From contig NZ_SMKL01000013.1 in the NCBI RefSeq assembly GCF_004348545.1, positions 1-64,000 of the forward strand: a stretch of DNA of 64,000 nucleotides. Direction: 5' to 3'. Position 1 is the first letter of the stretch; every line of letters starts with the position of its first letter. This DNA is from Jiangella ureilytica. GTDB lineage: Bacteria > Actinomycetota > Actinomycetes > Jiangellales > Jiangellaceae. Under the pieces are notes generated by a model. The model was not told where the DNA came from. It was given only the letters and a program-made list of their open reading frames with translations, and did not search any database. The translations under genes were made by a program, and so were the position numbers. Of the stretch, positions 1-64,000 are shown piece after piece.

Positions 1-28
1 CGGGGGGAGTCTGGCGACGGGTGCGGGG

Positions 29-200
29 TCGGCGGGCCTTGGTGCGTCCGGGATGTGGGATTTGGCGCGTTTCGCGGGGCCATCACGAGGTTCTCTGCCG
101 CTTCACGAGGCCTGCTGTCGGCGGGCCTTGGTGCGTCCGCGATGTGGGATTTGCCGCGTTTCGCGGGGCCATCACGAGGTTTTCTGCCGCTTCACGAGGC
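29..200. repeat. 89-bp tandem duplication in non-coding DNA
   Basis: A block beginning TCGGCGGGCCTTGGTGCG at 29 recurs at 118, giving a period of 89 bases; the match runs to the CTTCACGAGG ends at 110 and 199 with only a few substitutions. A further 20-base direct repeat of GCCTGGTGATGT follows at 207-218 and 227-238, and ACGAAACGGGCACG-type elements recur near 287-300 and 310-323. No convincing gene is seen in 1-735: short reading frames here exist only because the repeated DNA lacks stops. The origin of the repeat is unknown. Confidence 0.85.
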
Positions 201-346
201 ATGCATGCCTGGTGATGTGGCAGAACGCCTGGTGATGTAGCGGATCGCCGATGATCATCGCTGTGCGCATCCCGGCGAACCGGGACGAAACGGGCACGTG
301 AAAGGGGGACGCGAAACGGGTACGCGGGCCGCGAGGCGTGCCCAGG

Positions 347-733
347 GTCTCCCCGTCCCCCTGATAGCTGCCCGTTCTTATGCCCCGGGTGCCCGGGTCA
401 AGCCGAAGCCCCCAACCACAGGGTCAAGCAACCACAGAGGGCGCCGGCTTGAGGCGGGTGCCCGGGGTTAAGAGAATGGGCAGCAAGGGGGACGGGGAGC
501 CCACCTCATCCCCCGGCGAACCCCATCACCCCCGGCGAGCCATCCGGCGAAGAGCGGCGGTAGGCGGGTGGCCGGGATCAAGAGAATGGGCGGCAAGGGA
601 GACGGGGAGCCCACCCCCAAGCGACTCGGCGAGGAGCCCGGCCAACCCCATGCTTGGAGATGATCGGCGGGTGGCCCAGGGTCAAGAGAATGGGCAACAG
701 GGGGACGGGGAGCCCACCTCAATCCCCGGCCCA
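347..733. repeat. Four-copy dispersed repeat, three direct and one inverted
   Basis: A unit of about 60 bases with the core AAGAGAATGGG followed by GGGGACGGGGAGCCCACC occurs at about 454-516, 564-626 and 667-729, spaced 110 and 103 bases. A fourth, diverged copy lies in opposite orientation at 347-399, where the complementary core reads GTCTCCCCGTCCCC and then CCCGTTCTTATGCCCCGGG. The copies lie just beyond the stop codon of the MMPL gene on the other strand. The arrangement resembles small intergenic repeat families, but no transposase, terminal inverted repeat or target duplication is seen. Confidence 0.75.
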
Positions 734-735
734 CC

Positions 736-2943
736 TCAGAACTCTGCGCCAACCCCGGCAACCTCTCGAACCTCACGGACGCGGCCCGACCGGCTCCTCC
801 TCCGCGACGCCCGCCGCCTCCGCCGCCGTCGGCTCCGGCTTCTCGAGAGCGCGCTCGGCCACCACATGCGCTGTCCGAGGTCGAGGTTGAGTGCCGTCAC
901 GAGGATCGACCGGACGATCAGGGTGTCGAGCAGGACGCCCAGCGCCACCGCGATCCCGATCTCCGCGAACGCGACCACCGGCAGCGTCGCCAGCACGGCG
1001 AACGTCCCGGCCAGCACCAGCCCGGCCGACGTGATGACGCCGCCGGTCGCGGCCAGCCCGATGAGCGCGCCTCGCCGGGTGCCGTGCTGCTTGGCCTCCT
1101 CGTGCACGCGGGTCATCAGGAAGATGTTGTAGTCGATGCCCAGCGCGACCAGGAACACGAACACGAACAGCGGGAAGGCCGTATCGGCGCCGGCGAAGCC
1201 CAGGATGTGCTCGAAGATCAGCGAGCTCAACCCCAGCGCGGCGGCGAACGACAGCACCACCGTCGCGATCAGGACCAGTGGCGCCACGAACGCCCGCAGC
1301 AGGATCATGAGGATCACGAACACCGCGGCCAGCACCAGCGGCATGATCACCAAGCTGTCGCGGCTGGCCGCGTTCTGCGCGTCGAGGGCGACGGCGGTGT
1401 TGCCGCCGACCAGCGCGTTCGCGTCGCCCACTGCGTGGACGCTGTCGCGGACCGCCTCGACGGTGTCCTGTGCCGCCGGGCTGTCGGGTGCGGCCTCGAG
1501 CGTGCCCTCCATGTAGACGAGGTCGTCGCTCACGGGCGTCGGGTCGGTCACGTCGGCGATGCCGTCGGTGTCCTGGAACGCCTGCCGCACCGCGTCGGCC
1601 TCCGGGGCGTCGGCGATGACGATCACCGGGCTGCCGGTGCCGGCTGGGAAGTGCCGGGCCAGCGCCTCCTCGCCGGTGATGGAGGCGGGCGTGTCGACGA
1701 ACGCGTCCTTGTTGGCGATGACGCCGGTGTTCAGGCCGAGCAGCCCGAGCGCCATCGCGCCGAGAGCCAGCGACGTCACGATCCACACCGACCGCGGGCG
1801 GTGCGCGATGGACCGGCCGATCCGCGCCCAGAACCCGCGCTCCGTCGGCTCCGCGGACCCGAACTTCGGCTTGAGCGGCCAGAACACCCAGCGGCCGGTC
1901 ACCACGAGCAGCGCCGGAAGCAGCGTCAGCATCGCCGACACGCCGATGACCACGCCGATCGCCAGCACCGGGCCCATGCCACGCGTCGAGTTCATCTCCG
2001 CGGCCACCAGGCACAGCATGCCGACGGCGACGGTGGCGGCGCTGGCCACGATGGCCGGGCCGGCGCGGTGCAGGGCGAACGCCATGGCCTCGTGCCGGTC
2101 CTCGTGCCGGCGCAGCTCCTCGCGGTAGCGCGCGATCAGCAGCAGCGCGTAGTCGGTGCTCGCGCCGAACACCAGCACCAGCAGGATGCCCGCCGTCTGC
2201 CCGTTCACCGTCACGTTCGCGTACTCGGCCAGCAGGTAGACGACGGCCTGGGCGGCGGTGAGCGCGGTGAACGCCGAGAAGACGGGGATGAACCAGAGCA
2301 CCGGGCTGCGGTACGAGAACAACAGGATGACGATGACGACCGCCATCGCCGCGTACAGCAGGGTGCCGTCGATGCCCTCGAACGCGTCGGCGAAGTCGGC
2401 GGAGACGCCGGCTGGCCCGGCCACGTACGCGTTCAGTCCGTCGGGCCCGCCGCTGACGATGTCGTTCATCTCGTCGACGGCGTCGCCGAGGGCGAACCAG
2501 CCGCCGTCGCCCGGATCGACCGGCACGATGATCTGCAGCGCCTCGCCGTCCTCCGACGGGATCGGCCCGACGACGTCGCCGCTGACGTTGTCGACGTCCG
2601 CGAACGCCTGTGCGTCGTCGGCGGCCTTCGCCTGGTCCTCGGGCGTGATGCCGCCCGGCCGCTCGTAGACGATGATGGCCGGCAGCTCCTCGCCGGTCTG
2701 GAAGGCGTCCTGCTGCACCTCGAACACCCGGGTCGACTCGGCCGAGCCGGGCAGCCAGGACGCGGTGTCGTTCTCCTGCGCACCGGTCAGCTTCGCCGAC
2801 AGCGGGAACGCGACGACGAGCACCGCCAGCCAGAACACGAGGACGACCCACTTGCTGCGGCGCCCGCAGACGAGCGGACCCAGCCGCCGTCGCGTTCCGC
2901 CGGCAGGCGGCTTGCCGTCACGCTCAGGTGTGGTCACGGCCAT
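736..2943 (-). CDS. MMPL family membrane transporter
   Basis: A 735-residue RND-like exporter of the MMPL family, which in actinomycetes moves lipids or other hydrophobic compounds across the inner membrane using the proton gradient. A first transmembrane helix lies at about residues 31-50, followed by a large extracytoplasmic domain, a five-to-six-helix bundle near 195-370, then a repeat of the same helix-domain-bundle plan from about residue 385, the expected two-fold architecture. The length is normal for the family. The C-terminus is unusual: after the last helix it ends in a tail of about 40 residues rich in Arg and Ser. The stop codon sits at the edge of the repeat-rich 1-735 block, so the tail may have been altered by repeat-associated rearrangement. 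It stands alone with no obvious operon partner; substrate unknown. Confidence 0.93.
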   Translation of the reverse strand: MAVTTPERDGKPPAGGTRRRLGPLVCGRRSKWVVLVFWLAVLVVAFPLSAKLTGAQENDTASWLPGSAESTRVFEVQQDAFQTGEELPAIIVYERPGGITPEDQAKAADDAQAFADVDNVSGDVVGPIPSEDGEALQIIVPVDPGDGGWFALGDAVDEMNDIVSGGPDGLNAYVAGPAGVSADFADAFEGIDGTLLYAAMAVVIVILLFSYRSPVLWFIPVFSAFTALTAAQAVVYLLAEYANVTVNGQTAGILLVLVFGASTDYALLLIARYREELRRHEDRHEAMAFALHRAGPAIVASAATVAVGMLCLVAAEMNSTRGMGPVLAIGVVIGVSAMLTLLPALLVVTGRWVFWPLKPKFGSAEPTERGFWARIGRSIAHRPRSVWIVTSLALGAMALGLLGLNTGVIANKDAFVDTPASITGEEALARHFPAGTGSPVIVIADAPEADAVRQAFQDTDGIADVTDPTPVSDDLVYMEGTLEAAPDSPAAQDTVEAVRDSVHAVGDANALVGGNTAVALDAQNAASRDSLVIMPLVLAAVFVILMILLRAFVAPLVLIATVVLSFAAALGLSSLIFEHILGFAGADTAFPLFVFVFLVALGIDYNIFLMTRVHEEAKQHGTRRGALIGLAATGGVITSAGLVLAGTFAVLATLPVVAFAEIGIAVALGVLLDTLIVRSILVTALNLDLGQRMWWPSALSRSRSRRRRRRRASRRRSRSGRVREVREVAGVGAEF

Positions 2944-3059
2944 GACCCATCACTCCTCGGCCGACGCGCGCCGGCCCCCCGTCGGAGTCTCGGACCCGCA
3001 CGAGTCTAAGGGCGCTGACGCCGCGCGGAGCCGGGTCGGAAGCGGATATTTTCGGCACC

Positions 3060-3412
3060 GTGATCGTGTGGCTGAGCGGCACCTTCGGCGCCGGCAAGAC
3101 GACGACGGCGACGGCGCTGGTGGTGCCGCAGACGGTGCTGGTCGAGGCCTACTGGCGGGAGCTGCGGGCCGGCTTCGAGGAGGCCGGCCTTCCCGTCCAT
3201 CACGTCCTCCTCCACGCCGATGAGGACACCGTGATGCGGCGCATCGAGACCGACACCGCCGAGACCGGGCCCGGCAGTGGCGGCTGGACCACTTGGCGCC
3301 CTACCGGGCGGCGCCGCCGTGGCTGCGGGCCGCAGCCGGCACGGTCGTCGACACCGCGGGCACCGATCCGCGCGACGTCGCCGCGCGGATCGCCGCCGCC
3401 GTCACGGCGTGA
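3060..3412 (+). pseudogene. Decayed AAA/P-loop kinase-like gene
   Basis: The start (GTG, 3060) opens a clear P-loop, GTFGAGKTTT, typical of the about 180-residue actinobacterial ATP-binding proteins that begin MIVW-GTFGAGKTTT. Immediately after this the frame jumps to VVPQTVLVEAYWRELRAGF, a motif that normally lies some 60 residues further on, so a central block appears deleted. A second lesion follows: near 3265 the frame shifts from the start frame to a frame reading RQWRLDHLAPYRAAPPWLR and ending at the TGA at 3410-3412, which is the expected family C-terminus. The gene therefore carries an internal deletion and a frameshift. Its end overlaps the end of the convergent acetyltransferase gene by 11 bases. 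Confidence 0.8.
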
Positions 3413-4487
3413 GCTTCCAGGCGCCCTCGTAGCCGATGGCGGTGAAGCCGACCGCCTCGTTGACGTCGAGCATGTGGCGGTTCTCTTCGGCGTTGAACGT
3501 GTAGACCATGGGCGACGACGGGCTGACCTCGGCGAGCTGCTGCAGGTTGGCCACCTTGAGCAGCATGCCGAGCCGGCGCCCGCGATGTTCGGCGAGTACC
3601 AGGGTGTCCTCTTGTGTGACCGGGCGGGTGCGGTCGGCGGCCAGGTAGAGCTCGTTGAAGCCGGCCAGCCGCCCGCTGGGGACGTGGAGGGCGGCGACGG
3701 TGAGGCGCTCGCGGCCGCTGTCGCCGAGCTGGCCGTCCCAGTCGGCGACCCGGGCGGCGTCCCACTTTTCCTCGGGGAAGTCGAGCCCGGCGCTGGGCGC
3801 GTCGGTGCTCATGCGCGTCTTGAGGGTCGCGACGTCGCCGACCCACTCGGGCGGCGTGGTGCCGACCCAGGAGACGACGCGGTAGTCGTCGCCGGCGGCG
3901 GCCTGGGCCTCGGCCCGCTTCGCGTCGAGCAGCGCCGGGTCGACCGGCAGCGGCAGCCCGCTGATGCGCGCCACCTGCTCGAGCCGGTAGCCGCGCCGCT
4001 GCAGGAACCGCACGCCGGGGTCGTCGGCGGAGAGCCAGCCGAAGCCGGTCGGCGGCTCGAGGCGCTCGCCGGTGGACGGTCGCGTGTGGATGGCGTCGGC
4101 CTGCAGGACCGGCCGGCCGGAGTCGAGGGCGATGGCGGCGAGGTGGTCGTAGAGCGCCGTGCCGACGCCGCGGCGCCGGAACTCGGGCAGCACCTCGACC
4201 TCGAGCCACGACGCGGTCGCGTCCTCGGCCGACGACCACGACAGGATGCCCCGCCCGACGATGCGGCCCGCGACCCGCGCGACGAACAGCCGAATCGGCT
4301 CGTGCTGCTGCCGCTGGTAGACGGGGAGCAGCTCGCGGGCGCTGTAGTTGAGCACGTCTGTGCCCATGAGGTGCGACTCGATGGCGTTACGGACGTCGAC
4401 CATCTCCGCGAAGGCCGCGGCGTCGGGCGCATCCATCGAGGCCGGGATCGCCAGCTCCTCGACGACGACGGCGGTGTCGGTGCTCAT
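3402..4487 (-). CDS. GNAT acetyltransferase with two GNAT domains
   Basis: A 361-residue N-acetyltransferase that should move an acetyl group from acetyl-CoA to an unknown amine. Two GNAT folds lie in tandem: the first has the acetyl-CoA loop RRRGVGT at residues 104-110, the second has RGRRLG at about 302-307 followed by an N-x(4)-N-x-E-V-G-F ending typical of GNAT C-termini. The layout is like that of mycothiol synthase MshD and related tandem GNAT proteins, but I do not see evidence that it is MshD. The ATG at 4487 (MSTDTAV) is chosen over an upstream in-frame ATG because the extra 14 residues are low-complexity. It lies 42 bases downstream of the sugar isomerase gene and may be cotranscribed with it. 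Confidence 0.88.
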   Translation of the reverse strand: MSTDTAVVVEELAIPASMDAPDAAAFAEMVDVRNAIESHLMGTDVLNYSARELLPVYQRQQHEPIRLFVARVAGRIVGRGILSWSSAEDATASWLEVEVLPEFRRRGVGTALYDHLAAIALDSGRPVLQADAIHTRPSTGERLEPPTGFGWLSADDPGVRFLQRRGYRLEQVARISGLPLPVDPALLDAKRAEAQAAAGDDYRVVSWVGTTPPEWVGDVATLKTRMSTDAPSAGLDFPEEKWDAARVADWDGQLGDSGRERLTVAALHVPSGRLAGFNELYLAADRTRPVTQEDTLVLAEHRGRRLGMLLKVANLQQLAEVSPSSPMVYTFNAEENRHMLDVNEAVGFTAIGYEGAWKLTP

Positions 4488-4529
4488 GCCCGGCACCGTA
4501 GACCGCCCGCCGCCGCGGGCGCACCGCAT

Positions 4530-5231
4530 TTATCGGGCGCCGCTCAGGACCTCGGCATACTCGCTGACCAGTAGGTACCGCGCCGGCGCGTCCTCGACGA
4601 CCGCCGCGTACCGCGGGAACGGGTCGAGGAAGAGATTGTCGTCGACGTCGTCGTTGACGGACGAGACCTCGCCGGCCAGCACCACGCCGCCGTCGGCCCA
4701 GAACCGGTGGAAGACCCCGGCCGGCACCTGGATGCTTTGCCCCGCCTCGAGCCGCACCGGCACCCCCGCGCGCACGGCCCGCTCCAGCCCGTCGACCAGG
4801 GTCACGACGGTGTCGAGGTCAGCCTGCTCGGGGCGCAGCTCGACCACCAGCGCCGCTCCGCCGCGGTTGATGATGTCCTCGGTCTTGCGCCGGTGCAGGT
4901 GCATCGGCGTCTCCTGGCCGTCCTGCGCGACCAGGAACTTCTCCGCGTACGTCTGCCCGGCGCCGGAGTCGCGTTCGGCGAGCGTCCCGTTGCGCAAGGT
5001 GCACAGCACCAGCCCGACGCGGTCGAAGTCGCCGCGGCCGAAGTCGGTGACGTCCCAGCCCAGCCCGCGTTCCATGGCCGGGCGCACGGCGGCCGCCTCG
5101 GACCCCGCGCCCGCCAGCCAGTCCGCCCGCGACCACGAGGCGAATCCCGGCAGCGCGATGCCGGCCTCGGCGGCGAGCGAGCGGGCACCGTCGACGGCGG
5201 CATCGATCCGCGACCTCTCCATGCGCCGCAT
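4530..5231 (-). CDS. D-lyxose/D-mannose isomerase family cupin
   Basis: A 233-residue cupin of the D-lyxose ketol-isomerase family, enzymes that interconvert D-lyxose and D-xylulose or D-mannose and D-fructose using a divalent metal. The metal-binding cluster is clear: H111 and H113 in PMHLHRRKTEDIINRGG, E118, and H175 in VPAGVFHRFW. The GEVSSVNDDVDDNLF segment near residue 187 is also a family signature. Length is normal. The start may instead be the second ATG three codons inside. It is followed by the GNAT gene on the same strand. No sugar transporter or kinase is adjacent, so the physiological sugar is not evident; the family assignment is firm and the exact substrate is inferred. Confidence 0.85.
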   Translation of the reverse strand: MRRMERSRIDAAVDGARSLAAEAGIALPGFASWSRADWLAGAGSEAAAVRPAMERGLGWDVTDFGRGDFDRVGLVLCTLRNGTLAERDSGAGQTYAEKFLVAQDGQETPMHLHRRKTEDIINRGGAALVVELRPEQADLDTVVTLVDGLERAVRAGVPVRLEAGQSIQVPAGVFHRFWADGGVVLAGEVSSVNDDVDDNLFLDPFPRYAAVVEDAPARYLLVSEYAEVLSGAR

Positions 5232-5343
5232 TCTAGGGCGCGGTCAGAGCCCTCGGACGTCGTCGGGCCGGGCAGGGCCCTCGTGACGGTCGCCCTGGCT
5301 CGGCGCTTCGAACCGACGATGTCGAGGAGGCCTCCGGCCCCTC

Positions 5344-6384
5344 CTATCGCCGGTCTGCCCGTCCCTCCTGGAGCCAGCCGCGGCGGGCCGCGGCGAGTCC
5401 GGCCTGGAACCGCGTCTCGGCGCCCAGCTCCTCCAGCAGCACCGCGATGCGCCGCCGGGTCGTGCGGTAGCTCCACTCCAGGTGGTTGGCGATGGCCTGG
5501 TCCTTCATGCCGCTGGCCAGCAGTGCGAGCAGCCGCCGGTCGTCGGGCCCGGGAACGACGGCGTCCGGCTCGCGCACCGCCGTGAGGGGCGTCGCCCGCT
5601 CCCACAGCTCGTCGAACACGTACAGCAGCACGTCCAGCAGCGAGCACGGGTGGACGACGATGGCGCCGGACACGTCGCGCTGGTTCAGCGACTGCGGGAC
5701 GAACGCCAGCTTGCGGTCGAACGTGGCCAGCTTCAGCGGCAGCCGCGACGTGACCCGGGCCTGCTCGCCCGCCTCGACGTAGCGCAGGATCGCGTCGGCG
5801 GCGAGCGGCGAGCGTTCCAGTGCCGCGCGGTCATAGATGGCCTTGCAGGTGACGCCGCGGGCCAGGATCTCGAACTCCAGGTCGTTGGAGCGAGGCCCGC
5901 GCGGACCGGAGTAGGGCGGCGTGTCGAGCACCTGGATCTCGCTGGTGGCCGAGCGCTGCAGCTGGTCGAACCGGCGCAGCACCGCGTCGGATCCGGTGAC
6001 GATCTCGCACAGCTCGTTGCGCTCGGCCTCGAGCCCCTCGCGGTAGTCCTCCATGAGCAGCGCCCCGAGCGTCCGGATGCGGCCCAGCTCCGCCTCCTTG
6101 TCGCGGACCAGCGCCTCCAGCCCGACGTCGGGAGCCGCCGGCAGGAACCGGGCGACGGTCCCGGTAGAGCGGCTGACGAGCCCGGCGTGCTCGAGGACGG
6201 CCAGGGCGCGGCGGGCGCGCGGCCGGGGTATCTCGAGGGTCTCGGCCAGCTCGGCGGTCGTCGAGCCGGGCAGTCGCAGCAGCGTCCGGTAGGCGCGCTC
6301 CTCGATCGAGCCGATGCCGAGTGCGCCGAGCGGCACGGAGTGGGCGTCGGCACCGGCCGGGAGGCCAGTTCTGTCCATGGCCAT
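5344..6384 (-). CDS. TrmB-like / LuxR-type HTH regulator
   Basis: A 346-residue transcription factor with an N-terminal winged helix of the TrmB type (about residues 26-85, SIEERAYRTLLRLPGSTTAEL), a central effector-like domain and a C-terminal LuxR-type HTH (about 281-340, DDRRLLALLASGMKDQAIANHL). It has no receiver or kinase-associated domain. It is divergent from the giant subtilase gene with only 83 bases between the start codons, so it very probably regulates that gene and itself. A clear paralogue (33446-34387) has the same domain order and the same divergent position beside the second subtilase of this window. ATG 6384 is chosen because upstream residues run into the intergenic region; 6378 is also possible. 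Confidence 0.85.
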   Translation of the reverse strand: MAMDRTGLPAGADAHSVPLGALGIGSIEERAYRTLLRLPGSTTAELAETLEIPRPRARRALAVLEHAGLVSRSTGTVARFLPAAPDVGLEALVRDKEAELGRIRTLGALLMEDYREGLEAERNELCEIVTGSDAVLRRFDQLQRSATSEIQVLDTPPYSGPRGPRSNDLEFEILARGVTCKAIYDRAALERSPLAADAILRYVEAGEQARVTSRLPLKLATFDRKLAFVPQSLNQRDVSGAIVVHPCSLLDVLLYVFDELWERATPLTAVREPDAVVPGPDDRRLLALLASGMKDQAIANHLEWSYRTTRRRIAVLLEELGAETRFQAGLAAARRGWLQEGRADRR

Positions 6385-6467
6385 AGCTGGCCAGCGTAGT
6401 GCCTGGACACTCATATGCGGCATCGCGGACCATACCGGCAATCCACGCCAGCGTCGGAAGGCCGAGC
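6385..6467. promoter_or_regulatory. Divergent promoter region, regulator and subtilase
   Basis: This 83-base gap must hold the promoters of both the regulator and the secreted protease. It contains TGGCCAGCGTAGT at 6388-6400, which resembles TGGCGAGTAGT at 34408-34418 in the matching gap of the second regulator/protease pair. A CATATG palindrome lies near 6413. A purine-rich GGAAGG near 6456 may serve as ribosome-binding site for the ATG at 6468. The shared element is a candidate operator, but two sites are too few to be sure. Confidence 0.4.
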
Positions 6468-9400
6468 ATGCCCGTGCGCTCCCGCGTCGCCGCCCTCACG
6501 TCCGCCGTCCTCGTACTCGGCTCCCTGACGCTCCCCGGGACGGCCGCGCCGGCCGGCCCGGCCGCATCGGCCTCCGTCAGCGCCGCCACCGCAGTGGGCG
6601 ACGCCGCGGACGGCTGGACGGCGAAGGTCGAGGACGCCGTCGTGTCCACGCTCGCCGCCGGCGAGACCACCGACGTGATGATCGCCTTCGAGGAACGCGC
6701 CGACCTGGCCGCCGCCGCGCGGATCGACGACTGGGACGAGCGCGGCGCCGCCGTCGTGGCGGCCCTGCAGGAGACCGCGGCGGACAGCCAGGCCGCCACC
6801 CGCGCGGAGCTCGACGCGGCCGGCGCCGACTACGAGGCGTACTGGATCGCCAACGCGATCCTGGTCCGCGACGCGACGGAGGCGATCGCTCGGCGGGTCG
6901 CCGAGCAGCCGGGCGTGGACCAGGTGCTCGAGGTCGCCCAGTACGACGTGCCGGAACTGCTGCCCGCCGACCCCGCGGCCACGACGGCGGCGCAGGAGGC
7001 GGCCGCCGCGGCAGCCGCCGAGTGGGGCGTCGCCGCCGTCCACGCCGACCGCGTCTGGTCCGAGGTCGACGTGCGCGGCGAGGGGCTGGTCATCGCGAAC
7101 ATCGACACCGGCGTGCAGTTCGACCACCCGGCGCTGGCGGCGCGCTACCGCGGCGCGAACGCCGACGGCGCCGTCAGCCACGACTACCACTGGTACGACC
7201 CCGCCCACGTCTGCCCGAGCGCCGTGCCGTGCGACAACCAGGGCCACGGCACGCACACCATGGGCACGATGGCCGGCGGCGACGAGGGCGGCACGGCGAT
7301 CGGGGTCGCGCCCGGCGCCCGATGGATCGCCGCGAAGGGCTGCGAGGCCACGGCCCAGGCGGCCTGCTCGATCACATCGCTGGTCGCCTCGGGCCAGTGG
7401 ACCCTCGCCCCGACCGACGCCAACGGCCAGAACCCGCGCATCGACCTGCGCCCGCACGTCGTCAACAACTCGTGGGGCGCCGACACCCTCGGGTTCGCCG
7501 ACCCGTTCTACGACCAGATCGTCGACGCGTGGAACGCGGCCGGCGTCTTTGCGGTCTTCTCCAGCGGCAACGACGGCGCCAACGGCTGCACCACCGTCGG
7601 ATCGCCGGCCGACTCGCCGGGCGCGTACGCCGTCGGCGCACACGACCCGGCGAACCTGATCGCGCCGTTCTCCAGCCGCGGTCCCGGCCCGAACGGCCGG
7701 ATCCGCCCGGACGTCGCCGCACCCGGCGTGGCGGTGCGCTCCAGCGTCCCCGGCAGCGGCTACGGGACCGCCAACGGCACGTCGATGGCGGCGCCGCACG
7801 TGACGGCGACCGTGGCGCTCATGTGGGCGGCGGCGCCGTCGCTGATCGGCGACATCGACGGCACCCGCGAACTGCTCGGCACGACCGCCGTCGACACCCC
7901 CAACGCCGAGTGCGGCGGCAGCGAGCAGCGCAACAACGCGTTCGGCGAGGGCCGCCTCGACGCGTTCGCGGCGGTGACGGCGTCGCCGATCGGCGCGACC
8001 GGGCTGCTCTCCGGCGTCGTCGCCGACGGCGCCACAGGCGAGCCGGCGCCGGGGGTCCAGCTCCGCGCCGCGAGCGACGGCTACCAGCGCACGACGGTGA
8101 CCGGCCCGGACGGCCGCTACGAGATGACGCTGGTCGCCGGCACCTACGAGCTGACGGCGACGGCGTACGGCTTCGCGCCCGGCGGCGCGAGCGGGGTGGT
8201 CGTCACCGAGGACGCCACCACGAGCCTGGACCTCGACCTCACCGCGCTCCCGTCGGTGACGGTCAGCGGCACCGTCGCCGACGGCTCCGGCCAGGGCTGG
8301 CCGCTGTACGCGGGCATCAGCATCGCCGGCTACCCGCACGGCACCGTGTGGACCGACCCCGAGACCGGCCGCTACGAGGTGGAGCTGCCGGCGTCGACCG
8401 CCTACGCGCTCACCGTCCGGCCGCACGCCGACGGGTATGCGACCGCCAGCCGCACGGTCGAGGTGGGCGACGGCGACCTCACGGCCGACTTCGCTGCCAC
8501 CGTCGTCACCAACGAGTGCCTGGCACCCGGCTACGCACCTGCCCACCGCGGCGCGTTCGCGTCCTTCGACGCCGGCCTGCCGGCCGGCTGGGCGGTGCAG
8601 ACGGTTCGGGGCAACGGCTGGGAGACCGGCGACTCCGGCCGGCGCGGCAACCTCACCGGCGGTGACGGCGACTTCGCCAGCATCGACAGCGCATCCGGGC
8701 AGCTGCTGGAGGACGGCGTGCTGGTCTCCGCGCCGGCGGACCTCACCGGCATCGCCGCACCGGTGCTGTCGTTCCGGGCCGACCTGCTGCTCTCGCGCGG
8801 CGTCGCCGAGGCCGACGTCTCCGTCGACGGCGGCGCGACCTGGCAGAACGTCTGGCGGCGGACGGCGCACTCGCGCGGCCCGCGGCAGGAGCAGGTGCCG
8901 CTGCCGGAGGCCGGCGGGCGCGATGACGTGCGCGTGCGATTCCACTACCGCAACGACACCGCGAACAACGGCTGGTGGCAGCTCGACGACGTTCTCATCG
9001 GCGAGCGGGCCTGCGAGCCGGTCGAGGGCGGGATCGTCCTCGGCCAGGTGCGCGACGACCGCACCGAGGCCCCGCTCGACGGCGCCACTGTGCGCAGCGC
9101 CGACGGCACGGTCGACGTCACCTCGACCGCCACCCCGGGCGACCCGGGTCTCGGCGGCGGCTTCTACGCGGCCTTCGTCGCCGGCGCCGGGGACCACGAG
9201 CTGACCGCCAGGCACGACCTCGGCCAGCACGGGGCGCGGACCCGCACCGTCGCCGTCGACCCCGGCACCGTCACCCGCGCCGACTTCGAGCTGGGCACCG
9301 GCGAGCTCCAGGTGAGCGACGCCGTCGTCGAGGAGCAGGTCGAGGTCGGCGGCACGCGCACCGCCACCGTCACCGTCACCAACACCGGCACCGCGCCCGC

Positions 9401-12230
9401 GACGTTCGAGCTGGCCGAGCGGAACACCGGCTTCGACCAGCAGCAGGAGACGCTCGCGACCCTGCCGGGCGCCCCGCTGCGCCGCGAGATCGTGCCCGAC
9501 GACGGCGGCCCGCTCGACCCCGCGGCGACCCCCGCCGGCGACGGTGCGCCCGGCGCAGCCCCGGCCGACGTTCCCGGCGACGCCGCCTGGGTCCGGCTGC
9601 ACGACAAGCCCGACGCCCGCACCGACGGCCTGGCCGCCGTCCACGACGGCACGCTGTACTACGTCGGCGGCAGCACGTCAGGCATCTCGCATCGGAACAT
9701 GGTCTACGACATCGCGCTGGACCGCTGGGAGTTCACCGGCTCGTTCCAGCAGCCGCGCGGCAAACCCGTCGGCGGGTTCATCGGCGACCGGCTGTACATG
9801 GTCGGCGGCTGGGGGCCCGCGGGCGCCGGCGAGACGAACACCGTCCTGATCTACGACCCCGCCACCGACACCTGGTCGAACGGCACGCCGGCGCCGGTCC
9901 GGTTCGCCGCGGCCGGGTCGGCCATCCTCGACGGCAGGCTGTACGTCATCGGCGGCCGGATTGCGGCCGAGCCGGACCAGGGCAGCAGCGACGTCCACGT
10001 CTACGACGCCGCGGCCGACTCGTGGTCGCAGGTCGCCGACTACCCGGAGCCGGTGTCCTGGCAGGCCTGCGGGCCGATCGACGGCCTCGTGTACTGCGCC
10101 GGCGGCCAGGCGCCGCACATCGAGCACAGCACGCGCGGCTATGTCTACAACCCGGCCACCGACGCCTGGTATCGCATCGCGGACCTGCCGAAGACGGTGA
10201 CCTTCACCGCGCACACGGCCGCGAACGGGCTGCTGCTCACGTCGGGCGGGCAGGTCGGCGGCTACCGCAGCAACGAGGGCTTCTTCTACGACCCGGCCGC
10301 GGGGGAGTGGGCGTCGCTGCCGAACTCGATCTTCGACGTGTACCGGCTGGCCGGCACCTGCGGGTTCTACAAGCTCGGCGGCACGCAGGGCCAGCCCGGC
10401 ACGTTCCCGTGGGTCGAGCGCCTGCCCGGGTTCGACGACTGCCAGACCACCACCGAGGACCCGGTGCCGTGGCTGTCGGCCGACGGCGGTCCGCGCACCC
10501 TCGCGCCCGGTGAGTCCGCCGAGGTCACCGTCACGCTGGACGCGAGCGGGCCGGCCGCGGGGCAGCCCGGCGACTACCTGGCCCGGCTGCTGCTGCTCGA
10601 GGACACCCCGGCCGCGATCCCGGCCCTGACCGTCGCGATGGACGCCACCGCGCCGGAATCGTGGGGCCTGGTCACCGGCACCGTCACCGGCCTGGACCGC
10701 TGCGACGGTCCGGAGCGGCCGCTGGCCGGCGCCACCGTCCGGTTGCGCGGAGCGGTCTCCGACGTGGAGGTCACGACCGATGGGGACGGCGTATACCGGC
10801 ACTGGCTGGACCGCTCCGACCGGCGCGTCACGGTGACGGCGACGGCGGACGGCTGGCAGTCGCGCAGCGGTGCGGTCACCGTCCAGGCCGCAGAGACGGC
10901 GACGAAGGACCTGCGGCTGCGCCGGGACGAGCCGTGCGCCGTCGCCACGCCGGCCGCGGGCCTGGAGATCGACGTGCGGACGCGCGGACATGCCGTCGAG
11001 CGGCTCACCCTCGGCAACGACGGCGCCGCCGCGTTCGACTACGCGGTGACGGAGACGGCCGAGGTGCTGCGGCCGCTCGCGGCCGCGACCGGCGCGGCGG
11101 CCGACTCGGCGGGGTGGACCGACGGCGCGCCGGTGCCGGGCGGGCGGATGCTGTTCGCCGCCGCCCAGTGCCCGGGCCGGCCGGACCACGGGTACCTCGT
11201 CGGCGGCCTCGACGAGCGGATCGAGCTCACCGGCCGGACCTGGCGGTACGACGCGGCCGACGGCGACTGGACCGAGCTCGCGCCGATTCCCGAGGCCGCG
11301 CGCAGCGCGGTCGCCGCCTGCGAGGCCGGCCGGATCCATGTACTCGGCGGCGACGACACCGACCGGCACTACGTCTACGACGTCGCGCGCGACTCCTGGT
11401 CCGAGGGGACGCCGCTGCCCACCGGCCGGTCGAGTGCCGCCGCCGCGGCCTGGGACGGCCGGGTCTGGGTGGCGGGCGGCGCCACGGGCGGGTCCGGCGG
11501 CGGATCCGGCGGCACCGTCACCGGCGACGTCCACGTCCTCGACGTCGCGGCCGGCGCCTGGAACCCGGAGGAACCGATGCCGCACCCCGTCCGGGACCCC
11601 GCGTTCGCGCAGGCCGGACCGTATCTCTACCTGGCCGGCGGACTCACCGCCGACGGCGCCGTCAGCGACGTCGTCCAGCGGCTCGACCTGCGCACCGGCA
11701 CGTGGTCGGCCGGGCCGGCACTGGCCGAGCCGCGGGCCGGCGCCGCGCTCGTCGCCACGGACAAGGCGCTCTATGTCGTCGGCGGCGAGCGGGAGGACCC
11801 GCCGTACGGCCGCCTGCCGACCACGACGGTGCAGCGGCTCGCGCTGGCCGGCTGGGCCGGCGGGACCTGGAGCGCCGACCCGGCCGCGGAGCTGCCGTCG
11901 CCGGTCAACGCCGCGCCGGCCGGGTTCTGCACGCAGGCGCACTCCGGAGGCGAGATCTGGTCGCTCGGCGGCATGGGCGGCGGGCTGGACCGGGCCCGCT
12001 TCCTGCCGGTGCCCGGCGAACGGTGCGCCGGCATCGCGACCGACGTGGCGTGGCTGGACGTGCGGGCGGCCAGCGGTTCGGTGGCGGCCGGCGGCCGGGT
12101 CGGGCTGGCGGTGAGCGTCGACGCCGGCGACCTGGCGGCGGGGTCGACGCACCACGCGACGCTGCTGGTGGCGACGTCCGATCCCGGTGCGCCCGAGCTG
12201 CGGGTCCCCGTGACCGTCCGGGTGCGTTGA
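6468..12230 (+). CDS. Giant secreted S8 subtilase with two Kelch propellers
   Basis: A 1920-residue secreted serine protease. A signal peptide covers about residues 1-28 (RVAALTSAVLVLGSLTLP), followed by a propeptide-like region to about 190. The S8 catalytic domain (about 205-480) has the full triad: D213 in NIDTGVQFDHP, H260 in GHGTHT and S439 in NGTSMAAPHV, with oxyanion N368 in SSGNDG. Then come two carboxypeptidase-regulatory-like beta-sandwiches (about 505-690), a jelly-roll-like domain, a third regulatory-like domain, a CARDB/NEW-like segment, a first Kelch propeller (about 1040-1310), a fourth regulatory-like domain (about 1400-1490) and a second Kelch propeller (about 1548-1830). No sortase motif or membrane anchor is seen, so it is probably released. 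Degradation or processing of an extracellular protein is the likely role. The start is set by the signal peptide and a GGAAGG upstream. Confidence 0.9.
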   Translation: MPVRSRVAALTSAVLVLGSLTLPGTAAPAGPAASASVSAATAVGDAADGWTAKVEDAVVSTLAAGETTDVMIAFEERADLAAAARIDDWDERGAAVVAALQETAADSQAATRAELDAAGADYEAYWIANAILVRDATEAIARRVAEQPGVDQVLEVAQYDVPELLPADPAATTAAQEAAAAAAAEWGVAAVHADRVWSEVDVRGEGLVIANIDTGVQFDHPALAARYRGANADGAVSHDYHWYDPAHVCPSAVPCDNQGHGTHTMGTMAGGDEGGTAIGVAPGARWIAAKGCEATAQAACSITSLVASGQWTLAPTDANGQNPRIDLRPHVVNNSWGADTLGFADPFYDQIVDAWNAAGVFAVFSSGNDGANGCTTVGSPADSPGAYAVGAHDPANLIAPFSSRGPGPNGRIRPDVAAPGVAVRSSVPGSGYGTANGTSMAAPHVTATVALMWAAAPSLIGDIDGTRELLGTTAVDTPNAECGGSEQRNNAFGEGRLDAFAAVTASPIGATGLLSGVVADGATGEPAPGVQLRAASDGYQRTTVTGPDGRYEMTLVAGTYELTATAYGFAPGGASGVVVTEDATTSLDLDLTALPSVTVSGTVADGSGQGWPLYAGISIAGYPHGTVWTDPETGRYEVELPASTAYALTVRPHADGYATASRTVEVGDGDLTADFAATVVTNECLAPGYAPAHRGAFASFDAGLPAGWAVQTVRGNGWETGDSGRRGNLTGGDGDFASIDSASGQLLEDGVLVSAPADLTGIAAPVLSFRADLLLSRGVAEADVSVDGGATWQNVWRRTAHSRGPRQEQVPLPEAGGRDDVRVRFHYRNDTANNGWWQLDDVLIGERACEPVEGGIVLGQVRDDRTEAPLDGATVRSADGTVDVTSTATPGDPGLGGGFYAAFVAGAGDHELTARHDLGQHGARTRTVAVDPGTVTRADFELGTGELQVSDAVVEEQVEVGGTRTATVTVTNTGTAPATFELAERNTGFDQQQETLATLPGAPLRREIVPDDGGPLDPAATPAGDGAPGAAPADVPGDAAWVRLHDKPDARTDGLAAVHDGTLYYVGGSTSGISHRNMVYDIALDRWEFTGSFQQPRGKPVGGFIGDRLYMVGGWGPAGAGETNTVLIYDPATDTWSNGTPAPVRFAAAGSAILDGRLYVIGGRIAAEPDQGSSDVHVYDAAADSWSQVADYPEPVSWQACGPIDGLVYCAGGQAPHIEHSTRGYVYNPATDAWYRIADLPKTVTFTAHTAANGLLLTSGGQVGGYRSNEGFFYDPAAGEWASLPNSIFDVYRLAGTCGFYKLGGTQGQPGTFPWVERLPGFDDCQTTTEDPVPWLSADGGPRTLAPGESAEVTVTLDASGPAAGQPGDYLARLLLLEDTPAAIPALTVAMDATAPESWGLVTGTVTGLDRCDGPERPLAGATVRLRGAVSDVEVTTDGDGVYRHWLDRSDRRVTVTATADGWQSRSGAVTVQAAETATKDLRLRRDEPCAVATPAAGLEIDVRTRGHAVERLTLGNDGAAAFDYAVTETAEVLRPLAAATGAAADSAGWTDGAPVPGGRMLFAAAQCPGRPDHGYLVGGLDERIELTGRTWRYDAADGDWTELAPIPEAARSAVAACEAGRIHVLGGDDTDRHYVYDVARDSWSEGTPLPTGRSSAAAAAWDGRVWVAGGATGGSGGGSGGTVTGDVHVLDVAAGAWNPEEPMPHPVRDPAFAQAGPYLYLAGGLTADGAVSDVVQRLDLRTGTWSAGPALAEPRAGAALVATDKALYVVGGEREDPPYGRLPTTTVQRLALAGWAGGTWSADPAAELPSPVNAAPAGFCTQAHSGGEIWSLGGMGGGLDRARFLPVPGERCAGIATDVAWLDVRAASGSVAAGGRVGLAVSVDAGDLAAGSTHHATLLVATSDPGAPELRVPVTVRVR

Positions 12231-12330
12231 CGCGAGGCGGATTAAAGGATTCTCATGCGCCCTTCACATAAATCCTCGATCTGCTCCGGCAGGCTGGGCC
12301 CGGCGGCTCGAGGGGGCTTGAGGAGGTCGT

Positions 12331-13083
12331 GTGGTCGTGGCGGGCTCGTGGACCCGTACGGAAGTCGGTGGCGTTCACTACGTGCGCCACGCGGTTCGTA
12401 CGCGCTGGTTCACCGAGAACGACGACCTCCGTTCGGCGTTGCGCGAGGCACTGCCGCCGCTGGAGCCCGGCGACACCGTCGTCCTGAGCGAGAAGGCCAC
12501 CGTGTTCCTCACCGGGCGCGCGGTGCCCGTCGACGAGCTGCGCCCGAGCCGGCTGGCCCTGCTGCTGGCCGGACTGGTGCGGCCGCGGCCGGGATCGCGT
12601 GGGCTGTCGGTACCGGAGAAGATGCAGTACGTCGTCCGGACGACGGGTGGGGCGCGCATCCTGGCCGCGGCGCTCGCGGGCGCCGTCACCAGGCCGCTGC
12701 GCATCCGCGGGGTCTTCTACCGCGTGGCCGGCCCGGTGGCGCGCGACATCGACGGCGGGCGCCCGCCGTACGAGCACCTGGTCCTGCCGCCGTTCACCGT
12801 CTCCGACGCCCAGGCGTTGTGCGCGGAGCTCGAGACGTTCCTGGGGGCGGGGGTCGCGATCGTCGACCTCAACGACTACGGCGGCAGCATCCGCGCCGTC
12901 TCGGCGCGGTCCCTGCCGGCCGACGTGCTGTTCGCGGCGCTGTCGGGCAACCCGCTGGGGCAGCGGGCGTCCAGCACGCCGTTCGGCATCGTCCGCCGCG
13001 ACGACGACGGCGGAAGCGTCGCCGGCGGCTCAGCGGCGGGCGAGCGGTCGTCGCAGCAGCTGGGTCGCGTCTCGCAGCACTGA
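12331..13083 (+). CDS. Coenzyme F420-0:L-glutamate ligase-like protein
   Basis: A 250-residue protein of the F420-0:gamma-glutamyl ligase (CofE/FbiB-N) superfamily. Supporting features are VVLSEK near residue 50, the conserved GLSVPEKMQYVV block near 90-101 and IVDLNDYGGSIRAVS near 170-185, followed by GNPLGQ. Classical members add glutamate to F420-0, but this stand-alone branch may use another substrate. The GTG at 12331 is chosen because a strong GAGGAGG lies six bases upstream. The last 54 bases overlap the end of the convergent flippase gene, and the last 25 or so residues are Gly/Ser-rich and unlike the family core, so the original stop has probably been lost or moved. Upstream 12246-12275 contains a weak AGGATT/AATCCT inverted repeat. 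Confidence 0.7.
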   Translation: MVVAGSWTRTEVGGVHYVRHAVRTRWFTENDDLRSALREALPPLEPGDTVVLSEKATVFLTGRAVPVDELRPSRLALLLAGLVRPRPGSRGLSVPEKMQYVVRTTGGARILAAALAGAVTRPLRIRGVFYRVAGPVARDIDGGRPPYEHLVLPPFTVSDAQALCAELETFLGAGVAIVDLNDYGGSIRAVSARSLPADVLFAALSGNPLGQRASSTPFGIVRRDDDGGSVAGGSAAGERSSQQLGRVSQH

Positions 13084-14634
13084 GGTCTCCGGGCCGCGCT
13101 GCAGCAACGTGATCCCCGCGAACACCGCCAGGCACACCGTCCCGACGGCGGCGACCTGCGCGATCGCCGGTGTGTCGCGCACCAGCCAGGCGACACCCAG
13201 GGCCGCCCCGACCGTGGCCGCGGCGGACACCGTCGTCCGCCCCAGCAGCCCCCACAGCGCCTCGACCTCGACGGCACGATGTCGGCGGCTGAGCAGCCAG
13301 GTGTTGCCGGCGGCCGCCACGACCAGCGACAACGAGGTCGACGCCGCCAGCCCGGGGATCCCGTACGCGACGCCGAGCGTGAGGTCGCCCACGACGTTCA
13401 CCACCATGGCGACGACGGCGACGGCGACCGGCCGCTTCGTGTCGCCGAGGGCGTAACTGGCCCGGACGATCACCTCGCGCCAGCCCAGCGCCAGGACCGC
13501 CGGCGCGTACCAGAGCAGCGCCGTCGCCGTCTGCGACGCGTCGTCGGCGGTGAACTCGCCGCGCTGGAACACCGTCTCGACGACGGGGCCGGCCGCGACC
13601 GCCGTCCCCACGCAGATCGGCACCAGCACGATCACCGTCGCGCTCAGGCCGCGGTCGATCAGCCGGCGCAGCTCCGCGGTGTCGGCGGCCGCCGTGCTCA
13701 GGGCCGGGTAGAGCGCGACCAGCAGCGACGCGATCAGCACGGTGTCGGCGAGGCCCACCAGCCGCCACGCGTACGACAGCGACGAGATGACGCCGTCGCC
13801 GACGGTCGATCCGACCGCGCGGTCGACGAGCGTGTTGACGTTGCCGATCGCGCTGCCCACCAGCAGCGGCGGGACGAGCCGGAGCATCGCCCGGAAGTCG
13901 GGGTCGGAGAGTCGCAGGCTCGGCCGGATGCGGATCCCGATGCGGCGCAGCGGAGGTAGCTGCGCCAGCAACCGGGCGGCCGAGCCCGCGACGAACCCCC
14001 AGGCCAGCGCCGTCACGCCGTACTGCGGGCCGAACACCGCGGCCGCGACGATCATCGACAGGTTGAACGGGACGCCCTGGATCGCCGACCAGAAGAACGT
14101 CCGCCTCGACTGCGCCGCCGCGGCCAGCAGGTTCGTCCCCGCCACCAGCACCGTCGCGATCAGGACGATGCGGGTCAGCTGCTCCGCCGACTCCGCTTCG
14201 GCCGGCCCGAACCCCGGCGCCAGCACGCCGACGATCTCGGCCGCGAACAGCTGCATCACCAGCGTCGCGACGCCCAGGCCGGTGACCGTCGCCGAGATCG
14301 CCACCGACATCGTCGTGCTGGACCGGCGGCGGTTGCGCCGGCTCGCATCCTCGTCCGCGTACTGCCGGGACAGCACCGGCACGGCGGCCTTGGACATCGC
14401 GCCGGCCAGCAGCCCCAGCGCGACGTTCATCAGCCCCAGCGCGACGAAGTAGCCGTCCAGCTCGCCGCCGGCTCCGAAGACGGCGGCGATGACGACGTCG
14501 CGTGCCAGACCCAGGACCGTCGACACCGCGGTCAGTGCAGTGACGAGGATGGCCGCGCCGGCGATCCACGACGTGTGCAGCCGACCGCGAGGTCTGACGC
14601 CGCTCTCCGATGACATAGGGCGGCGTCGATTCAT
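13030..14634 (-). CDS. MurJ/MviN-like polysaccharide lipid flippase
   Basis: A 534-residue polytopic membrane protein of the MurJ/MviN family in the MOP exporter superfamily, with about 13-14 hydrophobic helices running the full length. Family-like segments include GLARDVVIAAVFGAGGELDG in helix 1-2 and a FFWSAIQGVPFN loop. The family flips undecaprenyl-linked lipid II or other lipid-linked glycans across the membrane. It is not beside cell-division or murein genes and has no long C-terminal extension like the mycobacterial MviN, so a role in an extracellular polysaccharide is as likely as an essential MurJ role. The first or seventh codon (MSSES) may be the start; neither has a clear ribosome-binding site. 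Its end overlaps the F420-ligase-like gene. Confidence 0.82.
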   Translation of the reverse strand: MNRRRPMSSESGVRPRGRLHTSWIAGAAILVTALTAVSTVLGLARDVVIAAVFGAGGELDGYFVALGLMNVALGLLAGAMSKAAVPVLSRQYADEDASRRNRRRSSTTMSVAISATVTGLGVATLVMQLFAAEIVGVLAPGFGPAEAESAEQLTRIVLIATVLVAGTNLLAAAAQSRRTFFWSAIQGVPFNLSMIVAAAVFGPQYGVTALAWGFVAGSAARLLAQLPPLRRIGIRIRPSLRLSDPDFRAMLRLVPPLLVGSAIGNVNTLVDRAVGSTVGDGVISSLSYAWRLVGLADTVLIASLLVALYPALSTAAADTAELRRLIDRGLSATVIVLVPICVGTAVAAGPVVETVFQRGEFTADDASQTATALLWYAPAVLALGWREVIVRASYALGDTKRPVAVAVVAMVVNVVGDLTLGVAYGIPGLAASTSLSLVVAAAGNTWLLSRRHRAVEVEALWGLLGRTTVSAAATVGAALGVAWLVRDTPAIAQVAAVGTVCLAVFAGITLLQRGPETSVLRDATQLLRRPLARR

Positions 14635-14660
14635 GATCTGCCGAATGTAACGGGAGAAGA

Positions 14661-14695
14661 TGAGACGCGGCGGCCTGCTGAGCCGCCGCGTCTCA
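14661..14695 (-). terminator. Perfect 14-bp stem-loop terminator
   Basis: TGAGACGCGGCGGC at 14661-14674 pairs without mismatch with GCCGCCGCGTCTCA at 14682-14695, leaving a 7-base loop. It begins five bases beyond the stop codon of the secreted propeller gene (14701) and lies before the flippase start, so it should end transcription of the propeller gene. There is no U-tract, which is common for actinomycete terminators. Confidence 0.78.
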
Positions 14696-14700
14696 GCGTG

Positions 14701-15654
14701 TCACTGCTTGAACTCGCCCGGGCCGTTGACCTGCCACGGGTCGTCGCCGGACTCCTGGATGTCGCTCACCGGGATCCGGTAGCTCAGCACCTCGGAGCTC
14801 CTGCGGCTGATGCCCCACAGTGTCGAGTTCTGCCGCGCGTCGTCCCAGGCGATGCCCTGGCCCTGGATGCCCGGCAGCGTGACGGTGGCGACCCACTCCA
14901 GTTCGCTGCCGGCCTTCGGCAGCTGCATGACGTACGCCTCGGGCAGGTCGTGGCCGGTCAGCCACAGCCGGCCGTCGGGACCCCACGAGCCGCCGCTGTT
15001 GCTCATCACGTCGAAGCGGTCGAGGATCTCCTTCGGGATGGTCCACGACTCGACCACTTGGAAATCGTCGTCCAGCTTCACGACCTGCGTGTTGTAGGTC
15101 TCGCCGTACGGGATCTCGGTGCCGTTGCGCGGCCGGTCGTAGTTGGCGAACGTGGCCCACCAGGCGCCGTCGTGCCGGTCCAGCCAGGTCAGCGAGCCGC
15201 GGTAGATGCCGAAGCTGTGCGTGCCGGTGTGGCGCATGGTGCGGGTGTCGAAGATCTCGATGGAGCTCTCCATCGGGTACTCGGAGTAGTTCGAGTGCGC
15301 CGCGTAGAGCCGTCCGTTGTGCACGACGCCGCTGTCGAGGTGCTCGATCGGGCCGTCGTCGTCGCCGGCGAACTGCAGCAGCGGCTCGCCGGTGATGCGG
15401 TCGTGCTTGGTGATGGTGCTGTTGTTGACGGCGTAGAAGTACCGCCCGTCGACGGCGACGCCCTGGTTCGCGTCGAAGGCGTCGTAGCGGGCGATCTCGG
15501 TGCCGGGGAGCACCTGGTCGGCGCCGGACGCGGCGGTCTTGGCGACGACGGCGCCGGCCTGCGGCACGGCCTGCGCGACCAGCAACGTCCCCAGCGCGGC
15601 GGCGGTCGTCGCGACGGCGGCGGCCGTGGTCGCGAGCTTCCTGCGGCGGATCAT
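14701..15654 (-). CDS. Secreted beta-propeller-like protein, function unknown
   Basis: A 317-residue exported protein. The ATG at 15654 has GGAGGA six bases upstream and opens a signal peptide with an RRRK basic start and a long Ala-rich hydrophobic core (about residues 1-36). The mature part consists of repeated short beta-strand motifs such as GVAVDGRYFYAVNNSTI and GPDGRLWLTGHD, spaced like propeller blades, and resembles proteins that display environment-dependent WD/YncE-like folds. No catalytic motif is evident. It has its own strong terminator and stands alone, 110 bases after the AbiE toxin gene. A structural or binding role outside the cell is inferred only from the fold. Confidence 0.75.
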   Translation of the reverse strand: MIRRRKLATTAAAVATTAAALGTLLVAQAVPQAGAVVAKTAASGADQVLPGTEIARYDAFDANQGVAVDGRYFYAVNNSTITKHDRITGEPLLQFAGDDDGPIEHLDSGVVHNGRLYAAHSNYSEYPMESSIEIFDTRTMRHTGTHSFGIYRGSLTWLDRHDGAWWATFANYDRPRNGTEIPYGETYNTQVVKLDDDFQVVESWTIPKEILDRFDVMSNSGGSWGPDGRLWLTGHDLPEAYVMQLPKAGSELEWVATVTLPGIQGQGIAWDDARQNSTLWGISRRSSEVLSYRIPVSDIQESGDDPWQVNGPGEFKQ

Positions 15655-15763
15655 GGGTCCTCCGGGTGTCTCGGGGGTGGTGGCACAGAAGCCTCGAACC
15701 CGCCCGGATCCACCGTGGGAACGCCCCTCGGCGGCCGAATGAAGCGTCCATGAACGGCGCGGC

Positions 15764-16678
15764 TCAGGCTGTGGGCGTCGCACTCCAACGGCGGGCACTC
15801 GCCGACCATCTGAGTTGCCCGTGCTCCTCCGCGAGTGGGTCGGCGAAGGTCACGACGGCAGCGACCACCTCGGCGAAGTCGCGCGGCAGGTGCGCGCCGT
15901 CGGCGCGGAGCGACGTGCGGTAAGCGGCATAGGTGGTGCGGCGCAGTTCGACGAGGTCGTCGATCGACTCGGAGAGCGGTGCGGCTGGAGATCCGCGGAA
16001 CTCGGTCGTCGCCAGGAAGGCCGTCCGCGCCGCGGCGTGGCCCAGGTCGTGCGCACCGGTCAAGGTGTAGATGTCGGCATAGTCGCGGACTCGGGTGTCG
16101 GTGGCGCCCAGAAGGACGGCTGTGGCGATCTTCTGGGCGAGCACCGTCTCGATCGGATAGCCGAGCACCCGAACGTGCTTGGTGTCCGGACGTAGGGGCG
16201 GTAGCTCGACGAATCGTGGAGCGGGCGAGATCGGGTCACCGAAGTTCACGTCGAGCCGGAACTTGACCGCCGCCTTGGCGAGCCGGGCCTCCATGGTGAT
16301 GCGCACTCCGGAGTACAGGGCGTCGTCACGGATGACGCGGGCCTGCGCCGTCTCGGGCAGGAACTCCACGCCGTCGTCATCACCCGGGCGCGCGGCGATC
16401 TCGGCCACGACCTGGATGACTGTGTCGATGTCGTTGGCGAGGTGGCGCGCGAGCGCGTCGGCGTCCACGGTCGGCCGGCGTGCGCCGAATGCGGCGAGCA
16501 GCATCCCGCCCTTGAGCACGAAGCGGTCGGCGTGCTGGGAAGCACTCAGCCGGGCCAGCCAGCGTTCGACCACGTAGAGCGTCAGGAGTTCCTGGGTGCC
16601 GCGGCCCTCGCGGCGGGCCCGGTTCTGTAGGTCCAGGTAGGCCCGTCCGGCAGGCGTCTTCCTGGTAGGCCTGGTCAC
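15764..16678 (-). CDS. abiEii: AbiEii/AbiGii nucleotidyltransferase toxin
   Basis: A 304-residue toxin of a type IV AbiE toxin-antitoxin system. AbiEii proteins are nucleotidyltransferase-fold enzymes that use NTP, and in known systems cause reversible growth arrest and abort phage infection. The core motif is present: LKGGMLLAAFG at about residues 55-65 and RRPTVDADAL at 68-76, giving the D-x-D pair at D72 and D74; YPIETVLAQKIA near 200 is the conserved Lys-containing helix and RVRDYADIY a further family motif. The start is GTG at 16678 and overlaps the antitoxin stop as GTGA, implying translational coupling. It follows the antitoxin gene, the usual AbiE order. Confidence 0.88.
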   Translation of the reverse strand: MTRPTRKTPAGRAYLDLQNRARREGRGTQELLTLYVVERWLARLSASQHADRFVLKGGMLLAAFGARRPTVDADALARHLANDIDTVIQVVAEIAARPGDDDGVEFLPETAQARVIRDDALYSGVRITMEARLAKAAVKFRLDVNFGDPISPAPRFVELPPLRPDTKHVRVLGYPIETVLAQKIATAVLLGATDTRVRDYADIYTLTGAHDLGHAAARTAFLATTEFRGSPAAPLSESIDDLVELRRTTYAAYRTSLRADGAHLPRDFAEVVAAVVTFADPLAEEHGQLRWSASARRWSATPTA

Positions 16679-17265
16679 AGTGCGCTCGCCACGTCGAGGG
16701 CCCTGCGCATGGGGCCGAGGACGTCCAGTCGCGCCGCTGTCCGCAGCAACTCACGCGGCTTCGCATCTGGCCGCCGCAGGTATCGATGCAGCGCAGCGTG
16801 TGCCACCGGCTCGCCGAGCCTGTGGCGCAATCGCATGAGATCGACGACGGTACGGGTGGGGTCGTAGATCCGGACCCGTTCCCCGGGAGCCGCCTCGACC
16901 CCGGACAGCCCGAGGTCGAAGGTGAAGGCGTCGAAGCGGAACACCTCAGTTGGCGGATAGGAGATCCTGGATGGGCGGCTCCCACGCGGCACGGCCAGTT
17001 GGACGAGGCTGGGCAACTCGTCGGTGAGGTCGTGCACAGCTGCTGCCGAGATGCAGCAGATCACGGCACGCGGTGCACGGTAGGCGATTGCCAGCAAGTC
17101 CGGGTGGGTGGCCAGTGGCGCGTCGGCGTGGCGGAAGACGCCGCGGGACAGCTCGATGACACGGCCCTCGTCGCGCCATCGATAGAGGTCGCGAGGATGA
17201 ACGCCCCACTCGAGCGCGGTGCGGGTCGTGAAGGTGTCGGGCAGCTCGTCCGCTGGTGGAGCCAT
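16675..17265 (-). CDS. abiEi: AbiEi-type antitoxin / autorepressor
   Basis: A 196-residue antitoxin and DNA-binding autorepressor of the AbiE system. The N-terminal 45 residues form the typical winged-helix domain of AbiEi (FTTRTALEWGVHPRDLYRW, then GRVIELSRGVFRH). The following ISAAAVHDLTDELPSLVQLAVPRG and the RIYDPTRTVVDLMRLR segment near residue 140 are family hallmarks. Known AbiEi proteins bind inverted repeats upstream of their own operon; a fitting repeat lies at 17273-17305. It is the first gene of the pair and its last codons overlap the toxin start. Confidence 0.88.
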   Translation of the reverse strand: MAPPADELPDTFTTRTALEWGVHPRDLYRWRDEGRVIELSRGVFRHADAPLATHPDLLAIAYRAPRAVICCISAAAVHDLTDELPSLVQLAVPRGSRPSRISYPPTEVFRFDAFTFDLGLSGVEAAPGERVRIYDPTRTVVDLMRLRHRLGEPVAHAALHRYLRRPDAKPRELLRTAARLDVLGPMRRALDVASAL

Positions 17266-17272
17266 GGATAGA

Positions 17273-17305
17273 AGTGTCGCACGAAAGTCGTATCCGTGCG
17301 ACACT
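17273..17305 (-). promoter_or_regulatory. Inverted-repeat operator of the AbiE operon
   Basis: AGTGTCGCAC at 17273-17282 and GTGCGACACT at 17296-17305 form a perfect 10-bp inverted repeat with a 13-base spacer, so the arm centres are 23 bases apart. The repeat begins eight bases before the antitoxin start codon, where an autorepressor site would block the promoter or the ribosome. Part of the arm, TCCGTGCG, recurs directly at 17310-17317, which could give a third half-site. Confidence 0.75.
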
Positions 17306-17357
17306 CTTATCCGTGCGGCGAGGGGAGCTGCCGATGCAGCCTCTCGCTGCCACCAGG

Positions 17358-17744
17358 TCAGTCGACGGCGATGGCCTCGATCTCGAGGAGCCAGTCCTCG
17401 GAGTAGATGTCGCAGATGATGATCGTGAGCGCCGGGGTGTGGTCGCCGAGCACCTCCTGCCGGATCCGGCTGTTCGCCTCGCGGTGGCGCCGGTCCGAGA
17501 GGTACGTCGTGACCTTGGCGAGGTGCTCGACCCCCATGCCGGCCTCGGCGAGGACGGCGAGCACGTTGCGCCAGGTGAGCCGGCACTGGTCCTCGAACTC
17601 CGGCGGCACCCGTCGGTCGCCGCCGGCCCAGGGGACCTGGCCGCTGACGTACACCGTCCGGCGGGCGCCGGTGACCAACGTGCCGTGCGTGTAGTTGCCG
17701 GTGGCATCGGGCAGGACGGCGGGGTCGAGCCGTTCGATGGTCAT
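17358..17744 (-). CDS. RidA/YjgF family protein
   Basis: A 128-residue RidA (YjgF/YER057c) family protein. RidA members hydrolyse reactive enamine or imine intermediates released by PLP enzymes; some act in specific catabolic pathways. The family pattern is visible in VYVSGQVPW near residue 32, NVLAVLAEAGMGVEHLAKVTTYLSD near 60-83 and the C-terminal LLEIEAIAVD. The catalytic Arg that contacts the substrate in RidA (usually within an R-x(3)-A-V segment) is not obvious; this is a divergent subgroup. The ATG at 17744 overlaps the stop of the upstream cupin regulator as ATGA, so the two are one operon and the regulator probably senses a compound this protein handles. Confidence 0.85.
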   Translation of the reverse strand: MTIERLDPAVLPDATGNYTHGTLVTGARRTVYVSGQVPWAGGDRRVPPEFEDQCRLTWRNVLAVLAEAGMGVEHLAKVTTYLSDRRHREANSRIRQEVLGDHTPALTIIICDIYSEDWLLEIEAIAVD

Positions 17745-18310
17745 GCGGGCTCCTTCGCGACGTGCATGGCGGTGTAGTAGACGCATTCGGTGGTGCCGGG
17801 GTTGGCGAACTCGTGGACGGCGTCGCCGGCGTAGTACAGGGCATCACCCGCGGCGAGCCGGTACTCGACCCCGTCGACGGTGACGGCGAGCGCCCCGCTC
17901 TCGACGGCGACGTACTCGCGCGACCCGGCGGCGTGGGCCGTGAACGAGCCGAGGACGACGCCGGCCGGGATGGTGGTGCGGATGAACTCGAACTCGACGC
18001 CGGGCAGCGTGGGGGAGAGGATGCGCCGCTGCCAGCCGCCGGCATCGGTGATCGCCGGCTGGTCCTCGACTCGGCGGACGATCACCCGCTCGGCCCTGTC
18101 CTCGCCCAGCAGCCGCGCGACGGTGACGCCGAGCGCCGTCGCCAGCCGGGCCAGCACCAGCACGGTGGGCATCTTCGCGCCGCGCTCGATGTCGGAGATC
18201 ATGCTGCGGCTCACGCCGCTGGCCGCGGCCAGCGCCTCGAGGCTCAGCCCGCGCCGCCGCCGCTCCGCCTTGAGCTGCGCGCGCAGCCGCTGCGATAGGT
18301 CGTCCGCCAT
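17741..18310 (-). CDS. XRE-family regulator with C-terminal cupin
   Basis: A 189-residue repressor-like protein. An HTH_3 domain spans about residues 8-65 (LSLEALAAASGVSRSMISDIERG) and a Cupin_2 ligand-sensing domain spans about 110-180 (SREYVAVESGALAVTVDG, then DALYYAGDAVHEFANPG). Such proteins control small metabolic operons in response to a ligand held by the cupin. It is cotranscribed with the RidA gene (4-base overlap). A 12-bp perfect inverted repeat (18305-18334) covers its start codon and a TAGTAT -10 box, so it very probably represses itself. The transcript may be leaderless. Confidence 0.9.
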   Translation of the reverse strand: MADDLSQRLRAQLKAERRRRGLSLEALAAASGVSRSMISDIERGAKMPTVLVLARLATALGVTVARLLGEDRAERVIVRRVEDQPAITDAGGWQRRILSPTLPGVEFEFIRTTIPAGVVLGSFTAHAAGSREYVAVESGALAVTVDGVEYRLAAGDALYYAGDAVHEFANPGTTECVYYTAMHVAKEPA

Positions 18311-18334
18311 AGCGGAATACTATCCGCTATGGCG
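18305..18334 (-). promoter_or_regulatory. Palindromic autoregulatory operator over start codon
   Basis: CGCCATAGCGGA at 18305-18316 and TCCGCTATGGCG at 18323-18334 are perfect 12-bp arms with a 6-base spacer. Read on the minus strand the sequence contains TAGTAT, a good -10 hexamer (18318-18323), six bases before the ATG (18308-18310). Transcription would then begin at or next to the start codon, giving a leaderless mRNA, and the operator would cover the -10 box, the start site and the initiation codon. Confidence 0.78.
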
Positions 18335-18347
18335 TCGGCGGTGGCGC

Positions 18348-18725
18348 TCACTGCTCGCCGCGGCGTCGTCTCCACTGCCGGATGCTGACGCCCACCGCCG
18401 TCGTGACGGCGGCGCCGGTGGCCGCCTTCTTGAGACAGCCTGAGAGGTTCTTGCAGGTCGGGACCGGGTCGGGCTCGTGCGGGTTGTGGGTCACGTGCAC
18501 GCGGTCGGCCGGGATCCAACCGTTGCGCGACGGGAAGCTGTTGCCCTCGGTGGTCATCTGCTTGTAGAACCACTCGCCCTCCCACTTCTGGGCGAGACAC
18601 GTGACGTTGGTCCGGAACCGGTCGCCGCTGAGGATCCCGACCACGAGGTGGTCGTCGTTGTAGATCGGCACCGTCCCGGAGAGGTCGTTCATCGTGACGA
18701 CCGGGAAGTTCGCGTCGAGTCCCAT
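18348..18725 (-). CDS. Hypothetical protein with SH3-like segment
   Basis: A 125-residue protein that I do not recognise. Residues about 30-80 (LSGDRFRTNVTCLAQKWEGEWFYKQM then NGWIPADRVHV) look like a bacterial SH3-like fold. Three Cys follow the SH3-like part's first Cys: TCKNLSGCLKK near 88-98. The last 25 residues form a short hydrophobic stretch (AATGAAVTTAVGVSI) and a basic end (RQWRRRRGEQ), like a single C-terminal membrane anchor with cytoplasmic positive charges. There is no signal peptide. It lies upstream of the cupin regulator on the same strand but separated by that gene's operator. Confidence 0.65.
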   Translation of the reverse strand: MGLDANFPVVTMNDLSGTVPIYNDDHLVVGILSGDRFRTNVTCLAQKWEGEWFYKQMTTEGNSFPSRNGWIPADRVHVTHNPHEPDPVPTCKNLSGCLKKAATGAAVTTAVGVSIRQWRRRRGEQ

Positions 18726-18779
18726 GGCCTGCCCCCTGCCGGCGTGAACCTGCGATGGCAGCCGAGCGTACCGGCTTGA

Positions 18780-19514
18780 TCACCGGTCGAGCCGGTTCCG
18801 CAGCGCCCGGATCTCCACCGCGAGCGCCTCGACCTGGGCGCGGGTGGCCGCTTGCTCGCTCGTGTCGTTCTCGGCGATCCGCTGGACGATCCACGACGCG
18901 AGGGTCGCCGTCACCGTCCCAAGAAGCGCGATGCCGCCGAGCATCAGAGCCGAGGCGACCACTCGGCCGGTGCCGGTGACGGGGACGTGGTCGCCGTAGC
19001 CGACGGTCGTCATGGTGGTCAGTGCCCACCACGCGGCATCGCCGAACTCGGTGATCGTCGCCTCAGGATGCAGGCGCTCGGCCTCGAGGACGGCAAGGGC
19101 GGCGACGAAGATCAGCAGAGCGGCGGCGCCGGTGACATAGATGATCACGCGGCCGCGGAACGCGGTCGCCGCCGACCGGTTGAGGAAACGCAGCATCGTC
19201 AGCACGCGTAGCAGCCGGAGCGGCCGCAGCAGCGGCAGGGCGACGACGGCGAGGTCGACGAGGTTGTGGGCGACGAACCGCCCGCGGTGCTCGGCGAGGG
19301 CGATCCGGACGAGGTAGTCCAGGCCGAACACGGCCCACGTCGCCCAGCCGACGGCGGCGCATGCCGCGACCAGGCCGGGAGACAGATCGGGGTCGAGGAT
19401 CGGCCATGCGTAGGAGACCAGGAAGAGCAACGCCGCGGCCATGAGCGGCCATTCGGTGCGCTGTTCCCAACGGTCCACCCACGAAGACTCCCACCCACCC
19501 CGGACGGTTGACAT
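18780..19514 (-). CDS. Voltage-gated-like potassium channel
   Basis: A 244-residue ion channel subunit. The selectivity filter TVGYGD lies at residues 170-175, between a pore helix (WWALTTMT) and the final inner helix (VVASALMLGGIALLGTVTATL). Four earlier hydrophobic helices are present; the one at about 97-113 has regularly spaced Arg residues (RPLRLLRVLTMLRFLNR), a voltage-sensor-like S4. The C-terminus (about 215-243) is predicted coiled coil, which would assist tetramer assembly. The start is ATG 19514; an upstream in-frame start adds only five residues. It is divergent from the RidA-like gene at 19574 with 59 bases between. Confidence 0.93.
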   Translation of the reverse strand: MSTVRGGWESSWVDRWEQRTEWPLMAAALLFLVSYAWPILDPDLSPGLVAACAAVGWATWAVFGLDYLVRIALAEHRGRFVAHNLVDLAVVALPLLRPLRLLRVLTMLRFLNRSAATAFRGRVIIYVTGAAALLIFVAALAVLEAERLHPEATITEFGDAAWWALTTMTTVGYGDHVPVTGTGRVVASALMLGGIALLGTVTATLASWIVQRIAENDTSEQAATRAQVEALAVEIRALRNRLDR

Positions 19515-19573
19515 GGAACGACGCCCCACCGGAGGGTGAGCGAGGCCCGACCCGACATTCCGAGGAGAGACCT

Positions 19574-19966
19574 GTGATCGAGTACATCGAGCCGGACCCC
19601 GACAACCCGCCTCCGGTGCCGTTGTCGTCCGCCGTCCGGGTCGGGCGGTTGCTGTTCGTGTCGGGGCAGGCGTCGACGGAGCCGGGCAAGGGGATCGTGG
19701 CGGACACGTTCGACGGGGAGTTCCGCCGCACGATCCGCAACCTCGAGGAGATCCTCGCCGCGGCCGGTGCCACGCTGCGCGACGTGGTGCAGGTGCGGGC
19801 GTTCCTGCGCGACGAGGCGTCGCGCGAGCGCTACAACGAGCTGTACGCGCAGGCGTTCCAGCCGCTGTACCCGGCGCGCACCACCGTCGGCAACCACTTC
19901 TCGTTCATCCAGGTCGAGATCGACTGCGTGGCCGTGCTGCCCGACGGCGAGGACCCGACGGCCTGA
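19574..19966 (+). CDS. RidA/YjgF family protein
   Basis: A 130-residue second RidA-family protein, unlike the one at 17358. It has the canonical core: LLFVSGQASTEPGKG near residue 30, EEILAAAGATLRDVVQVRAFL near 60-80, the catalytic-type Arg in PARTTVGNHF near 105-114 and VEIDCVAVLPDG at the end. These features suggest real imine/enamine deaminase activity. The GTG at 19574 is chosen because GAGGAGAG sits five bases upstream. It is followed after 13 bases by the convergent enolase-superfamily gene. Confidence 0.9.
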   Translation: MIEYIEPDPDNPPPVPLSSAVRVGRLLFVSGQASTEPGKGIVADTFDGEFRRTIRNLEEILAAAGATLRDVVQVRAFLRDEASRERYNELYAQAFQPLYPARTTVGNHFSFIQVEIDCVAVLPDGEDPTA

Positions 19967-19979
19967 CGGCCGCGTCACC

Positions 19980-21200
19980 CTAGGTCGACAGCACCTTTCC
20001 CGGCACGCTGACGAACTCCTCGTGCCCGGGCCGGAACGGGAACCGCTCCTTGATCTCGTCGGTGAGCGTGACCCCCAGCCCGGGCGCCTGGGGCGGCAGC
20101 ACACAGCCGTCCTCGATGACGAGGCTGTCGCCCCACAGCAGCGTGTGCAGCTCACCGCCGTCGGGCGGGATCTCGACGATGAGTGACGACGGCGAGGCGA
20201 AGGCGGCGTGCACGTTCTGCAGCACGCCGCCACCGCCGCTCCACGCGTGCGACGCGACCCACCCGCCTTGCGCCGCCGCCAGCCGACCCACCTCCACGAA
20301 GCCCGAGACGCCGAGCCAGGCCGCGTCGGGCTGCGCCACCGCGAACGCCCCGCGCGACAGCCACAGCCGGAACTCCTCGACGCTGGTCAGCTGCTCGCCG
20401 CCGGCCACCCGCACCGGCGCGCCGCTGGTCAGGGCCGCGTACTCATCGGGGTCGTCGTAGGGGAGCGGCTCCTCGAAGAACTCCACGCCCCCGGCCCCGA
20501 CGCCGTCGAGCACGGCTCGCGCGGTGGGCACGTCCCAGCGCTCCGCGCCGGTCTTGTGGCCCATGTGCCCGTCCAGCATGAACGCCACGCCGGGGCCGGC
20601 ATGCGCGCGCATCAGCGCCAGCTTCTCCGCCTCCAGGCCGGCGATCTCCGTGATCGACGACGGCGGCGCCTGCGGTCTGCGGGTGGTTCCGTCGAACCAG
20701 CCGGACCCGACCTTGACGGCGGTGAAACCCAGCGACAGGTAGTGGTCCAGCTTCCGCTTCAGCTCGTCCGCCGGCCAGTTCGACGGCCCGCCGGTCGCGT
20801 AGGCGGGCAGCCGCGAGTACGAGGACCCGCCGAGCAGCGAGTACACCGGGACGCCCTCGGCCTTGCCGGCCAGGTCCCACAGTGCGGCCTCGACGGCGCT
20901 GATGACGGCCGCGCCGACGCCGACCCGTGCCCAGTACACCAGGCTGCGCCGCATCCGCTGCGTCAGCACGACGGGATCCACCGTGTCGCCGTGCAGCAGG
21001 ATCGGCCGCACGTACTCGACGATCGGCGCGATGAGCTCGGGCGCGAAGTAGCCGGCGTAGGTCTCACCGACGCCCACCAGCCCGGCGTCGGTGTGCACCT
21101 CGACGAAGCCGGCCGTGCGGGTCGCCTTGGCGACGGTGATCCACGGGTCGTTGCTCGACGGTCCCGTCAGCAGCACGGGCCGGACGTCGGTGATGCGCAC
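19980..21200 (-). CDS. Mandelate racemase/muconate lactonizing family enzyme
   Basis: A 406-residue enolase-superfamily enzyme, which removes a proton alpha to a carboxylate using a magnesium-stabilised enolate; members are racemases, cycloisomerases or sugar-acid dehydratases. The N-terminal capping domain spans about residues 1-125 and the TIM barrel the rest. Metal ligands are D210 (FMLDGH), E243/E244 (FFEEP) and E269 (AGGEQ). The acid/base residues are K163 (TAVKVGSG) and H318 (ASHAW) preceded by D292 (AQPD), the mandelate-racemase-subgroup Lys/His-Asp arrangement. The sequence is complete and apparently active; a sugar-acid dehydratase is the most likely function, but no sugar genes surround it. 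Confidence 0.9.
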   Translation of the reverse strand: MRITDVRPVLLTGPSSNDPWITVAKATRTAGFVEVHTDAGLVGVGETYAGYFAPELIAPIVEYVRPILLHGDTVDPVVLTQRMRRSLVYWARVGVGAAVISAVEAALWDLAGKAEGVPVYSLLGGSSYSRLPAYATGGPSNWPADELKRKLDHYLSLGFTAVKVGSGWFDGTTRRPQAPPSSITEIAGLEAEKLALMRAHAGPGVAFMLDGHMGHKTGAERWDVPTARAVLDGVGAGGVEFFEEPLPYDDPDEYAALTSGAPVRVAGGEQLTSVEEFRLWLSRGAFAVAQPDAAWLGVSGFVEVGRLAAAQGGWVASHAWSGGGGVLQNVHAAFASPSSLIVEIPPDGGELHTLLWGDSLVIEDGCVLPPQAPGLGVTLTDEIKERFPFRPGHEEFVSVPGKVLST

Positions 21201-21467
21201 AGGCGGCCTCCTCGCCCGACATCGAAGATGGAATACCGTGCCATGTCAAGATCCCGCAGTGTCGTCATCGCGAGTCGCGGCAGAAGTCAGACGGCAAGCC
21301 GACACGTCGCAGCAGGTCCGGGCGTCGATCACTGGCTTTCGTCCTGACGCCGGGCGTTCACCGAGTTTTCATCGACAACGCCCGTCCGGCGGCTTTCTCG
21401 ATCATTTTTGGCATTATCCGGCCATATAATGGTCCTTACCGTTGCCGCGTCGAGCCTGGGGCGGATC

Positions 21468-23081
21468 ATGACGCGACGGAGCACTGAATCGCACGACGAC
21501 CCCCATCCCCGAGATCCCCGGCGGCTCCCCGGTTCCGCCGTCGGGCACCCGGCCGAGCGGCCAGCCGCACGGCCCCGAGACGACGAGAGCGAGCACGTCC
21601 GGCAACAGCAGGCCGACGCCGCCGACATGACGAGCGCGCTCGCGGCGCGCGTCGCCGAGCTCGAGTCCGTCCTCGTCGACGGCCTCGCGGGCAACCCCGT
21701 CCACGTCGACCAGTTGCGCCACAGCTACCGGCCGTGGCCGTTCGTGCCCGACCGCGCCCTGGTCACCCCCGCCGAGTCGCCCGCGTGGGACGACTACGCG
21801 CCGCCGGAGCTCGGCTGGGTCGCGCGGCTGCTCGTCGGCGGCCGGCGGCGGGCGGCCACGCAGGCGCGCACCCGCTTCGAGCGGGCCGTCCGCGCCTACC
21901 GCGACCACGAGGCGCTCCGGCTGGCCGCGCTCACCGAGGCCGAGCGCCGGCACGCCGTCGCCGAGGCCACGCGCCGCGAGCAGATCGACCGGCACAACGC
22001 GCTGGTCGACCAGGTCGAGCTCGGCCTCGACGCCGGCGACCCGCGCGGCATCGCCGACTACTACGAGCTGCTGATCCAGGCCGCGCGGCTGCCCGACGGC
22101 GTCTCGGCCGAGGTCGACGTCGCCTACCGGCCCGACGCGCGCCGGCTGCTCGTGGTCCGCGAGCTGCCGACGGCCGAGATCATCCCCGTCGTCCGCGAGT
22201 ACCAGTACGTCCGTGCGCTCGACAAGGTCGCGCCGCGGCTGCGCACGGCGAAGGAGATCCGCCGGCTCTATTCCGGCCTCGTCGCGCAGCTCGTGCTGCG
22301 GACCCTGCACGCGGCGTTCGAGGTGCAACCGCCCGGCCCGGTCGACGAGGTCGCCGTCAACGCGCACGTCACGACCCGCAATCGCGCCACCGGCCGGGCC
22401 GAGCATCCGTGCCTGGTCAGCGTCACCGCCACCCGCGAGCAGTTCGGCGACCTCGTCCTGGCCCGCCTCGACCCGCGCGAGTGCCTGCGCCACCTCGACG
22501 CCGTCGTGTCGCCGCATCCGTGGGACCTCGAGGCCGTCCGCCCGATCTTCGATCCCGACCTGTCGAGGTACCGCGTCGTCGACCCGATCGACGCCGCCGC
22601 CGTCCTCGACGGGCGGCCGGTGCTGCTGCAGCTGCGGCCGGCCGAGTTCGAGCACCTCGTGCGGCAGCTGTTCGAGGCGATGGGCATGCGGTCGTGGGTC
22701 ACGCAGGCCTCCGGCGACGACGGCGTCGATGCGGTCGCCGTCAACGCCGACCCGATCATGGGCGGCGTCTGCGTCGTCCAGGCCAAGCGTTACCGCAAGG
22801 TCGTCCCGCCCGACGCCGTCCGCGCGCTGGCCGGCGTCATGGACGACAAGCGGGCCGGCCGCGGCGTCCTCGTCACCACGTCCTGGTTCGGGCGTGCGAC
22901 GCACGAGTTCGCCGCCCGGCACGGGCGGATCCAGCTGATCGAGGGCGGGCAGCTCACCCACCTGCTCGCCGAGCACCTCGGCCTCGAGGTCACCGTCGGC
23001 CCGCTCGACCGGCCGCTGCCGAAACAAGGCGGCGCGAAGCAGCCGGGCCCGGTGCACGACGCCGATTCGGCACCGTTGTGA
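21468..23081 (+). CDS. Mrr-like restriction endonuclease
   Basis: A 537-residue protein whose C-terminal third is an Mrr-type PD-(D/E)xK nuclease. It begins with PAEFEHLVRQLFEAMGM, followed by D421 in SGDDGVDA and Q438-A-K440 in VVQAKRYRK, the D...Q-x-K catalytic pattern of Mrr enzymes that cut modified DNA. PDAVRALAGVMDDKRAGRGVLVTTSWF completes the family pattern. The N-terminal half is a coiled-coil-rich region with many Arg and Glu residues and no recognised domain, as in many actinobacterial homologues. The start is uncertain: ATG 21468 (MTRRSTES) follows a purine-rich stretch; other in-frame starts lie at 21408, 21432 and 21627. No methyltransferase is adjacent, which fits a modification-dependent nuclease. 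An AT-rich stretch lies upstream at 21401-21430. Confidence 0.82.
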   Translation: MTRRSTESHDDPHPRDPRRLPGSAVGHPAERPAARPRDDESEHVRQQQADAADMTSALAARVAELESVLVDGLAGNPVHVDQLRHSYRPWPFVPDRALVTPAESPAWDDYAPPELGWVARLLVGGRRRAATQARTRFERAVRAYRDHEALRLAALTEAERRHAVAEATRREQIDRHNALVDQVELGLDAGDPRGIADYYELLIQAARLPDGVSAEVDVAYRPDARRLLVVRELPTAEIIPVVREYQYVRALDKVAPRLRTAKEIRRLYSGLVAQLVLRTLHAAFEVQPPGPVDEVAVNAHVTTRNRATGRAEHPCLVSVTATREQFGDLVLARLDPRECLRHLDAVVSPHPWDLEAVRPIFDPDLSRYRVVDPIDAAAVLDGRPVLLQLRPAEFEHLVRQLFEAMGMRSWVTQASGDDGVDAVAVNADPIMGGVCVVQAKRYRKVVPPDAVRALAGVMDDKRAGRGVLVTTSWFGRATHEFAARHGRIQLIEGGQLTHLLAEHLGLEVTVGPLDRPLPKQGGAKQPGPVHDADSAPL

Positions 23082-23174
23082 GATCGATGCCCCGATGATC
23101 TTGCGTTGGGGCGGGATCGTCAGACAGGGTCGTCGTGACAATCCGGTTGTCTCGGGGCAAGGAGGATCCACCGG

Positions 23175-23654
23175 ATGAAGCGCGCCCTTTCTGTGTGTGC
23201 CATAGTCCTGCTCACTCTGCTCGGTCTCGCCGCGCCCGCGACCGCCGGCGGAGATCCCGAACCCGCCGTCGGCGGTGAGGAGCGGGCCGTCGCGGCGGGC
23301 GGCCCGTGCGGCTCGACGTACCGGCACATCGGCCACTACGCCATCGGCTCGCCGGTCAAGGCCTACATGGACGTCTACTGGTCCAGCACCACGAAGCGGA
23401 ACTGCCTGGTCACCAATCACACCGGCGCCACGTACGGCGTCCTGCTCTACACCCAGGCGACCATCAAACCGTCCGGGTCGGGCTACTCGTGGCCTTCGTG
23501 TCCCAGCAGCGTCGGCTGCGACGGCGAGATGTATCGCTACTACGCGGGCCCGGTCTACACGCCGGCCGGAGTCGACATGTCCAACAAGTGCGTCGACATC
23601 AAGGGCTACATCATGGACATCGGGCGGACGCTGACGAACATCCACTGCGGCTGA
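23175..23654 (+). CDS. SapA-like spore-associated secreted protein
   Basis: A 159-residue secreted protein similar to spore-associated protein A of Streptomyces, a small protein found on the spore surface. A signal peptide covers about residues 1-24 (KRALSVCAIVLLTLLGLA) and is followed by a short spacer. The mature core has the family pattern: GPCGSTYRHIGHYAIGS, a Y-x-S-x(4)-K-x-C-L-V-T segment, YRYYAGPVY and CVDIKGYI, with six Cys likely forming disulphides. Ribosome-binding site AAGGAGG lies nine bases upstream of the ATG. Its presence supports a sporulating actinomycete. It appears monocistronic. Confidence 0.8.
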   Translation: MKRALSVCAIVLLTLLGLAAPATAGGDPEPAVGGEERAVAAGGPCGSTYRHIGHYAIGSPVKAYMDVYWSSTTKRNCLVTNHTGATYGVLLYTQATIKPSGSGYSWPSCPSSVGCDGEMYRYYAGPVYTPAGVDMSNKCVDIKGYIMDIGRTLTNIHCG

Positions 23655-23673
23655 CGTACGCCACACTGGCCTC

Positions 23674-24603
23674 GTGGAGTTGAGGCAGCTGGAGTACTTC
23701 GTCGCCGTCGCGCACGAGAAGAGCTTCACGCTGGCCGCGAAACGGCTGCACGTGGTTCAGAGCGCCGTCTCGGCCGCCATCGCGGCGCTCGAGAAGGATC
23801 TCAAGGTCACGCTGTTCGAGCGCAACGCGCAGCGGGTGGTGCTGACGGAGGCCGGTGCGGCGCTGCTGCCCGAGGCTCTGGCGGTGCAAGACGCCGTCCA
23901 GGGCGCGCGCGACGTGGTCGACGAACTGGGCAGCGGGCTGCGCGGCCGAGTCCGGGTGGCGATGCTCGGCGGGCTGGCGCTGGTCGACCTGCCGGCCGTG
24001 GCTGGCGTGTTCCGTGCCCGCCACCCACAGGTCGAGCTGCAGCTGCGGGTGGAGTCGACGGGGTCGGCGGGCAACCTGGCGGCGCTGCTGGCCGGCGAGT
24101 GCGACGTCGCGTTCCTCGCGCTGGCCGGGCCGCCGCACCGCGACGTCACCGGCTGGGAGCTGGTCCGGGTGCCGAACGTGCTGGCGGTGCCGGTGGGGCA
24201 CCGGCTGGCGCGACGGCGTCGGGTCACCCTGGCCGACCTCGCCGACGAGAGCTTCGTCGACTTCCCGCTCGGCTTCACCAACCGTGCGGTCGCGGACCAG
24301 GTCTTCGAAGCGGCCGGCATCGCGCGCCGCATCGCCGTCGAGGTCGCCGGAGTCGACGACGCCGCCGCATTCGTCCGCCACGAGGTCGGCGTGGCGCTAC
24401 TGCCGGAGTACGCGGCGCGGCTCGTCGACGGCGTGCGGACGCTGCCGGTCGAGGGGCAGACGTTCGAGTGGTCGGTGCACCTGGCGATGCTGCGCAAGCG
24501 CCGGCCGTCGGCCGCGGTGCAGGCGCTGCTCCGGCTGGTCATGCGGCACGTCCGGCTGCTCGACGGCACGGTCGTCGGCGCGGACTTGCATCAACGCCAC
24601 TGA
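23674..24603 (+). CDS. LysR family transcriptional regulator
   Basis: A 309-residue LysR-type regulator. The N-terminal winged helix (about residues 1-60) reads MELRQLEYFVAVAHEKSFT and SAVSAAIAALEKDL, and the C-terminal part (about 90-295) is the periplasmic-binding-like effector domain. The start is GTG at 23674. It is oriented the same way as the two SDR genes and the amidohydrolase that follow, with 92 bases to the first SDR, and probably controls them. An 8-bp inverted repeat with arms at 24587-24594 and 24631-24638 overlaps its end and this gap. Confidence 0.92.
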   Translation: MELRQLEYFVAVAHEKSFTLAAKRLHVVQSAVSAAIAALEKDLKVTLFERNAQRVVLTEAGAALLPEALAVQDAVQGARDVVDELGSGLRGRVRVAMLGGLALVDLPAVAGVFRARHPQVELQLRVESTGSAGNLAALLAGECDVAFLALAGPPHRDVTGWELVRVPNVLAVPVGHRLARRRRVTLADLADESFVDFPLGFTNRAVADQVFEAAGIARRIAVEVAGVDDAAAFVRHEVGVALLPEYAARLVDGVRTLPVEGQTFEWSVHLAMLRKRRPSAAVQALLRLVMRHVRLLDGTVVGADLHQRH

Positions 24604-24638
24604 TTCGGGCATCGAGGAGATTCGTTTGTATTGATGCA
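24587..24638 (+). promoter_or_regulatory. Possible LysR-type inverted repeat
   Basis: TGCATCAA at 24587-24594 and TTGATGCA at 24631-24638 are perfect inverted arms 36 bases apart, just upstream of the first SDR gene. LysR proteins often bind spaced half-sites, but the spacing is wider than the usual T-N11-A box, and chance is possible. The region between (GATTCGTTTGTATTGATG) is the most AT-rich of this gap and may hold the promoter. Confidence 0.35.
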
Positions 24639-24695
24639 CTGCCGGGCTCAGGATCGAGATGTCAGCACGACAGCTCAGATCCGGAAGGACCGGCC

Positions 24696-25436
24696 ATGAC
24701 CGACCAGAACACTCCCCGCGTCGCGATCGTCACCGGCGGCTCCCGCGGCATCGGCCGCCAGACCGCCGCCCGGCTCGGTAGCGAGGGCTACGCCGTCGTC
24801 GTCACCTACGGCGGCGCCAAGGACGAGGGCGAGCAGGCCGCCGCCGAGGTCGTCGCGGCCGGCGGCCAGGCGATCGCCGTCCAGGCCGACATCGCCGACG
24901 AGACCTCCGTCGCCGCCCTCTTCGACGAGGCCGAGCGGGTCTTCGGCGGCGTCGACGTCGTCGTGAACTCGGCCGGCATCATGCGGCTCGCGCCGCTGGC
25001 CGAGCTGGACCTCGCCGAGCTCGACGCGCACCTGCGCACCAACGTCCGCGGCGCCTTCGTCGTCGACCAGCAGGCCGTCCGGCGGGTGCGTCCCGGCGGC
25101 GCCATCATCAACGTCACCAGCTCGCTGACCCGGTTCGCTCGGCCCGGCTACTCCGCCTACGCGGCCAGCAAGGGCGCCGTCGAGGCGATCACGCTGATCC
25201 TCGCCCGCGAGCTGCGCGGCCGCGACATCACCGTCAACGCCGTCGCCCCGGGCCCCACCAGTACCGCGCTGTTCCTCGAGGGCAAGCCGCAGGAGCTGAT
25301 CGACCGGATGGCGGCCGAGGTGCCGCTGGAGCGGATCGCCGCCCCGACGGACATCGCCGAGGTCATCGCGTTCCTCGCCGGCCCGGCCCGCTGGATCAAC
25401 GGCCAGACGCTGTACGCCAACGGCGGCGCGATCTGA
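24696..25436 (+). CDS. SDR family oxidoreductase
   Basis: A 246-residue classical short-chain dehydrogenase. The NAD(P) motif TGGSRGIG is at residues 13-20, NSAGI near 90 is the N-A-G motif, and the active site is Ser in NVTSSL followed by YSAYAASKGA (Y-x(3)-K). PGPTSTALF is the usual post-catalytic segment and the end WINGQTLYANGGAI is typical. GGAAGG lies upstream of the ATG. It resembles 3-oxoacyl reductase-like SDRs of unknown substrate. It is followed by a second SDR after 47 bases and sits under a LysR regulator. Confidence 0.92.
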   Translation: MTDQNTPRVAIVTGGSRGIGRQTAARLGSEGYAVVVTYGGAKDEGEQAAAEVVAAGGQAIAVQADIADETSVAALFDEAERVFGGVDVVVNSAGIMRLAPLAELDLAELDAHLRTNVRGAFVVDQQAVRRVRPGGAIINVTSSLTRFARPGYSAYAASKGAVEAITLILARELRGRDITVNAVAPGPTSTALFLEGKPQELIDRMAAEVPLERIAAPTDIAEVIAFLAGPARWINGQTLYANGGAI

Positions 25437-25483
25437 CGCCGCCGGCCGCCGACCCTCAGACTCATCGACAGGAGAACCCGATC

Positions 25484-26365
25484 ATGAGCACGATCCTCAT
25501 CAGCGGCGCGTCCAGCGGCTTCGGCGCCCTGACCGCCCGCTCGCTGGCCGACGACGGCCACACCGTCTACGCCGGCATGCGCGACCTCGCCGGCCGCAAC
25601 GCCCCGGCCGCGGCCGAGGCCGAGGCGCACCCCAGCGGCCGGCTGCGCCCCGTCGAGCTCGACGTCAGCACCGACGAGTCCGCCCGGCAGGCCGTCGCCA
25701 CCGTCGTCGGCGAGCAGGGCCGCCTCGACGTCCTGATCCACAACGCCGGCCACATGGTCACCGGCCCGGCCGAGGCGTTCACGCCCGAGCAGCTGGCCGA
25801 GCTCTACGACACCAACGTCGTCGGCACCCAGCGGCTCAACCGCGCCGCCCTCCCCGTTCTCCGCAGACAGCGCGACGGGCTGGTCGTCTGGGTCGGCAGC
25901 TCCAGCACTCGCGGCGGCACCCCGCCGTACCTGGCGCCGTACTTCGCCGCGAAGGCGGGTATGGACGCGCTCGCCCAGAGCTATGCGCTCGAGCTGGCAC
26001 GGTTCGGCATCGAGACCACCATCGTCGTGCCCGGCGCGTTCACCCACGGCACCAACCACTTCGCCCACAGCGGCTCGCCCGCCGACACCGCCGTCGCCGC
26101 CGAGTACGAGAAGGAGTACGCGGGGCTGATGGAGCAGGTCGGGCAGAAGCTCGCCGAACTGGAGCCGGAGTGGGCCGACGTGACGGAGGTCGCGCGGGCC
26201 ATCGTGGGCGTCGTCGGCACCGAGAAGGGCCGCCGCCCGTTCCGCGTGCACATCGACCCGTCCGACGACGGCTCGGTCGTGGTCAACGCCGTCGCCGACC
26301 GGGTCCGCGCGGAGCTCCTGCGCCGCATCGGCCTCGACGACCTGCTGCACCCGAGCGTCGCATGA
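25484..26365 (+). CDS. SDR family oxidoreductase
   Basis: A 293-residue SDR distinct from its neighbour. The nucleotide motif GASSGFG lies at residues 8-14, HNAGH near 90 replaces the common NNAGI, and the catalytic motif is Ser in WVGSSSTRGG with Y-x(3)-K in YFAAKAG. The long C-terminal part (about 200-293) with AEYEKEYAGLMEQVGQKL is typical of extended-tail SDRs annotated as oxidoreductases of unknown substrate. AGGAGA precedes the ATG. Its stop overlaps the amidohydrolase start (ATGA), so the two are translationally coupled. Confidence 0.9.
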   Translation: MSTILISGASSGFGALTARSLADDGHTVYAGMRDLAGRNAPAAAEAEAHPSGRLRPVELDVSTDESARQAVATVVGEQGRLDVLIHNAGHMVTGPAEAFTPEQLAELYDTNVVGTQRLNRAALPVLRRQRDGLVVWVGSSSTRGGTPPYLAPYFAAKAGMDALAQSYALELARFGIETTIVVPGAFTHGTNHFAHSGSPADTAVAAEYEKEYAGLMEQVGQKLAELEPEWADVTEVARAIVGVVGTEKGRRPFRVHIDPSDDGSVVVNAVADRVRAELLRRIGLDDLLHPSVA

Positions 26366-27273
26366 CGCTGGTCGACGTCCATGCCCACTTCCTGACCGAG
26401 GAGTACGTGGCGGCCGCGGTCCGGGCCGGGCATCGCGTCCCCGACGGGATGCCCGGCTGGCCGCGGTGGTCCGCCGGCGAGCACCTGGCGCTGATGGACG
26501 CGCACGGGATCGACCGGGCGATGCTGTCGGTGTCGTCGCCGGGCGTGTACTTCGGCGACGACGTGCGGGCCCGGGTGCTGGCGCGGCAGGTGAACGCGGC
26601 GGCGTCGTCGCTCGCCGAGAGCCGGCCGGACCGGTTCGGCTTCCTCGCCGCGCTGCCGCTGCCGGACCTCGACGGCGCGCTGGCCGAGGCCGGGCACGCG
26701 CTCGACGAGCTGGGGGCGTCCGGGGTCGTCGTCCTGACGAACGCCGCCGGCCGGTACCCCGGCGACCCGCGGCTGGAGCCGTTGTGGCGGTCGCTGGACG
26801 AGCGGGCCGCCGCCGTCCTGTTGCACCCGACGTCGCCGCCGAACTGGCGCGACGTCGCGCTCGACCGGCCCCGGCCGCTCATGGAGTTCCTGTTCGACGG
26901 GGTCCGCGCGGTCGGCGACCTGGTGCTGTCGGGCGTGCTGGCGCGGTATCCGCGGATCCGATTCGTCGTCGGCGACGCGGGATCGGTGCTGCCGCTGCTG
27001 GCGTCGCGGCTGGAGCTCCTGGCCGACGACGGCGTCCGGCTCGCGTCGCAGCTGGGGTCGCTCTGGTCCGACCTCGGCACCTCCGGCGTCTGGCCGTCGG
27101 TGACGGACCGCGTGGTCTACGGCAGCGGCTTCTGCTTCACCCCGGCCGACGCCGTCGCCCGGCAGCTCGCGCGGCTCGACGCGGCCGCCGCCGACTGGCG
27201 CGCGGTGACGACCGCGAACGCGGCGCGGTTGTTCGACGGGGTGACGGCGTCAGCTGCCGGTCCGCCCGCGTAG
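26362..27273 (+). CDS. Amidohydrolase-fold protein lacking two key residues
   Basis: A 303-residue member of the ACMSD-like amidohydrolase family, whose active members use one zinc for decarboxylation or hydrolysis. H7 and H9 (VDVHAHF) and H155 (LLHPTSPPNW) are kept. However, the position that is normally His in an S-H-x-G-G motif is D205 (VVGDAGSVLP), and the metal-binding Asp of the usual Y-G-S-D-x-P-F motif is G256 (YGSGFCFTP). The protein is otherwise full length with no frame lesion. It may be a non-catalytic member or use a different chemistry. It is the last gene of the LysR-SDR-SDR set, coupled to the second SDR by a 4-base overlap, and its end overlaps the convergent phosphotransferase by 24 bases. 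Confidence 0.82.
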   Translation: MTLVDVHAHFLTEEYVAAAVRAGHRVPDGMPGWPRWSAGEHLALMDAHGIDRAMLSVSSPGVYFGDDVRARVLARQVNAAASSLAESRPDRFGFLAALPLPDLDGALAEAGHALDELGASGVVVLTNAAGRYPGDPRLEPLWRSLDERAAAVLLHPTSPPNWRDVALDRPRPLMEFLFDGVRAVGDLVLSGVLARYPRIRFVVGDAGSVLPLLASRLELLADDGVRLASQLGSLWSDLGTSGVWPSVTDRVVYGSGFCFTPADAVARQLARLDAAAADWRAVTTANAARLFDGVTASAAGPPA

Positions 27274-27996
27274 CTCGGCCAGCCGGCGGGCGGCATACTC
27301 GGGCTCGGCGACCCAGCAGGTGGCGACCTCCCAGGCGACGCCCGCGGTGACGAGGTCGGCCCGGTCCATGGGCACCGGCACCTCGATGTCCTCGGGCAGG
27401 TGGGCGAAGTCGAGCCACGGCACGTCGGCGCGCGACTCGTCCCAGTCGATCAACGTGACCTGGTCGCCGTCGACGAGCACGTTCCCCGCGCCGAGATCGC
27501 CGTGAACGGCCGTCGGAGGGGTGGGCGGGAGGCGGCGCCAGGAGGCGCGGACCAGCTCGCCCGCGCTGTCGGGCATGGCCGCGAGGTCGACGTCGCCGCC
27601 GCGGGCGGTCGTCAGCAGCGCCGTGCTGCTCGCGAACCCCGGCCGCTGCGGCCACCCCCGCGTGCATTCGTGGACGGACCCGGCCGCCGCGACCACCCGG
27701 CGCCAGTCGTCCGCAGTCGACGGAGGGCCGCCGGTGACGAACGGGTGCACGAGCACCCCACCGGCGCCCCAGCGGCGACCGTCGTCGGCCGGGACGATGC
27801 CCGCGACGGCGACACCGTACGCCGCGAGGTGCCCCAGCAGGTCGAGTTCCCAGGTCAGCGCCGGTTCCGGCCGGCCGGACACGCGCACCGCGAACCGCTC
27901 GCCGCCGCGACGGGCGAGGAACACCGGGTTGCGGGCTCCGCCGCGCAGCGGCTCGACCAGCTCGAGCCCGGCCCAGGCGGTGACGTCGGGCAGCAT
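27250..27996 (-). CDS. Aminoglycoside phosphotransferase-fold kinase
   Basis: A 248-residue APH/choline-kinase-like protein. The catalytic loop is H165-G-D167 with N172 (HGDLGAGN) and the metal-binding motif is D184-W-D186 (IDWDE). An ATP-binding N-lobe precedes it, with FAVRVSG carrying the expected basic residue as Arg rather than Lys. Family members phosphorylate aminoglycosides, macrolides, choline, homoserine or other small molecules; nothing here points to one substrate, and a resistance role should not be assumed. It is convergent with the amidohydrolase gene and divergent from the Dabb gene. Confidence 0.85.
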   Translation of the reverse strand: MLPDVTAWAGLELVEPLRGGARNPVFLARRGGERFAVRVSGRPEPALTWELDLLGHLAAYGVAVAGIVPADDGRRWGAGGVLVHPFVTGGPPSTADDWRRVVAAAGSVHECTRGWPQRPGFASSTALLTTARGGDVDLAAMPDSAGELVRASWRRLPPTPPTAVHGDLGAGNVLVDGDQVTLIDWDESRADVPWLDFAHLPEDIEVPVPMDRADLVTAGVAWEVATCWVAEPEYAARRLAELRGRTGS

Positions 27997-28038
27997 CCGG
28001 ACGTTCTACCAGGAACGGGGCTCCGTTACGCTCCGACC

Positions 28039-28332
28039 ATGATCCGCCACACCGTTGCCTTCCGTCTCCGTCACGCCGCCGGCTCTAACGAGGAGCGCGA
28101 CTTCCTCGCCGCAGCCCTTGCTCTCGCGGACATCCCCGGCGTCGAGCGCTTCGAGCAGCTGCGGCAGACGAGCCCGAAGAACGACTTCACCCTCGGCTTC
28201 TCCATGGAGTTCGCCGACCAGGCCGCCTACGACGGCTACAACGAGCACCCCGTGCACGTCGCCTTCGTGGCCGACCGGTGGGCCGCCGAGGTCGACGACT
28301 TCCTCGAGATCGACTACACGCCGATCGTCTGA
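28039..28332 (+). CDS. Dabb (stress-responsive dimeric alpha/beta barrel) protein
   Basis: A 97-residue protein with the Dabb fold: it opens MIRHTVAFRLRHAAGSNEE, carries the FTLGFSMEFADQAAYDGYNEHP segment typical of the family and ends FLEIDYTPIV. Such proteins form ferredoxin-like dimers; some are cyclases in secondary metabolism, most are of unknown function. It is complete. Its last 19 bases overlap the end of the convergent MBL-fold gene. Confidence 0.85.
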   Translation: MIRHTVAFRLRHAAGSNEERDFLAAALALADIPGVERFEQLRQTSPKNDFTLGFSMEFADQAAYDGYNEHPVHVAFVADRWAAEVDDFLEIDYTPIV

Positions 28333-29060
28333 GTACCGGGCACGGCGAGAGCCACGCGGCCCGCGCCGGTCACCGTCGCCGCCGCGGTCAGGTACGCGGC
28401 GGGATCGCTGCCCGGCCACAGGTGCGTCAGCACGATCCGGCGGGCGCCGGCGGCCGCGCCCTGCTCCGCCGCCTCGACGGCGCTGCACAGCAGCCCGGCG
28501 TCCTCGTCCGGCACGGCGTCGGGGTAGGTCGCCTCGATGAGCAGCAGGTCGGCGTCGCGGGCGAGCTCGACCAGCGCCGGGTCCGGGCCGGCGTCGCCGC
28601 TGTAGGCGAGCGTCGCCGTCCCGGCGCTGATCCGCACGCCGAGGTTCGGGACGTGGTGCGGCAGCAGGGCCGCCGTGAGCTCGAACGGCCCGGTCCGCAG
28701 GGTGTCGCCGTCGTCGACCACGATCAGCTCGACGGCGCTCGCCATGGACCGCATCGAGTCCAGCGCCAGGACGGCGTCGACGGCGCCCGCCGGGGCCAGC
28801 ACCGGCAGCGGCGGCACCGGCACGTCGCCGAGCGCCCGGGCCCGCAGCAGCGGGTTGAGGTCGGCGCAGTGGTCGGGATGCCGGTGCGAGACGACGACGG
28901 CGTCGACGCCGGCCGCGTCGACCGCTGCCAGCAGTCTGGGCAGGACGGCGTAGCCGGGATCGATCAGCAGCCGGAAGCCGTCATGCTCGAGCAGATAGCC
29001 GCTGCACGCCTGACCGGCCGCCGGCCAGGCGCCGCAGCCGCCGAACACCGTGAGTCGCAT
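28314..29060 (-). CDS. MBL-fold metallo-hydrolase
   Basis: A 248-residue metallo-beta-lactamase-fold hydrolase. The zinc motif H59-x-H61-x-D63-H64 is intact (SHRHPDHCAD), a further His pair lies in LLPHHVP, the bridging Asp is in YSGDAGPD and the last His is in VLTHLWPG. The organisation is of the RNase Z/ElaC-like subgroup of small hydrolases (often phosphodiesterases). The start MRLTVFGGCG is conserved in the subgroup. The substrate is unknown. The 127 bases between this gene and the next hold no complete gene. Confidence 0.9.
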   Translation of the reverse strand: MRLTVFGGCGAWPAAGQACSGYLLEHDGFRLLIDPGYAVLPRLLAAVDAAGVDAVVVSHRHPDHCADLNPLLRARALGDVPVPPLPVLAPAGAVDAVLALDSMRSMASAVELIVVDDGDTLRTGPFELTAALLPHHVPNLGVRISAGTATLAYSGDAGPDPALVELARDADLLLIEATYPDAVPDEDAGLLCSAVEAAEQGAAAGARRIVLTHLWPGSDPAAYLTAAATVTGAGRVALAVPGTQTIGV

Positions 29061-29187
29061 CCGGCGATTCTCCCCGCCCGGGGCGTCAGGCCGCGATGCG
29101 GCCTCGGGCCGGCGACGCGCTCGACGCGATGCTCGTGGCCGCGCACCGTCGCGACGCCGGCGTCGTGGTGGCGGCGTTCGACCCGCG

Positions 29188-29724
29188 TCAGTGGTCGTGG
29201 GTCATCAGGTCGAGGGCGACGGTGGCCGCGAGGACGGGTACCGGGTCCTGGCCGGGCGCGATCTCGACGCCGTAGGTGTCGGCGATCCGGAACCACTTCT
29301 TCGAGACGGTCGCGACGGACGTCCGCCCGTCGGTGAAGGTGTACTCGTGCTCGACGATGTTCCCCTTGACGTCGAGGTCCGGCCCGCCGCTGATCTGGAC
29401 GCTCCACCGATCGCGGAGCGGGCTGATCAGGGCCTTCTTGATCATCGCGATGCGGTTGCCGTCGGCGTCCTCGACCTCCATCGCGTCCTTGACGTGCAGG
29501 AGCCGTTCCTGGATCCTCGCCACCTCGCGCCCGCCGGGATCCTCGAGGATCAGCGTCTTGCGCAGCCTCAGGGCCTTCCCGTCCACCTTGTAGGCGCGCT
29601 GCCCGTCGCCGGTCTCGATCCAGAAGTCGTCGCCGATCGACATCAGCCGCTGCCGCATCCGATAGTGGACGGGCTCGCCGTAGCGCCGCTCCTCGCGTCG
29701 TTCGCGCCGTCGCCCCAGCGCCAT
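29188..29724 (-). CDS. LURP-one-related (Tubby-like) protein
   Basis: A 178-residue protein of the LURP-one-related/DUF567 family, which has a Tubby-like beta-barrel around a central helix. Typical segments are YRMRQRLMSIGDDFWIE near residue 22, GQRAYKVDGKALRLRKTL, GREVARIQERLLHV and the repeated strand pattern DRWSVQISGGPDLDVKG. Bacterial members have no defined biochemical role; phospholipid or membrane binding has been suggested for the fold. The start ATG 29724 follows GGAGAGGA; a long open frame continues upstream but only by overlap with the phosphotransferase on the same strand. It lies 59 bases downstream of that phosphotransferase gene. Confidence 0.85.
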   Translation of the reverse strand: MALGRRRERREERRYGEPVHYRMRQRLMSIGDDFWIETGDGQRAYKVDGKALRLRKTLILEDPGGREVARIQERLLHVKDAMEVEDADGNRIAMIKKALISPLRDRWSVQISGGPDLDVKGNIVEHEYTFTDGRTSVATVSKKWFRIADTYGVEIAPGQDPVPVLAATVALDLMTHDH

Positions 29725-29783
29725 GCCGACCACGTCCTCTCCTCGGCTCCTCCCGAGCATGCGCCGGACGCGCCGGGCCGGCC

Positions 29784-30740
29784 TCACCCGGGGTGAGTGA
29801 TTCCCGCCAGCAGGCCGTCGAGGCGGACGCGGGTGTGCGGGTCGTCGAGCGCCTCGTTGATCCAGGCCTCCGCGTGCGACCGGCTGGGGGAGCGGTCGTT
29901 GGGCCGCAGCCAGTCGGTGGCGGCGAGCTCGGTGATGTGCCCGAGCACCGCGATCAGCATGGAGAAGTCGCCGCGCTCGGTGACGCGGCCGGGACCGCCG
30001 GCGTCGGTGTAGGCGGCGACCAGGGCACGGGCCCGGCCGGGATCGGTGCGGCCGTACTCGAACAGCACGACGGCGAGCTCCTGGCTCGGATCGGCCGGGC
30101 CGCTGTTCTCCCAGTCGATGATGCACACACCGCCGGAAGCCAGCGGGAGGAGATTGTCGGCCACGAGGTCGCGGTGGCAGGTCCGGGGCGCGGCCGGGGG
30201 AGCGAGCCACGACTCCAGCCCGACCAGCTCGTCGCGCAGCACGGCCAGCTTCGCGGCGAACGGCGCGCCCTCGGCGTCCAGCTCGTGGATCAGCTCGTCC
30301 CACCGCGGCGCGCCGACGGGGTCGAGGTACCAGCGGTCGATGTCGGCGAACGGCGCGGCCGGCTCGGCGCCGGGCACCCGGTGGGTCGCGGCGACGGCGG
30401 CCCCGACCAGCTCCGGGTCGAGGAGCGGATCGGGGTCACCCAGGTCGACCCACTCGTAGACCCGCAGCCGGATTCCGTCGACGACGGCGAAGAGGTCGCC
30501 CTCGGTGGTGCGGGGGATCCGCGGCGCCGGGACCCCGGCCGCGGCGGCCGCCTCCTGGAACGCGGCGGCGGGCGCGAGCGCGGCCTCGTCGTCGGGGCGG
30601 AACGGCACCTTCACCGCCCATCGTCCGTCAGTGGTGGTGAGCAGCCAGACGGCGCCCTGCTTGCCGCGGGCGGCCGGACCGTCGGACAGCGCCGCGCGGG
30701 CTCCGAGGGCGAACCGGTCGGCGATGGCGGCGGCGTCCAC
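29784..30740 (-). CDS. Aminoglycoside phosphotransferase-fold kinase
   Basis: A 318-residue APH-fold kinase distinct from the one at 27250. The catalytic loop is H189-R-D191 with N196 (CHRDLVADN), and D209-W-E211 (IDWEN) is the metal-binding motif. The N-lobe has the ATP-binding Lys in WAVKVPF at about residue 44. The HRD rather than HGD loop places it nearer the choline/ethanolamine-kinase-like side of the family. The start is GTG at 30740. It is 12 bases after the B3/4-domain gene, so the two may be cotranscribed. Substrate unknown. Confidence 0.85.
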   Translation of the reverse strand: MDAAAIADRFALGARAALSDGPAARGKQGAVWLLTTTDGRWAVKVPFRPDDEAALAPAAAFQEAAAAAGVPAPRIPRTTEGDLFAVVDGIRLRVYEWVDLGDPDPLLDPELVGAAVAATHRVPGAEPAAPFADIDRWYLDPVGAPRWDELIHELDAEGAPFAAKLAVLRDELVGLESWLAPPAAPRTCHRDLVADNLLPLASGGVCIIDWENSGPADPSQELAVVLFEYGRTDPGRARALVAAYTDAGGPGRVTERGDFSMLIAVLGHITELAATDWLRPNDRSPSRSHAEAWINEALDDPHTRVRLDGLLAGITHPG

Positions 30741-30752
30741 GACGCCAGTCCA

Positions 30753-31457
30753 TCACATCTCGGCGACCGGCCGATCCGCCGTGAGGAGGGTCAGTGCCGG
30801 CGTCGTGCCCGGCCAGGCCCGGGCGACCTCGGCGGCGATCGTCGTGAGCAGCGCCTCGACATCGGCGTCGGCGCCCGGGTGCAGGGCCTCGCTCACGATC
30901 AGCACGTCGCGGGTCTCGGGCCGGACGGTGGACGTGCTGCTCTGCTTGTACGTCCAGCGCCGCGCGTGCGCGTGCCCGGCCTCGTCGGCGAAGATCACCT
31001 CGCCGGGTGCCGGGTGCTCGACGTCGCCGGCGAAGGTCGCGTAGGCCTCGTCGCCGTGGGCGTGGCGGACCTCGAGGTCGCCCTTGATCCGGTCGCGGTC
31101 GAGGACGGCGACGGGGATGGCGGCGGCCGCCGAGACCGCGTTGCACAGGTCGACGAGCGGATGGATCCGCGGCAGCGTGCCCTCCTTGGACAGCCGGCGC
31201 AGCAGCGACTCCGCGGCACACCGGTACTGGGTCGGCTTCAGCCCCATCGCGGCGAACGTCCGGCGCCAGGCCTGGATCTGGGGGAGCTCGCTGACGGCGG
31301 TGGTGGCGAGGATGGTCGTGGCGCGGGCGACGTGGGCCGCGACCGCGTCGTCGACGTCCGCGCCGTCGTCGATGCCCTCGACGGCGACGACCCCGGCCGC
31401 GAGCATGGGATGGTCGGCCCTGATGCCGGCCGCGTGCTGGAACCGCATGGGGTGCAT
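30753..31457 (-). CDS. B3/B4 tRNA-binding-domain protein
   Basis: A 234-residue stand-alone B3/B4 domain protein. The B3/B4 fold occurs in the beta subunit of phenylalanyl-tRNA synthetase, where it edits mischarged tRNA, and stand-alone copies may be trans-editing factors. Characteristic segments are GLKPTQYRCAAESLLRRL near residue 75, IHPLVDLCNAVSAAAAIPVAVLD near 98-120 and EVIFADEAGHAHARRW near 153. The start is ATG 31457, or the fourth codon at 31448. Exact substrate is not known. Confidence 0.85.
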   Translation of the reverse strand: MHPMRFQHAAGIRADHPMLAAGVVAVEGIDDGADVDDAVAAHVARATTILATTAVSELPQIQAWRRTFAAMGLKPTQYRCAAESLLRRLSKEGTLPRIHPLVDLCNAVSAAAAIPVAVLDRDRIKGDLEVRHAHGDEAYATFAGDVEHPAPGEVIFADEAGHAHARRWTYKQSSTSTVRPETRDVLIVSEALHPGADADVEALLTTIAAEVARAWPGTTPALTLLTADRPVAEM

Positions 31458-31531
31458 GGTGGCGTGCCGCCGGTGGTGGGGACAGGGCCAGCCGGCCCTC
31501 GGCGTGCTGGGCCAGGCGGTCCAGCACGATC

Positions 31532-31798
31532 GCTGTCACGAATGACGTCGAGGGACAGGTCGCGCTCGTCACGGGGGCGAGCCGCGGCATCGGGGCGGCG
31601 ACGGCGCGCGCCTTCGGCGCCGCGGAGGCGTCGGTGGCGCTGGTCGCGCGCCCGGCCGACGCGCTGGCCGCGGTGGCCGCCGACGTCGAGCGGACCCGGT
31701 GATTGGCACTGGTGGTGCCGGCCTACCTGTCCGACGCCGGTGCGGCGGCGCGCATGGTGGCCGCCGTCCGGCTCGGGCTGAGCCGGGTCGCGCTCAGA
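31532..31798 (+). pseudogene. Truncated, frameshifted SDR gene remnant
   Basis: From about 31544 one frame reads VEGQVALVTGASRGIGAAT and continues as a typical SDR beta-alpha-beta start (ARAFGAAEASVALVARPADAL) until a TGA at 31700-31702. A second frame then continues with LVVPAYLSDAGAAARMV and VRLGLSRV, corresponding to the next SDR helix. The remaining two thirds of an SDR, including the Y-x(3)-K site, is missing, and no start codon fits in the first frame. It is the remnant of a gene truncated at both ends, and its tail abuts the stop codon of the next gene at 31794. Confidence 0.75.
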
Positions 31799-32501
31799 AC
31801 TGCCCGTCGACTTGGAATTCGACGGTGTCGTAGTCGCCGAACGGGTCGTCCGACCAGAAGTCGGCGGTCACCGTCGCGCCGGCGGCGAAACCCTGTGCCG
31901 AGCCGTTCAACGTCGCGACCACGACGCCGTCGAGGAACAGGGTCGCCGTCCACAGGGCGCCCGCGACGGCCTGGCCGTTGTTCGTGACCCTGGCCCGCAG
32001 CGCGAATCCGCCGATGCCGTCGTCGGACACCTGCACGTCGGCGAACCGGAACTGCCCGGCCGTGTAGGTCCCCTCACCGCCGGGCGGGGTCGTCTCTTCG
32101 GTCGCGGGCGGGCTCGGTGCCTGCGTCGCCGCCGGCGTTGCTGCCTGGGTCGCCGTCGCCTGGGCGGCTGCTTCCGCCGCGGCCGCTGCTGCGGCCTCGA
32201 GCTCGGTCACCGACGCCTGCAGCCCGTCGCGCTCGCTCGTGAGCTCGTCGACCCGGCTCTGCAGCGCGGCGACCTGCTCCTCCAGCGCGGCGGTCTCGCT
32301 GCCGCCGTCGTCCTCGGTGCCGGTGCTCGCCGCGACCGGCTGCTCCGGCTCGTCCTCGGACTGCGTGACGGCGCCGATCGCGATGCCGGCCGCGAACGCG
32401 ACCACCGCGACGACCCCGGCGATGACCCGTCCGCGCACCCGGCTCGGCGGCGTCGCCGGCTCGGGCGATACCGACGGCTCCGGTGGATGCGGTGTGCTCA
32501 T
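31794..32501 (-). CDS. Membrane-anchored coiled-coil protein with FxLYD-like domain
   Basis: A 235-residue protein of unknown function. A Pro-rich cytoplasmic N-terminus is followed by one transmembrane helix (about residues 25-46, VIAGVVAVVAFAAGIAIGAV), an acidic linker and a coiled coil (about 72-110, TAALEEQVAALQSRVDEL). A low-complexity Ala/Thr/Pro spacer leads to a C-terminal beta-sandwich (about 145-235, YTAGQFRFADVQVSDDG) like the FxLYD/DUF4352-type extracellular domains. The whole C-terminal part would face the outside of the cell. ATG 32501 is the start because it precedes the Pro-rich segment with no coding signal upstream. Confidence 0.72.
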   Translation of the reverse strand: MSTPHPPEPSVSPEPATPPSRVRGRVIAGVVAVVAFAAGIAIGAVTQSEDEPEQPVAASTGTEDDGGSETAALEEQVAALQSRVDELTSERDGLQASVTELEAAAAAAAEAAAQATATQAATPAATQAPSPPATEETTPPGGEGTYTAGQFRFADVQVSDDGIGGFALRARVTNNGQAVAGALWTATLFLDGVVVATLNGSAQGFAAGATVTADFWSDDPFGDYDTVEFQVDGQF

Positions 32502-32565
32502 GCGAACCCCCGGACCTCGTCGAACGTCTGCCACGTGAGGACGACACCGTAACCGCCGCAGGCGG

Positions 32566-32892
32566 TCACTCCGCAACGGTGACGATCAGACTGAGACCGT
32601 CGTCCGGGTGGTAGGTCCACGACGCCGTGAGGTCGTCCCACTCAGCATCCTGCATCCCGTCCAGTGCTCGGGTCGAGTCCACGCGTGCAATGACGGCTCG
32701 CGGCGCCTCCAATGCGTCGAGGAGGCATGCCACGTCCTCGATGGTGTCGGACTCCTCCGTCCGGTCGGACGACCCAGCGGTATCGAGAATGCGGTCGGCG
32801 ACGGTGAGCGTCAACGGCTCGGTGGTCGCCACCGTCGCTCCCGACGGCAAGGCCACCGCCCTGACGTCGCACACTCTGGCCACGGACACCAC
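32566..32892 (-). CDS. Small hypothetical protein
   Basis: A 108-residue reading frame with moderately biased codon use (most third positions G or C). It has no recognised domain; the second half reads EWDDLTASWTYHPDDGLSL and is acidic. The opposite strand between about 32810 and 32947 carries a frame with even stronger G/C third positions that ends SQTFFVDEVEFRP and looks like the C-terminus of a lost secreted or carbohydrate-binding protein, so the first part of this gene may be an artefact and the true start may be internal. Confidence 0.42.
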   Translation of the reverse strand: MVSVARVCDVRAVALPSGATVATTEPLTLTVADRILDTAGSSDRTEESDTIEDVACLLDALEAPRAVIARVDSTRALDGMQDAEWDDLTASWTYHPDDGLSLIVTVAE

Positions 32893-33035
32893 GCCGGCGG
32901 TGAACAGCCAGACCTTCTTCGTCGACGAGGTGGAGTTCCGGCCCTGACGCCCTGACGTGCGTCACGCAGATTGTCCAGCCGCTACCGGCTCCGCCCGCGG
33001 ATACCGGCGTACAGTCGACTCGGGGGGTGATCGGC

Positions 33036-33422
33036 ATGCTCAACGACTATCCGGTCTACGCCACGATCGCGACGGGCGACATGGCACGAGCACGGTCGTT
33101 CTACGAGGAGACGCTGGGGTTCACGGCCGAGATGGAGGACCCGGCCGGCGGGGTGATGTACCGGTCCGGCGCGACCCGCTTCCTGCTCTACGAGAGCCAG
33201 TTCGCGGGCACCGCGCAGCAGACGGTGGGGACCTGGATCGTCGACGACGCCGATGCGACCGTCGACGAGCTGGTCGGCAAGGGCGTGACGTTCGAGCAGT
33301 ACGACCTGCCGGGGCTCAAGACCGACGAGCGGGGCATCGCCGAGCTCGGCCCGTTCCGCGGCGCCTGGTTCAAGGATCCCGACGGCAACATCCTCAACGT
33401 CGGCACGGGCCCGGCGACCTGA
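33036..33422 (+). CDS. VOC (glyoxalase-like) family protein
   Basis: A 128-residue single-domain VOC protein. It shows the paired beta-alpha-beta-beta-beta pattern: VYATIATGDMARARSFYEETLGF at the start and AELGPFRGAWFKDPDGNILNV at the end. Metal-binding residues of true glyoxalases are only partly conserved (no His in the first strand), so a ligand-binding or resistance-like role is as likely as catalysis. GGGGGG lies nine bases upstream of ATG 33036, which is preferred over the GTG at 33027. It stands alone. Confidence 0.85.
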   Translation: MLNDYPVYATIATGDMARARSFYEETLGFTAEMEDPAGGVMYRSGATRFLLYESQFAGTAQQTVGTWIVDDADATVDELVGKGVTFEQYDLPGLKTDERGIAELGPFRGAWFKDPDGNILNVGTGPAT

Positions 33423-33445
33423 CGCCGCGGCGGCGTCGGCGACGG

Positions 33446-34387
33446 CTATAACAGCCGCTGCGCCCGGACCCCGGCCTCGAACCGGGTCCGGGCGCCGAGG
33501 AAGGCCATCAGCTCCGCCACGCGGCGGCCGACGGTGCGGCTGCTGACGTCGAGCTGGCGGGCGATCGCGTCGTCCTTGAGGCCGGCGGCCAGCATGGTGA
33601 GCAGCCGCCGGTCGACGTCCGCGCCGTCGTCATCGCCCGAGGGGACCAGCGGCAGGGCCTGCTCCCACAGCTGGTGGAACAGCTGCGCGAGTGCCTCGAC
33701 CAGCGCACTCTCGCGCACCACCAGGGCGCTGCCGCGCATCTGGTCCAGCGCGAGCGGCAGCAGTGCGATCGAGCGGTCGGCGATGGCGAGCTTGATCGGC
33801 ACCTGCGGGTGCACCCGCGCTCGCTCGCCGGCGTCGGCCGCGCCGAGCGCCAGCTCGACGCCGCCGGGCAGCGCCAGCGATTCCGGGGAGTAGATGACCC
33901 GCACGTCCACCTGCGAGCGCAGCAGTTGCCGCTCCCGCGAGTCCGACTCGGCGCGCTCGGCGGCGTACGGCGGCCGGTCCAGTACGAGCAGTTCGCGCTC
34001 GGTGCTGTTCTGCAACTGGGCGTAGCGCGCCGCGATCGCCGGCTGGCCGACGACGACCTCGACGAGGTTCTCGGGGCGGTACCTCGCGGGGGACTGCATC
34101 TCGGCCACCAGGCCGAGAGCCGCTGTGCGGGCCCGCTCCAGTTCGGCCTGCCGCCGCGCGACCAGCACCTCGACCGCGACGTCCGGCCGGGCCGGGATCA
34201 GCCGGGCCGGCCGGTGCGCCGTCCGGCTGAGCATCCCCAGCTCCTCCAGCCGGGCCACGGACCGGCGGATCGCCGCCTGGTCGCGTCCCGTCCCGGCCGC
34301 GAGCTCCGCCACCGTGCACTCCGGAGCGCGCAGCAGGGCGCGGTACACGGCCTCGTCATCGGCGTCGACGCCCACGCTCTCCAGCAC
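33446..34387 (-). CDS. TrmB-like / LuxR-type HTH regulator
   Basis: A 313-residue regulator paralogous to the one at 5344-6384. The N-terminal TrmB-like winged helix (about residues 8-60) reads DADDEAVYRALLRAPECTV, and the C-terminal LuxR-type HTH (about 258-313) reads VDRRLLTMLAAGLKDDAIAR followed by SSRTVGRRVAEL and RTRFEAG, matching the paralogue nearly residue by residue in this part. The middle domain may bind an effector. It starts with GTG at 34387 and is divergent from the second subtilase gene with 79 bases between start codons, so it most likely controls that protease. Confidence 0.86.
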   Translation of the reverse strand: MLESVGVDADDEAVYRALLRAPECTVAELAAGTGRDQAAIRRSVARLEELGMLSRTAHRPARLIPARPDVAVEVLVARRQAELERARTAALGLVAEMQSPARYRPENLVEVVVGQPAIAARYAQLQNSTERELLVLDRPPYAAERAESDSRERQLLRSQVDVRVIYSPESLALPGGVELALGAADAGERARVHPQVPIKLAIADRSIALLPLALDQMRGSALVVRESALVEALAQLFHQLWEQALPLVPSGDDDGADVDRRLLTMLAAGLKDDAIARQLDVSSRTVGRRVAELMAFLGARTRFEAGVRAQRLL

Positions 34388-34466
34388 GCGGGTGATACTA
34401 CGCAGATTGGCGAGTAGTCGACATGTCCGGAATCAGACATCCGCAGACGTGGACGGCCGAAACACG
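34388..34466. promoter_or_regulatory. Divergent promoter region, second regulator/subtilase pair
   Basis: This gap separates the regulator and protease starts. It holds TGGCGAGTAGT (34408-34418), similar to the element at 6388-6400 of the other pair, and the 8-base palindrome GACATGTC (34420-34427) just downstream. Together they are a candidate operator for the LuxR-type regulator. Confidence 0.4.
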
Positions 34467-37400
34467 ATGCCGATAGACACCCATGCCATGCGCCGCCGCC
34501 TGCTCTCCGCGATGTCCGCCCTCGCCCTCGTGCCCGGCCTCTGGGCCGCGTCAGCCACGGCCTCGTCCGCCGACGCGCCGGCCACACCACCGGCCTCCGC
34601 CGCCGGCGGTCAGCGGCCGGGTCCGGCGGGAACGGCATCGGTCACGCTGATCACCGGCGACGTCGTGAACGTGACGGGGGCGGCCGGCGGAACGCGCGCG
34701 GTCGAGGTCGTTCCGGCGCCACGGCCCGGCGGGCGGGCGCCGAGCTTCCTCACCGTCGAGCGCGACGGCGACCTGCACGTGATCCCCGACGACGTCCGCT
34801 CGCTCGTCCCGGCCCGGCTCGATCCGGCGCTGTTCAACGTGACGGCGCTGGTCGACCAGGGCTACGACGACGCGTCATTCGACACGTTGCCGCTCATCGT
34901 GAGCCACGCCGGCGGCCGACTCGACGCCCTGCCCGCGGCGGAGGCCACCAGCCGGCTCGAGAGCATCGGCAGTACCGGCGTCCGGGTCGACAAGGACGAC
35001 ACGGCCGAACTGGGCGCGGCGCTGGTCACCCTCGCGGAGTCCGGCGACGCGAACCGCCGGACGGCTGCGATCACGGCGCCGGCCGCGCTGGCCGGCGTCG
35101 AGAAGATCTGGCTCGACGGCCGGACCCGGGCGGCGCTGTCCGAGAGCGCCGGGCAGGTCGGCGCCCCTGCCGCCTGGGCCGCGGGCCTGGACGGCAGCGG
35201 TGTGACCGTGGCCGTGCTCGACACCGGCATCGACACCACCCACCCCGACCTCGCCGGCGCCGTCGTCGGTGAGCGCAACTTCAGCTGGAGCGAGACGGCG
35301 GCCGACGGCGTCGGGCACGGCACCCATGTGGCCTCGATCGTCGCCGGCACCGGCGCGGCGTCCGGCGGACGGTACCGCGGCGTCGCGGCCGGCGTGGACC
35401 TGCTCAACGGCAAGGTCTTCGACGACGGCGGCGGCGGCTTCGTCTCGTGGGCCGTCGAGGGCATGGAGTGGGCCGCCGAACAGGGCGCCGACGTCGTCAA
35501 CATGAGCCTCGGCGCCGACGGCACGGACGGCGAGCCGATGAGCGCCGCCGCCGACGCGCTGACCGCCGAGTACGGCACCCTGTTCGTGGTGTCCACCGGC
35601 AACGACGGCTGTGCCGGCTGCGTCAGCCACCCGGCGTCCGCGGCGTCGGCACTGGCGGTCGGCGCCGTCACCAAGTCCGACGCCCTCGCCGAGTTCTCCA
35701 ATCGGGGACCGCTGCCGCAGACCTACGGCATCAAGCCCGACGTCACCGCGCCGGGGGTGGGCATCGTCGCCGCCCGCGGCGCCGGGACCGCCATGGGCTT
35801 TCCCGTCGACGACTTCTACACCAACGCCGACGGCACCTCGATGGCCGCGCCGCACGTCACCGGCGCCGCGGCCGTGCTGTTGCAGGCGGAGCCGTCGCTG
35901 CGCCCGGACCAGCTCAAGGCCTGGCTGATGAACAGCGCCGAGCCGAGATCCGATCTGACGGTCTACGAGCAGGGCGCGGGCCGCATCGACATCGAGCGGG
36001 CCCTCGGCAGCCGAGTGCTCGCCGTTCCGGGCTCGGTGAGCTTCGGGCACCTGCCCTGGCCGCACGACGACCGCGCCCCTGTCGGCCGCACGGTGACGTA
36101 TCGCAACCCGACCGGAGCCGACGTCGTCCTCGACCTGTCCGTCGACGTCGCGACCGAGCACGGCACCACGCCGCCGGCCGGCACGCTGAACCCGTCGGCG
36201 CCGTCCGTGACCGTGCCGGCGCAGGGCACCGCCACTGTCGAGCTGGTGCTCGACACCGCGCGCGGCGAGCCCGGCGTGTACGGCGGGTACCTGACCGCTC
36301 GGGCGGCCGACGGCACGACGGTGCGCACGCCGGTCGGCTACCACCAGGAGCCGCACATGGTGGAGCTCACGGTCCGCGGCATCGGGCGCGACGGCCGCCC
36401 GGCACCGGGCAGCGCCACCGTCGTCGACGTCGAGGACGGGAGCGTGAACGCCACCCGGAGCCTCGACGGCGACCCCGCAGCGCCGTGCACCGACGATCCG
36501 TACGCGAGCTCCACCTGCGTGCGGGTGCCGGTGGGCACGTACTCGGTGCTGGGCTTCGTCGACACCATGCCCGCCTACGTCGAGCCCGGCGTGTTCGGCA
36601 CCCCGCTGAACCGGAGTCTCGTCGGCGACCCGGAGATGGAGATCGCCGAGGACACCGAGGTGGTGCTCGACGCCCGCCTGGCCACCGAGGTGGTCGTCGA
36701 CACACCGGACCACGAGACCAAGCCCAACGTCGGCGCGGCGATGGCGATCGCCTACCACCGCGTCCCGGAGGCGGGCAGCGCAGTCGACGTCGGACGCAGC
36801 ATGTGGCCGGGTGCGTTGCTCGAGGAACGCCTGTTCATGCAGCCGATGGACGCGGTGTCGACGGGCGGGTTCGCCGCCTACACCCGCTGGCGGCTCGAGG
36901 CGCCGCAGATCGCCGTCGCCGTCGCCGGCCGGCCGGACGTCGTGCTGGATCCGCAGTACTACCCGGCGTCGGCGTTCAGCGACTTCTCCTGGCAGTTCCC
37001 GATGCTCGACGGTGAGCTCGAGACCGAGATCGTCGACGCCGGGATCGGCCGGCCCGGCGACGTCGCCGCGGCCGACCTGGAGGGTGCCGTCGCGCTGATC
37101 CGGCGGTCGGACGAGATCGGTGTCGCCGAGCAGGCGAACAACGCCGCGGCTGCCGGCGCGGCCCTCGTGGTGATCGCCAACGACCGGCCCGGTCCCAGCG
37201 CCGATCCGGGCCCGGCGCCCGCGCTGCTGCAGGTGCCCACCGTCAGGGTGACCGGCGAGGAGGGCGACGCGCTGCTCGGGCTGCTCGCCGCCGGGCCGGT
37301 CCGGGTGGCCGCCCGCGGCGAACCGGACAGCCCGTACTCCTATGAGCTGGTCTACACCGAGGAGGGCTCGATCCCGGCCGATCTGCGCTACGTCGCGAGC

Positions 37401-38402
37401 ACCGCCCGGCTGGCCAGGATCGACGTACCGGTGCACAGCCAGCTTGCCGACGAGACGACGATGACGCGCACCTGGTACCCGTACCAGGCGTGGGACACCA
37501 GCTCGTTCTCGCAGCCGGTGCCGGTTCGCGGCCCGCGCACGCTCGTCACGTACCTGACGGCCGGCCCGTCCCTGCGCTGGTTGCACACCGGCCAGGCACC
37601 GGAGTCGCCGTACGGCGGCGGCTTCGGTCAGTACGAGCCCACCGAACATCTCCTGCTCTTCGGCGACCTGAGTTCCTTCGAGGCGGGGGAGCGCTATCAG
37701 CGCAGCTGGTTCGAGCAGCCGCTCGCGCCCGGCGCGAGCCCGTTCGAGCCGCCGAACCGCACGGGCGACACCGTCACGGTGTCGATGGGCCTGCTGGACG
37801 GCGCGGGCAACTTCGGCAGTGCCGTCACCAGCTGGTTCGACCAGGGCTTCGACACCGACCTGCGAATCTACCGGGACGACGAGCTCCTGCTCGAGACGCC
37901 GTGGCAGTCCTCGGCATCGTTCGAGACGAAGCCGGAGCCCGCGCGCTACCGCGTCGAGTACGACGTCGACAACGCCTCGGTGTGGGCCGCGCTGTCCACC
38001 CGGACCCGCTCGGTGTGGACGTTCACGTCGCAGCGCCCCGGTGGCGGCGAACGGCGCGTGGAACCGCTGCTCGCCGTCGACTACGACGTCGACGTCGACC
38101 TGCGGAACCGGGCCCCGCATCCGCGCGAGCGCCGCGGGCCCCACGAGGTCGGGCTGACCGTCGGACATCCCGAGGGTGCCGAGCCGATCCCGGTCGACCA
38201 GGTCGCGCTGGAGGTGTCCTACGACGACGGCGCGAGCTGGCAGCGGGTCCGCAACCTGCGGGAGCGTGACGGCGGCCGGTACGTCGCGACGCTCTACGAC
38301 CGCGGTGCGGCCGGCGGGTTCCTCTCGCTGCGGGTGATCGCCTCGGATACCGAGGGCAATTCTGTCGAGCAGGAGGTCATTCGGGCGTACGCTCTGGGGT
38401 GA
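34467..38402 (+). CDS. Large secreted S8 subtilase
   Basis: A 1311-residue secreted subtilase. The signal peptide lies at about residues 8-35 (MRRRLLSAMSALALVPGLW then ATASS); an alternative start is the ATG at 34488. A propeptide-like region follows to about 220. The catalytic domain (about 235-500) has D252 in VLDTGIDTTHPDL, H284 in GVGHGTHVAS and S458 in DGTSMAAPHVTG, with oxyanion-type N in STGNDG. Downstream are beta-sandwich domains (FN3-like, about 510-630), a PA-like insertion at about 860-920 (DLEGAVALIRRSDEIGV) outside the usual position, and further beta domains to the end. It lacks the Kelch propellers of the first subtilase. It is probably released to degrade extracellular protein, and controlled by the divergent regulator. 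Confidence 0.9.
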   Translation: MPIDTHAMRRRLLSAMSALALVPGLWAASATASSADAPATPPASAAGGQRPGPAGTASVTLITGDVVNVTGAAGGTRAVEVVPAPRPGGRAPSFLTVERDGDLHVIPDDVRSLVPARLDPALFNVTALVDQGYDDASFDTLPLIVSHAGGRLDALPAAEATSRLESIGSTGVRVDKDDTAELGAALVTLAESGDANRRTAAITAPAALAGVEKIWLDGRTRAALSESAGQVGAPAAWAAGLDGSGVTVAVLDTGIDTTHPDLAGAVVGERNFSWSETAADGVGHGTHVASIVAGTGAASGGRYRGVAAGVDLLNGKVFDDGGGGFVSWAVEGMEWAAEQGADVVNMSLGADGTDGEPMSAAADALTAEYGTLFVVSTGNDGCAGCVSHPASAASALAVGAVTKSDALAEFSNRGPLPQTYGIKPDVTAPGVGIVAARGAGTAMGFPVDDFYTNADGTSMAAPHVTGAAAVLLQAEPSLRPDQLKAWLMNSAEPRSDLTVYEQGAGRIDIERALGSRVLAVPGSVSFGHLPWPHDDRAPVGRTVTYRNPTGADVVLDLSVDVATEHGTTPPAGTLNPSAPSVTVPAQGTATVELVLDTARGEPGVYGGYLTARAADGTTVRTPVGYHQEPHMVELTVRGIGRDGRPAPGSATVVDVEDGSVNATRSLDGDPAAPCTDDPYASSTCVRVPVGTYSVLGFVDTMPAYVEPGVFGTPLNRSLVGDPEMEIAEDTEVVLDARLATEVVVDTPDHETKPNVGAAMAIAYHRVPEAGSAVDVGRSMWPGALLEERLFMQPMDAVSTGGFAAYTRWRLEAPQIAVAVAGRPDVVLDPQYYPASAFSDFSWQFPMLDGELETEIVDAGIGRPGDVAAADLEGAVALIRRSDEIGVAEQANNAAAAGAALVVIANDRPGPSADPGPAPALLQVPTVRVTGEEGDALLGLLAAGPVRVAARGEPDSPYSYELVYTEEGSIPADLRYVASTARLARIDVPVHSQLADETTMTRTWYPYQAWDTSSFSQPVPVRGPRTLVTYLTAGPSLRWLHTGQAPESPYGGGFGQYEPTEHLLLFGDLSSFEAGERYQRSWFEQPLAPGASPFEPPNRTGDTVTVSMGLLDGAGNFGSAVTSWFDQGFDTDLRIYRDDELLLETPWQSSASFETKPEPARYRVEYDVDNASVWAALSTRTRSVWTFTSQRPGGGERRVEPLLAVDYDVDVDLRNRAPHPRERRGPHEVGLTVGHPEGAEPIPVDQVALEVSYDDGASWQRVRNLRERDGGRYVATLYDRGAAGGFLSLRVIASDTEGNSVEQEVIRAYALG

Positions 38403-38410
38403 GCTGATTG

Positions 38411-38457
38411 GCTGTCGTGCGAAATCTATTGACAATCGATCGATAGCAAGCGACAGT
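38411..38457 (+). promoter_or_regulatory. Putative promoter/operator of the DUF2975 operon
   Basis: An AT-rich block rare in this window. It contains a TTGACA hexamer at 38429-38434, flanked by CTGTCG (38412-38417) and CGACAG (38451-38456), and by CTAT and CGATAG arms closer in. ATCGATCGAT lies in the centre. The small HTH protein encoded two genes later is a likely binder. A convincing -10 at 17 bases is not seen, so the exact promoter is uncertain. Confidence 0.42.
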
Positions 38458-38464
38458 CGATGGC

Positions 38465-38944
38465 ATGCCATCCAAGCATCGGGCAGTGGGCCTGCTCCGG
38501 ATCCTGCTCGTGCTGCTGTTCGCCGGACTGGTGGTGGCACAGGTCGCGATCCTGCCGGGGACGCTCGCGTCCCTGGCCGACGAGGAGCCCGACCTCGCCT
38601 ACCTGCGCTGGCCGGCGCTGGCCTTCTCGATCGTCGAGCTGGTGTGCGTGCAGGTGGTCATCGTCTGCACCTGGAAGCTGCTGGGCATGGTCAAGGACGA
38701 CCGCATCTTCAGCGAGGCCGCGTTCGCCTGGGTGAACACGATCGTGTGGACCATGGTCGCCGCGTGGGTGCTGCTCTTCGGCGCGTTCGTCTCCGTGGCG
38801 TTCATCGTCGAGGGTCCCGGGCTGCCCGTGCTGCTGCTCGGCGTGGTGCTGGCCGGGGGCGTGCTGGTTCTGCTCATGGTCGTCATGCGGGCGCTGCTGC
38901 GCCAGGCGACGACGCTGCGCAGCGACATGGACGCGGTGATCTGA
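38465..38944 (+). CDS. DUF2975 four-helix membrane protein
   Basis: A 159-residue integral membrane protein of the DUF2975 family with four predicted helices: about residues 12-30, 48-70, 85-110 and 115-140. Conserved family features include LLGMVKDDRIFSEAAFAWVN between helices 2 and 3. DUF2975 genes are very often followed by a small Cro/C1-type HTH gene, as here; the pair is thought to work as membrane sensor and regulator, though the mechanism is not established. The stop overlaps the HTH start (ATCTGATGG). Confidence 0.88.
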   Translation: MPSKHRAVGLLRILLVLLFAGLVVAQVAILPGTLASLADEEPDLAYLRWPALAFSIVELVCVQVVIVCTWKLLGMVKDDRIFSEAAFAWVNTIVWTMVAAWVLLFGAFVSVAFIVEGPGLPVLLLGVVLAGGVLVLLMVVMRALLRQATTLRSDMDAVI

Positions 38945-39159
38945 TGGCCATCGTCGTGCGCATCGACGTCGAGCTGGCCAGGCGCAAGATGAGCGTCGGC
39001 GAGTTCGCGGAGCGGGTCGGGCTCACGCCGGCCAACATCGCCGTGCTCAAGAACGGGCGGGCCAAGGCGGTTCGGTTCAGCACGCTCGAGGCGATGTGCC
39101 GGGTGCTCGAGTGCCAGCCCGGCGACCTGCTCGAATGGGTTCCGGACGGTGACGCATGA
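38944..39159 (+). CDS. Small Cro/C1-type HTH regulator (YozG-like)
   Basis: A 71-residue protein that is almost entirely one HTH domain: MAIVVRIDVELARRKMSVGE then RVGLTPANIAVLKNGRAKAVRFSTLEAMC and the ending CQPGDLLEW. This is the YozG-like partner of DUF2975 proteins. It overlaps the stop of the DUF2975 gene by one base and its own stop overlaps the following oxidoreductase gene (ATGA), so all three are translated from one message. Confidence 0.92.
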   Translation: MAIVVRIDVELARRKMSVGEFAERVGLTPANIAVLKNGRAKAVRFSTLEAMCRVLECQPGDLLEWVPDGDA

Positions 39160-40301
39160 GCACCCGGATGAGGACCGACGTGCTCGTCGTCGGAGCCGGG
39201 CTGGCCGGTCTGCACACGGCCACGCTGCTCGCCCGGGCCGGTCATGCCGTCGTGCTGGCCGAGCGCCGACCGGCACTGGACGGCACGATCCGCACGACCG
39301 GGATCTTCGTCCGCCGCACCCTCGACGACTTCCCGCTGCCGCCGGAGCACCTCGGCCCGCCGATCCGCCACGTCATGCTCTACCCGCCCAGCCTGCGCCG
39401 GCCGGTGACGCTGGTCAGTCAACGCGACGAGTACCGCGTCGGCGACATGGCCCCGCTCTATCTGTCCGCTGCGAGGACGGCGGTCGACGACGGCGTCAGG
39501 CTCCTGCTGGGCACGCACTACGTCGCCCGCCGCGGACCCGGCTCGTTCCTGCTGGCCGGCCGCGACGGCGCACTCCGCGTCGAGGCGCGGTTCGTCGTCG
39601 GCGCCGACGGTGCCCGCTCGGCCGTCGCGCGCGATCTCTCCCTCGACCGGAACCGGCACCTGCTCATCGGCGCCGAGGAGGTCTTCCCGATAGCCGCCGG
39701 CGACGGGCCGCCGACGTTCCACTGCGTGCTCGACCCCTCGCTCGCGCCCGGCTACCTCGCCTGGGTGGTCAACGACGGACGGCACGCGCACGTCGGCGTC
39801 GCCGGCTACGCGAAGCGCTTCCCGAACGGCATGCGGCGGGCGCTGACGCGGTTCGCGGCGACGGCGCCGGGACTGGGGTCGCGCGGGGCCGCGGCGGACG
39901 CCGTCGTCGATCACGCGCAGGTCGAGCGGCGGGGCGGGCCGATCCCCGTCGGCGGCGTCCTCAAGCGCATCAGCTGCGTCGACGGTCTTCTCGTGGGCGA
40001 CGCGGCGGGTGCGGTGTCGCCGTTGACCGCCGGCGGTCTCGACCCGTGCCTGCGGCTGTCCGAGCACGCCGCCGCCGTCCTCGACGACGCCCTGCGCTCG
40101 GGCCGGCCCGACCCGCTCGAGCACTACGACGGCGCCGCGCTGCGGGCCCGGTTCCGGGGCCGGCTGCTGTTGCGCCACGGGCTCGCGCAGGTCCGCACCC
40201 CGGCCATGGCGACGACGGCGTTCTCCGTGCTGCGGACGCGGGCGGGCCGGGCCACGGCCGCGAGGATCCTGTTCGGGGACGGCTCGTTCCCGTCGCCGTG
40301 A
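39156..40301 (+). CDS. FAD-dependent oxidoreductase (geranylgeranyl reductase-like)
   Basis: A 381-residue flavoprotein. The dinucleotide motif GAGLAG lies at residues 13-18, a GADGARS motif near 150 contacts FAD and NADP in aromatic hydroxylase-type enzymes, and GDAAGAVSPLTAGG near 280 is the second FAD motif, typical of the geranylgeranyl reductase family. The substrate may be an isoprenoid chain or an unrelated hydrophobic compound. It is translationally coupled to the HTH gene, so the DUF2975/HTH pair probably controls its expression. The C-terminus ends cleanly at 40301 and is followed by a remnant of another gene. Confidence 0.86.
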   Translation: MSTRMRTDVLVVGAGLAGLHTATLLARAGHAVVLAERRPALDGTIRTTGIFVRRTLDDFPLPPEHLGPPIRHVMLYPPSLRRPVTLVSQRDEYRVGDMAPLYLSAARTAVDDGVRLLLGTHYVARRGPGSFLLAGRDGALRVEARFVVGADGARSAVARDLSLDRNRHLLIGAEEVFPIAAGDGPPTFHCVLDPSLAPGYLAWVVNDGRHAHVGVAGYAKRFPNGMRRALTRFAATAPGLGSRGAAADAVVDHAQVERRGGPIPVGGVLKRISCVDGLLVGDAAGAVSPLTAGGLDPCLRLSEHAAAVLDDALRSGRPDPLEHYDGAALRARFRGRLLLRHGLAQVRTPAMATTAFSVLRTRAGRATAARILFGDGSFPSP

Positions 40302-40306
40302 GGCGC

Positions 40307-40372
40307 CTGGACGCCCGGCCGGTGCTGCGCGACCCGGCCGGCCACCCGTACTGCCTCTGCCTCGACGAATAA
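40307..40372 (+). pseudogene. C-terminal remnant of a VOC/glyoxalase gene
   Basis: Five bases past the oxidoreductase stop a short open stretch reads LDARPVLRDPAGHPYCLCLDE and stops at 40370-40372. The DPAGHP-C-L pattern is the usual end of VOC-family proteins with the glyoxalase-like domain. The rest of such a gene is absent, so this is a fragment left by deletion, presumably when the oxidoreductase operon was joined here. Confidence 0.7.
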
Positions 40373-40415
40373 ATGCCTGGCTTCGCCGTTCGCGGCGGAG
40401 TTACCGTCGTGACCC

Positions 40416-40916
40416 ATGCGGCCTCTCAGCGAGAGCGACATCCGTCGCTCGTTCGTCAACTGCTCCAAGGGTGAGGCCATGCGGCTGAACGTGCCCCGCG
40501 ACCTCGACGAGCAGCCCTGGGACGACCTCGACTTCCTCGGCTGGCGCGACCACAGCACGCTCGACCGCGGCTACGTCGTCGCCGTGCAGTCCGATGGCGG
40601 GCTGGTCGGCATCGCGCTGCGGACCAACCCGAAGAGCTCGCGCGGCTTCACCACGCGCAGCATGTGCTCGCTGTGCCTCACCACCCACACCAGCGGCGGC
40701 GTGTCGCTGATGACGGCGCGGCGTGCCGGCGAGTCCGGCCGCCAGGGCAACACCGTCGGGCAGTACCTGTGCGCGGACCTGGCCTGCTCGCTCTATGTGC
40801 GCGGACGCAAGCAGTCCATCGTCGGCGCCGAGATCGAGGAGACCATCACCGTCGAGGAGAAGATCGCTCGCGGCGTGGTCAACCTCGAGGCGTTCGTCCG
40901 GCTGGTGCTGACGTAG
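40416..40916 (+). CDS. FBP-domain (EF-G-binding-like) zinc-finger protein
   Basis: A 166-residue protein with the FBP C-terminal treble-clef zinc finger found in fusidic-acid resistance proteins of the FusB group, which bind EF-G and help it leave the ribosome. The four zinc ligands are C84 and C87 (MCSLC) and C119 and C124 (YLCADLAC). The N-terminal helical part (about 1-60) with SESDIRRSFVNCSKGEA is also present. Actinobacterial members are chromosomal and not proven to give resistance; a general translation-factor role is likely. It stands alone between two unrelated genes. Confidence 0.83.
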   Translation: MRPLSESDIRRSFVNCSKGEAMRLNVPRDLDEQPWDDLDFLGWRDHSTLDRGYVVAVQSDGGLVGIALRTNPKSSRGFTTRSMCSLCLTTHTSGGVSLMTARRAGESGRQGNTVGQYLCADLACSLYVRGRKQSIVGAEIEETITVEEKIARGVVNLEAFVRLVLT

Positions 40917-40917
40917 G

Positions 40918-41763
40918 TCAGCGGCCGGCGTCGACGTGCTGGGTGCCGAGCACGGCGAGCAGCTGCAGCTTGTCGTGGCTCTCGGTGCCGGGCGTGGCGG
41001 TGAGCACGAGCAGCGACAGGCCCTGGTCGAGGTCGAGCAGGACCTGGCACTGCAGCTCCATGACGCCGACCTCGGGATGCTGCAGCCGCTTCTCTCTGGG
41101 GTGCGACGCGCCGACCTCGTGTGCCTGCCAGAGCCGGGCGAACTCGGGGCTCTGCTCCAGCAGCGCGTCGACGATCGCGGCGGCGCGGGAGCGGGGACCG
41201 TGCTTGGCGTAGACGGCGCGGGCGTCGGCGGTGAAGGCGCGAGACAGGTCCGCGTGGTCCTCGGCGGGGTAGACGTCGCGGGCCGCGGGGTCGGTGAACC
41301 AGCGGTAGACGACGCTGCGCCGCAGCCCCTGGTGCCGGGTCTCGTCGCCGAACAGGACCCGTGCGGCCGGCGTCTGGACGAGGGTCTCGCCGATCTCCGT
41401 CATCACCTGCGCGGGCGTGTCGGGGAGTCGGTCGAGGACGCGCATGAGGCCCGGCGACACGTGGTCGCCCGTCGGTGCGCGTTCAGGTGCGTGGTGACCG
41501 GCGAGCCGGAACAGGTGGTCGCGCTCGTCGAGCGTGAGCCGCAGGCCCCTCGCGATGGCCCTGAGCATCTGCTCGGACGGCTGCGGGCCGCGGCGCTGCT
41601 CGAGGCGGCTGTAGTAGTCGACCGACATGTCGCACAGCGCCGCGACCTCTTCGCGGCGGAGGCCCTCGGTGCGGCGACGCTGGCCGCGGCCGAGCCCGAC
41701 GTCCTCGGGCTGCAGTGCCTCGCGCCGGCGGCGGAGGAAGTCGGCCAGCTGCGCTCTGTCCAC
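40918..41763 (-). CDS. XRE regulator with MmyB-like ligand domain
   Basis: A 281-residue regulator. The N-terminal HTH (about residues 5-85) contains the motif RRRTEGLRREEVAALCDMSVDYYSRLEQRRGPQPS that is typical of this actinobacterial group, followed by a C-terminal MmyB-like domain (about 105-275) that in known relatives binds a fatty acid. It starts with GTG at 41763 and lies 69 bases downstream of the SDR gene on the same strand. These regulators usually neighbour and control an SDR gene, so the SDR is the probable target. Confidence 0.9.
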   Translation of the reverse strand: MDRAQLADFLRRRREALQPEDVGLGRGQRRRTEGLRREEVAALCDMSVDYYSRLEQRRGPQPSEQMLRAIARGLRLTLDERDHLFRLAGHHAPERAPTGDHVSPGLMRVLDRLPDTPAQVMTEIGETLVQTPAARVLFGDETRHQGLRRSVVYRWFTDPAARDVYPAEDHADLSRAFTADARAVYAKHGPRSRAAAIVDALLEQSPEFARLWQAHEVGASHPREKRLQHPEVGVMELQCQVLLDLDQGLSLLVLTATPGTESHDKLQLLAVLGTQHVDAGR

Positions 41764-41832
41764 CAGCTGAGTCTCCGGTCCGGGCGGGACCGGCGCAAGG
41801 GATTGTCGATCCCTGGCTCCGCCGCTGCCCGC

Positions 41833-42771
41833 TCAGGCGGGGATGGTCACGCCGGTCAGCCGCTCGGACAGTGCCCAGATCCGCTGGCCGTCCTCGGGGC
41901 TGCGCAGCCGCGAGTACGGCTCCTGCTCGGCCGGCGGGCCGCTGAGGTGCATGAACCCGCTCGGGCCGTAGAAGTGGCCGGCCTCGGCGTCAGGACTGGT
42001 CGCCGCGTACACGGCCGGAAGCGCCGCCGACTCGGCGGTGCCGGCCAAAACGCCGAGTCGGGAGAGCACCCGGATGAGCCTCACCCCGGTGGTGTCCCGC
42101 GAGCGGCCCATCGCGGGCTGTGCGGCGAGCAGGTTGGTGGGGGAGATGCCGGGGTGCGAGAGGTTGCTCCGGATGCCCCAGCCCTCGGCCTCGGCTCGGC
42201 GATGCAGTTCCATGGCGAACAGTCCGACGGCGATCTTCGAGGAGCTGTACGACCTGCCGGCGTGGTAGCCCCGCTCCCAGCCGAGGTCGTCCCAGTGGAC
42301 CGCGTTCTGGTTCGCGGCGACGCTCACCTGTGTCGTGACGTGCGCCTTGCCGGCCCGCAGCAGCGGCAGCAGGTGCACGGTCAGGGCGAAGTGCCCGAGA
42401 TGGTTGGTGGCGAACTGCAGCTCGAACCCGTCCTCGGTGACCTGGCGCGTGGGCGGCGTCATGACGCCGGCATTGTTGATCAGGATGTCGATCGGGCGTC
42501 CCTCGCGCAGCAGCTCGCCGGCGAGGCCGGAGACCGACGCCAGCGACGACAGATCCAGGGTGCGGACGTCGAGCTCGGCGGCGGGCGTGCGCTCACGGAT
42601 GCGCTGGGCAGCGGCCTGCCCCTTGGCCCGGTTGCGCACCGGCATGACGACCTCGGCGCCGGCCCGCGCCAGCCGCGCGGCGATGTGGAACCCGATCCCG
42701 TCGCTCGCGCCCGTGACGAGAGCGAGCCTCCCGCTCAGATCCGGTACGTCGATGTCGATGGTCTTCGGCAT
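41833..42771 (-). CDS. SDR family oxidoreductase
   Basis: A 312-residue SDR of the retinol-dehydrogenase/WW-oxidoreductase-like type. The NADP motif TGASDGIG is at about residues 20-27 with a basic residue following ([10 protein letters not shown]), NNAGV is near 95, and the catalytic motif is Y-x(3)-K in SYSSSKIAV near 170. The C-terminal half has the family's [14 protein letters not shown] segment. It precedes the XRE/MmyB-like regulator gene. GGAGG lies six bases before the ATG. The substrate is unknown, but a lipophilic ketone or aldehyde is typical of the group. Confidence 0.9.
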
Positions 42772-43230
42772 GGGGCCTCCTGGATGGTGCGGGCCGGTGC
42801 CCGCGTGATCGTCGTGCTCCACCCATGCTCGGCCGATCCGGCGTTGCTGTTCAGGGCCCGCCTACCCACGGATCCCCGATCCCTGCCTACGCGTCGGTCA
42901 GGGGGATCCCCGTGCTGCCGGGCGGTGAACACCGTTCCGCCCTCGTCGCGGATCACCCGGGTGCAGCGGGCGCCAGAGGTCGCACGGGCGATGCGGACGG
43001 CGACCCCGCGGTGGACATGCTTCTGACCTCTGCGGACGGGTCGGCGGCGCCCGTACCGCAGCACCTGGCCATGTCGGACACGCGGGCCACCACGGGCGGG
43101 TGACCGAGCGCCGGAAACGCCGGGAACGTGATCACCGTCCCGGAGCCGACGACGGTGATCGCACCCGCCGCGACGATGGCGACGACGTCGACGAGCCCAT
43201 CGCCTGATCACGAGGGCAGCGGCCCGGGAG
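42772..43230. other. Intergenic region with stem-loop, no gene found
   Basis: These 459 bases between the SDR start and the end of the FAH-family gene contain no reading frame with family similarity. One structure stands out: GATCACCGTC at 43130-43139 pairs perfectly with GACGGTGATC at 43151-43160 (10-bp stem, 11-base loop). It lies 71 bases past the stop of the last gene of the catabolic run and could terminate that transcript. The rest includes the promoter region of the SDR gene, in which no clear hexamers are seen. Confidence 0.5.
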
Positions 43231-44085
43231 TCAGGCGTTCTGGAGAAGCTGGTGCTGGCGGCCGAGGCCGTCGATCTCGAGCTCCAGCACGTCGCCGGCG
43301 CGGAGGTAGGGCTGGTCGGGTCGGCCGAGGGCGACGCCGGCGGGAGTGCCGGTGTTGATGAGGTCGCCGGGCTCGAGGACCATGAACTGGCTCAGATACC
43401 AGATGACGTGGTCGATGCCGAAAACGAGGTCGGCGGTGGTGCCGTCCTGGCGCAGTTCCCTGTTCACCCAGAGCCGGAGCCCCAGTTTGCCGGGGTCGGT
43501 GATCTCGTCGGTGGGGACCAGCCAGGGGCCGAGGGGGTTGAACGTCTCGCACGACTTGCCCTTGTCCCACTGGCCGCCGCGTTCGAGCTGGAACTCGCGT
43601 TCGGACACGTCGTTGGAGATCGCGAACCCGGCGATCACGTCCGCGGCCTCGTCAGGAGAGCCGAGGTAGCGGGCGTGTCGGCCGATGATCACGCCGAGCT
43701 CGATCTCCCAGTCGGTCTTGGTGCTGCCGCGCGGCACCAAGACCGGGTCGTGGGGGCCGACGATGGTGTTCGGCGCCTTCATGAACACGATCGGCTCGGC
43801 CGGCAACGGCGAGCCGGTCTCGGCGGCGTGGTCGCGGTAGTTCAGCCCGATGCACACGATCTTCCCCGGCCGCGCGACGGGCGCGCCGATCCGGACCCGG
43901 TCGGCGTCAGGCACAGCAGGGAGGTCATGCGCGGCCAGCGCCGCGCGGGCGCGGCCAATGCCGTCGTCGGCCAGGAACGCGCCGTCGATGTCGCCGGTGA
44001 GAGGGCTCAGTTCGTACAAGGTGCCGTCGTCGGCGCGGACGACCGGGCGTTCCGAGTTCCGCTCACCGATGCGCATCAGCTGCAT
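43231..44085 (-). CDS. Fumarylacetoacetate hydrolase family protein
   Basis: A 284-residue FAH-family enzyme; members hydrolyse or decarboxylate C-C bonds of acylpyruvate-type or meta-cleavage products with a divalent metal. The family core is KIVCIGLNYRDHAAE near residue 75, FMKAPNTIVGPHDPV near 102, the metal Glu pair in DWEIELGVIIG near 126-136, and the end DLINTGTPAGVALG. The ATG at 44085 is favoured by GGGAG six bases upstream over the GTG at 44097. It is the last gene of the VOC-receptor-LVIVD-FAH unit, where it could process the product of the VOC dioxygenase. Confidence 0.92.
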   Translation of the reverse strand: MQLMRIGERNSERPVVRADDGTLYELSPLTGDIDGAFLADDGIGRARAALAAHDLPAVPDADRVRIGAPVARPGKIVCIGLNYRDHAAETGSPLPAEPIVFMKAPNTIVGPHDPVLVPRGSTKTDWEIELGVIIGRHARYLGSPDEAADVIAGFAISNDVSEREFQLERGGQWDKGKSCETFNPLGPWLVPTDEITDPGKLGLRLWVNRELRQDGTTADLVFGIDHVIWYLSQFMVLEPGDLINTGTPAGVALGRPDQPYLRAGDVLELEIDGLGRQHQLLQNA

Positions 44086-44108
44086 GTGCTCTCCCACGAT
44101 TCTCGGAC

Positions 44109-45269
44109 CTAGATCCCAGTCAGTTCGAAGATGTACATCCCGCCGCCGAAGCGGTCCGAGACATACGCGAGCCCATCGGCACTCACATAGAGGTCGTTGA
44201 GCTGGATGGCCGGCAGGCCGGGTGGGGTCTCGGGCACGGCGAAGGCGACCTCGACGGGTGCCGAGACGTCGCTCACGTCGAAGACACGGAGCCCAGCGTT
44301 GAAGTACGTCATGAACACCAGGTTCGGATCCTGGAACGATCCCGGCCTGGGCTCATGGATGTTGTGCGGGCCGAAGCGCCCGGCTCGCTCGGGATAGGTG
44401 CCCTCGGGGGTCGGGAACCGGGCCAGCACCGCCGGCTGCTTCTCGTCGGTGATGTCCACCACGCGGGAGTAGAAGGGAATTCCTTCGCGGGCCTGCTTGG
44501 TGGCTTCGTCGGTGACGATCACTGCTTCGGTCCCGGGCCATGGGCAGACGGTATGGGTGTTGCGGCTGGGGCCGTCGGCCTCGTTCAGGTTCAGGCTCGC
44601 GACGAGGCTCGGATTGGTCTTGTCGGCGATGTCGAGGATGACCAGGCCGATGTCCCACCAGCCGCAGTAGAGCCTGTCTCCGCGGGGGATGCCGTGGTGG
44701 AACTTCACGGTCTGCTCGTCGGTCCAGGTGCGCAGGTGGGCCTCGTCGCGGCGCATGCCGGGAACCCCCCACCTGCCCACCTCGACCGGGCGCGCCGGGT
44801 CGCTGAGGTCGAGGATGGCCAGGATCTGGTTGTCGTACTGGCTCGCACCGGCGCACGCGTAGACGTAGGGCTCTTCCCAGAACACCATGCGATGCACGCC
44901 GCGACCGGCACACGACCAGAAGGAGATCTCGCGCGGATTCACCGGATCGCTCAGGTCGTACACCGAGATTCCGGCCATCCATTGGTGGAAGAGATCGCCC
45001 CCCATGCTTTCCTGCTGCCGCTCCCGGTTGACGAGGAGGATGTCGCCGACGATCTGGACCTTGTGCGAGTGCGTGTTCGGCGGCGCCGGAATCCGGTTCA
45101 CCACCTTCGGCTCGCGCGGATCACGGACGTCGACGATGGAAGTGCCACCGTTGCCCTGGTGCGCGAAGTACGCATAGCCATCGCGGACATTGATGTGCAT
45201 CCCGTCGCCCATGCCGTTGAGGTCACTGTGTCCGACCAGTCGCATGTTGCGGCTCTCGGATAGGCGCAT
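44109..45269 (-). CDS. LVIVD-repeat beta-propeller protein
   Basis: A 386-residue protein built from LVIVD repeats. At least six blades are visible: IVDVRDPREPKVV, VYDLSDPVNPREI, ILDLSDPARPVEV, ILDIADKTNPSLV, VVDITDEKQPAVL and VFDVSDVSAPVEV, spaced some 45-60 residues apart. LVIVD proteins are usually secreted or surface proteins, but this one has no signal peptide and begins directly MRLSESRNMRLVGH, so it should be cytoplasmic. The reaction is unknown; propellers of this type in catabolic operons may be lactonases or binding proteins. It sits between the receptor lipoprotein gene and the FAH-family gene and is probably a functional part of the pathway. Confidence 0.85.
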   Translation of the reverse strand: MRLSESRNMRLVGHSDLNGMGDGMHINVRDGYAYFAHQGNGGTSIVDVRDPREPKVVNRIPAPPNTHSHKVQIVGDILLVNRERQQESMGGDLFHQWMAGISVYDLSDPVNPREISFWSCAGRGVHRMVFWEEPYVYACAGASQYDNQILAILDLSDPARPVEVGRWGVPGMRRDEAHLRTWTDEQTVKFHHGIPRGDRLYCGWWDIGLVILDIADKTNPSLVASLNLNEADGPSRNTHTVCPWPGTEAVIVTDEATKQAREGIPFYSRVVDITDEKQPAVLARFPTPEGTYPERAGRFGPHNIHEPRPGSFQDPNLVFMTYFNAGLRVFDVSDVSAPVEVAFAVPETPPGLPAIQLNDLYVSADGLAYVSDRFGGGMYIFELTGI

Positions 45270-45294
45270 GTGCGGTCTCCTCGGTCTTCAGGCG

Positions 45295-46887
45295 TCAGTT
45301 CGCCCAGCTGGCGAAACGCAACTGCGATTGTTCGGCCGGACTCGGCTGCCAGTCCAGATCGGCGGCCATCGCATAGAGCGCGGGCACCTGGTAGAGGAAA
45401 CCGGCCCAGGCGTGTTGCTGCAGCAGGACCTCCGCCTCCTGCAGGACCTCGATCGTGCGCTCCGGGTTCTTCGCCCAGGTGGCGACAGCCTCATCGTGCA
45501 GGGCGTCGATGTCGTCGTGGCAGCCATAGCCGGCGTGCGTCACCGAGCCCTGCACGCAGTTCACGACGTTCTGGTAGAAGTGGTAGCCGTGGAAGGTGTT
45601 TCCACCGGAGTGACCGTCGAGCATCAAAGGCCCCAGGCCAGCCGGATTGTCGTGCTTCTCCTGTTTGCGCGTGACGAAGTCCGCCGCCTCGTAGACGCGG
45701 ATCTCGGTCTGGATGCCCACCTCCGCCAGATATGACTGGATCGCCTGCGCCGCTTCCTCTGACTGCGAATAGCTCGGATACACAGAGAACTCGACCGGGC
45801 CGATCCCGTCCGGGAAACCCGCCTCGGCGAGGAGTTCCCGCGCGCGGTCCGGGTCATACTCGTACGGTTCGAGGTCGGGGTTGAACCCCAGCTCCTGGGG
45901 GACCAAGCCCGCCGGCGTGCGCACGGCTCCCGGCAGCAATTCGTCGATGATCGTGTCGACATCGATCGCGTAGTTGATCGCCTGGCGGAGCTCGAGGATG
46001 TCGAACGGCGGCTTGCGCTGGTCGATCGAGACGCGAACACGCGCCATGCTGAGTGATGGGACGACCTTCAGGGCCTCGTCGCCCTCGACCTGGTCGACCT
46101 GCACCGGGCTGAGCTGGTCGACGACGTCGACCTCGCCCGCCCGCAAGGCTGCCACCCGGGCCGCCTCGTCGGGGATCACCCGGAAGATGACGCGATCGAT
46201 CTGCGGCCGGCCGAGGAAGTAGTCGTCGAACGCCTCGAAGACGATCTCGTTGCCGCGGTCCCACTCGACCAACCGGTACGCGCCGAGGCCAGGCGCCGGT
46301 TCACGGCTGGAGTAGACCTCGTAGCCGATGTCCTCGATCCAGCTCTTCGGTGCCAGCAGCAGGCGCTCGGCGAAGAGCATCAGCAGCGGAGCCGGCTCGG
46401 AGAGGTGCAGTTCGACGTGGTAGTCGTCGATGATCCTGGTCTCCTCGACGACGAAGAAGTTCTCACCCAGTGTGCCGCCGAGGTTCGGGTGGTTCATCCG
46501 GTCGATGCTCGCCTTGAGGTCCTCGGCGGTGAAGTGGTCGCCGTTGTGGAAGGTCACGTCGTCGCGCAGCGTGATGCTCCAGACCAGCTCGTCATCGCTG
46601 AGCTCCCACTCCGTGGCGATGTGGGGGATGAGCTCCCCCGTCTCGCCGTTACGGCGGATGATGCCGTCGGTGACGTTCTGCAGGACGTTCCGGTCGATGA
46701 TGCCGGTGCCGCCCTGCGGGTCGACGGTCGACAGGTCGTCACTGATCGCGACCACCACCGTCGTCTCCTCGTCGGCGGCCGCGCCGCCCTCGTCGTCGGG
46801 CGCGTCCGACTGGCACGCGACGACGAGGAGCGCAGCGGCGGCCACGAAGGCGATGGAGCGCAGGGTTCGCACGCTGTTCTCGTGCAT
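45295..46887 (-). CDS. ABC transporter substrate-binding lipoprotein (SBP_bac_5)
   Basis: A 530-residue oligopeptide/nickel-type receptor lipoprotein (SBP family 5). A signal peptide ends in the lipobox LLVVAC (Cys at residue 25), followed by an acidic linker and the family-5 fold: DLSTVDPQGGTGIIDRNV, LRDDVTFHNGDHFTAEDLK and a C-terminal lobe. SBP5 receptors bind oligopeptides but also glycosides, opines, glutathione and aromatic or heterocyclic acids. AAGGGG lies eight bases before the ATG; a GTG two codons upstream is possible. No permease follows in this unit; the permease-permease-ATPase set at 48739-52775, in a separate unit upstream, is its likely partner. Confidence 0.93.
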   Translation of the reverse strand: MHENSVRTLRSIAFVAAAALLVVACQSDAPDDEGGAAADEETTVVVAISDDLSTVDPQGGTGIIDRNVLQNVTDGIIRRNGETGELIPHIATEWELSDDELVWSITLRDDVTFHNGDHFTAEDLKASIDRMNHPNLGGTLGENFFVVEETRIIDDYHVELHLSEPAPLLMLFAERLLLAPKSWIEDIGYEVYSSREPAPGLGAYRLVEWDRGNEIVFEAFDDYFLGRPQIDRVIFRVIPDEAARVAALRAGEVDVVDQLSPVQVDQVEGDEALKVVPSLSMARVRVSIDQRKPPFDILELRQAINYAIDVDTIIDELLPGAVRTPAGLVPQELGFNPDLEPYEYDPDRARELLAEAGFPDGIGPVEFSVYPSYSQSEEAAQAIQSYLAEVGIQTEIRVYEAADFVTRKQEKHDNPAGLGPLMLDGHSGGNTFHGYHFYQNVVNCVQGSVTHAGYGCHDDIDALHDEAVATWAKNPERTIEVLQEAEVLLQQHAWAGFLYQVPALYAMAADLDWQPSPAEQSQLRFASWAN

Positions 46888-46952
46888 GATCACGACCCCT
46901 TCCTCTCGCCCAGGTCGTCGGCTGGATCGGACGAAGGCCCTGGGGGGATGAG

Positions 46953-47816
46953 TCAGTCCGGATTGTGGAATGTGTCCACGGCGGCGCCTGGATAGACCCC
47001 GACCTCAGCGCAGATCTGGATCTTGTAGCCGTCGCCGTCCGGCACGGACCACGCGTACTCGCCGTCGTACTGGGGCTCGACGCCGTGCTCGCGCAGGGCG
47101 TTCGCCGAACCCTCGAGATCAAAGTCGGCCACGGAGTAGGCGACGTGGTCGATGAAGCCTTCGCCGGGCTTCGCGAAGACCTTCCAGTCGCCTCGCGACC
47201 GGCCGCGTGGGGTGATGTAGAGCGCATCCTCCGGCTCGTCGCCGAACGCCACCGAGCAGCGCTTGATCCCGTCGTCGAAAGCCACCCGCATGCCGAGGAG
47301 GTCGACGTAGAAGTCGCGGCAGACGAGGTGGTCGGGAACACGGTAGGCGATGTGGTTGAAGGCGGTCGCTGTGAAGACGCCCTCACCGGCGGTCGCATCG
47401 CCGCTGCCGGCGCCGGGCCGAAGCAGATGGTCCTCCGGGCAGATCGTGAACGTGTAGCCGACCGGGTCGTGGACGATGACGGAGCCGTCATCCGCGCGCT
47501 CGTGCGGCACCTGATGGAAGTCGAGCTTCGCGGCGACCTCGTCGGCGTCGAAGTCCGCGATCGAGACGCCGAAGGTGTCGACCATCGGAGCGGGCTGTTC
47601 GCCCTGCGCCTGCTTGATGTGGAGCGCGCGAACGGGAGTGCCGAACCCCACCGCACAGCTCGCGCCGTCATCGAACAACAGGCTCATGCCGAGCATCTCG
47701 AGGTAGTAGTCGCGCGTCTTTCCGTAGTCGGCGACCCAGTAGCTCAGGTGGTTGATCGCGGTCGCCATGAACACGCTCTGTGGCTGGATGAGCCGAGCTG
47801 TGTTTCGCCCCGTCAC
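46953..47816 (-). CDS. Double-VOC protein, type I extradiol dioxygenase-like
   Basis: A 287-residue protein with two VOC domains, the architecture of type I extradiol ring-cleavage dioxygenases. In the second domain the 2-His-1-Glu facial triad is intact: H155 (FNHIAYRV), H224 (FIDHVAYSV) and E271 (QICAEVG). In the first domain the equivalent first His is present (H23, INHLSYWV) but the second is replaced (VDTFGVSI), as in real extradiol enzymes where one domain is inactive. Catechol or hydroxy-aromatic cleavage is therefore plausible, but other VOC lyases cannot be excluded. The GTG at 47816 is chosen because AGGAGG lies five bases upstream; the ATG at 47768 has none. It is the first gene after a strong promoter. 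Confidence 0.85.
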   Translation of the reverse strand: MTGRNTARLIQPQSVFMATAINHLSYWVADYGKTRDYYLEMLGMSLLFDDGASCAVGFGTPVRALHIKQAQGEQPAPMVDTFGVSIADFDADEVAAKLDFHQVPHERADDGSVIVHDPVGYTFTICPEDHLLRPGAGSGDATAGEGVFTATAFNHIAYRVPDHLVCRDFYVDLLGMRVAFDDGIKRCSVAFGDEPEDALYITPRGRSRGDWKVFAKPGEGFIDHVAYSVADFDLEGSANALREHGVEPQYDGEYAWSVPDGDGYKIQICAEVGVYPGAAVDTFHNPD

Positions 47817-47940
47817 GTGCGCCTCCTGTCTGCGCCACCCCGCCGTCCGGGAGAGCGGCCACGGCAGCTGCGCGAGTACCGCTCGAGTCGTAGGGGTGGC
47901 GAGGCGGACTGGTTGGGCTCGGCGGCTCCTCAGGCGACCG

Positions 47941-47999
47941 CATGATGCATCATGTAGAATGCGATGGCTGAAAATATCGTGCTTGATGTAGGATGTCAA
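47941..47999 (-). promoter_or_regulatory. Strong sigma-70-like promoter with palindromic operator
   Basis: On the minus strand TTGACA (47994-47999) and TATTTT (47971-47976) are separated by exactly 17 bases, the best promoter in the window. About 16 bases past the -10 lies the perfect 14-base palindrome CATGATGCATCATG (47941-47954), well placed for a repressor. The promoter would drive the VOC-receptor-LVIVD-FAH unit. The end of the upstream crotonase gene carries a small GAGGCA/TGCCTC inverted repeat (48008-48035) that may separate the units. Confidence 0.72.
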
Positions 48000-48026
48000 G
48001 ACTTGGCGAGGCAGCTCTGTGTGACG

Positions 48027-48731
48027 TCATGCCTCTTGGATGATGACGTTCGCGCCGGTGTAGATCGCAGCTGCCTCCCGGCGACCGATCTCGGTGAGGG
48101 TGGCCAGCCCCCGGACATGCCGCTTCGAGTCGCGCAGGGCACGCGGGTCGTTGCTGGTGATCCGTGCAGTCAGCCGGTCGACAGCCGCCTCGAGACACAA
48201 ATCGTCGACCACCTGACTGACGATCCCGAGCCGCATGGCCTCCTGTGCCCCGATGGTGCGGCCGGTACACACCAAGTCGATGACGACGCGCTCCGGCAGC
48301 CGGACCATGAGCTGACCCATGACGAACTTGGGCGTGTAGCCCCGTGGCACCTCGTCGAGAGCGAACCGGGCCGACTCACTGGCGATGCACAGGTCGGCGG
48401 TGGCGGCCAGCACGCAGCCGAAGCCGTACGCCATGCCTCGGGCGGCGACGATCGACAGGCCGCCGAAGCCTTGCAGTGCTCCCGCCACCGACCGGCTGGC
48501 GCTGTGCCAGCGCGCCGGGTCGGCATGGGCGCGCTCGCGGTGGTCGCGGCCGGCGGACAGGTCGTCGCCGGCACCGCTGATCCGCACCGCGCGGCAGCCG
48601 CGGCGTTCGGCCTCGAGCAGCGCTTCGGTGAAAGCGTCCAGCGTGTCCAGGTCCAACGCGTTGCGGTGCTGAGGTCGTTCGAACACCACCCGGGCGACGT
48701 CGTCGTCGAAGTCGGCGGACAGGTAGGGCAT
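48027..48731 (-). CDS. Enoyl-CoA hydratase/isomerase family protein
   Basis: A 234-residue crotonase-fold protein. Oxyanion-hole segments are LSAGRDH near residue 58 and ARGMAYGFGCVLAATADLCIAS near 95-116; the acid region is FALDEVPRGYTPKFVM near 122, so of the two usual catalytic Glu only the first (LDEV) is clearly placed. Crotonases hydrate, isomerise or hydrolyse CoA esters, and a few act on beta-diketones without CoA. AGGAGC lies upstream of the ATG. It is the last gene of the permease-permease-ATPase unit. It shares the G-R-D-H-x-E segment with the crotonase at 53959, so the two are recent paralogues. Confidence 0.9.
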   Translation of the reverse strand: MPYLSADFDDDVARVVFERPQHRNALDLDTLDAFTEALLEAERRGCRAVRISGAGDDLSAGRDHRERAHADPARWHSASRSVAGALQGFGGLSIVAARGMAYGFGCVLAATADLCIASESARFALDEVPRGYTPKFVMGQLMVRLPERVVIDLVCTGRTIGAQEAMRLGIVSQVVDDLCLEAAVDRLTARITSNDPRALRDSKRHVRGLATLTEIGRREAAAIYTGANVIIQEA

Positions 48732-48738
48732 GGCGCTC

Positions 48739-50910
48739 CTAGGTGAGAAGGTCACGGGGCCCGGCGAAGTGACATGCCGAGAGGTGCCCGAAGTGGGGCT
48801 CGAGGTCCGGATCGACCTCCCTGCAGTGGTCCTGCGCCTTGAAGCAGCGAGTGCAGAAGTTGCAGCCGGGGGGTGGCGCAGCGGGATTCGGCACATCGCC
48901 GACCAGCACGATCCGCTCGCGGCGACCCTGCTTGACGGGTTCGGGCACCGGGACGGCGGACAGCAGTGACTGTGTGTAGGGATGGGTGGAGTGGTCGAAC
49001 ACCTCGTCCCTCTCGCCGACCTCGACGATCCGGCCCAGGTACATGACGGCGACCTCGTGAGAGATCTGCCGGACCACGGCCAGGTCGTGTGCGATGAACA
49101 GGTAGGCGATGCCGAGCTCCTGCTGCAGCTTCATCAGCAGATTGATGATCTGGGCCTGGATCGACACGTCGAGCGACGACACCGGCTCGTCCAGCACCAG
49201 CAGGTCCGGTTCCAGTGCGATGGCCCGGGCGATCCCGATCCGCTGGCGCTGGCCACCCGAGAATTCGTGCGCGTAACGGCGCCCGTGCTCCGGGCTGAGG
49301 CCCACGAGTTCCATCAGCTCGCCGACCCGTGTGCGGACGTCGCGGCCGCGGTAGGTCTTGTGCAGCTTCAACGGCTCGCCGATCAGTTCCCTGATCGTCA
49401 TCCGCGGGTCCAGGGACGAGTACGGGTCCTGGAACACCATCTGCATCCGGCGGCGGACGCCACGCAGGTCACTGCGCGACGCCCGGGTGATGTCCTCGCC
49501 GTGGAACTCGATCTTTCCGGCGGTCGGCTCGAGCAGGCGCATGATCGTCTTGCCGGTGGTGGACTTGCCGCAGCCGGACTCGCCCACGAGACCGAGCGTC
49601 TGCCCGGCACGCAGAGTCACGTCGACGCCGTCGACGGCCCGCACGGTCCCCACGGTCCTGCCGAAGATGCCCGCCTTGATCGGATAGTGCACTTTCAGCC
49701 CACTGACCCGGAGGATCTCCTTGCCCGACGGCGCGGGCTCGTCGCTCGGCTCGACCAGCTCGAGGCTCGCGGGCGGGGGGAGGCGGGCGCCGACGTCCGC
49801 CTCCGCCGGCTCCCTGGCGGTGGTGACGAGGACGCGCCCGATCTCTTCTTCGACGGTCCGTCGAAGCGTCGGAACCTCCTCGATGAAATGGCAGGCCGAC
49901 CGGTGGGCGTCGCCGCTCAGCGCCGGGACCACCTCGGTGCAGATCGCTCGGTCCTGCCGGAGCCGGCAGCGGGGATTGAAAGGGCAGCCGGGAGGCCGGT
50001 TGACTGCGCTCGGCGGCTGGCCGGGAATCGGGGACAGCTGCTTCAGGTTGGTGTCGAGTCTCGGCAGGCTGGACAGCAGTCCAACCGTGTAGGGGTGCCT
50101 CGGTTCGGCGAAGATCGACTCGACATCGCCGGTCTCGACCACTCGGCCGCCGTACATGACCACGACCCGGGACGCGAACTCTGCGACCAGGCCCAGGTCG
50201 TGGGTGATCAGGACCGTCGCCGCGTTCGTCTCGGCCTGCGCGGTGCGCAGCACGTCCAGCACCTGCGCTTGGATGGTGACGTCCAGCGCCGTCGTCGGCT
50301 CGTCTGCGATGAGGACCTTGGGCGCGTTGGCGATGGCCATGGCGATCATGGCGCGCTGGCGCATGCCGCCGGAGTACTCGTGCGGGTACTGGCCAACCCG
50401 CCTTCCCGGGTCGGGCACGCCGACCAGGTCCAGCAGCTCGACCGACCGGCGCCGCAGCGCCGAGCGGGACATGCCGGGGTTCTTGGTCCGCAGGCATTCT
50501 CGGATCTGCTTGCCCACGCTGATCACGGGGTTGAGCGAGGTCATCGGATCCTGGAAGATCATCGCGATGTCGCGGCCGCGGATCGCCCGGAGCTCCTGCG
50601 GCGAAACCTTCAGCAGGTCCCGCCCTTCATAGACCACCTCGCCGGAGACCACCTGTCCGTGCGGCCGCTGCACGAGCCCGAGGATCGACATCGAGGTGAC
50701 GCTCTTGCCCGACCCGGACTCGCCGACGATGCCGATCGCCTCACCCGGATACAGGTCGAACGACACGCCCTCCACGGCGTGCACGACACCGTCCCGAGTG
50801 TCGAACTCGGTGACGAGGTCACGCACCGACAAGATGGGTTCAGCAACCATGCTTCCTGTCCTCCGGGTCAGCGAACCGGCCGGCGCCACGGCGCTGCTGC
50901 GGTCACTCAT
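48739..50910 (-). CDS. Fused double ATPase of oligopeptide-type ABC importer
   Basis: A 723-residue protein with two complete ABC domains, equivalent to DppD/OppD plus DppF/OppF in one chain. Domain 1 has Walker A GESGSGKS, signature YSGGMRQRAMIA and Walker B VLIADEPTTALD; domain 2 has GESGCGKST, FSGGQRQRIGIA and LLVLDEPVSSLD. Each ends with the oligopeptide C-terminal Cys-rich segment (PPGCPFNPRC, and PPGCNFCTRC), which in some relatives binds an iron-sulphur cluster. The ATG at 50910 overlaps the permease stop by eight bases; another Met at 50850 is possible. It energises the permease pair encoded directly upstream. Confidence 0.95.
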   Translation of the reverse strand: MSDRSSAVAPAGSLTRRTGSMVAEPILSVRDLVTEFDTRDGVVHAVEGVSFDLYPGEAIGIVGESGSGKSVTSMSILGLVQRPHGQVVSGEVVYEGRDLLKVSPQELRAIRGRDIAMIFQDPMTSLNPVISVGKQIRECLRTKNPGMSRSALRRRSVELLDLVGVPDPGRRVGQYPHEYSGGMRQRAMIAMAIANAPKVLIADEPTTALDVTIQAQVLDVLRTAQAETNAATVLITHDLGLVAEFASRVVVMYGGRVVETGDVESIFAEPRHPYTVGLLSSLPRLDTNLKQLSPIPGQPPSAVNRPPGCPFNPRCRLRQDRAICTEVVPALSGDAHRSACHFIEEVPTLRRTVEEEIGRVLVTTAREPAEADVGARLPPPASLELVEPSDEPAPSGKEILRVSGLKVHYPIKAGIFGRTVGTVRAVDGVDVTLRAGQTLGLVGESGCGKSTTGKTIMRLLEPTAGKIEFHGEDITRASRSDLRGVRRRMQMVFQDPYSSLDPRMTIRELIGEPLKLHKTYRGRDVRTRVGELMELVGLSPEHGRRYAHEFSGGQRQRIGIARAIALEPDLLVLDEPVSSLDVSIQAQIINLLMKLQQELGIAYLFIAHDLAVVRQISHEVAVMYLGRIVEVGERDEVFDHSTHPYTQSLLSAVPVPEPVKQGRRERIVLVGDVPNPAAPPPGCNFCTRCFKAQDHCREVDPDLEPHFGHLSACHFAGPRDLLT

Positions 50911-51817
50911 GGTGAGGGTCCAGCACGTCGCGCAGCCAGTCACCGAGCAGGTTCATGCCGAGGACGGTGAGCATGATGTAGACCCCCGGAACGGTCGCCA
51001 GCCAGGGCGCCTCGAAGATGTAGGCCTGACCGTCACGGATCATCGAGCCCCAGCTCGCGTCCGGTGGCTGCATACCGAACCCGAGGTAGCTCAACGAGCT
51101 CTCGGTCAGCACGGTGCGGCCGAGCTCGAGGCTGGCCACCACGCACAGCGAGCTGACCAGGTTGGGGAAGACATGCCGCCGGATCAGGTTACGGTCTGGT
51201 GCGCCGAGTCCGATGCTGGCGTCGATGTAGTCCTCCTCCCTGATCCGCAAGACTTCCGCCCGCATGAGCCGCGCGTAGGCGGGCCAGCTCGTGACGCCCA
51301 GCGTCAGTGCGGTGTTCCAGTAGCCGGTGCCGAGCACCGCCGCGATGAACAGGGCGGCGATGATGGTGGGCAGCGCCAGCTGCGCGTCGACGACCCTCAT
51401 GATCAGGTTGTCGCGCCAGCCCGAGTAGAACCCGGCGATCGCGCCGAGCGTGACGCCGATGGCGGCCCCGAGGATGAGGGCTGCCAGCACCACGCCGAGT
51501 GATGCGCGGGCGCCGGCGAGGACCCGGGCAAGAACGTCACGGCCCAGGTTGTCGGTGCCGAGCAGGTGGTAGCCCGCCTCGCCCTCGGTGCCGGGCGGGA
51601 GCAGCCGGTCGGTCAGCACCTGCTCGTTCGGATCGAAGTCGACGATGATCGGACCGAAGATCGCGCTGAGCGCGACGAACGACGCCATGACGATGCCGAG
51701 CACGCCCAGCCGATGTCGCCGCCACGCACGCCGCCACCGGCGCCGTGGCCGGACCGGACGGGCCGGACCGTCGGCCGGACGGCCGTCGGTGCCGGCCGGA
51801 GTCTTCGTTGCGCTCAC
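50903..51817 (-). CDS. ABC importer permease, DppC/OppC type
   Basis: A 304-residue permease of the DppC/OppC subgroup. An Arg-rich N-terminus (RPRRRWRRAWRRHRLGVLG) leads to the first helix, then a periplasmic loop with the GTDNLGRDVLARVLAGAR motif, and the EAA-type cytoplasmic loop VLRIREEDYIDASIGLGAPD. Six transmembrane segments are expected. It starts with GTG at 51817, 31 bases after the paired DppB-type permease, and overlaps the ATPase gene at its end. The three form one importer core. Confidence 0.94.
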   Translation of the reverse strand: MSATKTPAGTDGRPADGPARPVRPRRRWRRAWRRHRLGVLGIVMASFVALSAIFGPIIVDFDPNEQVLTDRLLPPGTEGEAGYHLLGTDNLGRDVLARVLAGARASLGVVLAALILGAAIGVTLGAIAGFYSGWRDNLIMRVVDAQLALPTIIAALFIAAVLGTGYWNTALTLGVTSWPAYARLMRAEVLRIREEDYIDASIGLGAPDRNLIRRHVFPNLVSSLCVVASLELGRTVLTESSLSYLGFGMQPPDASWGSMIRDGQAYIFEAPWLATVPGVYIMLTVLGMNLLGDWLRDVLDPHHE

Positions 51818-51848
51818 CTCTGGACCTTTCGGCTCGTCCTGTGGCCGA

Positions 51849-52775
51849 TCAGTTCACCCGCACGCGCGGGTCCACGACCGTGTAGATGACGTCGGCGATC
51901 AGATTGATGAGGATGATCGCTGCGGCGGTGACGATGATGAATGCCTGGATGACCGGGAAATCGCGGACGTGCAGGGCTTGAACTGCGAGCCGGCCGAGTC
52001 CTGGATAGGCGAAGACCTGCTCGAGGACGATGGCGCCGCCGATGAGGTCGCCGAGGCGAAGCGTGAGCACGGTGACGATCGGAATCAGCGCATTGCGCAG
52101 GCCGTGCTTGATGACGACTTCCCATTCTCTCAAGCCCTTGGCGCGCGCCGTCCGGATGTAGTCCTTGTTCAGCACCTCGAGCAGGGCGGAGCGGGTCAGT
52201 CGCATGGTGAGTGGCACTGACGAGATCGACAGCGCGACAGCCGGCAGCACCAGATGCTGCCAGGTCCCCGTGCCGCCGGCGGGCAGGATCCGCAGGTTGA
52301 CCGCGAAGAAGATGATCATCAGGATGGCCAGCCAGAACACCGGCACCGACTGGCCGAGCACGGCGAGCACGCGCGCGACGGAGTCGATGAGGGAGCCCGG
52401 GCGGATGGCGGCGATCACGCCGATCGGAATGGAGATCACGATCGCCAGCAGGAGCGCCAGTACGGCGAGCAGCAGCGTGGCCGGCAGCCGTTCCGCGACC
52501 AGTTCCACCGCGGGCACGCCCTGGCTGTAGGAGTCGCCCAGGTCGCCGCGGACGATGTCGCCGAGAAAGGTGACGTACTGCTGCCAGACCGGAACGTCGA
52601 GGCCGAGGCGTTCGCGGATCTGCTGCAGCATCTCTTCGGTGGGGTCGCTGCCGGCCAGCATGGCGACGGGATCGCCGACGAATCGTGTGACGAAGAAGAC
52701 CAGCGTGATCAGCAGGAAGAGTGTCAACAATCCGTAGAACGCCCGACGCGTGAGAACTCCACCGAGGTCATGCAC
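51849..52775 (-). CDS. ABC importer permease, DppB/OppB type
   Basis: A 308-residue permease of the DppB/OppB subgroup. It begins LTRRAFYGLLTLFLLITLVFFVTRFVGDP, has a characteristic periplasmic segment (RLGLDVPVWQQYVTFLGDIVRGDLG) and the EAA loop LNKDYIRTARAKGLREWEV, with six helices. It is the first gene of its unit, directly behind the promoter at 52835-52862. With the next two genes it forms a complete importer core whose receptor is probably the lipoprotein at 45295-46887. Confidence 0.94.
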   Translation of the reverse strand: MHDLGGVLTRRAFYGLLTLFLLITLVFFVTRFVGDPVAMLAGSDPTEEMLQQIRERLGLDVPVWQQYVTFLGDIVRGDLGDSYSQGVPAVELVAERLPATLLLAVLALLLAIVISIPIGVIAAIRPGSLIDSVARVLAVLGQSVPVFWLAILMIIFFAVNLRILPAGGTGTWQHLVLPAVALSISSVPLTMRLTRSALLEVLNKDYIRTARAKGLREWEVVIKHGLRNALIPIVTVLTLRLGDLIGGAIVLEQVFAYPGLGRLAVQALHVRDFPVIQAFIIVTAAAIILINLIADVIYTVVDPRVRVN

Positions 52776-52834
52776 GTCAGTCCTCCTGGCCTTCGCGTCA
52801 TTGCGAACCGAGGAAGTGTCCCCAGGTATCCATC

Positions 52835-52862
52835 ATTGTATACATTGCTGTGTTCAGCGCAA
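52835..52862 (-). promoter_or_regulatory. Sigma-70-like promoter of the second importer unit
   Basis: On the minus strand TTGCGC (52857-52862) and TACAAT (52835-52840) are 16 bases apart, 60 bases before the permease start. AATGTATACAAT spans the -10 and is a near-perfect palindrome around TGTATACA (52837-52844), like the sites of many FadR/GntR-family repressors. ATGATGG follows, an element also seen at the other three promoters of this region. A hairpin just upstream ends the preceding unit. Confidence 0.62.
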
Positions 52863-52865
52863 GGC

Positions 52866-52892
52866 GCGCTGGAAACGGTCGGACTCCAGCGC
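52866..52892 (-). terminator. Stem-loop at the end of the Ldh-family gene
   Basis: GCGCTGG at 52866-52872 pairs with CCAGCGC at 52886-52892 (7-bp perfect stem, 13-base loop), beginning three bases past the stop codon of the oxidoreductase gene. The next promoter starts within four bases, which marks this as a unit boundary. There is no U-tract. Confidence 0.5.
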
Positions 52893-52895
52893 CGG

Positions 52896-53948
52896 CTACG
52901 AGCCGACGGCGGCGCCGTCGAGCAGATCCTCGGCGCTGAGACCCACCCGGTCGGCCGCCGCGCACACGGCGGCCCAGGTCTTCTCCGGGATCTCCAGCGG
53001 CGTCAGGCTGCGGGCCCGCCTGCTGGCCGCCTCCGGGTCGCCCGGCACCAGCACGCGATCGAAGCCGGCGGCCGGCGGCACGCTCCGCAGCCGGTCGGTG
53101 ACGGCCGCCGTCGCCGCGTGGTAGCTCTCGATGCTCCGGAAGGCCGCCGCGTTGACGGCGAAGAGGAAGCCGCCGGTACGTTTGGTGTTGTTCGTGTAGG
53201 CGTCCGCGCCCGAGAACGGGCCGCTCAGCAGCTCGGCGATGACCGACAGCGCGTAGCCCTTGTGACCGCCGAACGGGACGAGGTGGCCGCCGTCGTAGTA
53301 GTCTGCCGCGTTCGTGGTCGGCTGCCCGTGCTTGTCGACGACCGCTCCGGGTGGCAGCGGCTCGTCCTTGGACAGTGCCACCTTGACCTTGCCCGCGGCG
53401 ATCGCCGCCGTCGCGAAGTCGAGGGTGACCGGATGGTCCTCACCGGTCGGCACCGAGAAGGCGACCGGATTGGTCCCCAGCGACGGCGCGGCCCCGCCGA
53501 ACGGCGCAACGGTGTAGCGTGCTCCGCTGCCGGCCGCCATGAACATCGCGATGTCGCGGTCGGCACCGCGCTCGGTGAACAGCGCCAGCCGGCCGGTATG
53601 GTTCATCCGCACGATCGTCACCGCGCTGACCTGCGACTCCAGTGCCTTCTCGATGGCCAAGTCGGCCGCGTAGTTTGCGGCCACCTGACCGAAAGCCCAG
53701 TTCCCGTCGACGACCGCGGTGGTTCGCGTCTCCTGGAGGACGGTGGGACTGGCCGTCGGGACGATCGCGCCGTCGAGGACGGCCCCGACGTACTGCGGGA
53801 TGCGCTGGATGCCGTGTGAGTCGTGGCCGGCCAGGTGGTTGTCGGCGAGTGCCGCGGCCACCTGCTGGGCGTGCTCAACGGGGGCGCCGGCCTGCACGAA
53901 GATCCGGACGGTCAGCTCCCGGATCTGGTCGATCGAGAACGAGGGCAT
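52896..53948 (-). CDS. Ldh family (malate/L-lactate dehydrogenase-like) oxidoreductase
   Basis: A 350-residue NAD(P)-dependent enzyme of the type-2 malate/L-sulfolactate/L-lactate/ureidoglycolate dehydrogenase family, unrelated to Rossmann-fold dehydrogenases. Family motifs are LADNHLAGHDSHGIQRIPQY near residue 35-54, NHTGRLALFTERGADRDI near 115-132, FGGAAPSLGTNPVAFSVPTG near 148-167 and PFGGHKGYALSV near 222. All expected active-site regions are present. It would interconvert a 2-hydroxy acid and a 2-oxo acid. AGGAGG lies six bases before the ATG. It is the last gene of the unit that starts at the second receptor and probably processes a 2-oxo or 2-hydroxy acid made by its neighbours. Confidence 0.92.
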   Translation of the reverse strand: MPSFSIDQIRELTVRIFVQAGAPVEHAQQVAAALADNHLAGHDSHGIQRIPQYVGAVLDGAIVPTASPTVLQETRTTAVVDGNWAFGQVAANYAADLAIEKALESQVSAVTIVRMNHTGRLALFTERGADRDIAMFMAAGSGARYTVAPFGGAAPSLGTNPVAFSVPTGEDHPVTLDFATAAIAAGKVKVALSKDEPLPPGAVVDKHGQPTTNAADYYDGGHLVPFGGHKGYALSVIAELLSGPFSGADAYTNNTKRTGGFLFAVNAAAFRSIESYHAATAAVTDRLRSVPPAAGFDRVLVPGDPEAASRRARSLTPLEIPEKTWAAVCAAADRVGLSAEDLLDGAAVGS

Positions 53949-53958
53949 CGGTGACCTC

Positions 53959-54684
53959 CTAGACGTTGGCGCCGTCGACCGGGTGCAGCCGGTCAGATGT
54001 GCCGAGGCGGACGCGATCCGCGGGGTTCATCGTGGCGAGCTCGGCGAGGTACGACTTGGCCGCGCGCAGGATGGTGCGATCGTGCCGGGTGAGGGTGGCG
54101 ACGGTCTCGTCCAGCCGGCCGGCCAGCAATTCCGGCGCCACGTGTTCGGTGACCAAGCCCAGCACCCAGGCCTCGTTGCCCGGCACGGACCGCCCTGTGA
54201 GCACCAGTTCGGTCAACCGCCGTTCGCCCAGCCGGTTGAAGAGCCGGGACATCACGCCGCGTGGCGCGAAGCCCAGGACCACCTCGTCGAACGCCAGACG
54301 CGCGTCGTCGGCGGCGATCGTGACGTCGCAGCAGGTCGCCAGTAGCGCACCGAACCCGGCCGCGCGGCCCTTGACCGCTGCGACCGTCGCGCCGCCGAAC
54401 GCCCCGAACGCGCCGAACACGTCCTTGGTCATCGCTCGCCACTGCTCGTGCGTCCACCTGGTCGACACCTTGGGCGACTCGTTGTGGTCGCGGCCGGTGC
54501 AGAAGTCCTCGCCGACCGCCTCGATGCTCACGACCGCGCACTCGCGCTCTTCGGCCTCGCGCAGGCACCGGACCAAGGCGTGCATCATGTCACCGCTGAA
54601 CGCGTTGCGGTGGTCCGGCCGGTCGAGTGTGATCCGCAGCGCGGTGCCGGCCAGCTCATGGGTCAGGTCGGCGCGGGCGGTCAT
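53959..54684 (-). CDS. Enoyl-CoA hydratase/isomerase family protein
   Basis: A 241-residue crotonase-fold protein. Oxyanion-hole regions are FCTGRDHNESP near residue 60 and GRAAGFGALLATCCDVTIAAD near 108-128, followed by LAFDEVVLGFAPRGVMSRLF, again with one clear Glu. It is a paralogue of the crotonase at 48027 (same G-R-D-H-x-E and W-x-x-x-x-x-W-x-A segments). Its ATG overlaps the stop of the enolase-superfamily gene (ATGA), suggesting that the two act in sequence. No acyl-CoA ligase or CoA-transferase lies in the window, so the CoA ester, if one is used, must come from elsewhere. Confidence 0.92.
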   Translation of the reverse strand: MTARADLTHELAGTALRITLDRPDHRNAFSGDMMHALVRCLREAEERECAVVSIEAVGEDFCTGRDHNESPKVSTRWTHEQWRAMTKDVFGAFGAFGGATVAAVKGRAAGFGALLATCCDVTIAADDARLAFDEVVLGFAPRGVMSRLFNRLGERRLTELVLTGRSVPGNEAWVLGLVTEHVAPELLAGRLDETVATLTRHDRTILRAAKSYLAELATMNPADRVRLGTSDRLHPVDGANV

Positions 54685-55805
54685 CGCGCACCGGCCGGCT
54701 GGTGGCGCTCGACCGTCTCGAGTGACTCCTGGAACCCGTCCTCGCGTATTTCGAGGCCGAGACCAGGCGCGTCCGGCAGCCGCAGCACACCGTTCTCGGG
54801 CAACGGCGGGTCGCGGTAGATCATCGGAGCGGAGTTCCAGACGTCCATGTGGAACTCCACCCGCCACCCGTTGGCAACGGCGCCCTGCAGATGCATGTTG
54901 TACAGTGGCCAACCGCCGCCGTTGGCGATCGGCGTGTTCCAGGCGCTGGCCAGCGCGGCCACCTTTGCGCCCTCGGTGTAGCCGCCGAGGTGCACGACGT
55001 TGGGCTGCAGGATGTCGACCGCCTCATTCATCAGCAGCTCACGATGGCGGGCGAGCGACCCCTCGTTCTGCCCGGCGGAGATCGGGATGCTGGTCTTGCG
55101 GCGAAGGATCGCCAGCAGGCGCGGGTCGTTGCCCCATACCGGCTCCTCCAGCCAGGTGATCCCGTACGGCTCGAGCAGCTGGCACAGGCGCATCGCGTGT
55201 GGAAGCTTGAACTTGTAGTTCGCGTCCAGCATCAGCTGGACGCCGTCGCCGACGGCTTCGCGCACCGCGATGACCCGGGCGGCGTCCTCGTCCGGGGCCT
55301 CGCCGTTGCCGTACTCACCGACGCGGATCTTGAGCTTGTCGTGACCCTTGCCGACCAGTTCCTTGGCGACCTCGCCGAGCTGCTCCCGGCTGTACGCCCG
55401 CAGCCCGAAGGTCGTGTAGGCCGGGACGGTGTTCGAGTACCCGCCGAGCAACTGCCAGACCGGCCGGCCGGCGTCCTTGCCCTTGATGTCCCACAGGCCG
55501 ATGTCGATCGCGCTGAGGGCGGAGGAGAACGCGCCGGTCTGTGCCCGCGCATTGAGCTTCGCCTGCAGCTCGTCGAACCGCCGCTCGGTGGCGAGCGGGT
55601 CCGTGCCGACGAGGAGCTCGCGACACTCGTTGTTGATCATGTTCTGGACGACGTATCGCTGGCTGCCCGCGGTCAGCCCCCAGCCGACGATGCCGGAGTC
55701 GGTCTCGATCCGCACCAGGAGGAACTTGCGCACGACCGGCGCCTCGAGCAGAGGCACCTGGGTGGCGACGCGGTGCATCGTCGCCTCGACCTGCGTGATC
55801 TTCAA
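54681..55805 (-). CDS. Mandelate racemase/muconate lactonizing family enzyme, altered metal site
   Basis: A 374-residue enolase-superfamily enzyme. The capping domain spans about residues 1-125. In the barrel K159-I-R161 (LKIRVG) is the catalytic Lys motif, D194 (LMLDAN) and E220/E221 (WLEEP) are the first metal ligands, but the third ligand position is Q246 (ISAGQNEGS) rather than Glu. VDILQPNVVHLGG and the NGGGWPLYNMH segment with H305 follow. The Gln seems to be a subfamily trait rather than damage, since the rest is intact. The start codon is TTG at 55805 with GAGGTG six bases upstream, a rare choice that may lower translation. A dehydratase or cycloisomerase role on a hydroxy-acid is most likely. 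Confidence 0.88.
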   Translation of the reverse strand: MKITQVEATMHRVATQVPLLEAPVVRKFLLVRIETDSGIVGWGLTAGSQRYVVQNMINNECRELLVGTDPLATERRFDELQAKLNARAQTGAFSSALSAIDIGLWDIKGKDAGRPVWQLLGGYSNTVPAYTTFGLRAYSREQLGEVAKELVGKGHDKLKIRVGEYGNGEAPDEDAARVIAVREAVGDGVQLMLDANYKFKLPHAMRLCQLLEPYGITWLEEPVWGNDPRLLAILRRKTSIPISAGQNEGSLARHRELLMNEAVDILQPNVVHLGGYTEGAKVAALASAWNTPIANGGGWPLYNMHLQGAVANGWRVEFHMDVWNSAPMIYRDPPLPENGVLRLPDAPGLGLEIREDGFQESLETVERHQPAGAR

Positions 55806-55809
55806 ACGG

Positions 55810-57888
55810 TCACCTCATTGGGATCGGATGCGGCCCGGGGAAATGGCAGGCAACGGTGTGTTCCGAGGTGGGCGTGTACACCAGAGGCGGTTCCTGCTCG
55901 GCGCAGATCGACTGCGCCTTGAAGCAACGGGTCCGGAAGCGGCATCCCGACGGCGGATTCGCCGCGCTGGGAACCTCACCGGACAGCACGATGCGCGGGC
56001 GCTCGCCGGCGTCGACGTCGGCGACGGGGACTGCAGAGAGCAGCGCCTGCGTGTAGGGGTGCAGAGGGTTCTCGTAGACCGCGTTGTTGTCGCCGGCCTC
56101 GACCACCTTGCCGAGGTACATGACGGCGACGCGGTGCGAGATGTGGCGGACGACGGCGAGATCGTGGGCGACGAAGACGAACGCCATGTTCAGCTCGCGC
56201 TGCAGGTCCATCAGCAGGTTGATGGTCTGTGCCTGGACCGAGACGTCGAGGGCGGATACCGGCTCGTCGAGCACCAGCACGTCCGGATCGAGGATGATCG
56301 ATCGGGCGACGGCGATGCGCTGGCGTTGGCCGCCGGAGAACTCGTGCGGGTACCGGTCCGCGTCCTCAGCCCGCAGCCCCACCAGGTCGAGCACCCGACG
56401 AACGCGGTCGCGGTGCGATGGCCTCGGCGCGCCATGGATGCGCAGCGCCTCCCCGACCAGCGCGCCGACCTTCATCCTCGGGTCGAGGGAGGAGTACGGG
56501 TCCTGGAACACGATCTGCAGGCTCCTGCGCACGGACCGCAGCCGGTCGCGGTCGTACCCGGTGACGTCCTCGCCCTTGAACACGACACGGCCCTCGGTGG
56601 GGTCGACCAGCCGGACGATGGCCCGGCCGGTCGTCGTCTTCCCGCACCCGGATTCGCCGACGATGCCGAGCGTCTCGGCGCGGTGCAGCACCAGGTCGAT
56701 GCCGTCGACCGCGCGAATGGTTCCCACCGGCCGGCGTAGCACGCCGCGGACGATCGGGAAGTGGACCTTGAGCCCCTCGATCCGCAGCACCTCGTCCTGC
56801 GCCACCGCACGCCCGCCGGCGGCCTGGACCTCTGCGGCAGGGCGCGTTGCCAGGTCGGCGAACCGCTCTGCCGCGAAATGGCAGGCCGACCAGTGGGCAG
56901 GCTCGATCTGCTGCAGCGGCGGCAACTCGGTACGGCAGATCTCGCGACTACCGGCCTGATGACAGCGCGGCTGGAACGGGCAGCCGGGGGGAGTCTCGAG
57001 GGGGTCCGGCGGCCGGCCCTGGATCTGCGCGAGCTTGTCCATCCGCTCGTCGACGCGGGGTGAACTGGCGAGCAGGGCGTGAGTGTACGGGTGCCGAGGA
57101 TGGCGGAACACCTGCTCGACGTCGCCGACCTCGACCACTCGTCCGGCATACATCACCATGACGCGGTCCGCGGTCTCGGCAACGACACCCAGGTCGTGCG
57201 TGACGATGATCGCAGCCGCGCCGGTGCGCGCCTTCGCGTCCTTCAGCAGCCCCAGGATCTGGGCCTGGGTCGTGACGTCGAGAGCGGTGGTCGGCTCGTC
57301 CGCGATCAGGATGCGCGGATCGTTCGCGAGCGCCATGGCGATCATGGCTCGTTGCCGCATGCCGCCGGAGTACTGGTGCGGATACTCGTCGAGCCGCTGC
57401 TCGGGATTGGGGACGCCGACGATGCGCAGCAGTTCGGCAGCACGCTGGCGAGCGGCCTTGCGGCCGAGACCCTGCTGGTGGAACCGCAGCGACTCGACGA
57501 TCTGCGCGCCGATGCTGAGGACCGGATTGAGTGACGACATCGGATCCTGGAAGATCGTCGCGATCTCCTTGCCCTGGAGACTGCGCCGGGCGTTCGTGCG
57601 CATCGAGAGCAGGTCGCGGTCGCCGAGCCGGACCTGCCCGCCGACGACTCGTCCGTTCGGGGGCAGCAGGCCGAGGACCGACATCATCGTCACGCTCTTG
57701 CCCGAGCCGGACTCGCCGACCACTCCCAGCGTCTCGCCCGGGTAGAGGTCGAACGAGACGCCGCGCACAGCGGTCAGCCGGCCGTAGCGCGTGTCGAACC
57801 GAGTGACGAGGTCGCGCACCGAGAGCACGGGTTCCGGACCGCCGCGGTTCTTCTCGCGGCCGGTGATCGAGACGGGTTCGGCGACCAT
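55810..57888 (-). CDS. Fused double ATPase of second oligopeptide-type importer
   Basis: A 692-residue double ATPase with the same plan as the protein at 48739: Walker A GESGSGKS and GESGCGKT, signatures YSGGMRQRAMIA and FSGGQRQRIAVA, Walker B ILIADEPTTALD and VLVLDEPVSALD, and two Cys-rich C-terminal segments (PPGCPFQPRC, and PSGCRFRTRC). The ATG at 57888 lies two bases past the stop of the permease gene, so translation is coupled. It drives the permeases encoded directly upstream, with the lipoprotein at 59858 as receptor. Confidence 0.95.
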   Translation of the reverse strand: MVAEPVSITGREKNRGGPEPVLSVRDLVTRFDTRYGRLTAVRGVSFDLYPGETLGVVGESGSGKSVTMMSVLGLLPPNGRVVGGQVRLGDRDLLSMRTNARRSLQGKEIATIFQDPMSSLNPVLSIGAQIVESLRFHQQGLGRKAARQRAAELLRIVGVPNPEQRLDEYPHQYSGGMRQRAMIAMALANDPRILIADEPTTALDVTTQAQILGLLKDAKARTGAAAIIVTHDLGVVAETADRVMVMYAGRVVEVGDVEQVFRHPRHPYTHALLASSPRVDERMDKLAQIQGRPPDPLETPPGCPFQPRCHQAGSREICRTELPPLQQIEPAHWSACHFAAERFADLATRPAAEVQAAGGRAVAQDEVLRIEGLKVHFPIVRGVLRRPVGTIRAVDGIDLVLHRAETLGIVGESGCGKTTTGRAIVRLVDPTEGRVVFKGEDVTGYDRDRLRSVRRSLQIVFQDPYSSLDPRMKVGALVGEALRIHGAPRPSHRDRVRRVLDLVGLRAEDADRYPHEFSGGQRQRIAVARSIILDPDVLVLDEPVSALDVSVQAQTINLLMDLQRELNMAFVFVAHDLAVVRHISHRVAVMYLGKVVEAGDNNAVYENPLHPYTQALLSAVPVADVDAGERPRIVLSGEVPSAANPPSGCRFRTRCFKAQSICAEQEPPLVYTPTSEHTVACHFPGPHPIPMR

Positions 57889-57890
57889 GG

Positions 57891-58823
57891 CTACACCCTC
57901 TGCTTCGACTGCGGGTCGAGGACGTCGCGCAACCAGTCGCCCATCAGGTTGAAGCCCAGGACGACCAGCATGACCGCGGTTCCGGGGATGGCGGCAAGCC
58001 ACCATGCGGTGGTGATCAGCGGCTGGGCGGACCGGATCATCGAGCCCCAGCTGGCATCCGGCGGCTGCATGCCGAGCCCGAGGTAACTCAGCGAGCTCTC
58101 GGTCACGACCAGCCCTCCCATCTCCAGGCTGGCGACGACGAAGACGGTGCTGATCAGGTTGGGGATCAGATGGCGGAAGACCAGCCGCCGGTCGCTGGAG
58201 CCCAAGGCGACAGTGGCCTCGAAGAAGTCCAGCCCGCGCAATTTCAAGGTTTCGGCCCGGATCAGCCGGGCGTAGACGGCCCAGCTGGCAATGCCGAGCG
58301 CGACGGCAGTGTTCATGAACCCCGTGCCCAGGATCGTCGCGACCAGCAGAGCGCTGATCAGCAGAGGGATCGCCAGCTGCGCGTCGACCACTCGCATCAG
58401 CACGATGTCGAGGCGGCCGCCTCGGAATCCGGAGGTGATCCCGACGGTCATCCCAAGGCTGCAGCCCACGACGACACCCAGCGCGACGACGCTCAGCGAC
58501 GCCCGGCCGCCTTCGAGCACCCGGGCGAGCACGTCACGGCCGAGGTCGTCGGTGCCGAGGATGTGCAGCGTCGAACCGTCCCCGCTCTGCGACCACGGCG
58601 GCAGCAATCGGTCCGAGAGCTCCTGGGCGTTCGGATCGATGCCGAGGAGCCACGGCCCCACGATTGCGGCCAGCGCCATACCCACGACGATCACCGTGCC
58701 GATGATGCCTGTGGTGTGGCCGCGCAGGCTGCGGCGCCGGCGCCGGCCGGTAGCCGGTTCGAGCTCACCGATCGGCACGACGGGTTCGAGGTCCGCAACC
58801 CCGGCGGACTCCTGCCGGCGCAT
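57891..58823 (-). CDS. ABC importer permease, DppC/OppC type
   Basis: A 310-residue DppC/OppC-type permease. After a basic N-terminus (GRRRRRSLRGHTTG) come the first helix, a periplasmic loop with GTDDLGRDVLARVLEGGR, and the EAA loop TLKLRGLDFFEATVALGSSDRR; six helices in total. It is a paralogue of the permease at 50903. It overlaps the stop of the DppB-type permease by one base and is followed by the ATPase gene. Confidence 0.94.
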   Translation of the reverse strand: MRRQESAGVADLEPVVPIGELEPATGRRRRRSLRGHTTGIIGTVIVVGMALAAIVGPWLLGIDPNAQELSDRLLPPWSQSGDGSTLHILGTDDLGRDVLARVLEGGRASLSVVALGVVVGCSLGMTVGITSGFRGGRLDIVLMRVVDAQLAIPLLISALLVATILGTGFMNTAVALGIASWAVYARLIRAETLKLRGLDFFEATVALGSSDRRLVFRHLIPNLISTVFVVASLEMGGLVVTESSLSYLGLGMQPPDASWGSMIRSAQPLITTAWWLAAIPGTAVMLVVLGFNLMGDWLRDVLDPQSKQRV

Positions 58824-59752
58824 CAGCTGATCCTCACTCGCGGGTCGAGGACGGTGTAGATGATGTCGGTGATCAGCGTCACCAACAGCACCGACGCCGC
58901 CGTCAGTGTGACGGTGGCGAGCACCACCGGATAGTCGCGGAAGGCCATGGCCTCGGCCAGGACGCGGCCGACGCCGGGATAGGCGAAGACGGCCTCGACG
59001 ATGACCGTGCCGGCCACCAGGTCGCCGACGCGCAGTGCGATCACCGTCGTGACCGGGATCATGGCGTTGCGCAGCGCGTGCCGGCGCAGCACGGTGCGTT
59101 CCGGCAGCCCCTTGCTGCGTGCCGTCCGGACGTAGTCCTTGTTCAGCACCTCGAGCATGGCTGCTCGCGTGATTCGCATCAGCATCGGCACCACGCCGGT
59201 GGCCAGGACGATGACAGGCAGGACGAGATGTTGCCAGGTCCCGCGTCCGGTGGCCGGGACCCAGCCGAGCTGGACGGCGAACACGATGATCAGCATGATC
59301 GCCAGCCAGAAGTTGGGCAGTGAGTTCGCCGTCACCGCGCCCACCCGGGAGAGGTTGTCCAGCCAGGAGCCCGGCTTGACCGCCGCCAGCAGGCCCAGCG
59401 GCAGTGCGATCAGGACGCCGAGCAGCAGGGCGAGCAGTCCGAGCGTCAACGTCGCCGGCAGCCGCTCGGTGATCATGTCGAGCACCGGCCGTTCGTACCG
59501 CCAGGATTCGCCGAGGTCTCCGGTGAGCAGGTTGCCCATGTACGTGAGGAACTGCTGCCAGATCGGTTGGTCCAGGCCGAGCCGTTCCCGGATCGCGTCG
59601 GCCTGTTCCTGCGTACCGCCGTCCTCGCCCATCATCAGGTTGATCGGCGACCCGAGCAGGAAGAGCAGGTGGAACAGCACGATGATGAGTCCGAAGAGGG
59701 TGGCAACCGTGGCCACGACCCGCCGGCCGACGATGCCGAGGATCTCACCCAT
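58823..59752 (-). CDS. ABC importer permease, DppB/OppB type
   Basis: A 309-residue DppB/OppB-type permease with the expected first helix (VVATVATLFGLIIVLFHLLFL), the periplasmic RLGLDQPIWQQFLTYMGNLLTGDLG segment and the EAA loop LNKDYVRTARSKGLPERTV. It follows the receptor gene after 105 bases that hold a strong stem-loop (59781-59825). AGGAGCGAGG provides its ribosome-binding site. It pairs with the next permease. Confidence 0.94.
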   Translation of the reverse strand: MGEILGIVGRRVVATVATLFGLIIVLFHLLFLLGSPINLMMGEDGGTQEQADAIRERLGLDQPIWQQFLTYMGNLLTGDLGESWRYERPVLDMITERLPATLTLGLLALLLGVLIALPLGLLAAVKPGSWLDNLSRVGAVTANSLPNFWLAIMLIIVFAVQLGWVPATGRGTWQHLVLPVIVLATGVVPMLMRITRAAMLEVLNKDYVRTARSKGLPERTVLRRHALRNAMIPVTTVIALRVGDLVAGTVIVEAVFAYPGVGRVLAEAMAFRDYPVVLATVTLTAASVLLVTLITDIIYTVLDPRVRIS

Positions 59753-59780
59753 CGTGACACCTCGCTCCTTTGAACGACGC

Positions 59781-59825
59781 GGTCTCGCGCGGGTGGGTCG
59801 CAGGCGCTGCCACCCGCGTGAGACC
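59781..59825 (-). terminator. Intercistronic stem-loop after receptor gene
   Basis: GGTCTCGCGCGGGTGG (59781-59796) and CCACCCGCGTGAGACC (59810-59825) pair at 15 of 16 positions with a 13-base loop. It lies between the receptor lipoprotein stop (59858) and the first permease start (59752). Hairpins at this place in binding-protein operons protect the receptor mRNA or partly terminate, so that more receptor than permease is made. The same role is likely here. Confidence 0.72.
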
Positions 59826-59857
59826 TCGGACGTGCTGAGTCACGTTGTCGCCGCCGA

Positions 59858-61456
59858 CTACGAAAGCCACCTCGCCCTGGCGAAGTTCAGGTTCTGTGTG
59901 GGCGTGAGGATCCAGTCGAGCGACTTCACCAGGCCGTACAGACGGGGAATCATATAGGCGAATCCGACGCCGGCGTCCTCCTGCAGGATCGCCTCCATCT
60001 CCCGGGTCTTGGCGTCCACGGCTTCGGGGTCGTCGATCCACTGGGCGATGGCTTCCGCAGCCAGTTCGTCGTAACGCGGGTTGCAATACCAGCCGCCCCA
60101 CGTGTTGGACATGGTCTCCTCGTTGCAGGTGAACCGCGTCTGATAGATCTCCATGCCGATCAACTGCTGGTTGATGCCCCAGTTGGTCGAGACCATCTGC
60201 GCGAGGGTGCGTTCCTCGGCGAGGTCCTCGACGTCGCCGCGCTCCTTGACCGACAAGGTGGCTCGGAAGCCGGCCTCTTCGAGGTACGGCAGGATGGCGG
60301 GAGCGACCTGCTCGATCTGGAAGACGCCCTTGCGCGCCCAGTACTCGACGTCGACTCCGTCCGGGTATCCCGCCTCGCCCAGCAGTTCGCGCGCCCGCTC
60401 CGGGTCGTACTCGTAGGGCTCCAGGTCGGGGTTGAACCCTCGCTCCGCGCTGCCGAGGATCGCCGGCGTGCGTTCCACCAGCCCGGCCAGCAGCTCCTCG
60501 ATGATGGTGTCCCAGTCGATGGCGTGGTTGAGCGCCTGCCGCACGCGGACGTCGTCGAATGGTGGCCGGGTCGTGTCGAGCAGAATGTAGTGGCGCGCCG
60601 AGCTGGACGTGCCGACGCCGAGTTCGGGGTCGTTCTCGAGCGACCGGTACAGCTCGAGCGGGATGTTCTGCGCGACGTGGACCTCGCCGGCCTGGTACGA
60701 CGCACCCATGGCGGCCTCGTCCGTGATGACCCGGAAGCGGAGGTCCTTGATCTCGGGAGCGCCGCCCCAGTAGTCCTCGTTCGCCTCGAGCACCAGGTGC
60801 TCGCCGGCCCGCCACTCGACCCACTTGTACGGACCCGAGCCGATCGGCGCTTCGTCGAAGCCGTCCCAGCCGACTTCCTCGATGTAGTCCTTCGGGAGGA
60901 TCGCCAGCTCGCTGGTCTCGATCAGTCCCGGAGTCGACGTGGCCGTGCGCAGAACGAGCTCGTAGTCGCCGACCACCTCGATCTCCTGGACCGTGTTCCA
61001 GAAGATGTTGATCTCGTGGCCCCCCATCTCCGGACTGAGAATGAAGTCGAGCGTGAACTTCACATCGTCCGCGGTGAGCTCCTCGCCGTTGTGGAAGGTG
61101 ACGTCGTCGCGAATCTGGATGGTCCACTCCGTCGCGTCGGCGTTCGGCTCCCAGCTGGTGAAGATCTGGGGGACCATCTCCTGCGTCTCCGGATCCTGGC
61201 CGACGTGCGAGTCGAAGACGTTGCTCAGCACGCCGAAGATCAGTGAGCTCGGCCGCTGGAGCGGATTGGCACCGGTGAGGTCCTCGGTGATCCCGACCAC
61301 GAGTTCGCGGTCGATGTCACTCGAGGCGCCATCGTCGCTGACGTCTCCACTGTCGGAGCCGCCGCAGGCAGCGAGCGGGAGCATGAGTAGCGCCGCTGTG
61401 GCTAGAGGTCCTAGCCGGCCATTTCGACGACGCTGTGGAAAGGCCTTGGCTCTCAT
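59858..61456 (-). CDS. ABC transporter substrate-binding lipoprotein (SBP_bac_5)
   Basis: A 532-residue family-5 receptor lipoprotein. The signal peptide has a basic start (RRRNGR) and ends in the lipobox LPLAAC (Cys31), followed by a Gly/Ser/Asp linker. Characteristic segments are QIRDDVTFHNGEELTADDVK near residue 97 and ALNHAIDWDTIIEELLAGLVE near 310. It is only moderately like the receptor at 45295, so the two probably bind different or differently modified ligands. GAAGGA lies seven bases before the ATG. It heads the receptor-permease-permease-ATPase-enolase-crotonase-Ldh unit, behind a small ORF. Confidence 0.94.
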   Translation of the reverse strand: MRAKAFPQRRRNGRLGPLATAALLMLPLAACGGSDSGDVSDDGASSDIDRELVVGITEDLTGANPLQRPSSLIFGVLSNVFDSHVGQDPETQEMVPQIFTSWEPNADATEWTIQIRDDVTFHNGEELTADDVKFTLDFILSPEMGGHEINIFWNTVQEIEVVGDYELVLRTATSTPGLIETSELAILPKDYIEEVGWDGFDEAPIGSGPYKWVEWRAGEHLVLEANEDYWGGAPEIKDLRFRVITDEAAMGASYQAGEVHVAQNIPLELYRSLENDPELGVGTSSSARHYILLDTTRPPFDDVRVRQALNHAIDWDTIIEELLAGLVERTPAILGSAERGFNPDLEPYEYDPERARELLGEAGYPDGVDVEYWARKGVFQIEQVAPAILPYLEEAGFRATLSVKERGDVEDLAEERTLAQMVSTNWGINQQLIGMEIYQTRFTCNEETMSNTWGGWYCNPRYDELAAEAIAQWIDDPEAVDAKTREMEAILQEDAGVGFAYMIPRLYGLVKSLDWILTPTQNLNFARARWLS

Positions 61457-61531
61457 TGAGGTAGTCCTTCTCGACGAATGACTGGGTACCGGCGCACGTT
61501 CGACGTGGCCGAGGGGAGCGCGTGCGGAAGG

Positions 61532-61675
61532 TCAGCCGGCCATCGGACGGCTCGAGAGGTCGATGACGAACGGGCCCCGGCCACGCTGGGGGAGAGTGCG
61601 CCCCCTCACGGGCCGCGAACTCATTCCGAGGAGTTCCCTGTCGGCGGCATCGAGCGGCATGGCTGTGAGTGCCAT
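61532..61675 (-). CDS. Small ORF (47 aa) leading the second importer unit
   Basis: A 47-codon frame starting at ATG 61675 with a very strong GGGGGGAGGAAG ribosome-binding site five bases upstream, and ending at TGA 61532-61534. The product begins MALTAMPLDAADRELLGM and is rich in Arg and Pro, with no signal peptide or membrane helix. It lies between the promoter at 61720-61747 and the receptor gene, 75 bases before the latter. It may encode a small protein or act as a leader peptide whose translation controls the operon. I know of no family for it. Confidence 0.5.
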   Translation of the reverse strand: MALTAMPLDAADRELLGMSSRPVRGRTLPQRGRGPFVIDLSSRPMAG

Positions 61676-61719
61676 GGCTTCCTCCCCCCGTAGCGTCCGA
61701 GGTCATCGGCGTTGTGACA

Positions 61720-61747
61720 TCATACATTAAATAGGCTGTGGGGCAAG
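61720..61747 (-). promoter_or_regulatory. Sigma-70-like promoter of the receptor unit
   Basis: On the minus strand TTGCCC (61742-61747) and TATGAT (61720-61725) are 16 bases apart in the most AT-rich stretch of the region (CCTATTTAATGTATGATGTC). The predicted start site lies about 38 bases before the small ORF. The ATGATG element is shared with the other three promoters of this gene run. The rest of 61457-61778 holds the small ORF and no other gene. Confidence 0.6.
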
Positions 61748-61778
61748 GCTGTAGCCAGGGCGTTTCAGTTTCCGAGGG

Positions 61779-62711
61779 TCATTCCCATCCGTGCGGCTCG
61801 CTCTCGAGCACGTCGAGATCGTCCAGCCGGGACTCCAGGCGCTTCATGTCGTCAAGGCTCAACCGCTCGGCGGGGAGCCGGCTGGGGCCGCACGGACGGC
61901 CCATGATCGCCATGGCCGCCTTGATCGTGGCGGGATAGCCGGTCTCGATGGCGCTGAACAGTTCTGAGATCGTCGCCTGCAACGGCCGAGCGGCGACCAG
62001 GTCGCCGGCCAGGGCGGCGTCGGCGAGGCGGCGGACCAGCCGGGGTGCCACCCCGCCGCAGGCGGAGAAGCAGCCGGCACCGCCGATCGCCGCGGCAGGG
62101 AGGACGTATTCCACGCCTGAGAACACCGCGAAGCCGGGCCGCAGCGACGCACCCACCCTGCACACCTCGGTGAAGTACTTCATCGTCAGGCTGGCGTCCT
62201 TGAGTCCTACGAAGTTCGGACTCGTCGCGATCACCTCTGCGACGACCTCGGGTGACACCGTCACGCCGATCCGTTCCGGGTAGTTGTAACCGATGACCTG
62301 GCCGGCGGTCGCTGCCGCAACAGCGGTGAAGTGCTCGACGAGTGCGGCCGGCGATGGACGCCAGTGGTATGGCGGGGTCACGACGACGCCAGCGGCTCCC
62401 GCGGCGATCGCGTGCCGTGCCAGGGCGATGGTCAGCTCGGTCCCGGGCGTACTGACGTGCGCGTACAGCGGAGTCGCAGGATCCAGGGTCTGTGCGGCGA
62501 TTTCGACGAGCCGGCGGCGCTCGGCGTCGGAGAGCTTCAGGCTTTCCCCGATGTGCATGGGGACGGCGACGTGGTCGGCGCCCTCGCGAACCAGGAACCG
62601 GAGCAGTCGCGCGAACGTCGCATCGTCGATCCGGCCGTCGGCGGTCAGCGGTGTCACCGGGCTCGCGACGACACCGGAGAGCAGCGGTCGCACCGGAACC
62701 CCCGTCGTCAC
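61779..62711 (-). CDS. DapA/dihydrodipicolinate synthase family aldolase-lyase
   Basis: A 310-residue TIM-barrel enzyme of the DHDPS/N-acetylneuraminate lyase family, which forms a Schiff base with a 2-oxo acid, usually pyruvate. The Schiff-base Lys is K171 (FVGLKDAS) and the catalytic Tyr is Y142 (IGYNYPERIG). The usual G-T-T/S-G-E loop is changed to HIGESLKL near residue 53, which suggests a substrate other than aspartate semialdehyde, such as a sugar acid or an aromatic ring-cleavage product. The GTG at 62711 overlaps the stop of the NMT1-like gene (GTGA). With an Ldh-family enzyme and a FAH-family enzyme in the same run, production or use of pyruvate is likely. Confidence 0.9.
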   Translation of the reverse strand: MTTGVPVRPLLSGVVASPVTPLTADGRIDDATFARLLRFLVREGADHVAVPMHIGESLKLSDAERRRLVEIAAQTLDPATPLYAHVSTPGTELTIALARHAIAAGAAGVVVTPPYHWRPSPAALVEHFTAVAAATAGQVIGYNYPERIGVTVSPEVVAEVIATSPNFVGLKDASLTMKYFTEVCRVGASLRPGFAVFSGVEYVLPAAAIGGAGCFSACGGVAPRLVRRLADAALAGDLVAARPLQATISELFSAIETGYPATIKAAMAIMGRPCGPSRLPAERLSLDDMKRLESRLDDLDVLESEPHGWE

Positions 62712-63613
62712 GCGTGCGCCTCATCGACCGGCCCGCGGTCGGGCAGGAACGAAGCGTCGACCAAGCGATTCACGTCGACGCTGAGCGGCCGGCCCAGTGT
62801 GGCCTCGAGATCGCGCGCCACATTGGCGAGCGCCTCCGCCCGGGGCGCGTAGTGGTCGAACTCGCGCACGAAGATTCGGTGCGTCTCTGCGAGCACGTCG
62901 TCGTCATCGACCTTGCTGCGGGCTCTGAGGAACGGCAGGGTCGTCTCGAAGTCGAGCTGGAACACCCGGTAGGCATCGAGCATGGCGTCGAGGAAGTCGT
63001 GAACGACATCGGGCTGCCGGTCGGCGAAGGCCCTGGTGGTCACCATGCAGCCGAGCTGGTACGGCTCGGACTCGTCCATGAAGTCGCGCAGCACCGGCAG
63101 CCCGACCTTCCGGGCGAGGATCGGTTGCGGGATGGTCGTGGCGAAGGCGTCGATGTCGCCTGCCAGAATCGCCTTCCACTCCATGCCGCGATTGCCCAGC
63201 TCGCGGGTCTCGACGTCGCGAACCGGGTCGATGTCCCAGTCTCGAAGTGCGCGGTGGAGCACGATGTAGCCCTGGTCGTGCACCGTGGTGGTTCCGACGA
63301 CGCCGCCCACCAGATCTCGCGGCGAGGCGATGTGTCTGGCGCCGATGACGCCGAAGACGTTCTCCGACGCTGCACTCAAGATGACGACGGCGTCGAGGCC
63401 GTCGCGCGCGGCGAGCAGAATCGGTACGCCCGGTGCGCCTGCGATGTCGGCGTCGCCGGTCGCCAGTCGGTCGACGCAGACCGCGGTGTTCGGGACCTCC
63501 TCGGCGATGACGTCCAGTCCGCGATCGGTGAAATAGCCGAACTCCAGCGCCATGGCGAGTGGCGAGTTGGCCGGACCGTGAGAGCTGTGGGCAATGCGAA
63601 GTCGCCGCGCCAT
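62708..63613 (-). CDS. NMT1/THI5-like binding-fold protein without signal peptide
   Basis: A 301-residue protein of the NMT1/SsuA periplasmic-binding fold. Typical segments are LRIAHSSHGPANSPLAMALEFGYFTDRGLDV at the start, DADIAGAPGVPILLAARDGLDAVVI near residue 65-88 and VGTTTVHDQGYIVLHRAL near 113. It begins directly MARRLRIAHS with no signal peptide or lipobox, and no in-frame upstream extension provides one. It may therefore be a cytoplasmic enzyme or sensor rather than a transporter component; decarboxylases and THI5-type enzymes are known with this fold. No SsuB/SsuC-type partners lie beside it. It is coupled to the DapA-like gene and is the first gene of the run, behind the promoter at 63679-63707. 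Confidence 0.8.
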   Translation of the reverse strand: MARRLRIAHSSHGPANSPLAMALEFGYFTDRGLDVIAEEVPNTAVCVDRLATGDADIAGAPGVPILLAARDGLDAVVILSAASENVFGVIGARHIASPRDLVGGVVGTTTVHDQGYIVLHRALRDWDIDPVRDVETRELGNRGMEWKAILAGDIDAFATTIPQPILARKVGLPVLRDFMDESEPYQLGCMVTTRAFADRQPDVVHDFLDAMLDAYRVFQLDFETTLPFLRARSKVDDDDVLAETHRIFVREFDHYAPRAEALANVARDLEATLGRPLSVDVNRLVDASFLPDRGPVDEAHA

Positions 63614-63678
63614 GGACGATGGTCCTCTCGAAGAGGGCGGCACGTGGCCGCGCCGGATCCCGGAGCCGTGTTTCGTGG

Positions 63679-63707
63679 ATCATATAAGATGCACGAACCG
63701 CGGCCAA
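63679..63707 (-). promoter_or_regulatory. Sigma-70-like promoter of the NMT1-like/DapA-like unit
   Basis: On the minus strand TTGGCC (63702-63707) and TATGAT (63679-63684) are exactly 17 bases apart. The -10 is part of TTATATGATCC, which resembles the ATGATG-containing elements at the other three promoters of the run. It lies 66 bases before the ATG of the NMT1-like gene and 67 or more bases before the divergent MFS gene. Confidence 0.6.
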
Positions 63708-63773
63708 GGTGCTCGGTTCGTCGATGTCGCTGACCTCGAGCCGGCGGGCGGGGCGCGATGGGGAGGGTGCTCA

Positions 63774-64000
63774 GTGACGCGAATGCTCTCGACCTTCAGA
63801 TCCCTCAGCCACTACAACTTCCGGCTGTTTTTCGCGGGTCAGAGCATCTCCGTCGTCGGAACCTGGATGCAGAAGGTCGCTCAGGTCTGGCTGATCCTCG
63901 AGCTCACCAGTTCGGGTGTGATCCTCGGGGTCACCGCGGCACTCCAGCATCTGCCGACGCTGGTGATCGGCCCCTGGGCGGGCCTGCTCGCCGACCGCGT
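63774..64000 (+). CDS. MFS transporter, N-terminal part (runs off window)
   Basis: The frame opens with GTG 63774, preceded by GGGGAGGG at a seven-base spacing, and stays open to the window edge. The 75 visible residues contain the first two helices of an MFS exporter of the EntS/DUF894 (TMS_3-like) group: SLSHYNFRLFFAGQSISVVG, then WMQKVAQVWLILEL and GPWAGLLADR, the last being the conserved loop between helices 2 and 3. It is divergent from the catabolic run. A role in export of a substrate or product of that pathway is only a guess. Confidence 0.8.
   Translation, partial: MTRMLSTFRSLSHYNFRLFFAGQSISVVGTWMQKVAQVWLILELTSSGVILGVTAALQHLPTLVIGPWAGLLADR

Follow-up and report, generated by a model that had tools for sequence, protein, structure and literature searches.

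A short open reading frame with an unusually strong start signal in the leader of a putatively GntR/FCD-controlled importer operon of Jiangella ureilytica

The first 64,000 nucleotides of a contig of Jiangella ureilytica, the whole stretch that was analyzed and that is called the window here, contain the genes of a peptide-type ABC importer, which would take up nutrients. Upstream of its receptor gene, a 47-codon open reading frame (the upstream ORF) starts behind a ribosome-binding site that comes close to the ideal sequence. This raises the question whether the upstream ORF is translated and, if so, whether its product or its translation serves the importer. The initial annotation had suggested either a small protein or a leader peptide that couples translation to the expression of the importer. 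The host is a probable soil actinobacterium. The features of the locus are collected in Table 1. The N-terminus of the receptor is lipoprotein-like, as judged by eye, and the 731-codon ATPase gene contains ABC ATPase and oligo_HPY stretches, two of each, i.e. both importer ATPases in one protein. Besides the DHDPS-family gene, an NMT1-like binding protein is also encoded upstream of the receptor gene.

Table 1. Features of the receptor leader and its surroundings (positions in the window; those beyond its end are given on contig C44).
Feature	Position	Strand	Remarks
Upstream ORF (MALTAMPLDAADRELLGMSSRPVRGRTLPQRGRGPFVIDLSSRPMAG)	61532..61675	-	47 codons; ATG 61675-61673, TGA 61534-61532
Ribosome-binding site of the upstream ORF, GGGGGGAGGAAG	61689-61678	-	read from the sequence
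GGAGG core of this site	61681..61685	-	5 nt (AAGCC) before the ATG
Spacer, 75 nt	61457..61531	-	C-rich (31 C, 18 G); CCTTC at 61531-61527 is a possible pairing partner of the receptor SD
Receptor ribosome-binding site GAAGGA	61465..61470	-	8 nt before the receptor ATG; weaker than that of the upstream ORF
Receptor, substrate-binding protein (SBP family 5)	59858..61456	-	Pfam SBP_bac_5, E 3.4e-79
Permease	58823-59752	-	same importer
Permease	57891-58823	-	same importer
ATPase, two ABC domains	55810-58005	-	same importer
DHDPS-family aldolase/lyase	61779..62711	-	upstream gene; ends just before the promoter
Sigma-70-like promoter TTGCCC-16-TATGAT	61719..61746	-	predicted
Putative operator TGTATGATG	61718..61726	-	word positions; overlaps the -10 box
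GntR/FCD regulator gene	C44:64997-65707		FCD and GntR domains; beyond the window end, about 3.3 kb from the promoter
Divergent DHDPS-family gene	from C44:65961		separated by 253 bases from the GntR/FCD regulator gene

The geometry described in the initial annotation could be confirmed in the sequence. This holds for the start codon, the length, the stop codon, the distance of exactly 75 bases between the stop and the receptor ATG (61456) and the five-base spacing to the start, which is counted from the GGAGG core. On the minus strand, the sequence before the start reads GGGGGGAGGAAGCC-ATG. Pairing of this site with the anti-SD sequence was calculated as -14.1 kcal/mol, compared with -6.3 kcal/mol for the SD of the receptor gene itself. 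As the reference for these values, a home-made gene set that lacks short genes was used. It comprises 190 model genes, all frames with a length of 150 codons or more, from 263 kb of this genome (the 111-kb contig C44 and ten other contigs), and the codon model was trained on it as well; the median of the model genes at their first starts was -6.05. A pairing at least as strong as that of the upstream ORF was found in 4.2% of the 190 model genes at the first possible start and in 7.4% when the best start in the first 40 codons was taken, which agrees with the claim that most real genes have weaker ribosome-binding sites.

Starts of this kind were rare in shuffled leaders. Dinucleotide shuffling of the 255-nt leader was performed 2000 times, GGAGG was required 4-10 nt before the start, and ORFs were counted if they did not extend more than 4 bases into the receptor gene. 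An ATG-initiated ORF of at least 40 codons with GGAGG was observed in 5 of the 2000 shuffles, and in none of them when an energy as strong as -14.1 kcal/mol was also demanded; looser criteria (GGAGG before an ATG or GTG that opens at least 20 codons) were matched in 35 of 2000. Among the 38 upstream gaps of 100-500 bases, scanned over at most the last 255 bases of each, only the one before the receptor gene contained a GGAGG-preceded ORF of at least 20 codons. By these counts, the start signal of the upstream ORF is unusually strong and exceeds chance.

A promoter-like site was also found upstream, in line with the good promoter of the initial annotation. The sigma-70-like site is the only promoter-like site in 61300-61900, compared with a mean of 0.0 (sd 0.2) in 50 shuffles. 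Transcription would start near 61711, which would give a leader of about 255 nt. The 9-mer that overlaps the -10 box, chosen after it had been seen, is present in four exact copies in the genome of 6,345,964 bases, and all four are located on C44, which makes up 1.75% of the genome. Two of the other copies (at 65739 and 65950) lie in the 253-base region between the GntR/FCD regulator gene and the divergent DHDPS-family gene, and one (at 95573) is flanked by a short-chain dehydrogenase gene and, from 95614, by another divergent gene of the DHDPS family. When one mismatch was allowed, 99 sites were found versus 79 for the reversed control word, and therefore only the exact word is informative.

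In transport operons with FadR-type (GntR/FCD) regulators, a short word is repeated in the upstream region of the regulator itself and at the transporter promoter. The present locus is alike in that TGTATGATG is repeated at the regulator and at the importer promoter, with an FCD regulator nearby, and the word was considered a putative operator. Judged from the positions of its copies, it is probably the operator of the regulator encoded at C44:64997-65707. Besides the region of its own gene, this regulator would control the importer and, at 95.6 kb, the gene pair there; it would probably act as a repressor that covers the -10 box. In the same-family genome G012, the exact word was absent from the retrieved loci of both regulator homologs (42-45%); at one of these loci, TCATACA and TGTATGA occur with a separation of 15 bases, at a site about 1.4 kb ahead of the match to the regulator. 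A second GntR/FCD gene on C44 (74029-74670, minus strand) has no exact copy of the word beside it. Within the limited literature searched, no report was found that combines the 8-mer TGTATGAT with 'GntR' and 'operator'.

Because its start is unusually strong and is placed between a credible promoter and the receptor gene, it is plausible that the upstream ORF is translated. The preferred reading, to which a probability of about 0.5 is given, is that it represents a translated and non-conserved leader ORF of a GntR-controlled importer mRNA. Transcription would start at the promoter whose -10 box sits in the putative operator of the neighboring GntR/FCD regulator. Ribosomes would enter at the strong start of the upstream ORF, read through its 47 codons and terminate at a distance of 75 nt from the receptor gene, for which a weaker site of its own is present. 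What matters would be that the ORF is translated and not which peptide results, and its translation may help or tune the expression of the importer. Rho may be kept off the leader by the ribosomes on it, and these may also prevent its folding; as far as base counts alone can indicate, shielding from Rho is compatible with the C-rich spacer.

The strongest competing explanation is that a G-rich, SD-like stretch happens to precede a random open frame, which would have no role even if it were sometimes translated. The low counts in the shuffles and the placement between the promoter-like site and the first gene of the operon argue against this, but the chance expectation rises once the selection of the ORF is considered. 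The upstream ORF was picked for its looks and a correction for the 38 gaps was therefore applied, after which the 5 in 2000 become about 0.1 by our own arithmetic. Its length says little, because the GC content is 72%, at which roughly 45% of random frames would reach 46 codons (also our own arithmetic). Outside the frames of the model genes, 6054 ATG/GTG starts were counted; 14 of them, the upstream ORF included, combine an ATG and GGAGG with a frame of 40 codons or more. Eight of these 14 were located in stretches not covered by the model, and four of the eight (137-500 codons) are probably genes that the model missed.

Codon use also leaves room for a chance origin. The codon score of the upstream ORF, -1.6, was the best among the six frames there and slightly below background; when model genes were cut into pieces of 47 codons, 94% scored higher, and 24% of the pieces from shadow frames reached its value. 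The codon signal is thus neutral and no better than a GC-matched background. Together with the lack of peptide homologs described below, this makes a chance ORF a substantial possibility, though one held to fall short of even odds.

Searches with the peptide gave no match at E values up to 1 in NCBIfam, Pfam, PHROGs, PDB and phages, and only three matches (E 4 to 9) in plasmids; the 401-bp leader region had no match in plasmids. In 84 of 98 relatives a match with an E value up to 1 was obtained, the best being 0.008, and none was convincing. Among the matches listed, most were located in much longer frames or contained stops. Seven matches in short frames (L067-L071, L020 and L030) were inspected separately: no ATG, GTG or TTG start with a pairing near -14.1 was present (best -9.2), most had no start from which the frame would span the match, and several were located inside coding-like frames, and they were taken as chance. 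When 392 other genomes of the class were searched, a set that overlaps the 98 relatives and in which at most 18 candidates per genome were scored, four matches with E values of 0.0007-0.002 were obtained. These are unremarkable, because so many searches are expected to give about that E value. The most tempting of the four, at L060, shares 14 of 21 residues but runs into a stop; it is out of frame inside a 431-codon frame on the same strand, which by eye we take to be sulfotransferase-like, and it was rejected. Since no relatives of the peptide were found, the upstream ORF is most likely an ordinary uORF. In the limited literature searched, as far as the sources were accessible, the combination of Jiangella and 'leader peptide' returned lanthipeptides only.

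A genuine small protein with a role alongside the importer, a specific form of the first proposal of the initial annotation, would fit the strong start signal and the importer context. It did not gain support from the searches or from codon use, since no family or homolog was identified and the codon signal did not rise above the background. In addition, no hydrophobic stretch was seen by eye in the 47 residues, and there is no counterpart before the two paralogs of the receptor gene on C44. These paralogs, with about 40% identity (matches at 45304-46845 and 77010-78572), are preceded by gaps of 60 and 91 bases, which are too short for such an ORF. A small protein of this kind is considered quite unlikely.

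The three related receptor genes (45304-46845, 59858-61456 and C44:77010-78572) are found within 34 kb, surrounded by genes of catabolic families (DHDPS, enoyl-CoA hydratase, mandelate racemase-like, and malate/lactate dehydrogenase 2). Orthologs of the receptor were searched for in family, class and phylum genome sets, which overlap and from which the own genome was left out. None was found in 21 other genomes of the family at E 1e-60, in 392 other genomes of the class at 1e-95 or in 395 other genomes of the phylum at 1e-70, with at most three candidates per genome scored in the class and phylum sets. At these thresholds, the sets thus yielded no relative that retains the operon, with which the initial annotation had proposed to compare the frame. 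The DHDPS neighbor was likewise absent from the 21 other family genomes at 1e-40. A search of the genome contigs for the receptor revealed three distant loci with 26-32% identity, and 4151 plasmid records contained a match, with 27.6-33.5% identity among the 30 matches listed; all of these are too remote for a comparison of leaders. The absence of the receptor at E 1e-60 from the 21 other family genomes suggests that the region of the three receptors was acquired. It would be conceivable that a lineage-restricted 47-residue peptide without a known relative, controlled by GntR together with the importer, is itself a regulator or partner of the importer in a recently acquired catabolic region; this is regarded as very unlikely.

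In one specific form of the second proposal, coupling of translation, ribosomes that reach the stop of the upstream ORF would open a CCUUC-GAAGG pairing and thereby free the receptor SD, as for mgtQ and mgtB (see below). Indeed, the CCUUC directly after the stop is predicted to pair with the receptor GAAGG with a probability of about 0.83, the same pairing is predicted when the 106 nt are folded alone, and an equally closed receptor SD was seen in 20% of 150 shuffles. However, simulated ribosomes over the ORF or its stop raised the mean openness of the receptor SD from 0.30 to only 0.33-0.35. The gain with ribosomes over the ORF, to 0.33, was equalled or exceeded in 73 of the 150 shuffles, and the mean gain in shuffles was 0.08. 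The opening thus does not surpass that of shuffled leaders. For reinitiation, a distance of 75 nt is long, and the receptor gene has its own SD. The claimed coupling did not gain support, and unmasking of the receptor SD is regarded as very unlikely. From the leader-ORF interpretation as a whole, a translated ORF is retained as plausible, whereas a functional protein and coupling did not gain support.

The folding of the leader is ordinary, with z values of 0.03 (280 nt) and -0.91 (106 nt) compared with shuffles. No terminator-like site was found in 61300-61900 and no run of one residue was seen by eye in the peptide; with the z value of 0.03, these results argue against an attenuator leader peptide. 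In the window, no Rfam match reached the gathering score, and the two sub-threshold matches near the upstream ORF had E values of 0.65 and 1.4. These results do not support a riboswitch with a uORF in the leader.

Translated uORFs that affect the downstream gene are described for the metE and ppe2 leaders of M. tuberculosis, and removal of the SD motif or the start codon of the ppe2 uORF severely lowered expression, according to the accessible part of that report (PMC11260477). Stop-codon constructs indicated a tight coupling of stop and start at ppe2 and argued against Rho as the cause (PMC11260477, same part). The receptor leader is alike in that a short ORF precedes the main gene in an actinobacterial mRNA leader. 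In the ppe2 case, however, as far as the same part of the source describes it, the uORF overlaps the gene (AUGA), ppe2 has no SD and riboswitches are present (PMC11260477), whereas here the two frames are 75 nt apart, the receptor gene has an SD and no Rfam family was found at the cut-off. The rv1805A uORF before pe20 of M. tuberculosis is highly conserved and riboswitch-controlled in the portion of the source available (PMC12810186). Both are small ORFs in an operon leader, but for the one before the receptor gene no homolog or riboswitch match was found. In the Salmonella mgtCBRU operon, mgtQ is an 8-codon ORF between two genes that releases the SD of mgtB, which is hidden by a tested stem-loop, again as given in the accessible part of the report (PMC8092293). 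The likeness lies in a short ORF just before a transporter gene and a possible pairing that hides the downstream SD, and the difference in the predicted opening effect, which for the upstream ORF is not above that in shuffles. Thus, only the layout is shared with the ppe2, rv1805A and mgtQ cases.

Taken together, a functional peptide has no support, and the upstream ORF is probably translated but non-conserved. If it is untranslated, the locus would illustrate how little a strong SD-ATG says by itself in a genome of 72% GC. If it is translated, it would be one more uORF in the leader of an actinobacterial transporter, missed by annotation based on homology and codon use, and the putative GntR/FCD operator may serve as a handle for switching the operon on.
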